DNA from: Patescibacteria group bacterium
Lineage (GTDB): Bacteria > Patescibacteriota > Patescibacteriia > UBA9934 > GWF2-40-263
NCBI GenBank assembly: GCA_018814025.1
Contig: JAHJAM010000027.1
Coordinates: 1 to 48,458 of the forward strand
Reading direction: 5' to 3'
DNA: 48,458 nucleotides
Part shown: positions 1 to 48,458 of the stretch, piece by piece
How positions within the stretch are numbered: position 1 is the first letter of the stretch
Layout of the letters: every line of letters begins with the position of its first letter
Notes under the pieces: model-generated
What the model saw: only the letters and a program-made list of their open reading frames with translations
The model's database searches: none
Told to the model about the DNA's origin: nothing
Made by a program: the position numbers and the translations under genes

Positions 1-243
1 CAGCCGCCCAGCCGGCGATGGGTTCGGATCACGGCCAAAAATATCGACCGCCGCCAAGCGGAAGTGGACTTCAATTTAATCAAACAAAGTATCAAACAGC
101 TGGATGGGCGAGCCCAATTTTTAGGCCCCAAACAGGAACCGGCCATGGAAGCGGGCTTTGAGCCGGATCAATCAGGGCCGGTTTTGAAGGAATTGGCGAA
201 ACTGGACGATAGTTATATCATTGACAGTAACGTGAATTCGTGA
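1..243 (+). CDS. C-terminal fragment of an unidentified protein
   Basis: The reading frame is open from the first base and stops at TGA 241-243, giving 80 residues of a protein whose start lies outside the window. The fragment is hydrophilic, with a basic stretch (WVRITAKNIDRRQAEVDFN) followed by a glutamine- and acid-rich tail. It has no membrane segment and no motif I recognise. It lies 14 bp upstream of def and on the same strand, so it is probably co-transcribed with def-fmt. In many bacteria priA precedes def-fmt, but these residues do not resemble the PriA C-terminus I know, so I do not assign it. Confidence 0.6.
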   Translation, partial: QPPSRRWVRITAKNIDRRQAEVDFNLIKQSIKQLDGRAQFLGPKQEPAMEAGFEPDQSGPVLKELAKLDDSYIIDSNVNS

Positions 244-257
244 TTTAATCGGCTCTT

Positions 258-731
258 ATGTCAGTTTTAAACATTGTCAAAAATCCAACCAAATCGCTGC
301 GAGATAAGTCTAAGGAAATTCCTTTGGCTGAGATTAAGAGTACGCGCGTGCAAAAATTAATTGACGACTTGATTGAAACAAAAAATGCGGATAACGGCAT
401 CGGCATTGCAGCGCCGCAAGTGGGCGTGAATGAGCGCCTCATTATCGTGGATTTGGCCACCGGGCCCGCGGCTTTCATTAATCCGCGCATCACCAAAGGT
501 TCGGTGCGAAAAATGGAGACCGAGGAAGGTTGTTTGAGCGTGCCGGGAATTTTCGGGTATGTGAAACGCCATCGCAAAGTGCATGTTAAAGCTTTGGATC
601 GCGAGGGCCAGAAAGTTAAAATCGACGCGAAAGGCTTGGAGGCGATTATTTTTCAACACGAAATTGATCATCTGGACGGAATTTTGTTCATCGACAAAGT
701 TGAGAAGTTTACTAATCCCCCGCTCTTGTAA
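258..731 (+). CDS. def: Peptide deformylase
   Basis: Removes the formyl group from the initiator methionine of new proteins. This 157-residue protein shows all three family motifs: GIGIAAPQVG (residues 47-56), EGCLS (90-94, with the metal-binding Cys92) and HEIDH (134-138, with two metal-binding histidines and the catalytic Glu135). Length and order are normal for a bacterial deformylase. The stop TAA overlaps the first possible fmt ATG by one base (TAATG), which suggests translational coupling with its functional partner. No clear Shine-Dalgarno sequence precedes the ATG. Confidence 0.97.
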   Translation: MSVLNIVKNPTKSLRDKSKEIPLAEIKSTRVQKLIDDLIETKNADNGIGIAAPQVGVNERLIIVDLATGPAAFINPRITKGSVRKMETEEGCLSVPGIFGYVKRHRKVHVKALDREGQKVKIDAKGLEAIIFQHEIDHLDGILFIDKVEKFTNPPLL

Positions 732-1678
732 TGATTATGAAAGTTATCTTCTTGGGCACGCCGGAATTTGCGGCTCCGTTTTTGCAGGAGTTGATCAATG
801 ATCCGGAAATTGAAGTGGCGGCCGCGGTTTGCCAGCCGGATAAGCCGGTGGGGCGCAAAGGCGAATTGACGCCAGGCGCGGTCAAAGTGTTGGCGCAGAA
901 AAATGGCATCGAGGTCCATCAGCCGGCTTCATTGAAAACAAATGAAGCGCTGGTTGAATTGTCAGCAATTGATGCTGATTTTTTTGTGGTGGTGGCTTAC
1001 GGAAAAATTATCCCCAAGCAAATTTTGGATCTACCCAAATACGGCTGCGTGAATGTTCATCCTTCGATGCTGCCCAAATATCGCGGTCCGTCCCCGATTC
1101 AATGGGCGATTGCGCAAGGCGATGCGGAAACCGGGATTTCTATCATGCTGTTGGATGAGGGCATGGATACGGGCCCGATTCTGGCTTTCGAGGGGATTTC
1201 TATTGATGGCGAGGAAACGTACGAAACTCTGGTGGATAAGATCCATGCCAGAGGCCCAAAATTGCTTTCAGAGACGTTAAAACGGCTGATTAAGGGCGAA
1301 ATCAGTCCGGTGCCCCAATCGACTCAGGGAGCCAGTATTTCTAAGCTTTTGTCCCGGGAGGATGGCCGGATTGATTGGACCAAGACCATGGGTGAAATTG
1401 ACCGCCGATGGCGGGCTTATCAACCTTGGCCCGGAGCTTGGAGCGTTTGGAATAAGAACGGCCAAGTGGCACGTTTGAAAATCTTAAAAATGGCGCCCAC
1501 GGATTTTGAAGCGGATTTACCCCCGGGCACAGTGGCTATCAAAAACAACCGACTTTACGTCGATTGTTCTGATGGAACTTTAGAGCTTTTGGAGATTCAG
1601 CCAGAGGGCAAGGGCCGAATGTCCATTCCGGAATTTCTAAACGGGTATTCGGAGATCAATGGCGCAGTGCTGGCCTAA
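731..1678 (+). CDS. fmt: Methionyl-tRNA formyltransferase
   Basis: Formylates Met-tRNA(fMet) using 10-formyl-tetrahydrofolate, the step that def later reverses. The N-terminus reads FLGTPEF, typical of the family. The catalytic region around residues 106-150 contains N108, H110 and D146 in the contexts VNVHPSMLPKYRGPSP and DEGMDTGPIL. A C-terminal OB-like domain follows, and 315 residues is the normal size. Translation may begin at 731 (overlapping the def stop) or at the second ATG at 737, which gives the more usual N-terminus MKVIFLGT. The TAA stop overlaps the TAG stop of the convergent ligase gene (CTAA at 1675-1678), with no terminator between. Confidence 0.96.
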   Translation: MIMKVIFLGTPEFAAPFLQELINDPEIEVAAAVCQPDKPVGRKGELTPGAVKVLAQKNGIEVHQPASLKTNEALVELSAIDADFFVVVAYGKIIPKQILDLPKYGCVNVHPSMLPKYRGPSPIQWAIAQGDAETGISIMLLDEGMDTGPILAFEGISIDGEETYETLVDKIHARGPKLLSETLKRLIKGEISPVPQSTQGASISKLLSREDGRIDWTKTMGEIDRRWRAYQPWPGAWSVWNKNGQVARLKILKMAPTDFEADLPPGTVAIKNNRLYVDCSDGTLELLEIQPEGKGRMSIPEFLNGYSEINGAVLA

Positions 1679-3219
1679 TTCTCGCTGGTTAAGGCCGGCG
1701 TGGTTTGGGGTTCGGGCTTGGGAATTTTGGCCGCGATTTTGGCACCGACCGTGACGGTCGGTTTTTTTGTTTGGATAAACGGGATCAAAAACAGAATGAA
1801 TCCGAGCCCGAGCGGATGATTCAGATACGGTGAAAAAATGTGCGTGGCGTAAATCAGGGTTAAAGCGGAAATGAAACCCAATCCCACCCAAGCGTTTTTT
1901 GACGCTAGATAAGGCCAGAGCCCGCGCCAGAGCATCACGAAAATATATAAGAACGCGAGCGGCCCCAAAATTCCCATCTTCAGCCAAAGTTCCAGCCAGC
2001 CCCATTCCAGGGAATAGGTTTGATAAACGCCATCCGGTTTTTCCGCGCGAATGCGCGGGTCATCAGTAATGAACACGACGGTTTGGCCGAAACCGTTGCC
2101 CATAAGCGGCGCGGCTTTGATCTTTTCCAGCATGGGATCCAGCAGTTTCCAGCGAGAATCAATGGCCGAATCCGAGACAGTTGAGGAACGGGAGGAAAGC
2201 AAACTGGTCAAGTCGGTAAATGACAGAGTAGGTTTGGGAATGGGAAAGATAATGGCCACGGCCAAGATGATAATGGCGAGAATTTTGGAGAGCAGATGCG
2301 AACCAATCGCCTTCCCGACTTGCGGCCAGCCGGGCCAGAGAAATTTCACCAGCATGATGACAAAAGCCAGGGCCGCGGCTAGCAATCCCACCCAAAAGCT
2401 GCGTGAAAGGCTGATGAGAATGACTGAAAATAATAAGGCCAAAGTGACAAGCGTGCAGGCCCAGGCGTTTTTGTCGATTTGTTTGATCCAGAAGAATGGC
2501 GTGAAGATGAGGAAAGCAATCACAGTTGTGAGTTGGGCCGGCAGGAAGATGCGGAAAATACCGCTGTCCATTTGCGTCATTTCGCCAGTACGGGTGTCGC
2601 GGATGAAGCGATAAACATTAGCCATGAATTCTTGATCTAGGAAATGAGAGAACAGATAAAGCAACCCGAGCGTCAAAATTACGATGTATATTGCAGAGGC
2701 AGTTAAAACTTGCAGAATCATTCGGCGTTTGGGAGCGGTCCATTGAATCGACAGTATCGGGAATATGTAAGCGAGATAGAAGTAGGCGTTGCCATCGCGG
2801 AATGCATCCCCTGCCCCGTTCTGGACAAAGCCGATAATTAGCCCTAACGCGACTGCGATAAATAGCGGAATGAAAATTTTGAGTTTGGGCGTGTTGTAAA
2901 CGAGTTTTTCTTTGCCAGCGATAACTAAGACCAGCCAAGCCAGCATAACTGCCAAAAAGATCACCATGCGCAAACCGATTTGAAAACCGCCAATGTGGGC
3001 GAACATTAAGTGGCCGTGAGAATTGGCGAAGAGTTCCGCGAAAACAATGGCCAGTCCGATCTCTAGATTTTTGAGGGTGATAAGGAACGTGCCGGCCGCG
3101 ATCAGTATCAAGGCCGGCAAAACGAATTGCGTATCAAAAACCAAAGCCGAAACCGCAAAGCACGCGGCCAGTCCAGCCAGCGTAATCCAGAATGGTTTAG
3201 CGAAAAATTGAGCGCGCAT
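1675..3219 (-). CDS. O-antigen ligase/polymerase-like membrane protein (WaaL/Wzy type)
   Basis: A polytopic membrane protein of about 514 residues with roughly a dozen hydrophobic segments and one large loop around the middle to C-terminal third (RSSSTVSDSAIDSRW... GNGFGQTVV), the usual plan of WaaL/Wzy-type proteins that polymerise surface sugar chains or attach them to an acceptor. It is the last gene of the glycosyltransferase operon, which supports this role; the exact acceptor is unknown. I prefer the ATG at 3219, one base after the upstream stop (TAATATG). An in-frame start at 3240 would add seven residues and overlap the upstream gene by 20 bp. Confidence 0.8.
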   Translation of the reverse strand: MRAQFFAKPFWITLAGLAACFAVSALVFDTQFVLPALILIAAGTFLITLKNLEIGLAIVFAELFANSHGHLMFAHIGGFQIGLRMVIFLAVMLAWLVLVIAGKEKLVYNTPKLKIFIPLFIAVALGLIIGFVQNGAGDAFRDGNAYFYLAYIFPILSIQWTAPKRRMILQVLTASAIYIVILTLGLLYLFSHFLDQEFMANVYRFIRDTRTGEMTQMDSGIFRIFLPAQLTTVIAFLIFTPFFWIKQIDKNAWACTLVTLALLFSVILISLSRSFWVGLLAAALAFVIMLVKFLWPGWPQVGKAIGSHLLSKILAIIILAVAIIFPIPKPTLSFTDLTSLLSSRSSTVSDSAIDSRWKLLDPMLEKIKAAPLMGNGFGQTVVFITDDPRIRAEKPDGVYQTYSLEWGWLELWLKMGILGPLAFLYIFVMLWRGLWPYLASKNAWVGLGFISALTLIYATHIFSPYLNHPLGLGFILFLIPFIQTKKPTVTVGAKIAAKIPKPEPQTTPALTSEN

Positions 3220-3220
3220 A

Positions 3221-4066
3221 TTATTTGGGCTTAATGACACTGGCGATTAGAGCCAGGATGACGAATAACGGATTCAGGGCCGTAAAGATGAAACCCCAGA
3301 TCGAGCCGTGGTGTTTTTTCATGTAGCGGCGGAGGGACTGCCGAATAACCTTTTGCTTTTGAATGGTCAGGACGCGGTCGAAACTTGAACCGCCTTTGTG
3401 CTGGGCGCCGATATCAGCGTAATAGCGAATTTTCCAGCCGGCGTTGGCGGCACGGCGGCAGTAATCCACTTCTTCGTACCAAATGAAGAAGCCGGGATCA
3501 AGCGGGCCGATGGCGTTTAAGAGTTCGCGCTTGATGGCGAAGAAAGCACCCATGACTTGATCAACATCTTGGGTGCGCGAATAATCAAAATCCAGCCAGC
3601 GCCAGTACTCCACTGATTTTAAGTGCTTGAACAGGTGTGGAGCTTTTAGGAGAACTAGCAGTTGATCGATGGGGCGCGAGAAATGCCAGACGCAGTTTTG
3701 TTGTGAGCCATCAACGTTTTTTAATGATACGCCAGCGACTCCGACATCAGCGTCTTGCTTCATCTTTTGTTCAATTTGCTTCAACGAGTTGCTGGTGAAA
3801 ACTATGTCCGGGTTGATCAGAGCGATGACTTCTCCCCTAGCCTGCTCAATGGCCAGATTGCAGCCGCGGGCGAAACCGAGATTCTGGTTACTGAATATGA
3901 AATTGACTTGCGGGAACTTGGTGGTGAGTTTGCTTAAATCATCACCGGAGCCGTTTTCAACCACGAAGACTTCAACCTCTTCCGGATTATGATACTTGAA
4001 AAGCGATTCGAGCATGGTCTCGACATAGTCCGCGGTTTTGAAATTGACGGTGACGGTGGAAATCAT
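3221..4066 (-). CDS. Family 2 glycosyltransferase (rhamnosyltransferase-like)
   Basis: A GT-A fold glycosyltransferase expected to add a sugar to a lipid-linked surface glycan at the inner membrane face. It opens with MISTVTVNFKTADYVETML, followed by the nucleotide-binding IALINPDIVF (the DxD-like position reads NPD) and an FxIWYEEVDYCRRA motif near residue 190, typical of WbbL-like rhamnosyltransferases. A C-terminal hydrophobic stretch may anchor it to the membrane. The start at 4066 is chosen because its ATG overlaps the upstream TGA (ATGA), matching the coupling seen elsewhere in this operon. A longer frame to 4177 exists but only adds sequence shared with the upstream gene. Confidence 0.88.
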   Translation of the reverse strand: MISTVTVNFKTADYVETMLESLFKYHNPEEVEVFVVENGSGDDLSKLTTKFPQVNFIFSNQNLGFARGCNLAIEQARGEVIALINPDIVFTSNSLKQIEQKMKQDADVGVAGVSLKNVDGSQQNCVWHFSRPIDQLLVLLKAPHLFKHLKSVEYWRWLDFDYSRTQDVDQVMGAFFAIKRELLNAIGPLDPGFFIWYEEVDYCRRAANAGWKIRYYADIGAQHKGGSSFDRVLTIQKQKVIRQSLRRYMKKHHGSIWGFIFTALNPLFVILALIASVIKPK

Positions 4067-4773
4067 AATTGATGTTTCTCGGCAATCACGCGCCGGGCAT
4101 CGAAGTACTTTTTCATGGACTTGGGCATCCAACCGATCTTGCGCCAAGGGATTGAATACATGAAAGCCGGGCGCCATTGGGAAATGCCTTGGCGCGAATG
4201 ATCCTCTTGGACATAAAACAACTGTTCATCAATCAAGATGCCGATATAGCCTTGGTCTAACATGGTGAGCCACACATCCCAGTCTTGCAGGCGCTTGATC
4301 TCTTCATCAAAGCCGGGGAAATGCTGGCGGCGGACCAAAGCCGTGGTATGGATGAAGTTCATACGGCGCAAGCGGGCTTCATTGAACGGAAAACTGGCAA
4401 AACTCTTCCAACCGTAGCGAAAGCCGCAATAGACATAACTGACCTCGGGATGCGCATCCAACAGGTCTTTCATTTTCTCCAGCATGTCCGGCTGCATGAC
4501 GACATCCGCATCGCAAAAAATAATATAGTCGCCGGTGGATTCGTTAAATCCCCGATTTCGGGTAGGATTCGAACCTCGGTTGGCTTGAGTGATTAAACGG
4601 ATTCGATTTTGATAAGGCTTTAAAACTTGTTCCAAACCATCAGTTGAACCATCATTCACGACAATGATCTCATCCGGAGCAATAGTTTGAGCCAGGATCG
4701 AATCCAAACAGGCCGCAATGGTTTTGGCATGCTGATAAGCCGGGATAATGACGGAGATGGTGTTTTTGCTCAT
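4063..4773 (-). CDS. Family 2 glycosyltransferase
   Basis: A 236-residue GT-A enzyme. The N-terminus reads ISVIIPAYQHAKTIAACL, followed by EIIVVNDGSTDG and IIFCDADVVM, giving the nucleotide-sugar binding site with a DAD (DxD) metal motif. A later segment RLQDWDVWLTML corresponds to the acceptor/catalytic region common in this family. It overlaps both neighbours by ATGA, so it is translated in a chain with the glycosyltransferases on either side. The sugar and linkage cannot be read from sequence. Confidence 0.88.
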   Translation of the reverse strand: MSKNTISVIIPAYQHAKTIAACLDSILAQTIAPDEIIVVNDGSTDGLEQVLKPYQNRIRLITQANRGSNPTRNRGFNESTGDYIIFCDADVVMQPDMLEKMKDLLDAHPEVSYVYCGFRYGWKSFASFPFNEARLRRMNFIHTTALVRRQHFPGFDEEIKRLQDWDVWLTMLDQGYIGILIDEQLFYVQEDHSRQGISQWRPAFMYSIPWRKIGWMPKSMKKYFDARRVIAEKHQL

Positions 4774-5861
4774 AGCTGTTCGGCTAATTTGGCAAACTGA
4801 GATTCGGGCGTAAATTCGCTGATGGCGCGCCGCTTGGCGTTTTGACCCAGCAGAGTCCATAAATTTTTATCCTGGAGTTTCATGATGGCTTCGGCTAAAG
4901 CTTCAATGTTGCCATCAGGCACCAAGAGCCCGGTTTGCTGGTCCAGCACGGCTTCATCAACCCCGGGATGGGCGGTGGCGATTGAGGGCAAACCGTAGAA
5001 GCCGGCTTCGATATAAACCATGCCAAAGCCTTCGCGATCGATCTTGTCCGCAACCGTGGGCATGATAAACACGTCACAATTAGAATACAGAAGGGCGAGG
5101 TCTTGATCGCTGACAAACCCTTCAAAATCCACATGATCTTGTAAACCAAGAGCTTCGACCAGCTGCCGCAAATGTTCGGAAATGATACCTTCGCCCACGA
5201 TATGATATTTGAATTCCTCCAAACGTCCTTGTTTTTTCAACCAAGCCAGAGCCTTCAAGACCCGAACATGACCCTTGCGATTAATCAGCCGGCTGACCGT
5301 AAGCAGGTGGAAACGATGATCATGCCGGGTTCGAGAAAAAAAAGACGGGGGCACGGACAAAGGCGGATAAACAGTTAAGACCGATTGGAGACCGTAATCA
5401 TTTTGAAGCTCCAGCTTCAAAGCGCGAGTGTTGGTAATGACGAGTTTGGCATTTTTCAAAACTTGAGTTGTAAGCCATTTTTTAAACCGCGAACGCTTGG
5501 CTAATGAGGCATCCATGCCGTGCAATAAAACTATATACGGCCGGCGAGTGAAATATTTGGCCAGCCAAGCCGCGGTCCCCAAAGGAAGAATGTGACTGAC
5601 CAGAACCTGATCATAGCGATGACGCTGAAAAACCAAGATGCTAATCGCCCTCAGCCAGCGCGGCCAAATGATTGTATAAAGCAAGTGCTGACGCTGGATC
5701 GGATATTCTTCGTTCTGATCAAAAGTCCGACTGTGGCTTTCCGGACTGGCAATGACTGTAATTTGATCTTTGAAATATAAAGCCAACGCGTGCAGATAAC
5801 GAGCTACCCCTCCTTGACGCGGCGGAAAATCAAGCGTCATGAGCAGGAGTCGGGTTTTCAT
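4770..5861 (-). CDS. Family 4 glycosyltransferase (GT-B fold)
   Basis: A 363-residue GT-B enzyme with two Rossmann domains. The N-terminal domain begins MKTRLLLMTLDFPPRQGGVARY, with a glycine-rich acceptor loop. The C-terminal domain contains LLTVSRLINRKGH, an IVGEG segment, and GFGMVYIEAGFYGLPSIAT with the E-x7-E signature of GT4 retaining transferases. The gene starts 32 bp inside the end of the flippase gene and ends with an ATGA overlap into the next glycosyltransferase. It probably elongates the lipid-linked oligosaccharide moved by the neighbouring flippase. Confidence 0.9.
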   Translation of the reverse strand: MKTRLLLMTLDFPPRQGGVARYLHALALYFKDQITVIASPESHSRTFDQNEEYPIQRQHLLYTIIWPRWLRAISILVFQRHRYDQVLVSHILPLGTAAWLAKYFTRRPYIVLLHGMDASLAKRSRFKKWLTTQVLKNAKLVITNTRALKLELQNDYGLQSVLTVYPPLSVPPSFFSRTRHDHRFHLLTVSRLINRKGHVRVLKALAWLKKQGRLEEFKYHIVGEGIISEHLRQLVEALGLQDHVDFEGFVSDQDLALLYSNCDVFIMPTVADKIDREGFGMVYIEAGFYGLPSIATAHPGVDEAVLDQQTGLLVPDGNIEALAEAIMKLQDKNLWTLLGQNAKRRAISEFTPESQFAKLAEQL

Positions 5862-7302
5862 ATGAGTCAGTTTTTTTAAGCAGTCGGAAGACGCTTTGCA
5901 CGTGCTGGCGGCGAACCGAACGAGTGATAATTAACATTGAAATATAGACCAGGGCGCCGGTTGGCACGGCAAGAATAAATCCCACAATCGGCCGCGCATA
6001 GACAACCGCGGCGCTCATGCATAAACCGCTCAGGAGGATGGGCAGGATCATTTTGATCAGATCGAGAATGCGGTAGCCGGGTACAACGCGCGGGATATAA
6101 AGCAAGCCGGCCAAAAACATCAAACTGAAACTAACCAAAGCCGCGTAGACCGCCCCGCCTAGGCCGTGGGTTGGAATCAAGACAGCGTTCATAACCACGT
6201 TGACGAGCGTGGCGAATCCTAGGATAGCAGTTTTAACTGCTTGTTTGTCCACGGCATTTAGCAAAGAACCGATGGGAAAATCAAGAAAGATGGGAAAGAG
6301 CACTAATATCAAAAGTCGGAGCACAGGAATGGCTGAATCATATTCTGATCCGGCTAAACGCACGACGTCCGGAGCCAAAGACCAGATACCCAAAGCAATG
6401 GGCGTGGCCAGAATCATCATATACCACATGGCTTGGTCGAAGAGCTTGGGCAAGCGCGAGGGATTGGTTTTGGCCAACGAACTTAAACCCGGATAGAGCG
6501 CGGCAATGAAAGCCATGGGCAGGAATTGAAAGGCGTAAGTCAGTTTATAGGCGACCGCGTAAATCCCCACGGCCGTAGTGCTAATAAACAAAGAAAGCAG
6601 AATAGTGTCCGCGTAGGAAGATATTTTTGAAAATACGCCGGCCAGCCCGAAGGGAACGGTGATTTTTAGAAATTGGCCGGACATTTGGCGGCTGATCACC
6701 GGAATAAACGCTTGATAGCCCAGGACTCGACTGACTTGAAAGGCGGAAAAGAAGAGATTGAAAAAACTGCCGCAAATCAAGGCGACAATTAACAACGGGA
6801 GTGTGGGCTTAATCAACAGAACTGAAAGACCGATCCCGACAGTTACCAGTTGGCCGATGAAAATTCCCACTGATTCGTACTGCAATTTTTGGAAGCCGCG
6901 TAAAACTCCGTAGAATAATACGGAAAGCGCATCCGCGGTCAATGTCAGCGAAGACAATAAAACTAAAACCCGAACTTCCGAACTATAACTTAAGAGATAG
7001 GCGGCGAGGTTGGCACAGATGATGGACAAAATAATGAGCGGAATTTTTAGCCCGAGACCATGCTTTAACCAGGAACGAGCCGACTCAGTGTTTTTCGCGA
7101 TTTCCCGAATGACCACTTGAGCAATTCCGAAGTTTGAGATGACCATGAAAATCATAATGATTGACAGAGCCAAAAAATACGCGCCGGTATTCTCCGGTTT
7201 CATGATCCGAGCCACAAACAAAAAATAGACGAAGGCGATGATGCGCTGAGAAACGGTCGCGATCGTCAGATACATGGTATTTTTCGCCACGGACTGGGTC
7301 AT
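5830..7302 (-). CDS. Polysaccharide flippase (Wzx-like, MATE/MOP superfamily)
   Basis: A polytopic membrane protein of 490 residues with about 12-14 hydrophobic segments. The N-terminus (VAKNTMYLTIATVSQRI) and repeated internal plan are typical of RfbX/Wzx oligosaccharide-lipid flippases. It is first in the surface polysaccharide operon, ahead of three glycosyltransferases and a ligase-like protein, so its likely substrate is an undecaprenyl-linked oligosaccharide. The ATG is preceded by a promoter-like pair with a very short leader rather than a Shine-Dalgarno site. It is distinct from MurJ at 13269-14894, which has its own signature. Confidence 0.88.
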   Translation of the reverse strand: MTQSVAKNTMYLTIATVSQRIIAFVYFLFVARIMKPENTGAYFLALSIIMIFMVISNFGIAQVVIREIAKNTESARSWLKHGLGLKIPLIILSIICANLAAYLLSYSSEVRVLVLLSSLTLTADALSVLFYGVLRGFQKLQYESVGIFIGQLVTVGIGLSVLLIKPTLPLLIVALICGSFFNLFFSAFQVSRVLGYQAFIPVISRQMSGQFLKITVPFGLAGVFSKISSYADTILLSLFISTTAVGIYAVAYKLTYAFQFLPMAFIAALYPGLSSLAKTNPSRLPKLFDQAMWYMMILATPIALGIWSLAPDVVRLAGSEYDSAIPVLRLLILVLFPIFLDFPIGSLLNAVDKQAVKTAILGFATLVNVVMNAVLIPTHGLGGAVYAALVSFSLMFLAGLLYIPRVVPGYRILDLIKMILPILLSGLCMSAAVVYARPIVGFILAVPTGALVYISMLIITRSVRRQHVQSVFRLLKKTDSYENPTPAHDA

Positions 7303-7313
7303 AGAATATGCTT

Positions 7314-7342
7314 AGTTTACGAGATTTTCGACAATCTGTCTA
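7314..7342 (-). promoter_or_regulatory. Possible promoter of the surface polysaccharide operon
   Basis: On the minus strand TAGACA (7342-7337) is followed after 17 bp by TAAACT (7319-7314). The predicted start point lies about 4-5 nt before the flippase ATG, giving a near-leaderless mRNA. The match to consensus is moderate. Confidence 0.4.
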
Positions 7343-7372
7343 ATCAAAAACACCCGCTTGAGGCGGGTGTTT
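7343..7372 (-). terminator. Terminator of the ribosomal protein operon
   Basis: A 10-bp perfect stem (7348-7357 with 7363-7372, loop of 5) starts 4 bp after the rpsI stop and is followed on the minus strand by TTTTTGATT. This is a classic intrinsic terminator. Confidence 0.85.
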
Positions 7373-7376
7373 AAAA

Positions 7377-7907
7377 TTAACGCTTGGCCCATTGCGGTGA
7401 ACGGCGGGCGCTTTTTTTGCCGTATTTTTTGCGTTCTTTTTTACGCGCATCGCGGGTTAGGAAACCGGCTTGGCGCAAGGTAGTGCGAAAATCTTCATTG
7501 TGTTTAACTAAGGCCCGAGCGATACCGAGGCGAACTGAATCCGCCTGGCCGTGCATACCCCCACCCACAACGCGCACAGTCACATCAAATTGATTTTCAG
7601 TTCCGGTGGCGGCGAAGGGTGATAAGACGGATTGCTGTTGAAGACCGGAAGGAAAATATACTTTGAGATCCTTGTCATTAACAATCACCTGACCGCTGCC
7701 GTTAACAAACAACCGCACTTGAGCCGTGGCTTCTTTTCGACGTCCCAAAGCTGGGAGGTACTTGCCAGTAATCTCAATGGCCTTGATTTTAGCTTCCTTA
7801 GCCTTCACCGGTGCTTTAGACTTTGGCTCAGCGGCCTTGACGGTAGTTTTTCCGGCGGAGCCGGATCCGACTTTGCTGGATTTGGCAGTGACTTTCTTCT
7901 CGACCAT
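7377..7907 (-). CDS. rpsI: Small ribosomal subunit protein S9 with N-terminal extension
   Basis: The S9 core begins near residue 49 (YLPALGRRKEATAQVRLF) and contains VRVVGGGMHGQADSVRLGIA and the basic C-terminal tail ending SPQWAKR. The tail normally ends in KR and reaches the P-site tRNA. The protein is 176 residues where about 130 is usual. The extra 45 residues at the N-terminus are rich in Lys, Ala, Ser and Thr and look disordered. The start at 7907 lies 4 bp after the rplM stop; no better internal ATG exists. It is the last gene of the operon. Confidence 0.96.
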   Translation of the reverse strand: MVEKKVTAKSSKVGSGSAGKTTVKAAEPKSKAPVKAKEAKIKAIEITGKYLPALGRRKEATAQVRLFVNGSGQVIVNDKDLKVYFPSGLQQQSVLSPFAATGTENQFDVTVRVVGGGMHGQADSVRLGIARALVKHNEDFRTTLRQAGFLTRDARKKERKKYGKKSARRSPQWAKR

Positions 7908-7911
7908 AGGA

Positions 7912-8268
7912 TTAGTTCTTTATCTCAAGACGCTTAAGGCGTTCATTACGTAGCTTATTTTTCGGTAACATGCGAGAAACGGCGTGACGCAAAACCTCAG
8001 ACGGATCTTTCGCCCAAAGTTTTTTCAATAATGTTTCTTTCAAACCGCGAGGGGCACCGGAGTGGCTACGATACATTTTTTGATCCATTTTTTTGCCAGT
8101 GAATTTCATTTGACTGGCATTCTCAACACGCACAAAATCGCCCGAATCAACATTGGGTTGATAGTCGGGTCGGTGCTTGCCGATCAAAAATGTGGCGATT
8201 TGGGCAGCGAGTCGGCCTGGAGCCTGTCCGGCGGCATCAATTTTCTGGATTGGGCGCTGATTTTGCAT
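7912..8268 (-). CDS. rplM: Large ribosomal subunit protein L13
   Basis: 118 residues with the L13 landmarks DAAGQAPGRLAAQIATFLIG, DFVRVENA and the SGAPRGLKE segment, followed by the ML-PKNKLRN element. It is shorter than the 142 of E. coli, mainly because the C-terminal end is trimmed. Its ATG follows the rplQ stop by one base, and it is paired with rpsI as in almost all bacteria. Confidence 0.96.
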   Translation of the reverse strand: MQNQRPIQKIDAAGQAPGRLAAQIATFLIGKHRPDYQPNVDSGDFVRVENASQMKFTGKKMDQKMYRSHSGAPRGLKETLLKKLWAKDPSEVLRHAVSRMLPKNKLRNERLKRLEIKN

Positions 8269-8269
8269 A

Positions 8270-8620
8270 TTAGACTAATTCGATTTGAACCATTTCCGCT
8301 CCGTCATTTTTTCTTGGTCCGGTTTTAATAATTCGGGTATAACCACCGGTGCGGCTTTGATAACGCGGTCCTAAAACTTCAAAAATTTTATTGATCGGTT
8401 GGTCAGTATAAAAGAAACTTAGAAGTTTACGACGATTAGTGAGATTAGATTCTTTGCCAATGGTGATTGCCTTTTCGACCAAAGGTTGAACGGCCTTAGC
8501 TTTAGCCAAAGTGGTTTGAACCTTTTCGTACAAGACAACACTGGCCGCAAGATTACGAAGCATGGCCTCACGCGGGGCTTTTTCTCTTCCTAAGATAGCT
8601 TGTGTCTTGCGATGTCTCAT
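8270..8620 (-). CDS. rplQ: Large ribosomal subunit protein L17
   Basis: 116 residues. The N-terminus MRHRKTQAILGREKAPREAM and the TTLAKAKAVQPLVEKAIT segment are characteristic of bacterial L17. It lies directly downstream of rpoA, the standard order of the alpha operon, and its stop is one base from the rplM start. Confidence 0.97.
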   Translation of the reverse strand: MRHRKTQAILGREKAPREAMLRNLAASVVLYEKVQTTLAKAKAVQPLVEKAITIGKESNLTNRRKLLSFFYTDQPINKIFEVLGPRYQSRTGGYTRIIKTGPRKNDGAEMVQIELV

Positions 8621-8632
8621 ATTGTTTGATAT

Positions 8633-9391
8633 TTATTCGACTTCTGGTTCAGTAGGTTCGGCTTCTTCGATGGCCTCCGTTGAATCATTGGCATCCGATA
8701 TGACCGGAGACTTGAGAAGAATTGAGAAATAATCGATCAGAATTTTCGAGGCTTGCTCTACGGCTTCGGCCGGCTCAATGGAACCGTCGGTTTCGATATT
8801 CATAATGAGTCGATCGTAGTTCGTGATATCGCCGACACGAGTGTTTTCAACCTTATAGCCAACATTGCGAATCGGTGAAAACAAGGCGTCAATGGCAATC
8901 GTACCCAGGTCGTGATCAGTATTCGTTCGAGATTCGGTGGGCGAATAGCCGCGTCCTCGCTCGACGGTTAATTCCATTTCTAAAGTCGCTTTCTCATCGG
9001 TGATGGTGGCAATTTCCAAATCTTGATTGATAATTTCGACATCGGCATTGGGATCAATGTCGGCTGCGGTAACAGTTTTAATGCCGGTGACTTTTAGTTT
9101 CAAAATAACTGGTTCCTCGCTGTGAGATTTCAAACGCAAACCCTTGAGATTTAGAATCACTTGCAAAACATCTTCTTTAACATTTTCAATGGAAGTAAAC
9201 TCATGGGTCACTCCTTTGATTTTAACGGCCGTAATGGCGGCGCCGGGTAAAGAAGAAAGCAAGACACGACGCAAGGCGTTACCCAGCGTGGTGCCGTAGC
9301 CGTAGTAACACGGCTGAACTATGAGCCGACCCTCGTTGGGGCGCTCCCCTGGCTCATAATTTATAGTTGAGGGAAGAAGAATGTTCTCCAT
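8633..9391 (-). CDS. rpoA: RNA polymerase alpha subunit lacking the C-terminal domain
   Basis: The alpha subunit dimerises and scaffolds RNA polymerase assembly. The N-terminal domain is complete: GYGTTLGNALRRVLLSSLPG (near residues 32-51), VKIKGVTHEFTSIENVKEDV and the RGRGYSP segment. The protein stops at 252 residues after an acidic tail ending EEAEPTEPEVE. The usual alpha is about 310-330 residues, so the helix-hairpin-helix alpha-CTD, which binds UP elements and activators, is absent. The 12 bp between the stop and rplQ leave no room for a frameshifted CTD. This is a real absence in this locus, not a split gene. Confidence 0.95.
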   Translation of the reverse strand: MENILLPSTINYEPGERPNEGRLIVQPCYYGYGTTLGNALRRVLLSSLPGAAITAVKIKGVTHEFTSIENVKEDVLQVILNLKGLRLKSHSEEPVILKLKVTGIKTVTAADIDPNADVEIINQDLEIATITDEKATLEMELTVERGRGYSPTESRTNTDHDLGTIAIDALFSPIRNVGYKVENTRVGDITNYDRLIMNIETDGSIEPAEAVEQASKILIDYFSILLKSPVISDANDSTEAIEEAEPTEPEVE

Positions 9392-9409
9392 ACGCGTTTT
9401 AAAATGTGA

Positions 9410-10030
9410 TTAACGCGAATAAAATTCGACGGTAAGGGTTGGGTCAAAGACCTGTCTGAGATCTTCACCTTCGGGTTTGCCTGTAACTTTGCCGGTGATA
9501 GTGGAAGCATCAAGATGCAACCATTTGGGAGTTTCAACTTTGGCCAGGCGTTCGGTTAAGTTTTTAATCAAGACGGAACCTTGTTTGTTGGGCTTGATGG
9601 TAATAACTTCGCCAATGCTCACTTGGTAAGAAGGAATATCAACCGTTTTACCGTTAATTTGGATAAAACCGTGACTGACCATTTGACGAGCCTGACGACG
9701 GGTTTTTGCGATTCCTAAACGATGGACGGTATTATCTAAACGCGTCTCCAGAAGTTGGACTAAACGCTCGGCCGTGTTGGCTTGAGAACGATTGGCCATT
9801 TCGAAGTAACGACGAAATTGCTTCTCTTGGATGTTGTATAGACGCTTTGCTTTTTGTTTTTCTCGCAACTGAAGACCGTAGGATGAGAGGCGCGGCTTGC
9901 GCTTGATATTTTTTGGGCCATGAACTCCAGGCGGATAACCCCGCTTCTTGAAAGCACAATTTTCTCGACCGCAAAGAGAAACGCCTTCGCGTCGACAGTG
10001 CTTACAAGTTGATTTCACGGGAATAGACAT
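9410..10030 (-). CDS. rpsD: Small ribosomal subunit protein S4 (zinc-finger form)
   Basis: 206 residues. The N-terminus holds four cysteines (C9, C12, C20, C25; CKHCRREGVSLCGRENC), the zinc-binding (C+) version of S4. The S4 RNA-binding domain follows (RLDNTVHRLGIAKTRRQARQ, then VSHGFIQINGK). S4 nucleates 30S assembly. The gene sits between rpsK and rpoA, the usual place; there S4 is known in other bacteria to repress its own operon, but I see no clear operator. Confidence 0.97.
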   Translation of the reverse strand: MSIPVKSTCKHCRREGVSLCGRENCAFKKRGYPPGVHGPKNIKRKPRLSSYGLQLREKQKAKRLYNIQEKQFRRYFEMANRSQANTAERLVQLLETRLDNTVHRLGIAKTRRQARQMVSHGFIQINGKTVDIPSYQVSIGEVITIKPNKQGSVLIKNLTERLAKVETPKWLHLDASTITGKVTGKPEGEDLRQVFDPTLTVEFYSR

Positions 10031-10050
10031 AGAAGTAAGTAGAAAATTGA

Positions 10051-10446
10051 TTACATCCTCCGAGGTTTAGGTGCCCGACAACCATTGTGCGGCAAAGGGG
10101 TGACATCTTTGATGGACTGAATATGAAAGCCATTAGCGTTCAAAGCACGGACGGCCGCATCTCGACCAGAGCCGACGCCTTTAACGTAAACATTCAGGTC
10201 ACGCAAACCAATTTCTTTCACCGCTTCGGTGATTTTTTTGATGATGCTGCTGGCGGCATATGGCGTGGCCTTTTTGGGTCCGCGGAAGCCGCAGGCGCCT
10301 GAAGACGATTGTGCCAAGGTATTGCCGTTTAAATCAGTCACAGTCACGACCGTGTTGTTATAGGTTGCTTGGACATAAGCACAGCCCTGGGAAACCTGGC
10401 GTTGGACTTTCTTTTTCTTGGATTTTGTACCTTGAACGGAGGCCAT
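10051..10446 (-). CDS. rpsK: Small ribosomal subunit protein S11
   Basis: 131 residues with clear S11 motifs: YVQATYNNTVVTVTDLNGN, SSGACGFRGPKKATPYAA, VKGVGSGRDAAVRAL and the conserved C-terminal end VTPLPHNGCRAPKPRRM. It forms part of the 30S platform. Its ATG lies 3 bp after the rpsM stop and lacks a Shine-Dalgarno site, in keeping with coupled translation. Confidence 0.97.
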   Translation of the reverse strand: MASVQGTKSKKKKVQRQVSQGCAYVQATYNNTVVTVTDLNGNTLAQSSSGACGFRGPKKATPYAASSIIKKITEAVKEIGLRDLNVYVKGVGSGRDAAVRALNANGFHIQSIKDVTPLPHNGCRAPKPRRM

Positions 10447-10449
10447 AGA

Positions 10450-10836
10450 TTATGTCTTGGTTAAAGTGCGGCGGCCGGAACCGGTAGTGCGACGAACGTT
10501 TCCGCGCACGGTTCGGGAATTGGTTTTGGTTCTTTGACCGTGAGCCGGCAAATGTCGGGAGTGACGCGTGCCTCGATATGCACCAATTTCTTTTAACCGC
10601 TTAATATTTCCTAAAACTTCTCGACGTAAATCCCCTTCCAGGCGTCGATCTTTTTCTAAAATTACCCGAATGGCGTTGATTTGGTCCTCGGTTAAATCGT
10701 TAGTTCGGATATTTCCATCAACCTTGGCCTGCTTTAGCACTTTTACCGCCGTAGTGTTTCCGACACCAAAAATATAGGTCAGGGCAATGACGATTCTTTT
10801 GTCTGAAGGAATTGTGATACCGGCAAGTCGAGCCAT
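10450..10836 (-). CDS. rpsM: Small ribosomal subunit protein S13
   Basis: 128 residues beginning MARLAGITIPSDKRIVIALT, then TYIFGVGNTTA and the C-terminal basic segment RHSRHLPAHGQRTKTNSRT found in all S13 proteins. It sits in the 30S head and contacts tRNA and the 50S subunit. It is followed by rpsK in the standard alpha-operon order. Confidence 0.97.
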   Translation of the reverse strand: MARLAGITIPSDKRIVIALTYIFGVGNTTAVKVLKQAKVDGNIRTNDLTEDQINAIRVILEKDRRLEGDLRREVLGNIKRLKEIGAYRGTRHSRHLPAHGQRTKTNSRTVRGNVRRTTGSGRRTLTKT

Positions 10837-10863
10837 AATTTAGTGTGGATGTGAATTTCGGGA

Positions 10864-10977
10864 TTAACCTTGTCTCTGTTTATGGCGAGGGTTTTTACAT
10901 ACCACAACTACCCGCCCTTTGCGACGGATTACTTTGCAATCACGACAGATTGCTTTAGCTGAGGATCTTACTTTCAT
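10864..10977 (-). CDS. rpmJ: Large ribosomal subunit protein L36
   Basis: A 37-residue protein [20 protein letters not shown]... ending RHKQRQG. C11, C14, C27 and H32 form the zinc site of L36. It lies between infA and rpsM as in most bacteria. An unusually strong ribosome binding site (AGGAGG, about 10 bp upstream of the ATG) precedes it, in contrast to the SD-less genes downstream, so it may be where ribosomes load on this part of the message. Confidence 0.95.
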
Positions 10978-11013
10978 AGTTCCCGCGCACCTCCTGTTAT
11001 TGGCAAAAGTATA

Positions 11014-11045
11014 AACGCCATCGAGTTTAAAAAATCGATGACGTT
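11014..11045 (-). promoter_or_regulatory. Hairpin between infA and rpmJ
   Basis: In the RNA read from the minus strand, an 11-bp stem with one U-G pair (11045-11035 with 11024-11014) encloses a 10-nt loop containing six U. It lies between the infA stop and the strong rpmJ ribosome binding site. It could pause polymerase or tune rpmJ translation. There is no U-run after the stem, so it is not a standard terminator. Confidence 0.4.
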
Positions 11046-11058
11046 TCTATCAACTTTG

Positions 11059-11286
11059 TTAGAAGCGATAGACAATGCGGCCCTTGGTTAAATCATACGG
11101 ACTCAGTTCGAGCTTGACCTCGTCGCCGGGAAGAATACGGATGCGGTGCATGCGCATTCGTCCGGAAATGTGTCCAATGATATTTTGACCATTTTCGAGC
11201 AGAATTTTGAACTTGGCCGCTGGTAGAAGCTCTTCTACCGTGCCTCGCATCTCAATAAACTGCTTGGTCCCTTTTTCTTCACTCAT
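11059..11286 (-). CDS. infA: Translation initiation factor IF-1
   Basis: 75 residues with the single OB-fold of IF-1: [20 protein letters not shown], the conserved [20 protein letters not shown] and the C-terminal [14 protein letters not shown]-1 blocks the A site during initiation. It is the first gene after the strong promoter at 11359-11387 and leads the alpha-type ribosomal operon. Confidence 0.97.
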
Positions 11287-11358
11287 ACTTAGAACTCAAA
11301 AATTCTATCAAATAAGCGAAAAAATCGCAAGGGACATGTGGATATCTGAGGCGGGAAC

Positions 11359-11387
11359 ATTGTATTCTTTTGTTATTTCGATGTCAA
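11359..11387 (-). promoter_or_regulatory. Strong sigma70-type promoter of the infA-rpsI operon
   Basis: The minus strand reads TTGACA (11387-11382), a 17-bp spacer, then TACAAT (11364-11359): one mismatch from the full consensus. It drives nine translation and transcription genes down to the terminator at 7343-7372. A second, weaker pair (TTGCGA, 17 bp, TAGAAT) lies closer to infA. Confidence 0.85.
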
Positions 11388-11440
11388 GAAAACTTTCTGT
11401 GTATAACATTCCGTCTTTTTTTCGCGAACTTAAGCAACAA

Positions 11441-13225
11441 TTACGTGAGCGTGGCCTTGATCCGCCGAATACCGGCTGAACTGGCCTCTTCCTTCTGGAT
11501 CTGAAAAGTTCCAAGTTGTCCAGTGTGTTCAACATGGGGTCCGCCACAGACTTCGGTACTGAAATATTCCTTATCACCAATGAAATAAACCTTAACTTTG
11601 CCGCCCATTTTCTCATATTTGTCCTCAAACAAACCAATAGCGCCGCGTTTTTGGGCTTCTGTAAAATCCATAATTTCAAAACGAACCGGCAGATCTAATT
11701 CTATGACATCATTGACGATCTGCTGCGTCTCCTGTTTTTCTTGGTCCGTCATTTTTGCCGGATGGGAAAAATCAAAGCGCAAACGCTGAGTGGTGATATT
11801 GGAACCCTTTTGTTCAACGTGATCACCGAGCACTTGCCGCAAAGCTTGGTGCAGGAGATGAGTTGCGGTGTGAAGTTTAACCGTTTCTTCAGAGTGATCC
11901 GCCAAACCGCCGGCAAACTTTTCACCGGCGCCGGCACGGGAAAGCTCTTGATGTTTTGTAAATTCCTGGGCAAAGGTTTCGCGATCCACCTCTTGTCCTT
12001 GTTCTTTGGCTAATTCTTCGGTGAGTTCAATCGGGAAACCGTAAGAGGAATACAAAACGAAAGCATCCTGACCGGAAACTTGTCCGACTTTTTGATAGAT
12101 CTTATTGAACTCCCTAATCCCCTTTTCCAAGGTATTCTTGAATTTGTTTTGTTCTTGGGCGAATTCAGTCAAAATTCGATTTTGATTCTGTTTTAACTCT
12201 GGATAGACGGCTTGGTATTTTTGAATAATAACGTTGATGACCGAGGACAGGTCTTGATTTGGCATGAGATTTTTCGCATGACGGATGGCCCGACGAATCA
12301 AACGCCGTAAAACATAGCCCTGGTCAACATTTGAAGGACAAACTCCTTGAGGATCACCCAAGACAAAAACTGCGGTGCGCAAATGGTCCGCAATCACCCG
12401 GAAAGAATAGCCGGCTTTGGATTGAGAATCGTAAACTTGACCGGATAATTTCTCGATTTCTTTGATAATCGGCTCAAACAGATCCGTATCGTAGACATTG
12501 TCTTTACCTTGCAAAACCGCGGCCATGCGTTCCAAACCCATGCCCGTATCAACGTTTTTCTGGGCCAAGGGCAAAAGACCCCCACCCGCGGATAAATTGT
12601 ATTGCATGAAAACGTTATTCCAAATTTCCACCCAATTCTTGTCTTCAGGATCAAATTTCTCAGGCGCCTCACCGGCCCCGGTCCAATAAAAAATTTCCGT
12701 GTCCGGACCTTGAGGACCCGGATGTTTGCCGCCGGCCGGCCACCAGTTTTCTTGTTTATCTAAAAAGGCGATGCGCTGGCCGGGCAGACCTTGCGCCCGC
12801 CAAAGATTGGCGGACTCTTCATCTTTCGGGGTGGTCTCGTCACCGGCAAAAACACTAACCGCCAGCTTAGCCGGATCCAACCCAAACCAGTTCGGGTCGG
12901 TTAATAGCTCATAGCTCATGGCAATGGCTTCGGCTTTGAAATAATCACCCAAAGACCAATTGCCTAGCATTTCGAAAAAAGTTAAGTGGGTTTTATCCCC
13001 CACCTCGTCGATATCGCCGGTCCGGAGGCATTTTTGCGCGTCGGCCAGCCGGTGGCCTTCAGGATGGTCTTCCCCCAAAAGAAAAGGCACCAGCGGATGC
13101 ATGCCCGCGGTGGTAAATAAGACGGACGGATCATTTTCCGGTATTAAGGAAGCGGAAGGAATAATGACATGATCCTTTTGCTGAAAGTACTCGAGAAATT
13201 TTTGGCGAATGTCAGATGATTTCAT
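11441..13225 (-). CDS. alaS: Alanyl-tRNA synthetase, short form without C-Ala domain
   Basis: Charges tRNA(Ala) with alanine. The class II core is seen at residues 1-240 (FTTAGMHPLVPFLLG, THLTFFEMLGNWSLGDYFK, DTGMGLERM). The tRNA-recognition domain follows (VLRRLIRRAIRHAK near 305-318). The editing domain has its zinc ligands HTATHLLH (452-459), Cys560 and H564 in CGGPHVEH. The protein ends at residue 594, directly after editing; the oligomerising/DHHA1 C-Ala domain of the usual 850-880-residue enzyme is missing. A longer frame to 13369 would overlap murJ and is not credible; the ATG at 13225 gives the normal N-terminus MKSSDIRQKFLEYF. Confidence 0.95.
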   Translation of the reverse strand: MKSSDIRQKFLEYFQQKDHVIIPSASLIPENDPSVLFTTAGMHPLVPFLLGEDHPEGHRLADAQKCLRTGDIDEVGDKTHLTFFEMLGNWSLGDYFKAEAIAMSYELLTDPNWFGLDPAKLAVSVFAGDETTPKDEESANLWRAQGLPGQRIAFLDKQENWWPAGGKHPGPQGPDTEIFYWTGAGEAPEKFDPEDKNWVEIWNNVFMQYNLSAGGGLLPLAQKNVDTGMGLERMAAVLQGKDNVYDTDLFEPIIKEIEKLSGQVYDSQSKAGYSFRVIADHLRTAVFVLGDPQGVCPSNVDQGYVLRRLIRRAIRHAKNLMPNQDLSSVINVIIQKYQAVYPELKQNQNRILTEFAQEQNKFKNTLEKGIREFNKIYQKVGQVSGQDAFVLYSSYGFPIELTEELAKEQGQEVDRETFAQEFTKHQELSRAGAGEKFAGGLADHSEETVKLHTATHLLHQALRQVLGDHVEQKGSNITTQRLRFDFSHPAKMTDQEKQETQQIVNDVIELDLPVRFEIMDFTEAQKRGAIGLFEDKYEKMGGKVKVYFIGDKEYFSTEVCGGPHVEHTGQLGTFQIQKEEASSAGIRRIKATLT

Positions 13226-13231
13226 ATGAAG

Positions 13232-13237
13232 ATTATA
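13232..13237 (-). promoter_or_regulatory. Possible -10 element giving a leaderless alaS transcript
   Basis: TATAAT on the minus strand ends 6 nt before the alaS ATG, so transcription would start on or next to the start codon. There is no good -35 at 17 bp (TTGCGA lies 20 bp upstream), so this call is weak. Confidence 0.3.
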
Positions 13238-13268
13238 TTGCCGAAAATAAGCGGATCTCGCAAGTGAG

Positions 13269-14894
13269 CTAACTGGCGGTGGGCGATTCCGTGGAAATGG
13301 ATTCTTCGGGATCTGAACTGCGCAGAATTTTCCGGCGGAAACTGTTGATCGCATCGTGCAATTCTTCACTCTTAACCAAAAACAAGATTAGTCCATACGC
13401 GGCCAAACCCAATCCGCCCGCGATTAATCCTTGCCCAAAAACCCCCCAGAAAGTATCCAATGAAATGAAAGGGTCAACAAAATATTTCATGGATTGCATG
13501 ACCACGGCCGCAACCAGGCCCGCGGCCGCGAACTTTTGAAAAGACAAAAGGATGCGGGCCTCGTCCAAGGAACCGGTACGCTGGCGCAACGGCACCCACA
13601 ACAACAGAGCGTTAATGAAAGCGGATAAAGAAAACGCCATGCCCAAGCCGACCACGCCAAAAATGCTGGTCAGCCAAAAAGCGCTGATCAGACCAACCAA
13701 GGCGGAGACCACGCCGGCCACGAGCGGCGTCACGGTATCGTGCAAAGCGAAAAAGGCTCGAGCCAAGATGAAAACCAGCACTTGAGGGATAAAGCTAAGG
13801 GCAAAAAAAGCCAGAGTATCGGCCGTGGTGATGGTGGCGGCCCAATCGAATTCACCGGCACCCACGACCACCCGCACCACCTGAGCGCGAACAATCAGGA
13901 ATAATATCATCATGGGAACGATAAAAAATAAGGCTTGGCGAATGGTGGCGGAAAATAAACTGATAAACTTTTTAAGATCATTCCGCCCCAGATATTCCGC
14001 GAATAAAGGAAAGGCGGCCACGGCAAAGGAAACGCCAATAATGCCCACGGTAAAAAATTGAATGTTATAAGCGAATTGAAAAACCGTCACGCTGCCGATG
14101 GCCAAGGTTGAGGCGATGACGGTAAACAACACCACGTTAACCTGCGAGATGGCCACACCCAGCATGCGGGGTCCGGCCAAACGAATGATCTGGCGAGTTT
14201 CACTGTCGCGCCAATTAAATACCCAAGCATAGTGATAACCGGCTTGTAGGACGCCATAGAATTGAACTAAGAAGTGCAGGAAGGCGCCGAGCACGACTCC
14301 CCAAGCCAGGCCGATCGGGCCGAAGATATCCACTAACCAGACCGCGCCGATAATAATTCCGACGTTGTAAAGAACCGGGGCTAAGGAATAGAGAAAAAAT
14401 CGGCGCATGCCTTGCAGGGCGCTGCCATAAACCACGGAGCCGGCCAAAATTATCTGAGCCAGAAAGGTGACGCGCATGAAACCGGCCACCATGGTTTGCT
14501 TGTATAAAGGGAACCCCGGAGCCATGAGTGCGGCCAAGGGCTGGGCGAAAATAATCAGCACGATCGAAATCACGGCCATGCCCAGGCCGATCAAATGCAA
14601 AGTGTTGTTAGTCAGTTCCCAGGCTCGATCTCGGCGCAGGCGATGGCGATAATATTTGGTAAATAAGGGAATGAAGCTGGCGGATAAAGAGCCGATGACA
14701 ATTAAGCTGAACAAGAGATCCGGTAATTTAAAAGCCGCGTAATAAGCATCCAAGACATCACCGGCGCCGAAGGCGCCGGCTAAAATACGGTCGCGAATCA
14801 GACCGACAATTCGGCTTAAAAATGAAAGAACGCCGATTAAGGCAGCGGCGCCAAAAATAGTTTTTGATTCGGAATTAAACAACTTTAAGAACAT
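13269..14894 (-). CDS. murJ: Lipid II flippase MurJ
   Basis: Flips the peptidoglycan precursor lipid II across the membrane. A 541-residue protein with about 14 membrane segments. The N-terminus carries the MurJ/MviN signature: FLSRIVGLIRDRILAGAFGA, then DVLDAYYAAFKLPDLLF and SASFIPLFTKYY. The charged residues in the first segments (RIVGLIRDR) match those needed by MurJ. A short acidic cytoplasmic tail ends it. It sits two bases after the surface-protein gene and fits the murB and murC genes elsewhere in the window. Confidence 0.93.
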   Translation of the reverse strand: MFLKLFNSESKTIFGAAALIGVLSFLSRIVGLIRDRILAGAFGAGDVLDAYYAAFKLPDLLFSLIVIGSLSASFIPLFTKYYRHRLRRDRAWELTNNTLHLIGLGMAVISIVLIIFAQPLAALMAPGFPLYKQTMVAGFMRVTFLAQIILAGSVVYGSALQGMRRFFLYSLAPVLYNVGIIIGAVWLVDIFGPIGLAWGVVLGAFLHFLVQFYGVLQAGYHYAWVFNWRDSETRQIIRLAGPRMLGVAISQVNVVLFTVIASTLAIGSVTVFQFAYNIQFFTVGIIGVSFAVAAFPLFAEYLGRNDLKKFISLFSATIRQALFFIVPMMILFLIVRAQVVRVVVGAGEFDWAATITTADTLAFFALSFIPQVLVFILARAFFALHDTVTPLVAGVVSALVGLISAFWLTSIFGVVGLGMAFSLSAFINALLLWVPLRQRTGSLDEARILLSFQKFAAAGLVAAVVMQSMKYFVDPFISLDTFWGVFGQGLIAGGLGLAAYGLILFLVKSEELHDAINSFRRKILRSSDPEESISTESPTAS

Positions 14895-14896
14895 AG

Positions 14897-16231
14897 CTAA
14901 TCCTCAAGATCGCCGTCTCGAATAGCAATCTGCTTGACCGGAGCTCGTTTGGCTGGGGGGGCGGCCGGAATTTCCTCTTCGAGTTCAGGTTCTTCAACTT
15001 CCGGTTCTTGAGGATCTTCATTAACCATGGCCGCCTCAGAAGGGCTCGGTTGGCTCGCGGGTTCGGGATCAGATTCTTCAACCAAAGGCGTGGTGACCAG
15101 TTCGACAGCCTGGCGCTTGGGAATAAAACTCATGCGAGCGGTAAAGACCAGGCCGAACAGCAAAAGCAGAGAAAGCAAGCCGACAATCATCAACACATAA
15201 CTATTGTGCAAGGTAAAAAACGGCACGGAAACCGTGGTGGTATCTTCGGACACGGTTCCGTCCGGACCGGTGATGCGCAGGGAAACATCGAAATCGCCAT
15301 AGGACTGATATTCGTGTTCGGGCGAAGGCCGGTTGGAAGAAACGCCGTCAGCAAAATCCCATTCAAAACGGTAGCCGGTGAGTTCGGGAGTCAGAGCTTT
15401 AAAACTGAATTTATTCCAAGCTGAGCGCGAATAGCTGAAAATTGCCTTGGGTGAAAAGACTAAGCTGGCTGATAAATCTTCCAAGCCGTCATCGGCCGCG
15501 GCTTGAGCGATCAAATCCGTGCTGGCCGTACCCATCAGGCCGGAGTCCAAATCCTCAACGAAGTCCGCGAACAATTCTTCCAGGCTGGTGGGGACGCTGG
15601 TTTGGGCCGGATCATTGGGATAAGCATCGGCGGTATCAGTAACTCCATCGGAATCGGTGTCCGTGGCAGTGGGGCTGGAACCAATTTCTGATTCCACATC
15701 ATCGGAAATGCCATCGTTATCGTCATCATCATCGCAGACGTCGCCCAAGCTATCATTGTCCGCATCGGCTTGATTGGGATTGGCTTGACTGGGACAGTTG
15801 TCGTCGCCGTTGGCCACCCCGTCGCGATCATCGTCAAAAATCGGCGAAAGAAGCTTAGTCATGGCAGAATCGTTGCTGGAATTTTGATCTTGGGGATCAG
15901 TGCCTTTGATATCGGCGCGAATATTGAAAGTGCCGGAAGGCACGACAAAATCAACGAAAACCTCTTCGGGAGCGCCGCCGGCGCGCACGGAAATGATTTG
16001 GGATTCTTCAATCGGAATGGAGCCTTGGAAAAAGGCCACATAGCCTTCCACGTCCACCTCCCCGTGGTTGTGGACGCGCGCGTATAACCGGATATGATCA
16101 CCGGCCACCAGCGGGGCGTCAGTGTCAAAAAACACATCCGCGGCGGTAATACCCAGATCAACATCATAAGCGGCCGCGCCCAAACTCAGCGGGCACAGGA
16201 GCAAAAATGCGATGAGGAGAAAATGCTTCAT
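14897..16231 (-). CDS. Membrane-anchored surface protein with thrombospondin-3 repeats and a PKD domain
   Basis: A 444-residue exported protein of unknown function. A signal peptide covers residues 1-20. A CARDB-like beta domain (about 22-128) is followed by calcium-binding thrombospondin type 3 repeats rich in DxDxDG (about 131-207, e.g. DNCPSQANPNQADADNDSLG). A PKD domain lies at about 283-335 (YRFEWDFADG... HEYQSYGDFDVSL). One membrane helix (344-366) is followed by a 75-residue acidic, proline-rich cytoplasmic tail ending in basic residues. It probably stands on the cell surface in contact with the medium or a host. It is embedded between pduL and murJ with 1-2 bp gaps. The domain calls are by eye. 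Confidence 0.82.
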   Translation of the reverse strand: MKHFLLIAFLLLCPLSLGAAAYDVDLGITAADVFFDTDAPLVAGDHIRLYARVHNHGEVDVEGYVAFFQGSIPIEESQIISVRAGGAPEEVFVDFVVPSGTFNIRADIKGTDPQDQNSSNDSAMTKLLSPIFDDDRDGVANGDDNCPSQANPNQADADNDSLGDVCDDDDDNDGISDDVESEIGSSPTATDTDSDGVTDTADAYPNDPAQTSVPTSLEELFADFVEDLDSGLMGTASTDLIAQAAADDGLEDLSASLVFSPKAIFSYSRSAWNKFSFKALTPELTGYRFEWDFADGVSSNRPSPEHEYQSYGDFDVSLRITGPDGTVSEDTTTVSVPFFTLHNSYVLMIVGLLSLLLLFGLVFTARMSFIPKRQAVELVTTPLVEESDPEPASQPSPSEAAMVNEDPQEPEVEEPELEEEIPAAPPAKRAPVKQIAIRDGDLED

Positions 16232-16232
16232 A

Positions 16233-16793
16233 TTAAGCTAGTTTAACTTGGTCGCCGGTTTGCAACCAGAAGGCGGCGGCTTCATCGCCGGTCAAGTGCA
16301 ATTCCGGAGCAAAGGTCGGATGCACGCGCACAACCACTTCTTTAATGGGTTGGCCCGGATGGTCGTGAGGAATCAGCCTGACGCGCTGATGATGGCGCAA
16401 GCCATGAGCGCGCGCTAAGTGATCCGGCAGATGCAGATGGCGCGCCGGGATAATGACGCTGGTGACGGTACACTCGCCGGCCGGGCCCAGCAAACGGCAC
16501 TGGCCCGCGGCCGTGCAATCGCCGGAAAGACGCACGGGGGCTTCAATGCCCGCGGCCGCGGCATCCAATTCTGACAATTCAACTTGGGATTGTTCTCTGA
16601 TCGGACCGATAATTCGAACTGATTCAATGGTACCGTTTTTTCCCACCAGCGTCACGGTCTCCTGATATACAATTTGGCCCAGATGACCGATCGGACGCAG
16701 GGGCCTGAGTTTGGCGCCGGGTCCGAAGAGCAAATCGTGATCCGCTTGGGAAAGATGGACATGGCGAGGCTGGACGACAACTTTATACGGCAT
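16233..16793 (-). CDS. pduL: PduL-type phosphate acyltransferase (phosphotransacetylase)
   Basis: Interconverts acyl-CoA and acyl phosphate; in fermenters it links acetyl-CoA to ATP formation through acetate kinase. The two-domain PduL plan is clear: a first zinc motif RHVHLS (10-15), the GQIVYQETVTLVG stretch, IIGPIREQSQVELS, RLSGDCTAA, then the second metal motif ARHLHLP. The 186-residue length fits the catalytic core without an N-terminal encapsulation peptide, and no microcompartment shell genes are in the window. It is co-transcribed with corA upstream (4-bp gap) and the surface protein downstream (1-bp gap). The substrate (acetyl or propionyl) is not decided by sequence. Confidence 0.9.
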   Translation of the reverse strand: MPYKVVVQPRHVHLSQADHDLLFGPGAKLRPLRPIGHLGQIVYQETVTLVGKNGTIESVRIIGPIREQSQVELSELDAAAAGIEAPVRLSGDCTAAGQCRLLGPAGECTVTSVIIPARHLHLPDHLARAHGLRHHQRVRLIPHDHPGQPIKEVVVRVHPTFAPELHLTGDEAAAFWLQTGDQVKLA

Positions 16794-16797
16794 AAGG

Positions 16798-17712
16798 CTA
16801 AAGCTTTTTCCTCCGAATAATCCACAGGATCGAAATTAAAACCCCGAAAAACGAAATTACGAAAAGCGAACCGACAATCGAGGGATCATAATGGTAAGGG
16901 AGCCAGGAAACATTCATGCCATAAAAACCGGAAATTAGGGTGGGTACCATGAGCGAGGCGGACATTACCGTTAAAATGGTGATGATGTCGTTGGTTTTGT
17001 GCGAAAGAAAAGCCTCATTGGCTTCAAACAGTCCGTCGATAATTGAGTTGAGATTGTCAGCCGTTAGATACATGGTCTCGAGTGTGTCCAAGACATCGTC
17101 GAAATAAGGGTTGATTTCGTTGGGCAGGAAAGGCCGCTTGATGGCGATCAGGGTGCTCAGCATGTGCCGCTGCGGATCAATGATGTGGCGGAGATACAGC
17201 AAATTTCGGCGAGCCGCGGCCAAATCAATCGTAACCTGCTTTACGTTTCGGCTTTGCAAGCTGTCTTCCAGCCGACTGACAGTATCAGACAGATCTTCAA
17301 TTAAAGGATATGAGCCATCAAAAACTAATAGCAGAATTTTATATAACAAATAGGCCGTGCCTTTGCGGGAAATTTCATCCCGAAGCTTTTTGTCCTGGTT
17401 TAGATTTTGAAAAAAGCTGTCCACGGCCGGAATCGGAGTATTGGTATTGGTGACCAGGACATGTTTGCTGATGAACACGAAAAAATCATCGCCGCCGATG
17501 CGCTTGGTTTGCGGATCCAAAAAAGGAACATGAAAGACGCAAAAGACATACTTGGGATAGGTATCGATTTTGGAAATCGGCGTATCGGTGCGAATATCTT
17601 CATAATCCAGTGGATGAAAATCAAAATTCTTTTGCATGAAATCAAAATCCGCTTTGTTGGGTTTTTTGAAATGATGCCAAACGAAGTCGTTACATTTTAT
17701 CTGATTTCGCAT
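16798..17712 (-). CDS. corA: CorA-family magnesium/divalent cation transporter
   Basis: A 304-residue channel-type Mg2+ transporter. The long cytoplasmic N-terminal domain with an alpha-helical stalk is followed by two membrane segments. The family signature GMN appears in SGFYGMNVSWLPY at the end of the first segment, and the protein ends in a basic tail (WIIRRKKL). The ATG at 17712 has a strong ribosome binding site (GGAGGAAT) and lies 23 bp inside the end of the upstream glycosyltransferase; a longer frame to 17745 has no such support. Confidence 0.92.
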   Translation of the reverse strand: MRNQIKCNDFVWHHFKKPNKADFDFMQKNFDFHPLDYEDIRTDTPISKIDTYPKYVFCVFHVPFLDPQTKRIGGDDFFVFISKHVLVTNTNTPIPAVDSFFQNLNQDKKLRDEISRKGTAYLLYKILLLVFDGSYPLIEDLSDTVSRLEDSLQSRNVKQVTIDLAAARRNLLYLRHIIDPQRHMLSTLIAIKRPFLPNEINPYFDDVLDTLETMYLTADNLNSIIDGLFEANEAFLSHKTNDIITILTVMSASLMVPTLISGFYGMNVSWLPYHYDPSIVGSLFVISFFGVLISILWIIRRKKL

Positions 17713-18472
17713 ATTCCTCCTGTGAGTGCTGTTTTTTATGACCAAATTGATAATTGAAAAGATTGTGCTTGATCGGTCCCAGAGCAGCCAGATGCAGTTC
17801 GGCTAGGATATATTTGATGGCTACGGACAAACGGCCGTCGCGGTCGAGCCGGCGAATCGAGACCGGGATCTTGGTGGAATGAAGAAAGCCGAATTGACCA
17901 TGTTTGTTGGCGCGGCGGGCGTAGTCGTGATCCTCGCAAAAACTGATTTCTTCATCAAAGCCGCCAATGCGGTCGTGCAAATCCTTGCGCACAAACATAC
18001 AGAAGCCGGGCGCGTGCGGGAAAACCGAACCCCAGGCGCGAACATAAGTGTTGTAGGCTTGGTGTAGAACATGATCGCGATACTTGTCGGAAAGCGGGAA
18101 AACATCGCAGGTGGCGATATCGAGTTTGCGCTCCAACATTTCTCCTAAAGACTTTTCTAAAAATTCCGGATCGCGCAACTCCACGTCCGCATCCAGGAAC
18201 AACAGCAGATCGGCAGTGGCCGCGGCCGCGCCGGCATTGCGGCCGACCGAGGGCAGGCCGCCCCGCACGATTTGGGCGCCCAGGCTTTGGGCAATGGCCA
18301 CGGTGCGGTCTTGAGAATCAGCATCAGCCAAAATCACTTCCTTAGGTTGCAAGGTTTGCTGGGTAATCGATTTCAAGAGCACGGGTAAATCGGTTTCTTC
18401 ATTTTTAGCCGGAATGATGATCGAGATCATACGCGAAAAGTCGGATCCGGATTGATCCGTCCTCTTAAACAT
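17690..18472 (-). CDS. Family 2 glycosyltransferase
   Basis: A 260-residue GT-A enzyme: MISIIIPAKNEETDLPVLL, VILADADSQDRT, then LLLFLDADVEL with the DxD metal motif, and GGFDEEISFCEDHDYARRA near residue 175, the acceptor/catalytic segment. It lacks a membrane anchor. It may start at 18472 (upstream AAGG, 8 bp after the trmH-type gene) or at the internal ATG 18430, which would remove 14 polar residues; both are possible. It is separate from the polysaccharide operon at 1675-7302, so its target may differ. Confidence 0.87.
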   Translation of the reverse strand: MFKRTDQSGSDFSRMISIIIPAKNEETDLPVLLKSITQQTLQPKEVILADADSQDRTVAIAQSLGAQIVRGGLPSVGRNAGAAAATADLLLFLDADVELRDPEFLEKSLGEMLERKLDIATCDVFPLSDKYRDHVLHQAYNTYVRAWGSVFPHAPGFCMFVRKDLHDRIGGFDEEISFCEDHDYARRANKHGQFGFLHSTKIPVSIRRLDRDGRLSVAIKYILAELHLAALGPIKHNLFNYQFGHKKQHSQEEYAKSDKM

Positions 18473-18480
18473 ATTTTACC

Positions 18481-18927
18481 TTATTTTTGCGTCAATGAAA
18501 ACATGGCGATCCCGGCCGCTACCGAAACATTTAATGATTGTTTTTTGCCTAACATGGGGATGGCCAAAATGTTATCCACTTGTTCTAAAATTCTTGGCTC
18601 CAAACCTTCGACTTCATTACCAAGAATCAAAACTGTTTCCATAGCCGGATGATGGAAATTGTTGATTGGGATACTTCCCTTTCCGGTTTCCAGGGCAGCA
18701 ATCGAAAAACCTTGAATGCGTAATTCTTTGATTAAATCATCGAGGTCTTCGCGCTTTTCCCAAGCAACTCGTTGATCTGAGCCCAGAGCAACCTTGGCAA
18801 TTTCCGGACGCGGAGGCGCGGCCGTGTAGCCGGTCAACCAAAGCTTCTTAATGCCAAAAGCATCAGCGGAGCGGAAGATGGCGCCGACGTTGTGCAGAGA
18901 TCTGATGTTATGGGCGATGAGGTGCAT
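18481..18927 (-). CDS. SpoU/TrmH-family RNA 2'-O-methyltransferase
   Basis: A 148-residue SPOUT methylase that should methylate a ribose in tRNA or rRNA using S-adenosylmethionine. All three knot motifs are present: NIRSLHNVGAIFRSADAFG (8-26, with the catalytic Arg), LILGNEVEGL (about 99-108) and IPMLGKKQSLNVSVAAGIAM near the end. It is the compact form without an N-terminal substrate domain, so the exact target (for example TrmL- or RlmB-like) cannot be stated. It is the first gene of the run leading to alaS and has a promoter overlapping the divergent lipoprotein promoter. Confidence 0.93.
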   Translation of the reverse strand: MHLIAHNIRSLHNVGAIFRSADAFGIKKLWLTGYTAAPPRPEIAKVALGSDQRVAWEKREDLDDLIKELRIQGFSIAALETGKGSIPINNFHHPAMETVLILGNEVEGLEPRILEQVDNILAIPMLGKKQSLNVSVAAGIAMFSLTQK

Positions 18928-18933
18928 GAACTG

Positions 18934-18962
18934 ACTGTAGCTGTTTTAGTTGACATTTTCAA
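18934..18962 (-). promoter_or_regulatory. Promoter of the methyltransferase gene, near-leaderless
   Basis: TTGAAA (18962-18957), 17-bp spacer, TACAGT (18939-18934) on the minus strand. The -10 ends 6 bp before the ATG at 18927, so the transcript should begin on or beside the start codon. It overlaps the divergent promoter at 18950-18978, so the two should compete for polymerase. Confidence 0.65.
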
Positions 18963-18978
18963 TGTTTGTGGGTAGATT
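18950..18978 (+). promoter_or_regulatory. Promoter of the VanY-like lipoprotein gene
   Basis: TTGACA (18950-18955), 17-bp spacer, TAGATT (18973-18978). The mRNA leader of about 25 nt contains the AAGGAGG ribosome binding site of the gene at 19010. Confidence 0.8.
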
Positions 18979-19009
18979 AACCCGTTCAATACGAACAAGG
19001 AGGCAGATC

Positions 19010-19753
19010 ATGCGATCTTTATATATTTTGTGGCTCTTGACCTTCATGCTTGGCTGCCAGAGCCGGCAAGAAACCCGAACTACTCGTCCTTATCCTACAA
19101 AGGAAACGGTCCGAGACCAGGAATTTAGCCCAGGTATACCCGGACCGATTCCACTGAATCACTCTGAGGCGGGTTTGCCATTTGGCGAAAGCGAAATTCG
19201 AACCATTGGCCGAATGATGCTTTCAGAGCCGGCAACTTATCGCAGTCCGCAAGCGGACAATATCGTCAGCCTGACCAAGCCCGGACCGATCATGGAAAAG
19301 GACGTGGCTGAAGCTTTGGAAAAAGCCGCGGCCAGCCTGGCGCCGGAATACGGGATTTTGCTCGTAACGGCTTATCGTTCCATGGCCGACCAGGAAACGC
19401 TGATTCGCCAGAATTGCGAAAATCCGCCGGGCTTTAAGAGTTGCCAACCCAAGCTGACCTATCAGGACACTTGCCTGCCGGCCAGCAACCTGCGCAATAC
19501 CTGTCCGCACACCAGCGGACGAGCCGTGGATGTTTTCGGTCTAAAGAAAGTCGACGGCGAGTGGCAGCAGTGCATCACGCAAAGCCAGTGCCTGATGAGC
19601 CTGTTTGGCGTGGAGACCAGCGCGGCCGATTGCGCGCAGGATCCTTGCCAGGCCGTTTTAATCACGGCCATGAAGCGCCAAGGTTTTTGCCTGTCCAATA
19701 CCCAGCCTTGGCATTTCGAGAATCCGCAAATCTCTCGAAACTGCTACTTCTAG
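19010..19753 (+). CDS. Cysteine-rich VanY/M15-like peptidase, probable lipoprotein
   Basis: A 247-residue exported protein with the fold marks of D-Ala-D-Ala carboxypeptidases and dipeptidases (peptidase M15): TAYRSMADQ (120-128), CPHTSGRAVDV (165-175, with zinc ligands H167 and D174) and QPWHFE (232-237, with H235). It should trim peptidoglycan stem peptides. The N-terminal signal ends FMLGC, an acceptable lipobox with Cys16. Twelve further cysteines in the mature part suggest disulfide bonds, unusual for M15. The ATG at 19010 has AAGGAGG at the right distance; an upstream in-frame start lacks this. An HExxH gene follows after 8 bp. Confidence 0.82.
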   Translation: MRSLYILWLLTFMLGCQSRQETRTTRPYPTKETVRDQEFSPGIPGPIPLNHSEAGLPFGESEIRTIGRMMLSEPATYRSPQADNIVSLTKPGPIMEKDVAEALEKAAASLAPEYGILLVTAYRSMADQETLIRQNCENPPGFKSCQPKLTYQDTCLPASNLRNTCPHTSGRAVDVFGLKKVDGEWQQCITQSQCLMSLFGVETSAADCAQDPCQAVLITAMKRQGFCLSNTQPWHFENPQISRNCYF

Positions 19754-19761
19754 GAGAAAAG

Positions 19762-20202
19762 ATGGGAACCAAGCAGCAACGCGATGAAGTTCGAGCCATG
19801 GTGGCCGAATTCTCGGAAATCCTTTTTCTGAAGGATTGGGATATAACGCTCAACTTCCCAAAAACCGACAAAGACAGCGACATTGAAGTGGTGCCGGCGG
19901 AAATCACGGTCACGGAGAATTACCAGTCCGCGGAGATTGATATTTATCCGTGCTATTTCAAACGATCACTCAAAAAACGGCGCTTGGATATCGCCCACGA
20001 ATTGTCCCATTGCCTGACCCAAGCTTCCTTGGACATCTTTGACCAGATGCACGAGGGCAAGCTGGTCACGCCGGATACGGCGCGGGCGGCCAATGAGCGA
20101 ATGACCAACAAGCTGGCCACCATCATCGTGCAGCTGCAGGACCGATGGCACAACGAGCAAGCCATGGTCAAACTCCTCCAGGAGCAGGCCAAGAAACTCT
20201 AA
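19762..20202 (+). CDS. Small HExxH metallopeptidase-like protein of unknown function
   Basis: A 146-residue protein with IAHELSHCL (residues 77-85), the HExxH zinc-protease motif, and a later NERMTNKL helix whose Glu112 could be the third zinc ligand. There is no signal peptide or membrane segment, so it should be cytoplasmic. I do not recognise the family. The ATG has an AGGAG site (19752-19756) directly after the lipoprotein stop, so the two are translated from one mRNA that ends at the terminator 20211-20236. Whether it cuts proteins is unknown. Confidence 0.75.
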   Translation: MGTKQQRDEVRAMVAEFSEILFLKDWDITLNFPKTDKDSDIEVVPAEITVTENYQSAEIDIYPCYFKRSLKKRRLDIAHELSHCLTQASLDIFDQMHEGKLVTPDTARAANERMTNKLATIIVQLQDRWHNEQAMVKLLQEQAKKL

Positions 20203-20210
20203 GTCAGACT

Positions 20211-20236
20211 GCGCATCCTCCGGGGTGCGCTTTTTT
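20211..20236 (+). terminator. Intrinsic terminator
   Basis: An 8-bp stem with one G-T pair (20211-20218 with 20223-20230, loop TCCG) followed by six T, 8 bp after the HExxH gene. Confidence 0.85.
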
Positions 20237-20247
20237 CTATACTATTC

Positions 20248-20276
20248 TTGACAAAAGCGCTAAAATAACTGATAAT
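20248..20276 (+). promoter_or_regulatory. Promoter of era
   Basis: TTGACA (20248-20253), 17-bp spacer, GATAAT (20271-20276). Transcription should start near 20283, leaving an mRNA leader of about 150 nt before era, unusually long for this genome region. Confidence 0.8.
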
Positions 20277-20284
20277 TCGGTAAC

Positions 20285-20440
20285 TATGCCCGGTAGGACA
20301 ACTTCGATGAAGTTGCTTTTTTACCCACCTTTGGTCTAAACAAGAAGGTTGAGAAAAACTGGGATGTAAATTATTTATTGTTGAGATGCAACTTCGTTTA
20401 GAGAAAGAGTAAAAAATCGAAGTTGTACTACTGGGTATGA
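20285..20440 (+). repeat. Structured era leader with imperfect inverted repeat
   Basis: A segment CCCGGTAGGACAACTTCGAT (from 20289) recurs inverted, with a few mismatches, as ATCGAAGTTGTACTACTGGG near 20416-20435. Inside lie a perfect 7-bp hairpin (CAACTTC GAT GAAGTTG, about 20299-20315) and a further CAACTTCG near 20390. The copies can pair with each other in alternative ways. The right arm reaches the era ATG, so folding could hide the start. The whole could be an RNA switch, or the remains of a small mobile element. Confidence 0.5.
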
Positions 20441-21306
20441 TTGATGAGACCAAGCCAACCAAATCAGGATTCGCGGTCATGATCGGCCGATCGAATGTGG
20501 GCAAATCAACTTTGCTCAATTCTTTGATCGGTTCAAAAGTGGCCATCACTTCGCCGAAACCGCAAACCACTCGCCTGCCCGTGCAAGGGATTGTCACCCG
20601 CGACAACGCGCAAATCGTGTTCGTGGACACGCCCGGCATCATGCAAAAAGCCAAAGATCAGCTGACCAAAAAAATGTTCAAGGCCGTGCAGATGTCATTG
20701 GAAGATGTGGATGTGATTTTGTACGTGGTGGATCCGACGCGAGAAATCGGGGATGAAGAAAAGGCCACCCTGCGGCTGATTAAAGACATCGAGAAGCCGA
20801 AAATCCTGGTGATCAATAAAATCGACGTTCACGAACCGCGCTACTTGGATTTTTACCGAGACTTGGGCGAAGAGTTCGATGAAGTGATTGAAGTTTCAGG
20901 TTTGCGCAAAACTCATTTGAAAGATCTGCTGACGCTGATTTTGAGCAAGTTGCCGGAAAATGATTTCTATTATCCGGAGCATCAAATCACCAGCATGCCC
21001 AACGAGGTTTGGCTCGCGGAATTAATTCGAGAAAAATTGTTTCTGCGCTTGCGCCAGGAAGTCCCCTACACCACTCATGTGGAGGTGGAAGAAATTGAGG
21101 AGCGGGACAATGGTTTGATTTACGTGAAGGCCACGATTTTCACCACCGAAGCCCGCTACAAACGCATGATCATCGGCCTGGGCGGACGCGGCATCAAAGA
21201 AATCGGCCAAGCAACGCGCAACGAGCTGGAGCAAGCCACCCAGCATCGATATTTCCTGGACCTAACCGTGGAAGTGGATACGCATTGGACGGAAAGGATC
21301 GGCTAA
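20437..21306 (+). CDS. era: GTPase Era
   Basis: Assembles the 30S subunit and binds 16S rRNA. G1 GRSNVGKST (the usual Pro of GRPNVGKS is Ser here), G3 DTPG, G4 NKID and the G5-like VSGL are in order. The KH domain follows with GLGGRGIKEIG near residue 250. At 289 residues it is the normal length. The ATG at 20437 lies at the right edge of an inverted repeat and has no clear ribosome binding site, which makes regulation through leader structure plausible. Confidence 0.95.
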   Translation: MIDETKPTKSGFAVMIGRSNVGKSTLLNSLIGSKVAITSPKPQTTRLPVQGIVTRDNAQIVFVDTPGIMQKAKDQLTKKMFKAVQMSLEDVDVILYVVDPTREIGDEEKATLRLIKDIEKPKILVINKIDVHEPRYLDFYRDLGEEFDEVIEVSGLRKTHLKDLLTLILSKLPENDFYYPEHQITSMPNEVWLAELIREKLFLRLRQEVPYTTHVEVEEIEERDNGLIYVKATIFTTEARYKRMIIGLGGRGIKEIGQATRNELEQATQHRYFLDLTVEVDTHWTERIG

Positions 21307-21343
21307 TGGAAACGCCGATGGGGCGTAGATACAGTTGGCAAGT

Positions 21344-22027
21344 ATGAGGAAAGAAATTCAAATATATATTTTTTTGACTTTGATCGCTGGCCTTTTGATT
21401 GGCCAGCGTTTTGATTTGGGCTGGGCCGGCGGCCAAGGATATGATTACTCGGTGCCGATTCAAGTCGTCGAAGCGGTTGGAGTGGTTGAAGTTGATCGAG
21501 CGGGCATGGTGCATCAGGCCGCCACCGACGACCTGATCGCGCGCGGGGAAATCATTCGAACAGATGATGCATCTCGGGTCCTTTTAGAGATTGAAGGAAT
21601 TCATATCGGTTTGGATGAGCGAACCGATATGAAAGTCGAGGTTTTAGCCAACGATCAAATCCAATTGAAATTGATGCGCGGACGAATCATGGTCGATCGG
21701 CCGGCGACCGGTCGCGAGCTCTCGATCACCACCAACCAGACGCAAAGCAAGCTGACGGGCGGCGCGGCTTCATTCATCAATTATGATTTTAAAGAAATCG
21801 TGAGCATGATCCCCTTCAACAATTCAATTTTCATCAAAATCGGCGACAAGGAATTCATCACCCAAAAGCCGGTTGAGATTCATGAAGTTGAGCCGTTCGA
21901 GATTATGGAGACAACTTTCGATCTGAAACAGAATGCGGCCGCGGACTTTTATTATTGGTTCGAACAAGCGGCAAATCTTGAAAAAACTCTAGAAAATTCA
22001 GGGGTTATGGCGATAACAGTCGATTGA
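21344..22027 (+). CDS. FecR-like membrane-anchored protein
   Basis: A 227-residue protein with one N-terminal membrane anchor (IYIFLTLIAGLLIG). The extracytoplasmic part resembles the FecR domain: VVEVDRAGMVHQA, LIARGEIIRTDDASRVLLE, LKLMRGRIMVD. FecR domains sense signals or bind sugar polymers; here no sigma factor gene is adjacent, so a structural role is as likely as a regulatory one. It follows era by 37 bp, and its stop TGA lies within the -35 box of the next promoter. A TTG at 21335 is an alternative start, but the ATG at 21344 fits the anchor better. Confidence 0.7.
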   Translation: MRKEIQIYIFLTLIAGLLIGQRFDLGWAGGQGYDYSVPIQVVEAVGVVEVDRAGMVHQAATDDLIARGEIIRTDDASRVLLEIEGIHIGLDERTDMKVEVLANDQIQLKLMRGRIMVDRPATGRELSITTNQTQSKLTGGAASFINYDFKEIVSMIPFNNSIFIKIGDKEFITQKPVEIHEVEPFEIMETTFDLKQNAAADFYYWFEQAANLEKTLENSGVMAITVD

Positions 22028-22052
22028 CTCGGGCGGTGGTTTTAAATATACT
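22024..22052 (+). promoter_or_regulatory. Promoter of the first HAD-like gene
   Basis: TTGACT (22024-22029), 17-bp spacer, TATACT (22047-22052). CTCGGG and CCCGAG arms flank the -10 region and could form an operator. Confidence 0.75.
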
Positions 22053-22114
22053 CGTTCCCGAGGGGGGCGGATCTTTACAACTCATATTCGAGTGCATCTT
22101 CAGGAGGTTGCTTG

Positions 22115-23161
22115 ATGCCGCACGGCACTCACGTTCGCCACGTTCGTTCCCTGGCTGAAGCGCAAAAGGTTCTGGCCAATTTGCAGGACACTGTAGCAGC
22201 CGGGGAGTTAAGGCCGTTTGTGATCAGCCGAATCAAACGGAAGGAATTGTTGAGAAATTTGACGCAAGTTAAGTACGGTATTTTCGGCTTTGATCAGACC
22301 TTGCACAGCGCCAGCCAATGGACGGAGATCCGGCGCATCTTAGGCCCCAAGGCCCAGGCGCTCTGGGAAACGGACATCAGCAAGCGGCCGATCAACGGCC
22401 AGGCCGTGACCATCAGCAATCTGATCAAAGGGCAATACTTGTATATGTCACCGGCCGGCCAGCCTTTAGTGGAACAGGCCATGCTTCAGACCGAGTGGAC
22501 GGCCCAACTGATCCAGGCACTGAAAGAACAGCAGGTCACGCGCGAGCAAATTCGTTCGATCGCCCAATATTTGCCCATGCGGGCCGGGGCCGCGGAAATC
22601 CTTCGCCCGATGATGAAGGTCAGCGTCATCAGCTGGGGCCTGCGAGAAATCATCAATGCCTGGCTGGAAATCAACGGCATCGCCAACGCGTTCAAGCGCA
22701 ACAGCATCCGGGTGCTGGAACTAGGCGCCACCGAACTCCGGTTTGATGATCAGGAGCGGGTGACGGGCCATGTTTCGTCCTCATTGGTGGTCAACGCAAA
22801 TAAAAGCATCAAAGCTAACCGGTTCCTGGAAGGCTGCGGCGTGAGCGAAGGCTTGACCTTGGCCGTGGGCGATTCCATCTACGACATGGAAATGATGCCG
22901 TTCGTGCGAATTTCTGCGGAACAGGCGATCAGCGGCGTGAACGTTCTAATTATGTCGCCGGCGACCGCACTGGAAACTCTGAACGAGTTCGACCAACATC
23001 GAATGCCGCGCCTGTGGCAGCGAGTCACTTGCCTGCTGATCGCGGATGACTTTTATCCCCTGCTGGAACTGCAGAAAGAAGCGATCCAGCGCTACGACTC
23101 AATCGGGCAAAACAAGAAACAGATCCCCAAGGAACAAGTCAAAGAAATCTTCGGACTCTAG
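22115..23161 (+). CDS. HAD-superfamily-like protein with lost nucleophile (predicted pseudoenzyme)
   Basis: A 348-residue protein that matches its downstream neighbour along its length. Motif I reads FGFDQTL (57-63): the first Asp, the catalytic nucleophile of HAD phosphatases, is Gly58, while the second Asp (D60) and T62 remain. A Ser in SVISWG (170-175) fits motif II, and VGDSIYDME (251-259) is an intact motif IV. It therefore keeps the fold and metal-site acids but should not form the aspartyl-phosphate. It has its own promoter, an AGGAGG site 7 bp from the ATG, and a terminator. A binding or regulatory role for its paralogue is possible. Confidence 0.8.
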   Translation: MPHGTHVRHVRSLAEAQKVLANLQDTVAAGELRPFVISRIKRKELLRNLTQVKYGIFGFDQTLHSASQWTEIRRILGPKAQALWETDISKRPINGQAVTISNLIKGQYLYMSPAGQPLVEQAMLQTEWTAQLIQALKEQQVTREQIRSIAQYLPMRAGAAEILRPMMKVSVISWGLREIINAWLEINGIANAFKRNSIRVLELGATELRFDDQERVTGHVSSSLVVNANKSIKANRFLEGCGVSEGLTLAVGDSIYDMEMMPFVRISAEQAISGVNVLIMSPATALETLNEFDQHRMPRLWQRVTCLLIADDFYPLLELQKEAIQRYDSIGQNKKQIPKEQVKEIFGL

Positions 23162-23170
23162 ACAGCTCTG

Positions 23171-23197
23171 ATCCGCCAGGCAACTGGCGGATTTTTA
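23171..23197 (+). terminator. Intrinsic terminator
   Basis: A 9-bp perfect stem (23171-23179 with 23184-23192, loop GCAA) followed by TTTTAT. It separates the two HAD-like genes. Confidence 0.88.
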
Positions 23198-23225
23198 TTG
23201 ACAGATGCAGAATTTTTGATAATCT
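23198..23225 (+). promoter_or_regulatory. Promoter of the second HAD-like gene
   Basis: TTGACA (23198-23203), 16-bp spacer, TAATCT (23220-23225), directly after the preceding terminator. Confidence 0.7.
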
Positions 23226-23249
23226 GGCCGCGAGGACAAGGAGGTTGTG

Positions 23250-24203
23250 ATGTCGGAAATCGTTCATGTGAGTTCTTTGCCAGACGCTCTAGCCAAGTCA
23301 GCCGAGCGAATCGATAACGGCCACACCCAGCCGTTTTTGCTCTCCTGCATTCCGCCCGAGGAGCTGATCCAGCGCCTGGCCGAAGTCAGGCACGGCATCT
23401 TCGACTTCGATGACACCTTGGCGACCGGCAACCAGCACGAGGAACTTCGCAAGTTCATGCCCGAAGAAACATCGGCTTTCGATCTTGAATACTTGTACTG
23501 GATACTCGGAGCGGATAAAACCTTTCGCGGCGTGCGGCCGCAAGAATTCTGGTGGTTCGATCCTGATAACCACAAGTCCATCCAGACGGCCGTGATCGAG
23601 GCCTTTTTTGTGGGCATGAACGTGGGCACGATGCGAGCCGAGCACATCGACCAACAAATCGTGGAGCAAGTCAGCGCCGCGATGGTCGCGCGCGAGGGCG
23701 TGCCCGAGCTGTTCGCTCGCCTGCAGCATACCTGCATCATCACCTACGGCTACGAGGACGTGGTGAAGATGTGGGCCGAGCGATCGAGAATCAAGACACA
23801 TGTTTCCGGCATCCGTTTGGCTTATGACCAGAACGAAAAAGTCGCGGGCGCTTATCCGGGCAGTCTGATCGTGGGCCAGACCAAGGGCTTTGCAGCCGAA
23901 GAGTTCCGCACCAAGTTCGGCATCAACCACCACGGCATCCTGACCATCGGGGACCGGCCGTTTGACATCGAGATGTTTTACGACGATCCCTCGGCCGTGA
24001 ACGCGCTGATCTTTTCCCCGAACAAGGCCAAGGAGCGCTTCGATTCCTTTGACATTCCGGCTAACCGCGAACGCTGGAACCGCGTGACCTGCGTGCTGGT
24101 CTCAGACAGCCTGCAACCGCTCGTGGACATGCTGCCAAACAGCCCGGCTGACGACTGGCCGGAAAATGAGGTCACGACGCCGGATCGTCCCCCAACGTCG
24201 TAA
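23250..24203 (+). CDS. HAD-superfamily hydrolase-like protein (intact motif I)
   Basis: 317 residues, paralogous to the gene before it. Motif I is intact, FDFDDTL (51-57, with nucleophile D52 and acid D54). Motif II is likely T165 in CIITYG, motif III K212 and motif IV IGDRPFDIEMF (233-243). It is thus a plausible phosphatase or phosphotransferase with unknown substrate. The two proteins share the N-terminal lead-in (VSSLPDALAKS versus VRSLAEAQKVL) and the end (RWNRVTCVLVSDSLQPLVDM versus LWQRVTCLLIADDFYPLLEL). AAGGAGG lies 6 bp before the ATG; a GTG three bases upstream is less likely. Confidence 0.83.
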   Translation: MSEIVHVSSLPDALAKSAERIDNGHTQPFLLSCIPPEELIQRLAEVRHGIFDFDDTLATGNQHEELRKFMPEETSAFDLEYLYWILGADKTFRGVRPQEFWWFDPDNHKSIQTAVIEAFFVGMNVGTMRAEHIDQQIVEQVSAAMVAREGVPELFARLQHTCIITYGYEDVVKMWAERSRIKTHVSGIRLAYDQNEKVAGAYPGSLIVGQTKGFAAEEFRTKFGINHHGILTIGDRPFDIEMFYDDPSAVNALIFSPNKAKERFDSFDIPANRERWNRVTCVLVSDSLQPLVDMLPNSPADDWPENEVTTPDRPPTS

Positions 24204-24222
24204 CTCAAAGACGCAACTCAAA

Positions 24223-24260
24223 AACCCGTCGAGTCCTGAACTCGGCGGGTTCTTTTGTTT
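24223..24260 (+). terminator. Bidirectional intrinsic terminator between HAD gene and mnmA
   Basis: A 12-bp stem with one G-T pair (24223-24234 with 24240-24251, loop CCTGA), followed by CTTTTGTTT on the plus strand and TTTGAG on the minus strand. A second inverted repeat (24260-24268 with 24289-24297) lies next to the mnmA stop. Confidence 0.82.
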
Positions 24261-24297
24261 GACACACCTATTAAACGACCGTCCAATCGGTGTGTCA

Positions 24298-25350
24298 TTA
24301 TTCAATAATGCCGCCGCCGATCATTTCCTCGCCATCATAGAAGACGATTGATTGACCGGCAGTGACCGCGCGCTGGGAATCTTTAAATTTAACTTTAGCC
24401 GTATCCGCGATCGATTCAATGACACAAGCCTGCAAGGGTTGTCGGTAGCGGATGCGGGCTTGGCAATTGAAAGGAGTTTCGGGCTGATTAAACCAGTTTA
24501 AATCAGTGGCGGTGAGTTCTTGCCTAAACAAGGCCGGATGCGACTCACTGCCCACGACTAATTCGTTGGTATCCGGTCGTTTTTCCACCACATAATATGG
24601 AATGCCAGTGCCGCCGATGTTTAAGCCTTGGCGTTGGCCAATGGTGTAAAAGGTAAGGCCTTTGTGCTCACCAACCACTTCCCCGCTGGTGGTGATGATG
24701 CGGCCGAGATTTTCCGGAATGCGAGTTTTGAGAAACTCGTTCACATCAATCTCACCGATAAAGCAAATGCCCGTGGAATCTTTTTTATCGGCCGTGGGCA
24801 AATCAAGCTCTTTGGCTTTTTGACGAACCTCAGGTTTAGTTAATTCACCAACTGGAAATAAGACGCGCGGTAAAACTTCTGGCGGAATGGCCCAGAGAAA
24901 GTATGTTTGATCTTTGTTCTTGTCTTTGCCAGCGAGAATTTTGCCATCTTTGATGCGAGCGTAATGGCCGGTGGCGACGAAATCACAACCGAGTTTATCA
25001 GCTTCTTTCATGAACAGATCAAACTTAACAAACTTGTTGCACATCACGTCGGGATTGGGCGTGCGGCCGGCTTCGAATTCTTTAAACATGTAATCCACCA
25101 CGTCGCGGCGGTATTCTTTTTCAAAATCAAAAGTGTGAAGCGGGATGCCTAAACGAGCCGCGACTTTAGTGGCATCGCGGCGATCCTCGCGCCAAGTACA
25201 GCCAGCACCCTCGCAATCAATATCTTCAGACCAGTTTTTCATGAACCCGCCAATCACTTCATATCCTTGTTCCAAAAGCAAAGCCGCGGTCACGGATGAA
25301 TCCACGCCGCCGGACATACCGACTAAGACTTTTGGTTTGTTGTTGCTCAT
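24298..25350 (-). CDS. mnmA: tRNA-specific 2-thiouridylase MnmA
   Basis: Places sulfur on U34 of tRNA(Lys/Glu/Gln). 350 residues. The PP-loop SGGVDSS (13-19) binds ATP, and catalytic cysteines C104 (NPDVMCNKFVKF) and C196 (STGICFIGE) are both present. The C-terminal beta barrel includes YVVEKRPDTNELVVG. The ATG at 25350 gives the usual start before the PP-loop; a longer frame to 25383 overlaps the promoter and is rejected. Confidence 0.96.
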   Translation of the reverse strand: MSNNKPKVLVGMSGGVDSSVTAALLLEQGYEVIGGFMKNWSEDIDCEGAGCTWREDRRDATKVAARLGIPLHTFDFEKEYRRDVVDYMFKEFEAGRTPNPDVMCNKFVKFDLFMKEADKLGCDFVATGHYARIKDGKILAGKDKNKDQTYFLWAIPPEVLPRVLFPVGELTKPEVRQKAKELDLPTADKKDSTGICFIGEIDVNEFLKTRIPENLGRIITTSGEVVGEHKGLTFYTIGQRQGLNIGGTGIPYYVVEKRPDTNELVVGSESHPALFRQELTATDLNWFNQPETPFNCQARIRYRQPLQACVIESIADTAKVKFKDSQRAVTAGQSIVFYDGEEMIGGGIIE

Positions 25351-25358
25351 AACGATCG

Positions 25359-25387
25359 AGCATACCAGGATATCCATTATCAATCAA
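25359..25387 (-). promoter_or_regulatory. Promoter of mnmA, near-leaderless
   Basis: TTGATT (25387-25382), 17-bp spacer, TATGCT (25364-25359). The -10 ends 8 bp before the ATG, so the mRNA leader is expected to be about 0-2 nt. Confidence 0.55.
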
Positions 25388-25403
25388 GGCCAAAACTCCA
25401 AGA

Positions 25404-25521
25404 ACTCCAAAGCCGGATGATGGAAAATATTTTCTCTTGATAAGGTAAAAAGGTCATGAATTTATCCAAACAATTTTGAATTTCCATAGCCGGATGTTGG
25501 AAGGAGGATGTTGGAAGGAGG
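25404..25521. repeat. Short palindromic and tandem repeats between mnmA and the HD gene
   Basis: Two copies of a short imperfect palindrome, TCCAAAGCCGGATGATGGAA (25406-25425) and TTCCATAGCCGGATGTTGGA (from 25482), lie here. The second runs into a 14-bp unit repeated twice in tandem (GGATGTTGGAAGGA). A third close copy lies inside the methyltransferase gene near 18637-18657. The rest of the 198-bp gap holds no gene that I can support. Confidence 0.6.
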
Positions 25522-25548
25522 ACCTGACGACACGGATCTTTGAGGCGT

Positions 25549-26841
25549 TTAATTCCGCTTAAACTTGTCAAAGTCCTCGCGAAGTACGAAAAAGTCAGTG
25601 AAATGGATTTTTTCGTTGTATTTTTGGAGTAAATCTGAATATTCGAAAATTGGGATGAATTGGCAGCCGGACAAAGTTTTTTTGGCCACGTACATACTTT
25701 CGTGCGCGTTTTGTCCTTCGCCCAAGTGCGAGAGCTGTTGGGCGGCCGTGTGCGTGAAATAGCGCACGCCCCGGCTTTGACAATCATCTGTTAGTTGTTC
25801 AAGTATCTCCAGATCAGACGGATTCGATCGATTCAACCGCAGGATGCGTTTGGCCGGCCAGCGATTCATCAAATGAGACGACCAATAATTGTCCGGCTGC
25901 TTGGCGGCTTGCCAAAGTTTTTCAATCACCCGGCCGTCGTGCATGTCCGCGTATTCATGCGGATCAGACGGGACCACCAAATCGATTTCCTGATTTTTAA
26001 TGGCTTGTTGAAGATAATGAGAAAAACCCATGGCCGTCTTGTGGAAATAGACTTGATCGATCATGTGATAGCGGGCCAGCAGCATGTCTTCGTAAGCGCG
26101 CACGCCGTTTTCGGTCAAAGTAATAACTAGGCCGCCCTGATGCTCGGCCACGTCCAGGCTGCCGATTAGCCAGTTAAAATCAAAATGACCATAATAGACG
26201 CCGCAGTAATGGCTGTCGCGCAACAGATAATCCATGCGGTCGCAATCGATTTCGCCGGAGATCAAACCATGAAGAATGACTTGCAGGCCGGGTGCATTGG
26301 CTTGAAGAGCTTTAAAATCATCTGAAGGTTGAAGGTCTGGATGGATTAGAGACGCGATATCCTGAGCCAGACTTGATTCCAGTACATTTTCCTGAGCCAG
26401 GGTTTGAATCAACAAGACTGAATAATCTTCATGACGCGCTTGGCGATCCGGCAGATGGGTCCACCAGTGCCAGTTCAAGGGCAAATCGCCAATGGAGGGA
26501 AAAACTGATTCGGAGGCGTGGGAAAATGGACCATGGCCGAGATCATGGAGCAAGCCGGCCAAACGAACGCGCCGGCGGAGTTTATCCACCTCAGCCGTGG
26601 AAAAACGCGAACATAACAATCCTTGAGGTCGAAACAGGTGATCAAACAGCCGGCCGGCCACGTGCATGGCGCCCAGACAATGATTAAAGCGGTCGTGAAC
26701 CCCGCCGGGATAAACGTAATTCAAAAAGCTGAGTTGGTTGATGAAACGCAGGCGCTGAACAAAAGGATGATCAATAATCCGGCGTTCAAAAGCGTCGAAA
26801 GCGATGCGGTTGTGGATGGGATCGCGTACCTCGAATTCCAT
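25549..26841 (-). CDS. HD-domain phosphohydrolase (dGTPase/SAMHD1-like)
   Basis: 430 residues. The metal-binding HD signature is complete: RFNHCLGAMHVA (H54), AGLLHDLGHGPFSHASE (H99, D100), and IDCDRMDYLLRDSHYCG further on with the last Asp. This layout matches HD proteins related to dNTP triphosphohydrolases and SAMHD1, so it may break down nucleotides, but the substrate is not proven. The C-terminal part from about residue 300 is less conserved. It starts at 26841 without a clear ribosome binding site. Downstream (toward mnmA) lies the repeat region. Confidence 0.85.
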   Translation of the reverse strand: MEFEVRDPIHNRIAFDAFERRIIDHPFVQRLRFINQLSFLNYVYPGGVHDRFNHCLGAMHVAGRLFDHLFRPQGLLCSRFSTAEVDKLRRRVRLAGLLHDLGHGPFSHASESVFPSIGDLPLNWHWWTHLPDRQARHEDYSVLLIQTLAQENVLESSLAQDIASLIHPDLQPSDDFKALQANAPGLQVILHGLISGEIDCDRMDYLLRDSHYCGVYYGHFDFNWLIGSLDVAEHQGGLVITLTENGVRAYEDMLLARYHMIDQVYFHKTAMGFSHYLQQAIKNQEIDLVVPSDPHEYADMHDGRVIEKLWQAAKQPDNYWSSHLMNRWPAKRILRLNRSNPSDLEILEQLTDDCQSRGVRYFTHTAAQQLSHLGEGQNAHESMYVAKKTLSGCQFIPIFEYSDLLQKYNEKIHFTDFFVLREDFDKFKRN

Positions 26842-26871
26842 ATTAGTTCGACCTTAACATATTCGGAGAAT

Positions 26872-26899
26872 AAAAAAAGCACTCCCCGTTTGGGAGTGC
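26872..26899 (-). terminator. Intrinsic terminator
   Basis: An 8-bp perfect stem (26879-26886 with 26892-26899, loop CGTTT) followed on the minus strand by seven T, 12 bp after the end of the gene at 26912. Confidence 0.87.
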
Positions 26900-26911
26900 G
26901 GTGCGTCCCGG

Positions 26912-27391
26912 TCAGAAGGCTTCGGGCGAGTATTCCTCGAGCCTGAGACCGCGGATGTCCGGCCAAAGCAGAAACATTTGCCGATTGCGCCAAATGCGGA
27001 ACTGGAAGAAGCTGCCTTCCTGATCCAGCTTCACAAACCGGTATGGTCCATGCATTTCGTCGGCGAAAATCACGTGCTTTTCGCGGCCGGCGTTATTGAA
27101 GGCGACGTAAACCAGGCAATCCTCGCCCAGGTAATGGCCGGTGAAGTGAATGACGGGTTGGCGGATTTCCCAGCCCATGTACAGCACCCAGAACAGGCGC
27201 TTGATGGACGGGATGGCCATGACCTCGGGGTTGATCAGGTAGCGGTTCAAGTACGCCAGTGTGGTGGCCTGATTGATGATCCCGATCTCGGTCAGGTCCT
27301 GGCGAATCTGAGCCAGGCGCGAGAAGTCCGGGAAAATAGCCGGCCGTGGCGGACGGCGGGTGAAAATCGACAAAGAACTGACCGATCCCAT
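26912..27391 (-). CDS. Hypothetical protein
   Basis: A 159-residue soluble protein I do not recognise. It has an aromatic-rich middle (LFWVLYMGWEIRQPVIHF) and a C-terminal half with alternating hydrophobic residues (FFQFRIWRNRQMFLLWPDI), suggesting a mainly beta domain. There is no signal peptide and no catalytic signature. A GAGG site precedes the ATG. It is the last of three ribosome-binding-site-led genes (27621-27761, 27480-27608, this one), which probably share the promoter at 27804-27832 and end at the terminator 26872-26899. Confidence 0.6.
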   Translation of the reverse strand: MGSVSSLSIFTRRPPRPAIFPDFSRLAQIRQDLTEIGIINQATTLAYLNRYLINPEVMAIPSIKRLFWVLYMGWEIRQPVIHFTGHYLGEDCLVYVAFNNAGREKHVIFADEMHGPYRFVKLDQEGSFFQFRIWRNRQMFLLWPDIRGLRLEEYSPEAF

Positions 27392-27479
27392 TTTTACCTC
27401 ACTCGGGCTGGTTTGAGGATGTCCAAAAGTCGCTCATCGTCCTGCTTCGTCAACCCTCTAATCCGTTTCAGCCACCGGC

Positions 27480-27608
27480 CTAGTCAAATATTCCTTTCGG
27501 CAGAAACATTGAACCAATGCTGGCTATCAGCAAGAAGATGCAAACCCAGGTGATCAAGCCCCTGACAATCTCATCCCGATCGCGAAGTCCACGAGAATTC
27601 CCGCTCAT
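27480..27608 (-). CDS. Small membrane protein
   Basis: A 42-residue protein, MSGNSRGLRDRDEIVRGLIT followed by a single hydrophobic segment (WVCIFLLIASIGSMFL) and a short tail PKGIFD. The charged N-terminus should stay in the cytoplasm. The AGGAGG site 5 bp before the ATG is a strong sign that it is real. It lies 12 bp after the gene at 27621 and 88 bp before the one at 26912. Confidence 0.65.
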   Translation of the reverse strand: MSGNSRGLRDRDEIVRGLITWVCIFLLIASIGSMFLPKGIFD

Positions 27609-27620
27609 CAAACCTCCTTG

Positions 27621-27761
27621 CTAAACAAACAAAGTGTACAAACCGTAAGCCAGAATAACAATCAGAAAGACTCCGATCACGAACCAGCCTAGGACGTCCA
27701 TGACTTGAAGGTAAAAGGCTGTTTCTGCTTCCGGCACGGGACTTAAGTTATCAAGAAGCAT
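27621..27761 (-). CDS. Small single-pass membrane protein
   Basis: 46 residues: MLLDNLSPVPEAETAFYLQV, then a membrane helix (VLGWFVIGVFLIVILAYGLYTLFV) reaching the C-terminus. A GGGAGGG ribosome binding site stands 3 bp from the ATG. A longer frame to 27857 has no such site and overlaps uppP. The function is unknown; tail-anchored mini-proteins often bind larger membrane complexes. Confidence 0.65.
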   Translation of the reverse strand: MLLDNLSPVPEAETAFYLQVMDVLGWFVIGVFLIVILAYGLYTLFV

Positions 27762-27783
27762 CAACCCTCCCAAATAAAAAGAA

Positions 27784-27801
27784 CGCTCTTTTGAATGAGC
27801 G
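27784..27801 (-). terminator. Possible terminator or attenuator after uppP
   Basis: A short stem (CGCTC with GAGCG, 5 bp, loop of 8) followed on the minus strand by TTCTTTTTATTT. It lies downstream of uppP but also after the -10 box at 27804-27809, so it could end uppP transcripts or attenuate the small-protein operon. Confidence 0.45.
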
Positions 27802-27803
27802 AA

Positions 27804-27832
27804 ATTGTGCCTGAAAGTTATCAACAAGTCAA
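27804..27832 (-). promoter_or_regulatory. Possible promoter of the small-membrane-protein operon
   Basis: TTGACT (27832-27827), 17-bp spacer, CACAAT (27809-27804), immediately after the uppP stop. Confidence 0.5.
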
Positions 27833-27834
27833 GA

Positions 27835-28629
27835 CTAGAAGAGGATAAATAAAGCAAAAATGGCGAGAATTATGCGATACACAGCAAACCCGCGATAACG
27901 CCCGGAACTGGTGATTTTTAATAAGAGCTTGATGGCGGCCAAGCCGGACAGGAAAGCGGCAAGAAAACCGAAAACGAGCGGCCAAGTGCCTAAATCCATT
28001 CCTTGTTGAACGATATCGAGGATGGCCAAGGCGCCGGCCGCGGCAATGGCCGGGATGCCGAGCAAAAAAGCGAACTTGGCCGCGGCTTGGCGGGATAAGC
28101 CGCTGAATAAACCGGCAGTGATGGTGATGCCGGAGCGTGAGGTGCCGGGAATTAAGGCAATGGCCTGGGCGAATCCGATCAAGATGGCGCGTTTCCAACC
28201 GGTCAGCTCTACTTGGTTTTCCGGTTTCTTTTTGACCAGAGAGTCAGCGATCAGAAGCACGATGCCCCAAATCAACAAAGAAGCGAGAACAACTTCGGGT
28301 CGACGGAGCGTGGTGGAGATTTGCTCTTGAAACAAAAGGCCGGCGATGACGACCGGGATGGTGCTGACAATGATCATCCAGCCTAGATTGCCCCAAGCAT
28401 CTTTTTTGTTAAAAGTGACGAGTCCGCGACTGATTTTGGCGATTTCGCTTCGGAAGACAAAGATGACGGCCGCGAGCGTGGCCAAATGAATCACGGCATC
28501 GAACGAGATGCTTTGAAGCGGCCAATCAAAAAACTCCGGAATCAAAATCAGATGCCCGGACGAGGAGACCGGGAGAAATTCGGTCAGGCCTTGGATTAGG
28601 CCGAGAATGATGGCTTGGAAAATAGTCAT
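27835..28629 (-). CDS. uppP: Undecaprenyl-diphosphatase
   Basis: Recycles the undecaprenyl carrier used by the peptidoglycan and polysaccharide genes of this window. 264 residues with several membrane helices. The two active-site segments are clear: GLTEFLPVSSSGHLIL (15-30, with catalytic Glu and the PxSSSGH motif) and IPGTSRSGITITAGL (the PGxSRSG motif) near residue 165. The length is normal for BacA/UppP. A palindromic repeat element separates it from the upstream hydrolase gene. Confidence 0.96.
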   Translation of the reverse strand: MTIFQAIILGLIQGLTEFLPVSSSGHLILIPEFFDWPLQSISFDAVIHLATLAAVIFVFRSEIAKISRGLVTFNKKDAWGNLGWMIIVSTIPVVIAGLLFQEQISTTLRRPEVVLASLLIWGIVLLIADSLVKKKPENQVELTGWKRAILIGFAQAIALIPGTSRSGITITAGLFSGLSRQAAAKFAFLLGIPAIAAAGALAILDIVQQGMDLGTWPLVFGFLAAFLSGLAAIKLLLKITSSGRYRGFAVYRIILAIFALFILF

Positions 28630-28637
28630 ATCTCATG

Positions 28638-28820
28638 CGTCATTGCGAGGAAGGAGTTGTTTATCGACTGACGTGGCAATCTCGAATCAGCCGTCAGCCT
28701 CCGGCTTGACCGGAGGATCCATCATCAAATTATGCGCTGGATTCCTCCGGCTAAGCCGGACGGGAATGATGCCAAAACTTGAGATTGCTTCGCTCGATGA
28801 ACTACTCGCTCGCAATGACG
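28638..28820. repeat. Palindromic repeat element with 12-bp terminal inverted repeats
   Basis: A 183-bp non-coding element. Its ends are perfect 12-bp inverted repeats (CGTCATTGCGAG at 28638-28649 and CTCGCAATGACG at 28809-28820). Inside are GCAATCTC/GAGATTGC arms and two GC-rich hairpins (CCTCCGGCTTGACCGGAGG near 28699, TCCGGCTAAGCCGGA near 28746). It fills the gap between uppP and the hydrolase and looks like a small non-autonomous repeat family of the MITE or REP type. Similar cattgcgag...gcaatgacg ends occur in several bacterial groups, from memory. Confidence 0.75.
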
Positions 28821-28824
28821 AATG

Positions 28825-29478
28825 TTATTTTAGTTGTGTTTCAAGAACCTGTATAAGTTCATCAATAAATGCCGGTTTGTTGTCAGTAATTGTTGTGCCG
28901 TGGCCCAGGCCGGAGAAGGCAAAGACTTTGGTTTGAGCCGGATTCAATTCATGGAGACGCTGATTGGATTTGAAAGACATGGTGTCCTCCTCGGAAGCAA
29001 CCAGAATCGCGAGTTGGCCGGGGGCGAGGCCGGCAATGGCCGGTTCGGTCAAAACCCCATGATAATCAAGCCCGGGCGATAAGGCGATGGCCGCTTTGGA
29101 CTGGGGATGCTCTTTGAGCCATTGCAAAGACAGGTTCGCGCCAATGGAGGCGCCGATGCAGACAATTTCAGCTTCAATTGCCCCTTGGGTTTTGAGATAA
29201 TCACAAGCGGCGTTCACATCTAATATTTTGGCTTGCTGTTGTTCGGGTGAAAATTCCCGGTAGCGCAGTTCCCCGCCCTGCGTGCTGGCGCCGTGGCCGC
29301 GTTCATCAATGGCTAAACAGGCATAGCCGGCGTTAACTAATTTTCCAGCAAACGGCCGCCAAGATTCCTTGGTGGCCGGCATCATGTGCAAGAGAATGGC
29401 AAATTTATTACCCTGAGCCGGATAATAATCGCCGATGATGGTCAAGTGGTCGGCAGTGGTGAGCGCGATGGTTTCCAT
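28825..29478 (-). CDS. Alpha/beta hydrolase
   Basis: 217 residues with the alpha/beta hydrolase plan: LHMMPATKESW (oxyanion region), AIDERGHGAS, the nucleophile elbow GASIGAN (GxSxG), an acid in ASEEDTMSF and a catalytic His in GLGHGTTI. There is no signal peptide. The substrate is unknown; this dienelactone-hydrolase or small-lipase-like form is common in many bacteria. The ATG at 29478 lies one base from the stop of the upstream ATPase gene, so it is the last gene of that operon. A longer frame to 29649 overlaps the ATPase tail and is rejected. Confidence 0.85.
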   Translation of the reverse strand: METIALTTADHLTIIGDYYPAQGNKFAILLHMMPATKESWRPFAGKLVNAGYACLAIDERGHGASTQGGELRYREFSPEQQQAKILDVNAACDYLKTQGAIEAEIVCIGASIGANLSLQWLKEHPQSKAAIALSPGLDYHGVLTEPAIAGLAPGQLAILVASEEDTMSFKSNQRLHELNPAQTKVFAFSGLGHGTTITDNKPAFIDELIQVLETQLK

Positions 29479-29479
29479 A

Positions 29480-31531
29480 TCAATCAAACTTGGCGCTTTG
29501 ACCGGAACGGAGTTTGCCGGACTGAGGCTTGGGTTGGTCCGGCTGTTTAGTTGCGATCTTGGGCTGATCAACTTTCGGCCCGGGACGATTCTGGCGCGGG
29601 TGCCGGTCGCGATGATTTTTCCCCGGATTCGGCTGGCGCGGGCGTTCAACCGGTTTTTGATCCAAACTGCCGAGGCGGATGGTTTGCCCGGGGCCGATGG
29701 TTGGCTTATTGGGCTCAGGAGCTTTTTCAGCCTTGATCTTTTCTGGAGGCTGGGAAATGGTCTCGGATTTTGGGGTGGGAGTCGTTTTGGCTTCAGGCTG
29801 GGGTGCGGCGGCTGGTTGGCTTTGGGTTGGTTCCACTCCTTTCGGACGGGGTTTCAGATTTGGTTTTGGCACTTGGCGCGCTGGAACTTTTTCGCTGGCT
29901 TGAGCCGCGGGTTTGCTTTCTTTTTTGTTTTCTTTGGGCGCGATGACGGACAAAGAGATGGATGGTTCTTCGGAAACATTTTCAATCACTTCGCCTTCTT
30001 CAACTTTAGGCGGAACGGGCAAAGGCGCTGGTTTGCGAATGGCTTGGCGATCTTGGCCGGCTTTTCGCTCTTCGCGCACAATTTCTATGCAATCCTCGCA
30101 ATAAATCGGACGGGACTTATCCAATTCGACCGGCAATTCCATGTGCTTGTTGCAGCGCGTGCATTCGTATTCGAATTTCGGCTTGCGGGATTGCTTGGCG
30201 GATTTCTTTTTCTCCGCGGCCGCCTCCATTAATTTCTCCACGTCCGCGTCCCCCATGCCGCTCCACTTCATAATTTTCTCCTCGATTTCGGCCCGCGGCA
30301 CGGAATAGCGCTCGCGGGAAACCTTAATCACCTTTTCCATGGACTGGGTAGAAATGGCGATGGGCGGCAAAGTCAGGGCGGAAAAAGGCTGGCTGGTCAC
30401 GCCGTCAATCAGCAATTTCAAATACACATTGTACTTGGGCAAATTGATGATATCTTCGATTTGAAATTGCGGCGCGAATTCATTTTCCATGAATTCGGCA
30501 TCGGGCGCGCCCACGCGGAAAGCGATGGTGGTGCCCACGTTGCCGAAAACCGCGTCGCGCACTTCCTCGGACAGCTGGGCCACATACTGGTGGGCCATGG
30601 TCAAACACAATCGGTATTTGCGCGCTTCAGACAAAATGCCGGCAAAAGATTCCACGGCAAAGTTTTGAAATTCATCCACGTACAAATAAAAGTCTTCGCG
30701 TTCTTCTTCGGGCACATCCACGCGTTCCATGGCCGCCAATTGCATTTTGGTGATCAAGAGGCCGCCCAACAGACGCATGTTATCCTCGCCGATTCTGCCC
30801 TTGGACAGGTTGATGATAAAGATCTTTTTCTCATCCATGATTTTGCGGATGTTGATGGTGGACTTCACTTGGGAAACCAGATTGCGCACCATGGACACGG
30901 ATAAAAACTGGCCGATTTTGTTTTGAATCGGGGCCACGGCTTCTTGAGCGTATTTTTCGTTGTAAGAAGCGAATTCTTGCAGCCAAAACTGCCGGACGAT
31001 GGGATCTTTCACATTGCCGATCATGCGCTTACGGAAATCCGCGTCCGAAAGCATGCGGTTAATGCCCAGCAAGGTAGAACCGGGATTATCCAGCAAAGCT
31101 AGAATCGTATTGTTTAAAATATATTCCATGCGGGAGCTCCACATGTTTTCCCAAATCTTTTTGAACACGCCCATCATGCCGCTGGCCACCAAGTGCTTAT
31201 GGCGTTCATCCACGGCTTCCAAAATATTAAAACCGATGGGAAAATCCACGTCCGCAGGATTGAAGTACACTACGTCGTTGAGCCGGTTGCTGGGAATGTA
31301 GTCAATCAGTTTTTCCGCGGTATCGCCGTGGGGATCCACATAACAACAGCCTTGGCCCGCGTAAATATCGGAAATGATCATGTTTTCCATGAGCACGGTT
31401 TTGCCCATACCGGTTTTCCCAATCACATAAGTGTGCCGGCGGCGATCGTCAGCCTTAATGCCGAACTTAGTCAACTTGTTGCGGAAGTTGGTTCTGGCGA
31501 AATAAGTGATTTGATTTGGGTCAACGGGCAT
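29480..31531 (-). CDS. VirD4/TraG-like ATPase with zinc-ribbon and disordered tail
   Basis: A 683-residue P-loop ATPase. Walker A GKTGMGKT (38-45), GCCYVDPHGDTAEKL, and Walker B FYLYVDEFQNFA with the following SEARKYRLCLTMAHQY motif match TraG/TraD/HerA-like pumps that move DNA or protein in type IV systems. There is no N-terminal membrane domain; the partner gene upstream supplies one. After about residue 450 comes a Cys4 zinc ribbon (CTRCNKHM ... YCEDC), then a 190-residue proline-, lysine- and glutamine-rich disordered tail. TTG at 31546 is a less likely start than the ATG at 31531. Confidence 0.85.
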   Translation of the reverse strand: MPVDPNQITYFARTNFRNKLTKFGIKADDRRRHTYVIGKTGMGKTVLMENMIISDIYAGQGCCYVDPHGDTAEKLIDYIPSNRLNDVVYFNPADVDFPIGFNILEAVDERHKHLVASGMMGVFKKIWENMWSSRMEYILNNTILALLDNPGSTLLGINRMLSDADFRKRMIGNVKDPIVRQFWLQEFASYNEKYAQEAVAPIQNKIGQFLSVSMVRNLVSQVKSTINIRKIMDEKKIFIINLSKGRIGEDNMRLLGGLLITKMQLAAMERVDVPEEEREDFYLYVDEFQNFAVESFAGILSEARKYRLCLTMAHQYVAQLSEEVRDAVFGNVGTTIAFRVGAPDAEFMENEFAPQFQIEDIINLPKYNVYLKLLIDGVTSQPFSALTLPPIAISTQSMEKVIKVSRERYSVPRAEIEEKIMKWSGMGDADVEKLMEAAAEKKKSAKQSRKPKFEYECTRCNKHMELPVELDKSRPIYCEDCIEIVREERKAGQDRQAIRKPAPLPVPPKVEEGEVIENVSEEPSISLSVIAPKENKKESKPAAQASEKVPARQVPKPNLKPRPKGVEPTQSQPAAAPQPEAKTTPTPKSETISQPPEKIKAEKAPEPNKPTIGPGQTIRLGSLDQKPVERPRQPNPGKNHRDRHPRQNRPGPKVDQPKIATKQPDQPKPQSGKLRSGQSAKFD

Positions 31532-31564
31532 AAGTGTCAAAGTCAAAAGCTGGGGGTTGCTGAT

Positions 31565-33082
31565 TTAGATTGGAAGATTGGGCGGAATTTCGCCGGCGCC
31601 AACATTTTCGGAAGCGGGTTCTGGTTGAGTCGGGCGTTCGGGATGAGGAAGTTCAACGGCCGGTTCAACCGCGACCGCGGGCTCAAATTTTTCAGCCACG
31701 GCCGGAATTTCCTCAAAATCTTCAGCCGGGAGCTGAGTGGGCAAGACTGGCGGGCCGGCCGGACCCGGCGCTTCGGGCAAACCCAAATAATCCAAAGATT
31801 GAGGCAAGCCAACCGGGGGTTCGCCGCGGCGGGCGTAAGCCTTTTCCACCAGCGGGGCTTTGATGAGAATCGTCGGGAAATGCCAAAGCGTGGCCAATTC
31901 CTCGGTGCTTAAAATGCCGGGATTGGCGCCAATCCCCCAGCTGCGGGACTTAATAGCGGAAACCAGCTTGCTTTGGCGGCCGGGATAGGACCATTTTTGC
32001 CAAAAATAATCATCCTTGGGCGTGCCCTCGCCATACAAACCGTAAGCGTTCAAATTCAGGTTCGCGTATTGATTGAGCAGGCCTTTAACCATGGGCGCGC
32101 GAGCGGCTTTGTTATAAACCCGCTTATCAGCCAGATAAACCAAACGAACCTTGGTGTGATAGCCGATTTTGGAGACTTTATTAAGAACCGCATCGGCTTG
32201 CATCTTTTCAATGGGCGTCAGGCGAAAAGCTTTCCAAATATCTTCTTCCGCTTCTTCGGCCGGCGCACCCATGAGCGAAATACCGGTGGCCTCGGATAAA
32301 ATTTCGTTCGGGATGGATAAGGCGCCGGCAATGCCTTGGGAAATGAGACCAGATTTTTTTTTGTCCACTTTACCGAATGATTCATTAATAAATTTGATCC
32401 CGGCATCTTTCCACTCATTGTCCGCGGGCTGGATTAAGAACTGAATCCAAAAATGTTCGCCCGGACCCATTTTGGCCAAATGTTCGAGGATGGATCCCAA
32501 AGGATCTTTGAGTTCTTGAGTCAGACGATCCTCAAAATCCACGAAAGTGCGAATCGGAAAATAATCCGCTTTTTTTAACTTGAATTCCGTTCCCCAAGTG
32601 TCAAATTTTTCATCCGGGAAAGTTTCCGGAGCAAAAGCCATGTAATCTTCCACTTCATCAATTTCCGCTTCCGGATACTCGGCATAAATTCCGGCTTCCA
32701 CCATGTCGCGGAAGCGAGCCTGGGTGCGGAGAAAAAATTGAATCCGACCTTCAGTGGAAGCGATTTCCAAACTGAAGACCGGCTGCGTTTTACCGGCCAT
32801 CCAAACTTCTTTCCAAAGCAGGGTTGATTTGGAACCGACCAGGTTGGCGAAAAAATTTTCCAAGGCTTTGGGCGATTGTTCGGTTAAGGCCGGAACATTA
32901 ATGGCCAGTAAAATAAACGGCAGGTTGCCGGCATAAATTCCCTGGCGATAATTTTTCCACATCTCGGCAAAGCCCCAAAACAAAACAATGGCTATAGGTA
33001 TCCACCCAAACCAAACGAGAATTTGATATAAAATTTGGTCAATACTTGTGACTGACCAATATGCCGGATCGAATATAGGCAT
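31565..33082 (-). CDS. Membrane protein partner of the TraG-like ATPase
   Basis: 505 residues with a membrane segment near the N-terminus (ILVWFGWIPIAIVLFWGFAE), then a large cytoplasmic part: a region rich in acidic residues, a KADYFPIRTFVDFEDRL stretch and DYFWQKWSYPGRQSK. The last 100 residues are proline- and glutamate-rich and disordered. The pairing of such a protein with a TraG-like ATPase recurs in Patescibacteria (from memory), and it probably docks the ATPase at the membrane. The gene pair is separated by 33 bp. The ATG at 33082 is preferred over a TTG at 33088. Confidence 0.7.
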   Translation of the reverse strand: MPIFDPAYWSVTSIDQILYQILVWFGWIPIAIVLFWGFAEMWKNYRQGIYAGNLPFILLAINVPALTEQSPKALENFFANLVGSKSTLLWKEVWMAGKTQPVFSLEIASTEGRIQFFLRTQARFRDMVEAGIYAEYPEAEIDEVEDYMAFAPETFPDEKFDTWGTEFKLKKADYFPIRTFVDFEDRLTQELKDPLGSILEHLAKMGPGEHFWIQFLIQPADNEWKDAGIKFINESFGKVDKKKSGLISQGIAGALSIPNEILSEATGISLMGAPAEEAEEDIWKAFRLTPIEKMQADAVLNKVSKIGYHTKVRLVYLADKRVYNKAARAPMVKGLLNQYANLNLNAYGLYGEGTPKDDYFWQKWSYPGRQSKLVSAIKSRSWGIGANPGILSTEELATLWHFPTILIKAPLVEKAYARRGEPPVGLPQSLDYLGLPEAPGPAGPPVLPTQLPAEDFEEIPAVAEKFEPAVAVEPAVELPHPERPTQPEPASENVGAGEIPPNLPI

Positions 33083-33092
33083 AACCAACGTT

Positions 33093-33101
33093 ATTATAGC
33101 A
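33093..33101 (-). promoter_or_regulatory. Extended -10 promoter of the ATPase operon
   Basis: TGC TATAAT on the minus strand (33101-33093) is a consensus extended -10. It ends 10 bp before the ATG at 33082, giving a leader of about 3 nt. No good -35 is present. Confidence 0.6.
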
Positions 33102-33103
33102 GA

Positions 33104-33206
33104 AAAAGTAGAGGGTAGATAGTAGAAAGTGGACGATATTCAAAATTCCCTAGTTGGTCCTAGGGAATTATCTTTCTACTTTCTACTTTCTTCCTTTCTA
33201 CTTCTT
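33104..33206. repeat. Inverted repeat region between secF and the membrane-partner gene
   Basis: A perfect 10-bp hairpin (AATTCCCTAG at 33144-33153 with CTAGGGAATT at 33160-33169, loop 6) is flanked by AGTAGAAAGT-type repeats on the left and the inverted ACTTTCTACT-type repeats on the right, which run into the secF stop. It may act as the secF terminator and looks like a dispersed palindromic repeat. Confidence 0.6.
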
Positions 33207-34082
33207 CCTCCCCTCCCAGGTGACTAATAACGGACTGGCTACGAAGATGGAAGAATAGGTTCCCACGGCAATGCCGATCATCAAGGCCAAGGCAAAAGCT
33301 TTGGTGGTATCACCGCCCCAGATCAGAATGGCGGCCAGGGCCAAAAGCGTGGTCACACTGGTGTTCAAGGAACGGCGGAAGGTTTGGTTGATGCTGATGC
33401 CCACGGTTTCGGCCAGATTATTTCCGACATAATCTTTCAAGTTCTCGCGGGTGCGATCGAAAACCACCACGGTATCGTTAATGGAATAACCGAGAATGGT
33501 CAGGGCCGCGGCCACGAAAGCGCTGCCCACTTCCCAATTGTAAAAATGGCCGAGCACGGCAAAAGCGCCCACGGCGATAATCACATCATGAAAAGCGGTA
33601 GCAATGATCAGCACGCCATACTTCCAGGACGGTACGTCGCCGGAAACCTTGCGGAAGGCGGCGGCAATATATAAACCGATTAATAGAAGCGTGATGATGA
33701 CGCCAATCAACGCGGTGCGGCGCAGCTCTTGGCCAATCACCGGACCAATAGAATCAAAACGCAGTTCTTCCAACTCGCCAAATTTCTCAGCCAGCAAACT
33801 CAGCACGGCTTGATGCGCTGATTGATCCAAAGTTTCCAGACGCAAAAGAATTGAGGATTCCCCTGTTTCTTGAACCGTGACGTGTCCGTATTGATCGCCG
33901 AGCACGGACCGGACTTCGGAAATGACCGGGGCTTGATTAAAATTGACTTCCAATAAACTGCCGCCGGTAAAATCAATGCCGAATTTCAGACCCCAAAACA
34001 CCAAAAAGACCAGGCTGGAGACAACCAACACGGATGAGAGGGCGAACCAATATTTTCGATTTTCTACAATGCGTAAATTCAT
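33198..34082 (-). CDS. secF: Protein translocase subunit SecF
   Basis: Works with SecD to pull exported proteins across the membrane using the proton gradient. 294 residues, six membrane segments. The SecF landmarks GIDFTGGSLLEV (after TM1), IGPVIGQELR, and SINDTVVVFDRTREN with IGISINQTFRRSLNTSVTT are all present. The ATG at 34082 follows the secD stop by one base (TAATATG). A longer frame to 34142 lies inside secD and is rejected. The stop sits within a repeat region. Confidence 0.96.
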   Translation of the reverse strand: MNLRIVENRKYWFALSSVLVVSSLVFLVFWGLKFGIDFTGGSLLEVNFNQAPVISEVRSVLGDQYGHVTVQETGESSILLRLETLDQSAHQAVLSLLAEKFGELEELRFDSIGPVIGQELRRTALIGVIITLLLIGLYIAAAFRKVSGDVPSWKYGVLIIATAFHDVIIAVGAFAVLGHFYNWEVGSAFVAAALTILGYSINDTVVVFDRTRENLKDYVGNNLAETVGISINQTFRRSLNTSVTTLLALAAILIWGGDTTKAFALALMIGIAVGTYSSIFVASPLLVTWEGRKK

Positions 34083-34083
34083 A

Positions 34084-36132
34084 TTATTCTTCACGTTTGC
34101 CAAATCCGTAGAGCCAATATTTTTTGAAAGCTTTGAGCTCAAAAATGTTCTTAAAATATATGCGGGTCACGACAATGGCCGTGAACATGCTCAAAATTAC
34201 TCCGATGGCCAGAGTTAGGGCAAAACCTCGAATAAAGCTGGAGCTGAACCAGAACAGGACAACCGCGGCGATAATGGTGGTGATGTTGCCGTCGCGAATG
34301 GCGGTCCAGGCGCGGCGGAAACCTTCGGTAACGGCGGAGGTGAGATCCCGACCGGAAAGGAATTCTTCTTTGACGCGTTCAATGATCAGCACGTTGGCGT
34401 CCACGGCAATACCCAAGGATAAAACGAATCCGGCAATTCCGGCCAAAGTAATGGTGATGCCGAAGATGCGATAAATCGCCAAGTTCAGGAAGGCGTAGAG
34501 AACCAGGGCTAAAGCGGCCAAAAGTCCGGGCAAGCGATAAACTAAAATCATGAACAACGCGATCAGAATAAAACCGATCAACGCGGCTTGGATGCTTCGG
34601 TTCAAAGAAATCGAACCCAAGGTCGGACCCACGGTTTGCTGAGACAACAGATTCACGGGCACGGGTAAAGCGCCGGCGTTTAAGCGTTGGGCCAAAAGTT
34701 TGGCTTCATCTAGAGTAAAGTTGCCAGTGATGACGGCTCGGCCGCCATAGATAGCAGATTGGACAACCGGAGTGGAAATAGCTTGGCCATCCAAGAAAAT
34801 CGCGATGGGCTGCCCGACATGAGTGGCGGTTAGGTTGCCGAACAATTCACCACCCTCGCTGTTAAAATTCAAACCGACATAAGGTAAGCCGGAATTGGGA
34901 TCAAACTCCACGGCCGCGGAATCCAAATGTTTGCCCGAGAGTTCGGTGTTGACCCAAGGTGAAGCATCGGGCACGACCGCCAATTCATTGGAGTAAGGCA
35001 TGAGCACGCGTTGAATATCATAAACAGTCACCGTACGCTCATCGCGCTTGTAAATAAGGTGATAGCCGAATTCGGTTTCCACCACATCGGAAATTTCACC
35101 CACGGGCGTGCGCTGGGCCGCCAATTCAAAAGCCGGAACGGTTTCGCCGGGCACGATCCAGCCCAAATCACCGGCGCCGAAGCCGCCTTGATCGTCGGAA
35201 TTGGCCGTGGCCAGATCAGCAAAATTTTCCGGCGTGGCTTCATCTTTTAATTGATTGATTTTTAATGATGCGTCCAAAGCGGAAATGGGGTTTTGGCAGG
35301 CGGTCTTGCCTTCAAAACAAATCAAAATATGGGAAAGCAACATCTCATTGGGATCGCGCCGCTCTACAAATTTTACAATATTCAAACCTTCTTCAGTTTC
35401 AATCACTTCAGGAACGATGCCACCCGAACGCGTCTTATTAGCCAAAATAGATTCCACAATCGGCGCGTAAGCTGGAACCTTGGTAGTTAGGCCATCATTC
35501 AAGCCTAAAGTCTGATCCACATTGGGCTCAACGCTATTTTCCTTCACCAAGTCGTCAAAATTGGCTCCGGCTTGAGCCTGTTTTAATAACTGCTGGGCCG
35601 CGGCCAACTCATCAGCATGCAAAGAATCTAAAGTAATTTGCTCTTCTTCGGTAAGCGGACGTTCTAAACCCAGGCCGGGTTCTTTGAATTCCAAAACCGG
35701 AGTTTCGCCAATGAGAGCGATGGCTTCATTCACATCTAGCACGCCGGCCAACTCCACAATAATGCGATGGACGCCGCCGGTGGTGACGGTTTGAACAACC
35801 GGCTCGGCCACGCCAAAGGCGTCGGCTCGCCGTTCCACCACGTCGCGGACGCCTTCCAGCGCCGCGGCTCGATCAGCTTCGGGAATTTCAGACATGTCCG
35901 CTTCGTAAACCAAGTGGGTGCCGCCCTGCAGATCAAGCCCGAGCCGGAAAGACTCTGCCTGAATGGTCGGCAAACCGAGATTGGTTTGAGCCACGGCTGA
36001 ATTCCATAACTGAGGAAAGTCAAAAACCAAGGCGCCAAACGTGGCTAAAATTAGCAGCACGCCCAAGGCCCTGGTTTTGGTTTTTTGATTTGATCGATGT
36101 TGTGTTTTTTTGCTGATTTTCCAAGCTTGCAT
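34084..36132 (-). CDS. secD: Protein translocase subunit SecD with inserted parvulin-like domain
   Basis: 682 residues. The SecD frame is clear: TM1 near 23-40, LGLDLQGGTHLVYEAD (64-79), the P1 head from about 85, IFLDGQAISTPVVQS (445-459), GNFTLDEAKLLAQRLNAGALP (470-490) and the RND-type membrane half (505-665; IAVDANVLIIERVKEE). Between ETPVLEFKEP (143-152) and HLDSAAVEFD (402-411) sits an insert of about 200 residues. Its second half (about 262-365) looks like a PpiC/parvulin domain: LLSHILI, FADLATANSDDQGGFGAGDLGW, VPAFELAA, GEISDVVETEFGYHLIYK. The first half (165-260) resembles a degenerate second copy. Such a module would place a prolyl isomerase or chaperone at the exit side of the translocon. 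Confidence 0.93.
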   Translation of the reverse strand: MQAWKISKKTQHRSNQKTKTRALGVLLILATFGALVFDFPQLWNSAVAQTNLGLPTIQAESFRLGLDLQGGTHLVYEADMSEIPEADRAAALEGVRDVVERRADAFGVAEPVVQTVTTGGVHRIIVELAGVLDVNEAIALIGETPVLEFKEPGLGLERPLTEEEQITLDSLHADELAAAQQLLKQAQAGANFDDLVKENSVEPNVDQTLGLNDGLTTKVPAYAPIVESILANKTRSGGIVPEVIETEEGLNIVKFVERRDPNEMLLSHILICFEGKTACQNPISALDASLKINQLKDEATPENFADLATANSDDQGGFGAGDLGWIVPGETVPAFELAAQRTPVGEISDVVETEFGYHLIYKRDERTVTVYDIQRVLMPYSNELAVVPDASPWVNTELSGKHLDSAAVEFDPNSGLPYVGLNFNSEGGELFGNLTATHVGQPIAIFLDGQAISTPVVQSAIYGGRAVITGNFTLDEAKLLAQRLNAGALPVPVNLLSQQTVGPTLGSISLNRSIQAALIGFILIALFMILVYRLPGLLAALALVLYAFLNLAIYRIFGITITLAGIAGFVLSLGIAVDANVLIIERVKEEFLSGRDLTSAVTEGFRRAWTAIRDGNITTIIAAVVLFWFSSSFIRGFALTLAIGVILSMFTAIVVTRIYFKNIFELKAFKKYWLYGFGKREE

Positions 36133-36154
36133 AGGATTTTCAATAACGAGGGCT

Positions 36155-36183
36155 AGTTTACGACAAATGGGTTAGGCTGGCAA
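36155..36183 (-). promoter_or_regulatory. Promoter of secD-secF
   Basis: TTGCCA (36183-36178), 17-bp spacer, TAAACT (36160-36155) on the minus strand, with a leader of roughly 15-17 nt before the secD ATG. Confidence 0.55.
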
Positions 36184-36189
36184 GTAGAC

Positions 36190-36218
36190 AAAAACCCTTC
36201 GCCGTCGGCGAAGGGTTT
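36190..36218 (-). terminator. Intrinsic terminator of the NlpC/P60 gene
   Basis: A 12-bp perfect stem (36192-36203 with 36207-36218, loop of 3) with TTT TTG TCT following on the minus strand, just after the stop at 36224. Confidence 0.87.
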
Positions 36219-36223
36219 GCGAG

Positions 36224-36856
36224 TTAGCGGCGCAGATTGGTGTGGGCCAGCCAGCGCACGTCATCGGATGATTCAAGGAACGAATTGGTTGGGATCAGAT
36301 AAGTGAGGGTCAGGTCCGGATCCGGGATCAGACGCTTGATTGAGTGCACGCCTTCGCGCATGCCTAGATAGGCATCAAGCGGCACTTCGCGCACCGTGCC
36401 CTGATGTTTGGAAGCGTGGATGACTGAACCCTCACCCGTGGCCAGGCCCACGTGGCCAAGGCCGCCCGCGCCGTCCCGGTCGCGCGACAGCGGAAAAAAT
36501 CCAGGACTAAAGAGCAAGTCGCCCAGACGCAACTTCGAACCAATGGCTACGGGTGCGCCTAGCTCGCTCTGCTGAACCGCGTAGCGCGGCAGCCAAACGC
36601 CGCGCAAGCTATAAAGGTACTTGATAAAGGACGAACAATTCACAGTTCGCGGGGCGTGCCGCGGATCCGCGGACAGCGCATAAGCGGACTTCCCCACGCA
36701 GCCGCGCGCCGCGGCCAAGAGATCAATTTCCAAGCAACGGAATCCCAGCTCATTGAGCAGCCGCTCCACTTGTTCCGGAAAAAATGGCAGGTTGAGCTCT
36801 TCCAGATTAACAGCGCAACGCCAGGAAGAATTGACTTGGACAGCGCGATAATCCAT
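36224..36856 (-). CDS. NlpC/P60-like cysteine peptidase
   Basis: A 210-residue protein with the papain-like NlpC/P60 core: RTVNCSSFIKYLY (catalytic Cys74), GLGHVGLATGEGSVIHAS (catalytic H135, third polar residue H147) and the LRLGDLLFSPG strand. NlpC/P60 enzymes usually cut peptidoglycan stem peptides between D-Glu and the diamino acid. Here no signal peptide or anchor is visible, so it may act inside the cell or leave by another route. The ATG at 36856 follows a GGAGG site; it is preceded by a leader with a terminator-like hairpin (36869-36896), suggesting control by attenuation. Confidence 0.82.
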   Translation of the reverse strand: MDYRAVQVNSSWRCAVNLEELNLPFFPEQVERLLNELGFRCLEIDLLAAARGCVGKSAYALSADPRHAPRTVNCSSFIKYLYSLRGVWLPRYAVQQSELGAPVAIGSKLRLGDLLFSPGFFPLSRDRDGAGGLGHVGLATGEGSVIHASKHQGTVREVPLDAYLGMREGVHSIKRLIPDPDLTLTYLIPTNSFLESSDDVRWLAHTNLRR

Positions 36857-36868
36857 CACCGCCTCCTA

Positions 36869-36896
36869 AAAAACAAAAACCTCCGAACGGGAGGTT
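36869..36896 (-). terminator. Terminator-like hairpin in the NlpC/P60 leader (candidate attenuator)
   Basis: On the minus strand, AACCTCC and GGAGGTT form a 7-bp stem (36896-36890 with 36884-36878) followed by TTTGTTTTTT, just before the GGAGG site and ATG of the NlpC/P60 gene. The promoter lies upstream at 36984-37012. CGAACGG near 36910 can pair with CCGTTCG inside the hairpin as an antiterminator. Confidence 0.6.
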
Positions 36897-36983
36897 AATT
36901 TACCAGCCGTTCGCGGAAACTCAAAATTGTTGAGCAAAACCAGACCAGGTTTTGAGGGTTGAACTAATTAGCATAGTGGAAAA

Positions 36984-37012
36984 ACTATAGCATGGTTGAA
37001 CTGCCAACTCAA
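36984..37012 (-). promoter_or_regulatory. Promoter of the NlpC/P60 gene
   Basis: TTGAGT (37012-37007), 17-bp spacer, TATAGT (36989-36984). The leader is about 120 nt. It stands back to back with the promoter at 37020-37048, 7 bp apart. Confidence 0.72.
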
Positions 37013-37019
37013 TAAACTC

Positions 37020-37048
37020 TTGACAAATCCATGGTTTTGGGCTAATCT
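37020..37048 (+). promoter_or_regulatory. Promoter of the small-gene pair at 37094-37679
   Basis: TTGACA (37020-37025), 17-bp spacer, TAATCT (37043-37048). Confidence 0.78.
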
Positions 37049-37093
37049 AAGCGGCTTTGATCTTTGCAACTAAGGAGAAAGGAGGCCTGCATT

Positions 37094-37306
37094 ATGGGAA
37101 AAACCTCTGGGTGGCCCATGTTTGTGGGACAGAGTCATGAAACTCTTCCGGATTTTGTCACGGATTTTCCGCCAGACTTGGCGGAAAGAGAGAATGAAAA
37201 GGCCAGGCCCCAACCTTGCCGAGAACCCCTGCAGCCGTGTATCATTGACCAGTCCGAAACCCCAGAACCGCGGAGGGAGCATGATCAGAGAGCCCGAGTC
37301 AGATAG
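37094..37306 (+). CDS. Possible small hypothetical protein
   Basis: A 70-residue frame beginning MGKTSGWPMFVGQSHETLPD, proline- and charge-rich, with no known motif. The support is an AAAGGAGG site 8 bp before the ATG and a promoter upstream. It overlaps the next gene by 26 bp. The same leader could instead serve only the gene at 37281, so this call is tentative. Confidence 0.4.
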   Translation: MGKTSGWPMFVGQSHETLPDFVTDFPPDLAERENEKARPQPCREPLQPCIIDQSETPEPRREHDQRARVR

Positions 37307-37679
37307 CATGGATTTCCAGCTGCTTGTGCTGTACATATACGGGCGCCAAATGATGATCGACGTGGAGGAAGGCAAACAGCCGCCGCCCGAACACCTGATG
37401 GAGAAGGCCTTGACGAAGGCCCGGGAAAAGTTCTTGGAAGCGGAAAGCGCCGAGTACTTCGAGGACATCGTGCAGAGTTTTGCGGACTGCCGCGAACTGC
37501 TTTCCACGCTCAAGGCCACGTACCTGGATATCGGCGTGGACAAGAAGCGGCTTCGGGCCGTGGAAGGGCATTTGCGCACGGCCAAGACCAAGGACCCGGC
37601 TCATCCGGTCCTGTCCGGCCGCTCAGCCGAGGACCACATCGCCATCATCTGCAACGGCAACCAGCGCCTACTGGACTAG
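37281..37679 (+). CDS. Hypothetical alpha-helical protein
   Basis: 132 residues, almost all helical by composition, with DFQLLVLYIYGRQMMIDVEE near the start and a basic C-terminal half (GVDKKRLRAVEGHLRTAKT). No known motif. A GGAGGGAG site stands directly before the ATG at 37281, which I prefer over a longer frame to 37122. Codons are richer in AAG, CTG and GCC than in the ribosomal genes. A terminator follows at 37701. Confidence 0.65.
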   Translation: MIREPESDSMDFQLLVLYIYGRQMMIDVEEGKQPPPEHLMEKALTKAREKFLEAESAEYFEDIVQSFADCRELLSTLKATYLDIGVDKKRLRAVEGHLRTAKTKDPAHPVLSGRSAEDHIAIICNGNQRLLD

Positions 37680-37700
37680 GACTTAGTCCGGGAAGCAGCG

Positions 37701-37730
37701 ACCCCGCATCAACTGATGCGGGGTGTTTTT
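37701..37730 (+). terminator. Intrinsic terminator
   Basis: A 10-bp perfect stem (37701-37710 with 37715-37724, loop AACT) followed by GTTTTT, 21 bp after the preceding stop. Confidence 0.9.
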
Positions 37731-37749
37731 ATTGAGACATGAGAATTGT

Positions 37750-39006
37750 TTATCGGATCCGAAACCGATCTAAGAAGATGCTTAAACTGTAGTGAATCAA
37801 CTTGGGAATGTATCGAAACTTGAGGACGGTTCTGGTTAGACTTCGGTGGCGGTCTTTGCTGTCGCAAAACTGACTTAAGAAAGATTCTTTTTCAGATGCA
37901 ATAATCTTAAACATCCATTGAAAAGATCGATTGCTTTTCATTAAGTCCCAAATGAATCGATAACGCAGTTGGCGTTGGTAATATTTCAGCAAACCTGAAC
38001 CGTGTTGATCAACTTTTTGATGGATTTGCAATAAAGCCGCTTTATCCCCTTTTAGATAACGATCGATTAATTTGGCGGATTCTTTTCCGGAAATAACTGA
38101 TCCTTTGATGCCATCAGCGGCGAAAGCGCCGCAATATCCGGCCGCGTCGCCGATTAATAAACAATTGGCAGTTGAAGTGCGCTTAATCACCCCGCCGATC
38201 GGAATCATGCTGCCGAAAACGTAAAGAGGTTTTGGTTCTTTGACGGTGATAATCTTCTCTTGCTCCAGACGCGCGACGAATTTTTCGGTTAGCTCTTTGG
38301 CTTGGCCGCGATGTTTCATGTTCTTGGCTAGTCCGACGCGAAAGGTTTTTTGACCTTGATAAGTTGTCGGTGAAAGCCAGCCGCCATAACCTAAAGAGAA
38401 TTCACCGAACCAAAAGTGATAAACCGTGTTCTCTGGATCAGGTCCGAGATTCACATCACCGATCAAAACTTGTTCGTAACCGAAGAGGAATTTTTTATTT
38501 TGATCAAGCTCGGGATGAACTTCAGCGACTCGAGAATTTGATCCATCTGCTCCGACCAGAACTTTGGTTTGGATAACTTTGTGGCCGTTGCCGGTGGAAC
38601 GAATTTTGATAGTTAATGAATCATGGTTTTGTGATTCGATGTCTTCAAAAGCACTGGCTGGCCAGAAAGTTACGTTGGTGGATAGCGAGTCGGCCAGGGC
38701 TTTGATTCAACCTTTGGTGTCGGTTTGATAAATCCAGGGGTGATCTAAGGAAGAAATAAAATGATCTTGGAAGTTCGGAGAGACAACGCAAATCGAAGAA
38801 ATGCGATTGGTGATGTAATCATCGATTGGAAAAAAACTTAAAAACTCTTGTCGAGTTTTGGAAGTGATTAAACCAGTCGATTCCACGGTTGAACCAGCGG
38901 ATGGTTTGGAATCGATGACTAAAACTTTGTATTGTTGGGGTAAGTGATGAGCCAGAGTCAGTCCAGAAAAGCTGGCGCCGACAATCACTACGTCGAATTG
39001 ATCCAT
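37750..39006 (-). pseudogene. FAD-dependent oxidoreductase (geranylgeranyl reductase family) interrupted by an in-frame TGA
   Basis: The frame runs 419 codons from ATG 39006 to TAA 37750, broken only by TGA at codon 100 (38709-38707) after IYQTDTKG; reading continues in the same frame with IKALADSL. The protein has the family layout: FAD-binding VVIVGASFSG (GxxxxG), LVGADGSNSRVAE, then LLIGDAAGYCGAFAADGIKG. Homologues reduce polyprenyl chains or act as FAD monooxygenases. No frameshift is needed, so this is a single nonsense change, an assembly error or readthrough. TGA is a normal stop elsewhere, so recoding is unlikely. A TTGAGA-17-TATCTT promoter precedes it. Confidence 0.78.
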
Positions 39007-39018
39007 AAAGCAAACTAA

Positions 39019-39047
39019 AAGATAGCCGATTTCACCTATATTCTCAA
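39019..39047 (-). promoter_or_regulatory. Possible promoter of the FAD oxidoreductase gene
   Basis: TTGAGA (39047-39042), 17-bp spacer, TATCTT (39024-39019) on the minus strand, about 12 bp before the ATG. Confidence 0.5.
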
Positions 39048-39057
39048 GGCGGGTAGG

Positions 39058-39531
39058 TTAAATATGAATTCGAAGATGCGCTTTAACCACGGCAAAGTGC
39101 TTGTCTAACATCGAGTGCTTATTTTCAGGAAATTCATCAGGCGTGAACCAGGCGATCTCATCAATCTTGTGCGGCTCCCCTATTTGGACCTGGTCCGGAT
39201 CGATGCGCACCGCGTGCACGACCGCGATCCAATGCGTGGGCGTGCCGTGGTTGTCGCGCAAAACATTTCGGACCTCGGCCAGTTTGATCTCGATCGGATC
39301 AACACAATACTCTTCTTTAACTTCGCGACGAACCGCATCCGCCCATTCTTCGCCAAATTCCATGGACCCGGCGCCGCAATCCCAAGTCCCCTGTTCATCG
39401 CGACAATTCTGACTGCGTTTTTGGAGTAAGACTCGACCGCGGCCGTCATGGCAAAAGAATACACAAGTGACACCGATGTAATCAACGCCGCGCTTTAAAT
39501 CTTGTTTTTGATAATCAGAATCGGTTGACAT
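39058..39531 (-). CDS. Nudix hydrolase
   Basis: 157 residues. The Nudix box runs from GSMEFGEEWADAVRREVKEE, giving the GX5EX7REUXEE pattern that holds the metal for diphosphate cleavage. The sequence before it (VFFCHDGRGRVLLQKRS) is typical of the fold. Preferred substrates (nucleotides, sugars, dinucleotides) cannot be told. The ATG at 39531 is chosen because a promoter -10 box overlaps an upstream ATG (39540), so only the 39531 start fits within the mRNA. Confidence 0.85.
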   Translation of the reverse strand: MSTDSDYQKQDLKRGVDYIGVTCVFFCHDGRGRVLLQKRSQNCRDEQGTWDCGAGSMEFGEEWADAVRREVKEEYCVDPIEIKLAEVRNVLRDNHGTPTHWIAVVHAVRIDPDQVQIGEPHKIDEIAWFTPDEFPENKHSMLDKHFAVVKAHLRIHI

Positions 39532-39553
39532 ATGGGTCATTATCAAATAGATT
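39525..39553 (+). promoter_or_regulatory. Promoter of the small gene at 39579
   Basis: TTGACA (39525-39530), 17-bp spacer, TAGATT (39548-39553). It lies fully across the divergent Nudix promoter. Confidence 0.75.
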
Positions 39554-39567
39554 ATGGGCGCAGTCAA
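39539..39567 (-). promoter_or_regulatory. Promoter of the Nudix gene
   Basis: TTGACT (39567-39562), 17-bp spacer, GATAAT (39544-39539). The -10 ends 7 bp before ATG 39531, so the transcript is predicted to be leaderless. Confidence 0.65.
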
Positions 39568-39578
39568 ACGGAGGGAGC

Positions 39579-39788
39579 ATGACGGACAGCATCAAACTCA
39601 GCATCAAGAAAATCTTGGTGATCCGCGAGCGCGACCAGATCCGAAACGAGATCGACAGCCACGGCCGCTCGTGGTGCAAGCATTCATGCACGAACTTTGA
39701 TCCCGCTCTTTATCGATTTCGGCGCGAACACGGCTACTCGGCCAAGGAGTTGCAAACCAACCCGAAGCTGTGCCACCGGATCGATTAG
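39579..39788 (+). CDS. Small hypothetical protein
   Basis: 69 residues: MTDSIKLSIKKILVIRERDQ, a basic stretch, then SWCKHSC with a further Cys and His near the C-terminus (KLCHRID), which could bind a metal. No family is recognised. A GGAGGG site and a good promoter support it, and a terminator lies 5 bp after the stop. Its neighbours are not functionally related. Confidence 0.65.
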   Translation: MTDSIKLSIKKILVIRERDQIRNEIDSHGRSWCKHSCTNFDPALYRFRREHGYSAKELQTNPKLCHRID

Positions 39789-39793
39789 CCGGC

Positions 39794-39826
39794 AAAACCC
39801 GTCCAGGACTTGGACGGGTTTTCTTC
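39794..39826 (+). terminator. Bidirectional intrinsic terminator
   Basis: A 12-bp perfect stem (39794-39805 with 39811-39822, loop GGACT) followed by TTCTTCTATT on the plus strand. It also ends the minus-strand gene at 39826. Confidence 0.85.
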
Positions 39827-40173
39827 TATTCCTTTTTGAAAGTGACTTTGAAGACCGGATGCCATTTATTGTCGTATTCATCCACAATTTCGACTTCTTC
39901 GTTTTTGACATACATGTTCAAGGCCAGATCGGAGAGAAGTTCTTGTTCGGATTGGATTTCCAGGCGCAAGTCATCAAGCTCTTGAAATTCTTTGGAACCG
40001 TTTTTGATTTGATTTTCAATGGATTGCTTTTCCTCGCGCAGGTCTTTGATCTGATCAACGATTTCTTGATGGCGCTGATTATTAATCAGTTCATCTTTGT
40101 ACATCTTGGCGATTTCGCGCCGCTTCTTTTTATTCTCTTCCAGGGATTTGTAGACTTCCTCGAGTTTGGTCAT
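39826..40173 (-). CDS. Hypothetical coiled-coil protein
   Basis: 115 residues. From residue 1 to about 80 it is a long charged helix with heptad-like leucine and isoleucine spacing (LEEVYKSLEENKKKRREIAK, IKDLREEKQSIENQ), a probable coiled coil; the last 30 residues (EVEIVDEYDNKWHPVFKVTF) look like beta strands. No known family is evident. The ATG at 40173 is preferred over an upstream GTG. It has an extended -10 promoter and a large palindrome in its leader. Confidence 0.65.
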   Translation of the reverse strand: MTKLEEVYKSLEENKKKRREIAKMYKDELINNQRHQEIVDQIKDLREEKQSIENQIKNGSKEFQELDDLRLEIQSEQELLSDLALNMYVKNEEVEIVDEYDNKWHPVFKVTFKKE

Positions 40174-40188
40174 AGAGAAGGTTTTTGG

Positions 40189-40220
40189 CACACTTAACGG
40201 ACGGCCGTCGCTTAGGTGTG
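40189..40220 (-). promoter_or_regulatory. 32-bp palindrome in the leader of the coiled-coil gene
   Basis: Two 16-bp arms (40189-40204 and 40205-40220) are inverted copies with a two-base internal mismatch and one G-T pair, centred on GACGGCCGTC. It lies between the promoter and the ATG at 40173. It could be an operator for a dimeric repressor or a strong RNA hairpin. Confidence 0.6.
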
Positions 40221-40245
40221 ACTATTTTAATTCTTGAATGCGGGC

Positions 40246-40254
40246 ATTATAACA
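40246..40254 (-). promoter_or_regulatory. Extended -10 promoter of the coiled-coil gene
   Basis: TGT TATAAT on the minus strand (40254-40246), a consensus extended -10 directly abutting the secA terminator stem. No -35 box is present, as is usual for this type. Confidence 0.65.
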
Positions 40255-40255
40255 C

Positions 40256-40282
40256 AAAACCACCCCGGGCTGGGGTGGTTTT
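40256..40282 (-). terminator. Terminator of secA
   Basis: An 11-bp perfect stem (40256-40266 with 40272-40282, loop of 5) 10 bp after the secA stop. The stem ends in four T. Confidence 0.8.
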
Positions 40283-40292
40283 TCTATTTTGT

Positions 40293-43061
40293 TTAAGCCC
40301 CATGGCACTTCTTGTACTTTTTACCTGATCCACAAGGACACGGGTCGTTGCGGCCGACTTTATCCTCCTTCACTTGCGCTTCGATTTTGGCTTCGCCCGC
40401 GGTTTTTTGGGCACCCTGCATTTGCACGCCCGCGCGCTTTAATAAGGAGTGAGCCAAAAACTCCTCGTTTTTCATGTTCACGGAATGCTGGATGGCTTTG
40501 AAGGCCGAATAGACAATTTCCGCGTTGATGCCGGAAAGCAGCTGTTGAAAGATGCGGAAACCCTCTTTCTTATACTCAACCAGCGGATCGCGCTGACCAT
40601 AGCCTTGCAGGCCGATGCCGTGGCGCAAAGCGCCCATGGCGGCCAAGTGATCAATCCACAAGGTATCGATGGCGCGGATAATAATGGCGCGCTCCAGATT
40701 GTGTAATTCCTTCCGATCTTTAAAATCTTTTTCCAGTTCAGCGTAGCGCTCGCGGACAATCTTCATGATGGCCTCGATGATTTTGGTGCGCTCCTCGGCC
40801 ACGGCCAGTTTGTCTTGGGCGATCTCAATCGTAAGTTCGTCCAGGGATTTCTTTTGTGCTTCGGACAAAGAAACGATCGTGGTGACGACTTCGGCAATTT
40901 CTTTTACGTCCCAGTCCCCGCTTTTGGTTTCGCTATGTTCCTGGAAACCTTTGGCCACTTCAAAACTTTCGCCGGTGTGGAAGAGCACGACTTGCTCGAT
41001 CTCGCCTTCCACCAGTTCGAGAATTTTTTCTTTCAAGGCCAAGGGGTCGCCGTGCGCATATTCTTCCAAGATTTCGCGGCGGCGGCCGTAAATGATTTCG
41101 CGGTGCTTGTTGAGAACATCATCATATTCAATGAGGTGTTTGCGGATATCAAAGTTGTGGCCTTCCACGCGCGTTTGCGATTTTTCAATGGAACCGGAAA
41201 CCATGGCGTTTTCGATGGGCATGTCTTCGGGCAGTTTGACCATTTCCATGGCTTTTTTCACGCGCTCGCCCGCGAAGATGCGCATTAAATCATCATCCAC
41301 GGAAACATAGAATTGAGTGGAACCCGGGTCGCCTTGGCGGCCGGCGCGGCCGCGCAGCTGGTTGTCGATGCGGCGGGATTCGTGGCGCTCGGTGCCCAAA
41401 ACGTGCAAACCGCCCAAGGCTTTCACTTTGGCTTCTTCTTTGGGATCAACCGGATTGCCGCCAAGTTTGATGTCCACGCCGCGGCCGGCCATGTTGGTCG
41501 CCAGCGTGACCGCGCCCACGCGTCCGGCTTGAGCAATATACTCAGCTTCTTTGGCGTGGTTTTTGGCGTTTAACATATTAAAAGGAAGGCCGGCCTGTTC
41601 CAGCAAGGTGGCTAACAATTCGTTCTTTTCAATGGAGGCCGTGCCCAGCAGGATGGGCTGGCCCTTTTCATGCAGAGTTTGAATCTCTTTGACCACGGCC
41701 GTAAATTTGCCCAATTCGGATTTATAAACTCGATCCGGCAAGTCGGTGCGGTTGGGCGGCACATTGGTGGGAATGACCATGACATCCAAATTATAAATTT
41801 TGCCGAACTCTTCGGCTTCGGTCACGGCCGTCCCGGTCATGCCGGAAAGTTTTTCGTACATGCGGAAATAGTTTTGGAAAGTAATGGTGGCCAAAGTTTG
41901 GCTTTCGCGCTGAATGGCCACGCCTTCTTTGGCTTCAATGGCCTGATGCTGGCCTTCGCCAAAACGCCGTCCGGGCATGAGCCGGCCGGTAAATTCATCC
42001 ACGATAATCACCTCGTCCTCCTTGACCACGTACTGCACATCCCGCTTATAAAGAGCGCGAGCGCGCAAGGCGTTATCCGCAAAATATTGGAGATTGTTGT
42101 TGCCCACGGCGTAAAGATTGTCGATGCCCATGGCTTTTTCGATTTTGGTAATGCCTTCCTCGGTCAGCGTGGCCGCGCGCATTTTTTCATCAATGTTAAA
42201 ATCTTCGTTTTCGTTTAAAGTCTTGATGATATCCGCGAACCGATAATACAGTTCGTTGGATTTTTCCGCGGGCGCGGAGATAATGAGCGGCGTGCGGGCT
42301 TCGTCGATTAAAATCGAGTCGACTTCGTCCACGATGGCGAAATGCAAAGCCTTTTGCACCATTTGATCGAAAGTGGGCGCCATGTTATCGCGCAAATAAT
42401 CAAAACCGAACTCGTTGTTGGTGCCGTAAGTAATATCCGCGGCATAAGCTTCGGCGCGAGTCACCGGACGCAAATATTCCATTTCCACTTGCACGTCGCC
42501 GACCGCGTCGCGGACTTCATCGGCTTTGGCTTCGGCTTTTGAGCCTTCGCCTAAAACATAATCCGGATCGTAAACGAAACTGGCCAGGTGCTGAATGGTG
42601 GCGCAAGACAAGCCCAAAAAGTGATAAATCTGGCCCATCCAAACTAAGTCGCGGCGAGCCAAGTAATCGTTCACCGTGACCAAGTGCGCGCCTTGACCGG
42701 TTAAAGCATTCAAGTACATGGGCAAAGTGGCGGTTAAAGTTTTCCCTTCACCGGTGCGCATTTCCGCGATGGAGCCGCGATGCATAACGATTCCGCCCAT
42801 GAGCTGAACATCATAATGGCGCTGGCCCAGCGTGCGCTTGGCGGCCTCGCGCACCACGGCATAGGCTTCAGGCATTAAGTGATCTAAGGCTTCGCCTTGA
42901 GCCAGACGGTCTTTAAATTCTTGAGTTTTGGCTTTGAGCTGGGCATCAGTCAGCTTTTGGATATCCGGTTCCAGGGCATTGATCTGATCAACCACTTTTT
43001 GCAAATCGACTAAAGCTTTTTTGTTGGGGTCACCGAAGATAACATTCAGGAATTTAGACAT
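40293..43061 (-). CDS. secA: Preprotein translocase ATPase SecA
   Basis: The motor that pushes preproteins through SecYEG, here acting together with SecDF. 922 residues, full length. The first nucleotide-binding domain has Walker A MRTGEGKT and [18 protein letters not shown]; the second has [12 protein letters not shown] and [15 protein letters not shown], with [17 protein letters not shown] in the helicase motif VI. The preprotein-binding and helical scaffold domains follow. The C-terminus carries the SEC-C zinc motif [17 protein letters not shown] (three Cys and one His), which binds SecB or the ribosome in other bacteria. Confidence 0.98.
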
Positions 43062-43094
43062 ATCTTAGCGAAAATTCAGAGTATTTATGGCTGA

Positions 43095-43123
43095 AGTATG
43101 GCGGATTTTGGGGAAATTTGCAA
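43095..43123 (-). promoter_or_regulatory. Possible promoter of secA
   Basis: TTGCAA (43123-43118), 17-bp spacer, CATACT (43100-43095) on the minus strand, about 33 bp before the secA ATG. Confidence 0.45.
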
Positions 43124-43130
43124 GCTAAAT

Positions 43131-43155
43131 CAAAATCCCGCCCAAAGGCGGGATT
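43131..43155 (-). terminator. Intrinsic terminator of hpf
   Basis: A 9-bp perfect stem (43134-43142 with 43147-43155, loop CAAA) followed by TTGATTTAG on the minus strand, 5 bp after the hpf stop. Confidence 0.78.
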
Positions 43156-43160
43156 GGCTA

Positions 43161-43505
43161 TTATTCTTTGCCCGGGCGCGGCACGCGCTGGGTTTTATCC
43201 GACAGCTTATTTTTAAAATCAACGATTTGTCGCTGGAGCTGATCTTTGACCAGGTCGATGGCCGCGTACAGATCTTCCGCGGTTTCTTCAGCCCGCAGAA
43301 GCATGCCCGGCACATTGATGTTGACTTCGGCGCGGAAAATCGGACCTTTGTTTTGACCGCGCGTGGTTTGGCCGACTTCGATGGACACATCAATCGGATC
43401 AAAGTCCGTTAAATACTTTTGCAAGGCTTCCACTTTTTTGGTGGCGTAGTCCTTAATGGCCTCGGTTAAGTCCATGTTGGTGCCCTTGATGTTGGTGATG
43501 TGCAT
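43161..43505 (-). CDS. hpf: Ribosome hibernation-promoting factor (short form)
   Basis: A 114-residue protein of the HPF/YfiA family that silences ribosomes in slow growth. MHITNIKGTNMDLTEAIKDYATKKVE and the IDVSIEVGQTTRG... FRAEVNINVPG strand region with DLYAAIDLVKDQLQRQI match the beta-alpha-beta core. There is no C-terminal dimerisation domain of the long form. A 6-bp hairpin (43535-43549, GGTAAC with GTTACC) lies in the 85-bp leader before it; no clean promoter is seen. Confidence 0.93.
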   Translation of the reverse strand: MHITNIKGTNMDLTEAIKDYATKKVEALQKYLTDFDPIDVSIEVGQTTRGQNKGPIFRAEVNINVPGMLLRAEETAEDLYAAIDLVKDQLQRQIVDFKNKLSDKTQRVPRPGKE

Positions 43506-43590
43506 ATTGTTTGGTTGATTAGGGACTAGTAACTGGTAACTGGGTTACCTTATATATCCACGATACCTTGGGAAGAGAAAGGGAGCAAGA

Positions 43591-44550
43591 TTAAAAACCC
43601 AGATACTGAACCTCTTCCATGAGCTGGATACCGAAGCTGTCGCGCACGGTCATTTTGGCCAGAGAAATTAATTGCATGACATCGCTGGCGGTTGCGTTTC
43701 CCAGATTCACAATAAAGTTGCCGTGCTCGGAACTGATTTGCGCAGCACCAATTTGTTTGCCTTTTAAGCCGGCCTGGTCGATGACCCAGCCCGCCGGTAC
43801 CCGACGGGCTTGGACCATCTCTGGAGTTATATCGAGTTTTTCTTTGATTCGTTGCAGATCAGCGTCATCCACAATCTCGTAATTCTTAAAAATGCAACCA
43901 GCAGATGAGGCGCCTTGGGGTTGAGATGTTTGGCGCTTGGCCAATATTTCTCGGATCTTCTCTTTTAGTTCAGCTACATCACCGGGCTGCAGTTCTAAAG
44001 TCGCGGACAAAACCACCAGATCTTCATCCCATTTGATGGCGCTGTCGCGATAGCCGAATTTCAGATCCGCATTACTCATCTCAAGCACTTCCCCATTCTT
44101 CAGAGCTTTGACGGATTTGACCGCGTCTTTGGTTTCGTGGCCAAAACAGCCGGCATTGCCGCGCACGGCCCCGCCAATGGTGCCGGGCAGGCCAATGGCC
44201 CATTCAAAGCCTTGGAGTCCGGCTTCGGCAGTGGCCCGGGCCAAAGCCGCGGCCATGACGCCGGCATCAGCCGTGACGGTCTGGCCGGTAATTTTGAATT
44301 CGCGCATGGCGATTTTGATCACTAAACCCTCGAAACCCTCGTCGCTAGCCAAAACATTGGAGCCGCCGCCCATGACGAAATATGGCAGACGATTCTCTTT
44401 GGCTAAGGATACGGCTTTAATGAGTTCATCTTGAGTTTTCACCTCGACCAAAAATTTGGCCGGACCGCCCAAGCGAAAGTTGGTGTGTTTGGAGAGAGGC
44501 TCCATGATTTTGAGCCGTGCGCCGAAGATGGCAAGTAATTCTTGTTCCAT
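43591..44550 (-). CDS. murB: UDP-N-acetylenolpyruvoylglucosamine reductase MurB
   Basis: Makes UDP-MurNAc. 319 residues. FAD-binding segments include HTNFRLGGPAKFLVEV, MGGGSNVLASDEGFEGLVI and the GLPGTIGGAVRGNAGC motif; the catalytic Ser is in ASSAGCIFKN and the Glu in SSEHGNFIVN. This is the type IIb layout. It lies downstream of murC (92 bp gap with a repeat), and MurC uses its product. Confidence 0.96.
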   Translation of the reverse strand: MEQELLAIFGARLKIMEPLSKHTNFRLGGPAKFLVEVKTQDELIKAVSLAKENRLPYFVMGGGSNVLASDEGFEGLVIKIAMREFKITGQTVTADAGVMAAALARATAEAGLQGFEWAIGLPGTIGGAVRGNAGCFGHETKDAVKSVKALKNGEVLEMSNADLKFGYRDSAIKWDEDLVVLSATLELQPGDVAELKEKIREILAKRQTSQPQGASSAGCIFKNYEIVDDADLQRIKEKLDITPEMVQARRVPAGWVIDQAGLKGKQIGAAQISSEHGNFIVNLGNATASDVMQLISLAKMTVRDSFGIQLMEEVQYLGF

Positions 44551-44560
44551 ATAATTCAGC

Positions 44561-44628
44561 TGTCATCCTGAGGCCAACGGCCGAAGGATCTTCATTACGA
44601 AGATCCTTCGCTGACGCTCAGGATGACA
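44561..44628. repeat. Palindromic repeat between murB and murC
   Basis: Outer arms (TGTCATCCTGAG at 44561-44572 with CTCAGGATGACA at 44617-44628) and inner arms (CGAAGGATCTTC at 44582-44593 with GAAGATCCTTCG at 44599-44610) form a nested hairpin. The TCATCCTGAG...GAAGGATCTTC type of repeat recurs in many bacterial genomes, from memory. It may end murC transcripts or be a mobile hairpin. Confidence 0.75.
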
Positions 44629-44642
44629 AAATTATTCATTGG

Positions 44643-45983
44643 CTATTTAACTAGATTTCTTGCGATTTGGTCCACATCCCCGGCGCCCATGATAATGACC
44701 ACGTCATCCTTTTGGATTTTGTCACGGAGCATTTGCTCGGCCGTGGGCAAATCCGGCGCGTACTCAGACCGGGGAATTTTTTTCACCAAATCTAAACTGG
44801 AAATTTCTGCGGCCTCGGGCTCGGTGCGGCCGGACACGCCATAGATTTCCGGAATGATTAAATTCTCGGCCTTCGATAATACTTTTACGAAATCATCGAA
44901 TAATTCTTTGGTGCGCGAATGCTGGTGCGGCTGGAAGCAAAGGATGATGCGGCGCTTGGGGAAAAATTCCTTAGCGGCTTTCAGTGTTCCTTCGATGGCC
45001 GTGGGATGGTGGCCGTAATCAGAAATGATAGTGGCGCCCATAAACTCCCCCACCCGCTCGAAGCGGCGCCAGGCCCCGGGGAATTCTTTCAAGGCTTTCT
45101 GACAATCTTTAAATTTCACGCCCAGCTCCAAGGCCGCGGCGGCGGCGGCCAAAGCGTTCTCCACATTAAACTCGCCGGGAATTTGCAAAATAATCTTGCC
45201 GTGTTTGGCCAGCTCAAAAGCTTGTTTGCCCACCGCGGTGATTCGTTTCCAACCCTTGTAGTCGGCTTTGGTTTGAAAGCCGTATGTAACCGGATTCTGA
45301 ATTGTCAGCTTTTGCGATTGCGGATCTCGAGCATTGACCACGCACTTGCCTTCACCGGTTAACTTGTCCACGAATTTTTGAAAGGTCTGGCGGATGTGAT
45401 CCAAATCCCGATAATAATCCAAATGATCTTCTTCAATGTTGGTCAGAACAATCATGGCCGGCTCCATGTTCAGCATGTTGGCTTGGTACTCGCAGCCTTC
45501 GACCACGAAGAAACGGGATTGGCCGAGGCGCAAGTTGCCGTGTGCAAAGCCGGGCACATAAGTGCCGACCAAAACCGTGGGATCAAAACCCGCGGCTTCG
45601 AGAATTTTGCCCAACATGGCCGTGGTGGTGGATTTGCCGTTGGTGCCGGAAACCGCGATGGTCAAATATTCTTTGGAAACTTCGCCGAGCATTTGGCCAT
45701 AAGTGACTTGTTTAATGCCTAACTTTTTGGCTTGCACTCGTTCCGGATTGCTTTCGGGCACGGCGCCGGAGTAAACAACCAAGTCAGCATCAGTCGGAAC
45801 ATTTTGGGCAAGATGATCTTCAAAAACTTGGATGCCGAATTGTTCAAGGTCTTTGGTGATATCGGACAAAACCAAATCCGAGCCCGTGACCGCGTGGCCG
45901 CGGGACTTCATTAATTTAGCCAAAGCGGACATACCGATGCCGCCGATGCCGATGAAGTGAATAGGAGGAAGCGCGTGGCGCAT
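44643..45983 (-). CDS. murC: UDP-N-acetylmuramate--L-alanine ligase MurC
   Basis: Adds L-Ala to UDP-MurNAc in peptidoglycan synthesis. 446 residues. The N-terminal domain has HFIGIGGIGMSALAKLM, the ATP-binding loop AVSGTNGKSTTTAMLG (the Mur GxxGKT/S motif; the usual His is Asn here), the central EEDHLDYYRDL, and the C-terminal GAWRRFERVGE and YGHHPTAIEGTL. A normal length and order. The predicted promoter gives a leader of about 3 nt. Confidence 0.96.
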   Translation of the reverse strand: MRHALPPIHFIGIGGIGMSALAKLMKSRGHAVTGSDLVLSDITKDLEQFGIQVFEDHLAQNVPTDADLVVYSGAVPESNPERVQAKKLGIKQVTYGQMLGEVSKEYLTIAVSGTNGKSTTTAMLGKILEAAGFDPTVLVGTYVPGFAHGNLRLGQSRFFVVEGCEYQANMLNMEPAMIVLTNIEEDHLDYYRDLDHIRQTFQKFVDKLTGEGKCVVNARDPQSQKLTIQNPVTYGFQTKADYKGWKRITAVGKQAFELAKHGKIILQIPGEFNVENALAAAAAALELGVKFKDCQKALKEFPGAWRRFERVGEFMGATIISDYGHHPTAIEGTLKAAKEFFPKRRIILCFQPHQHSRTKELFDDFVKVLSKAENLIIPEIYGVSGRTEPEAAEISSLDLVKKIPRSEYAPDLPTAEQMLRDKIQKDDVVIIMGAGDVDQIARNLVK

Positions 45984-45992
45984 AGTGAATCT

Positions 45993-46021
45993 AATTTACC
46001 GAAAATTGGCGGAAAAATCAA
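45993..46021 (-). promoter_or_regulatory. Possible promoter of murC, near-leaderless
   Basis: TTGATT (46021-46016), 17-bp spacer, TAAATT (45998-45993) on the minus strand; the -10 ends 9 bp before the ATG. Confidence 0.5.
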
Positions 46022-46053
46022 ACAAAGAAAACCCCCGACGAGTGTCGGGGGTT
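46021..46053 (-). terminator. Intrinsic terminator of the gene at 46059
   Basis: A 10-bp perfect stem (46030-46039 with 46044-46053, loop GAGT) followed on the minus strand by TTCTTTGTTTG, 5 bp after the stop. Confidence 0.87.
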
Positions 46054-46058
46054 GGAGG

Positions 46059-47288
46059 CTAGCGGCGGTCCAGGCGGAACTGCTTGATGGTGGAGCCATC
46101 AAGGCGGTTGCCGGACAGGCGCCTCTGGAAGTGGCGGAGATTCCAGATGTAAGTGGCGGGCTCAAGCGGCTCGCCGTAGTAGAACGGATAGTGCAGCTGG
46201 CCGTCGCTTAGCACATAGAACATGATCTCGCCGTGGTTATCCACGGCCATGTCCTGAAGACTGAAGCCGGCCGGGGCGTCGAAAACCGTGCCGCGGGAAG
46301 TGAAGAGCCGCTCGTGGGTCACGGGCTGGCCCTGATGATCCAAACGGCAGATCTTCATCCGAGCGATGAACTGGCTGTCGTCGCGCGACCAGCGCAGGTC
46401 ATCCGGACCCATCTGGAAATATCCGTCCGCGTCTTCGACCAGCTGACCGTCGAGGTAAAGCTGGCGATACGAGCAGGACAAGCGTCCGCGCTCGGGCCGG
46501 CGCACCTGCAAAAAGACGTGCTTTTGGCTGGGCGAGATCCAGAAGTGCTCCACTTGGCCGGACAGCTCCCGATGGGTTTCAAAATCGAACAGGTCGATGC
46601 CTTCGGTTTCGAACACGAAGCTGTCGCCTTGATCGATGACATAGGCGAAGCCGTCTTGCCAGGGCAAAACCCGAACCCGCTGACGCGGATCAAAGTTTTT
46701 GACTTCCTCCAGCGACCCGTCCGGGTGCCAAAGGCTGTGGCAAAGCCGGCCTTGCTTTTCTTCAACCGCAGAAATTCGCCCATCCGTCAGAATCGAAACA
46801 CTGGCTTGGCCTTGAGTCAGTAGATAGCCCAGGCCCTGCGGCAGGACATAGCGATCAAAGCAAGTCTCATCATCATTATTGGCGCCCTTGAGCATGGGGC
46901 CGGTCGGGGTCTGAATAATGTGATCCAGCCGATCCAGCCTCTGCAAGAGACGGGCTTGCCGGTGATCCACACAATAGACGCCGGAAAGCTGTTGATCCGG
47001 GGCTTGCCCCCAAATCAGAATCTGCTTGGGCGCAACCTGGAGCAAAACGCCATGAGTGATGGGCGTGCAGGTTCGATGGTTTTGATGAACCACATCCAAG
47101 TGGTCCACCAGACAGTCATTATTTTGCAGGACGGCCAGATGTTGGCCGCTGAAGCTGACGAGCAGCTTGCGCTCACTGACGATTTGAGAAAAAGTCTGAG
47201 CGCTAACCAAGTGCGGCAGATGGTGAACAATAGTTCGGTGATTCTGACCAAGTGAATCTGCGGGTTTGAAAGAACTTCGCGAGTCCAT
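46059..47288 (-). CDS. Hypothetical protein, probable beta-propeller
   Basis: 409 residues without signal peptide or membrane segment. Recurring aromatic segments such as HFWISPSQKHVFLQV, LRWSRDDSQFIARM and VLPWQDGFAYVIDQG resemble blades of TolB/WD40-like propellers, suggesting a cytoplasmic binding scaffold. Histidine and glutamine are frequent in the first 100 residues (IVHHLPHLVSAQTF, DVVHQNHRTCTP). No catalytic motif is evident. It has its own promoter that shares its -35 with that of glyA, and its own terminator. Confidence 0.6.
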   Translation of the reverse strand: MDSRSSFKPADSLGQNHRTIVHHLPHLVSAQTFSQIVSERKLLVSFSGQHLAVLQNNDCLVDHLDVVHQNHRTCTPITHGVLLQVAPKQILIWGQAPDQQLSGVYCVDHRQARLLQRLDRLDHIIQTPTGPMLKGANNDDETCFDRYVLPQGLGYLLTQGQASVSILTDGRISAVEEKQGRLCHSLWHPDGSLEEVKNFDPRQRVRVLPWQDGFAYVIDQGDSFVFETEGIDLFDFETHRELSGQVEHFWISPSQKHVFLQVRRPERGRLSCSYRQLYLDGQLVEDADGYFQMGPDDLRWSRDDSQFIARMKICRLDHQGQPVTHERLFTSRGTVFDAPAGFSLQDMAVDNHGEIMFYVLSDGQLHYPFYYGEPLEPATYIWNLRHFQRRLSGNRLDGSTIKQFRLDRR

Positions 47289-47346
47289 GAGATCATCCGC
47301 CTAGCAATCATCGCATCATTCAAGACTTATGTTCATGGAACGACTA

Positions 47347-47375
47347 ATATTAGGCAGTTTTAGCTAATTTGTCAA
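47347..47375 (-). promoter_or_regulatory. Promoter of the propeller-like gene
   Basis: TTGACA (47375-47370), 17-bp spacer, TAATAT (47352-47347) on the minus strand, leaving a leader of about 50 nt. Confidence 0.8.
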
Positions 47376-47397
47376 GAAAAGGGGGTCAGCGTAGAAT
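47369..47397 (+). promoter_or_regulatory. Promoter of glyA sharing its -35 with the divergent promoter
   Basis: TTGTCA (47369-47374), 17-bp spacer, TAGAAT (47392-47397). The -35 box lies on the same seven bases, TTGTCAA, as the minus-strand -35. Confidence 0.72.
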
Positions 47398-47427
47398 GGC
47401 AGGGTTAAATAGTTTCCGAAATCACTT

Positions 47428-48458
47428 ATGAAGATTGCCAATTACGACCCGGCTTTGTCCGAGGCTTTAAATCGAGAATTGAACCGCCAAAGGACAGGCT
47501 TGGAATTGATCCCTTCGGAAAACTTCGTGAGTGAAGCCGTACTGGAGGCTTTGGGATCCATTGCCACCAATAAATACTCGGAAGGCTATGCGGGCAAGCG
47601 CTATTACGGCGGCTGCGAATTCATCGATGAAATCGAAACTCTGGCCATTGACCGGGCCAAGCAATTGTTCGGCGCCGAACACGTTAACGTCCAACCTTTG
47701 AGCGGCGCCCCGGCTAACATCGCGGCGTATTCGGCTTTGCTCAAACCCGGGGACACGGTTTTAGGCATGGATTTGTCCCACGGCGGTCATTTGACGCACG
47801 GCCACCCGGTGACCTTCATTGCCGGAATTTATAACTTCGTGCGCTACAAAACCGCGGCTGACGGCACGATTGATTATGATAATTTGCGCACCATGGCGCT
47901 GGAGCATCAGCCGAAATTGATTTTGGTAGGATATTCCGCGTACTCGCGCGAGATTGATTATGAACGAGTCAAACAAATTGCGGATGAAATCGGGGCTTCG
48001 ACCATGGCGGACATTGCGCACATCGCGGGTTTGATTGCGGCCGGAGAGATGAACAACCCGGTCCCCCTATTCGATATTGTAACCACGACCACGCACAAAA
48101 CCTTGCGCGGACCGCGGGGGGGCATGATTATGTGTAAAAAAGAACATGCCAAGGCCGTGGATAAAGCCGTGTTTCCGGGTTTGCAGGGCGGGCCGCACGA
48201 AAACGTGATTGCGGCCAAAGCCGTGGCTTTCAAAGAAGCTTTGGAGCCGTCTTTTAAGGATTACGCCAAGCAAGTCAGAAAGAACGCTAAAGCCATGGAA
48301 GAAGAGTTTCGCGCTCGCGGTTACGCGATGATGTTCGGCGGGACGGATAATCATCTGCTCTTAATTGATGTCACCAACAAAGGAGTGAGCGGAGCGCAAG
48401 CGGAAGCGGCTTTGGATAAGGCCGGCATGACCGTGAACAAAAATATGATTCCGGATGA
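47428..48458 (+). CDS. glyA: Serine hydroxymethyltransferase, C-terminus outside the window
   Basis: Converts serine and tetrahydrofolate to glycine and methylene-THF, the one-carbon supply that also feeds Fmt. The first 343 residues are in the window. Landmarks: [65 protein letters not shown] and the PLP lysine in [14 protein letters not shown]. The usual length is about 415-420, so roughly 75 residues are missing beyond the edge. The start is 47428, with no clear ribosome binding site. Confidence 0.96.

Follow-up and report, generated by a model that had tools for sequence, protein, structure and literature searches.

In HAD phosphatases the first aspartate of motif I is the nucleophile that becomes aspartyl-phosphate; their chemistry needs it, and it also contributes to Mg2+ binding. 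A two-step mechanism has been stated for the HAD superfamily (PMC3498132). Two described pseudoenzymes come closest to the protein analysed here, P1. The trypanosome AdoMetDC prozyme (PMC5201418) is likewise a retained paralogue without catalysis, but it has another fold and its complex with its partner is shown by structure, whereas P1 and its neighbour P2 are known from sequence. The pseudophosphatase PHLPP2 (PMC12002173) resembles P1 as a phosphatase-family protein with a diverged active site and no detectable activity, but it belongs to the animal metal-dependent protein phosphatase family and not to the HAD proteins. The literature searched held no direct precedent for a HAD pseudoenzyme.

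The window, the whole stretch of 48,458 nucleotides that was analysed, is contig 38 of a Patescibacteria draft genome of 978 kb in 62 contigs. It carries two homologous HAD proteins, P1 and P2, as tandem same-strand paralogues (Table 1), and P1 has glycine at the position of the nucleophile; it is probably an inactive enzyme that is retained for some different purpose, or one only recently dead. Streamlined genomes of ~1 Mb rarely seem to retain spare genes, hence a full-length, apparently separately transcribed, nucleophile-less paralogue makes a reasonable bacterial HAD pseudoenzyme candidate beside an active copy. Loss of catalysis after duplication, probable here in a poorly known family, is an ordinary event.

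The tandem pair and its transcription signals

Table 1. Positions in the window of the paralogues, their fixed neighbours and the putative signals around them.
Feature	Position	Strand	Length or basis
FecR-like protein gene, fixed upstream neighbour of the HAD site	21335-22027	+	PF04773, synteny
Promoter-like site of P1, TTGACT-17-TATACT, at the fecR stop codon	22024-22052	+	consensus scan
P1, HAD paralogue, Gly58 replacing the nucleophile Asp	22115-23161	+	348 aa
Gly58 codon GGC (Asp codon GAC with one A-to-G transition)	22286-22288	+	P1 sequence
Intrinsic terminator after P1	23170-23193	+	terminator scan
Promoter-like site of P2, TTGACA-16-TAATCT, just past the terminator stem	23198-23225	+	sequence, family comparison
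P2, HAD paralogue, motif I intact (IFDFDDTL)	23250-24203	+	317 aa
Intrinsic terminator after P2	24223-24251	+	terminator scan
mnmA (tRNA 2-thiouridylase), fixed downstream neighbour	24298-25383	-	PF03054, PF20259, PF20258

BLASTP aligns P1 with P2 at 130 bits (E 1e-39, 25% identity over 321 columns), and the alignment extends over the lead-in, the core and the C-terminal end, as an earlier note on this DNA had claimed. No third copy was found in the source genome. GC by codon position is 0.57/0.38/0.72 in P1 and 0.59/0.39/0.76 in P2, with third-position values of 0.49–0.63 in most neighbouring genes; a 159-aa open reading frame at 26912-27391 has a third-position GC of 0.77, near the values of the pair. 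The FecR-like gene matches PF04773 at E 5.5e-4, short of the Pfam curated cut-off, and its syntenic homologues in relatives either precede the HAD gene or adjoin mnmA with nothing between.

The promoter-like site of P1 agrees with the consensus at 10 of 12 positions. That of P2 has a weak -10 and a spacer of 16, and was not listed by the consensus scan, which is weak by itself (two promoter-like sites against 1.4 expected). TTGAC does, however, occur in the 100 bp that precede each of the 15 family genes examined (P1, P2 and the truncated G029b, described below, included) against 8.2% of 100-bp stretches, with the reservation that the 15 genes are related and not independent draws, while the sequence between and around TTGAC differs greatly. 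As TTGAC precedes every family gene examined, separate promoters for P1 and P2 are credible. Both genes also have AGGAGG-type ribosome binding sites and terminators, hence each looks like its own transcription unit, and the full set of signals that the earlier note assigned to each gene was found again. TAGT-type letters often follow TTGAC after ~17 bases in the 15 genes, a possible promoter type of the clade.

Active-site motifs and the kind of HAD protein

Motif I reads GIFGFDQTL in P1 and GIFDFDDTL in P2, where Asp52 is the nucleophile. P1 retains the second motif I acid (D60), the motif II serine (SVISWG), the motif III lysine (K230) and the motif IV acids (GDSIYD; D253 and D257), which bears out the earlier reading of Gly58 and of the acids kept around it, coordinates included. 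Both proteins thus have the motif II Ser/Thr, the motif III Lys and the motif IV acids of the superfamily, and the motif I DxD with its nucleophile is found in P2 but not in P1 (GFDQT).

The set of homologues was drawn from 96 related genomes and, by means of the family profile, from the order (73 genomes) and the class (381 genomes). Scans of a genome-contig collection with both proteins, and of viral contigs with the family alignment, returned no relatives. The earlier note had proposed an alignment with the HAD family; among the 27 proteins aligned, the nucleophile Asp is present in P2, in all 24 other full-length relatives and in the truncated G029b, leaving P1 as the only member with Gly58. 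The next motif I residue but two, Q61 in P1, is Gly in most closer relatives, with D, E and F also seen in active-looking ones. No orthologue of P1 from its own genus, and none closer than ~30% identity, was found among the genomes compared. Since Gly in place of Asp leaves no aspartyl-phosphate intermediate, P1 is most likely dead as a phosphatase. Distant HAD homologues in one genus (L102/G034, L057/G041, L060/G028) have another motif IV, EDTPRxLxRM-like and not GDSxxD, and share the absence of its Gly and of its last acid; their motif I is intact (SDNDGT, ADNDGS).

Both proteins score above the PF12710 (HAD) cut-off of 27 bits, P1 with 27.7 and P2 with 36.4. The best solved relative of the family profile is 7zee, a 7-methylguanosine phosphate-specific 5'-nucleotidase (cN-III; E 1.2e-8, profile positions 115–246 of 296), and the phosphoserine phosphatase 3p96 is matched at E 8.8e-8. 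Cytosolic 5'-nucleotidase III/UMPH-1 (PF05822; 7zee, 2bdu, 2cn1) is similar in length, at ~300 aa, but the profile match spans about half the protein; three relatives exceed the PF05822 cut-off of 23.7 bits (28.5, 24.9 and 24.1), others fall below it, and P1 and P2 gave no match to this model. Phosphoserine phosphatase and other HAD-IB proteins (TIGR01488, TIGR00338; 3p96, 1f5s) are matched by the family, with 13 of 14 members weakly matching HAD-IB models, but P1 and P2 stay far under the curated cut-offs (26 bits against 45 for TIGR01488, at most 28.7 against 144 for TIGR00338). Our best guess for P2 is a small-metabolite phosphatase, perhaps a 5'-nucleotidase. None of the defence-system models matches P1 or P2, and structure predictions from two-sequence alignments reached pLDDT 34 and 39.

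Genomic site, family history and other tandem pairs

In ~13 genomes of the taxonomic family the FecR-like gene and mnmA flank the HAD gene, which is found downstream of era; this counts a few where one neighbour is hidden by a contig end or set apart by an intervening gene. In 18 other genomes of the family the FecR-like gene and mnmA are present with no HAD homologue between them, and several genus groups are mixed, with the gene in some genomes and not in others. The HAD proteins are mostly 25–57% identical between genera, compared with ~60–70% for the window's era and 59–75% for its mnmA against relatives. Judged from these genomes, the HAD family is lineage-restricted, fast-evolving and dispensable, and because its site is fixed, gain, duplication and loss can readily be traced. 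The FecR-like protein of the window is found in nearly all genomes examined, yet at ~27–38% identity.

The best tree separates P1 from P2 weakly, and trees holding the two together as sisters gave AU p values of 0.37 and 0.30, compared with 0.09 when P1 was grouped with G029b, so that neither grouping was rejected. The best explanation takes P1 and P2 as an old, strongly diverged tandem pair. No hidden second copies were found in the gaps beside the HAD gene of three relatives (G007, G016, G014). An open reading frame with HGIYDFDD between fecR and mnmA in another genome (G021) was rejected as a HAD gene, as a 370-aa open frame runs across it on the other strand and there is no profile match.

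A second tandem HAD pair was detected between the FecR-like gene and mnmA in genome G029 (L008:517-1092 and 1211-2125). As with P1 and P2, there are two copies at the same site; TTGAC precedes and a terminator-like hairpin follows each of them, and the upstream copy (G029b) also keeps a ribosome binding site. Unlike P1, this 191-aa protein has lost the cap and retains the first motif I Asp, with Asn as the second acid (LSDLNGC). Its closest match is the downstream partner in the pair (44.9% over 78 residues), and a genome of the same genus (G018) has a single HAD copy; the pair is apparently independent of P1 and P2. The upstream copy seems degenerate through a lesion other than that of P1, and looks like decay. 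A tandem pair of distant homologues also occurs in another family of the order (G067; L101:5440-6450 and 6528-7511), with the nucleophile Asp in both copies (FDFDGT, SDYDDT).

Constraint on P1 and its candidate role

Conserved columns were defined from twelve closer relatives at thresholds of 99, 90 and 80%. P1 keeps 11/13, 22/33 and 35/56 of them respectively, P2 keeps 12/13, 23/33 and 32/56, and the truncated G029b keeps 7/13 and 16/33. Both full-length paralogues are equally distant from the core family (mean identity 25% for P1 and 26% for P2), and the tree gives them end branches of ~1.9 and ~1.6 changes per column. A P1 drifting neutrally along so long a branch would have lost the conserved columns; kept much as in P2, they show that the protein was under constraint through most of its past. 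The P1 frame is open over 348 codons with no frameshift or stop, and its codon use exceeds random synonymous use (z 8.6), resembling that of a normal gene and of P2. Intact frame, normal codon use and conserved columns together support the view that P1 is not a decayed remnant. The conserved columns speak for the long branch of P1 and not for when the Asp disappeared, possibly not long ago.

Our favoured reading, which we hold at about even odds from these sequence comparisons, is an old tandem pair in which P2 works and P1 is a maintained pseudoenzyme acting by ligand binding or protein contact. P2 would be a Mg2+-dependent phosphatase whose Asp52 attacks the substrate. In P1 the aspartyl-phosphate route would be closed by Gly58, but since the motif II Ser, the motif III Lys and the motif IV acids remain, the protein could still bind a phosphorylated ligand, presumably with reduced Mg2+ affinity, and act through such binding or through protein contact and scaffolding. 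Regulation of P2 by P1, or pairing with it, is possible, and a regulatory interpretation is plausible. The earlier note had suggested such a role: its description of a nucleophile-less, separately transcribed, undecayed paralogue held up, but a second genome with a full-length nucleophile-less partner was not found among those compared. This, and the fact that most relatives have one copy and many none, disfavours a stable P1–P2 pair. Also counting against a pseudoenzyme are the dispensability of the family, lost in many genomes, and the restriction of Gly58 to P1 among the relatives aligned.

The main rival is recent inactivation, which we consider rather unlikely and rank below a maintained pseudoenzyme. 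P1 would have been active until lately, losing its nucleophile by one transition, with decay now starting and no pseudoenzyme role. GGC and GAC indeed differ by a single A-to-G change, the gene is dispensable (absent from its site in the 18 genomes above), and because the G029 pair has a decaying upstream copy, already truncated and carrying Asn for the second acid of motif I, P1 may share its path. The lack of any frameshift or stop and the intact promoter and terminator argue against such decay, as does Q61, which also departs from the usual Gly and suggests more than one step; this last argument is tempered by the variability of the position in active-looking relatives.

It is improbable that the Gly codon is an artefact of assembly or consensus calling, or stems from a minority strain. 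A single base is involved, the genome is fragmented and this contig is the sole source of the species in the analysis, but P1 is otherwise clean, with an uninterrupted frame and normal codon use. Distinctly doubtful, too, is a reading drawn jointly from this genome, where the nucleophile is gone, and G029, where the cap and the second Asp are: tandem duplication would recur at the site, and the upstream copy would come to serve the downstream one as a partner or decoy without catalysis. Very unlikely is that P1 remains an enzyme through different chemistry or a non-canonical nucleophile: the other active-site acids, the Ser and the Lys are kept, but established HAD chemistry requires the motif I Asp, FGFDQT offers no obvious neighbouring acid as substitute, and the structure model of P1 (pLDDT 34) is unusable.
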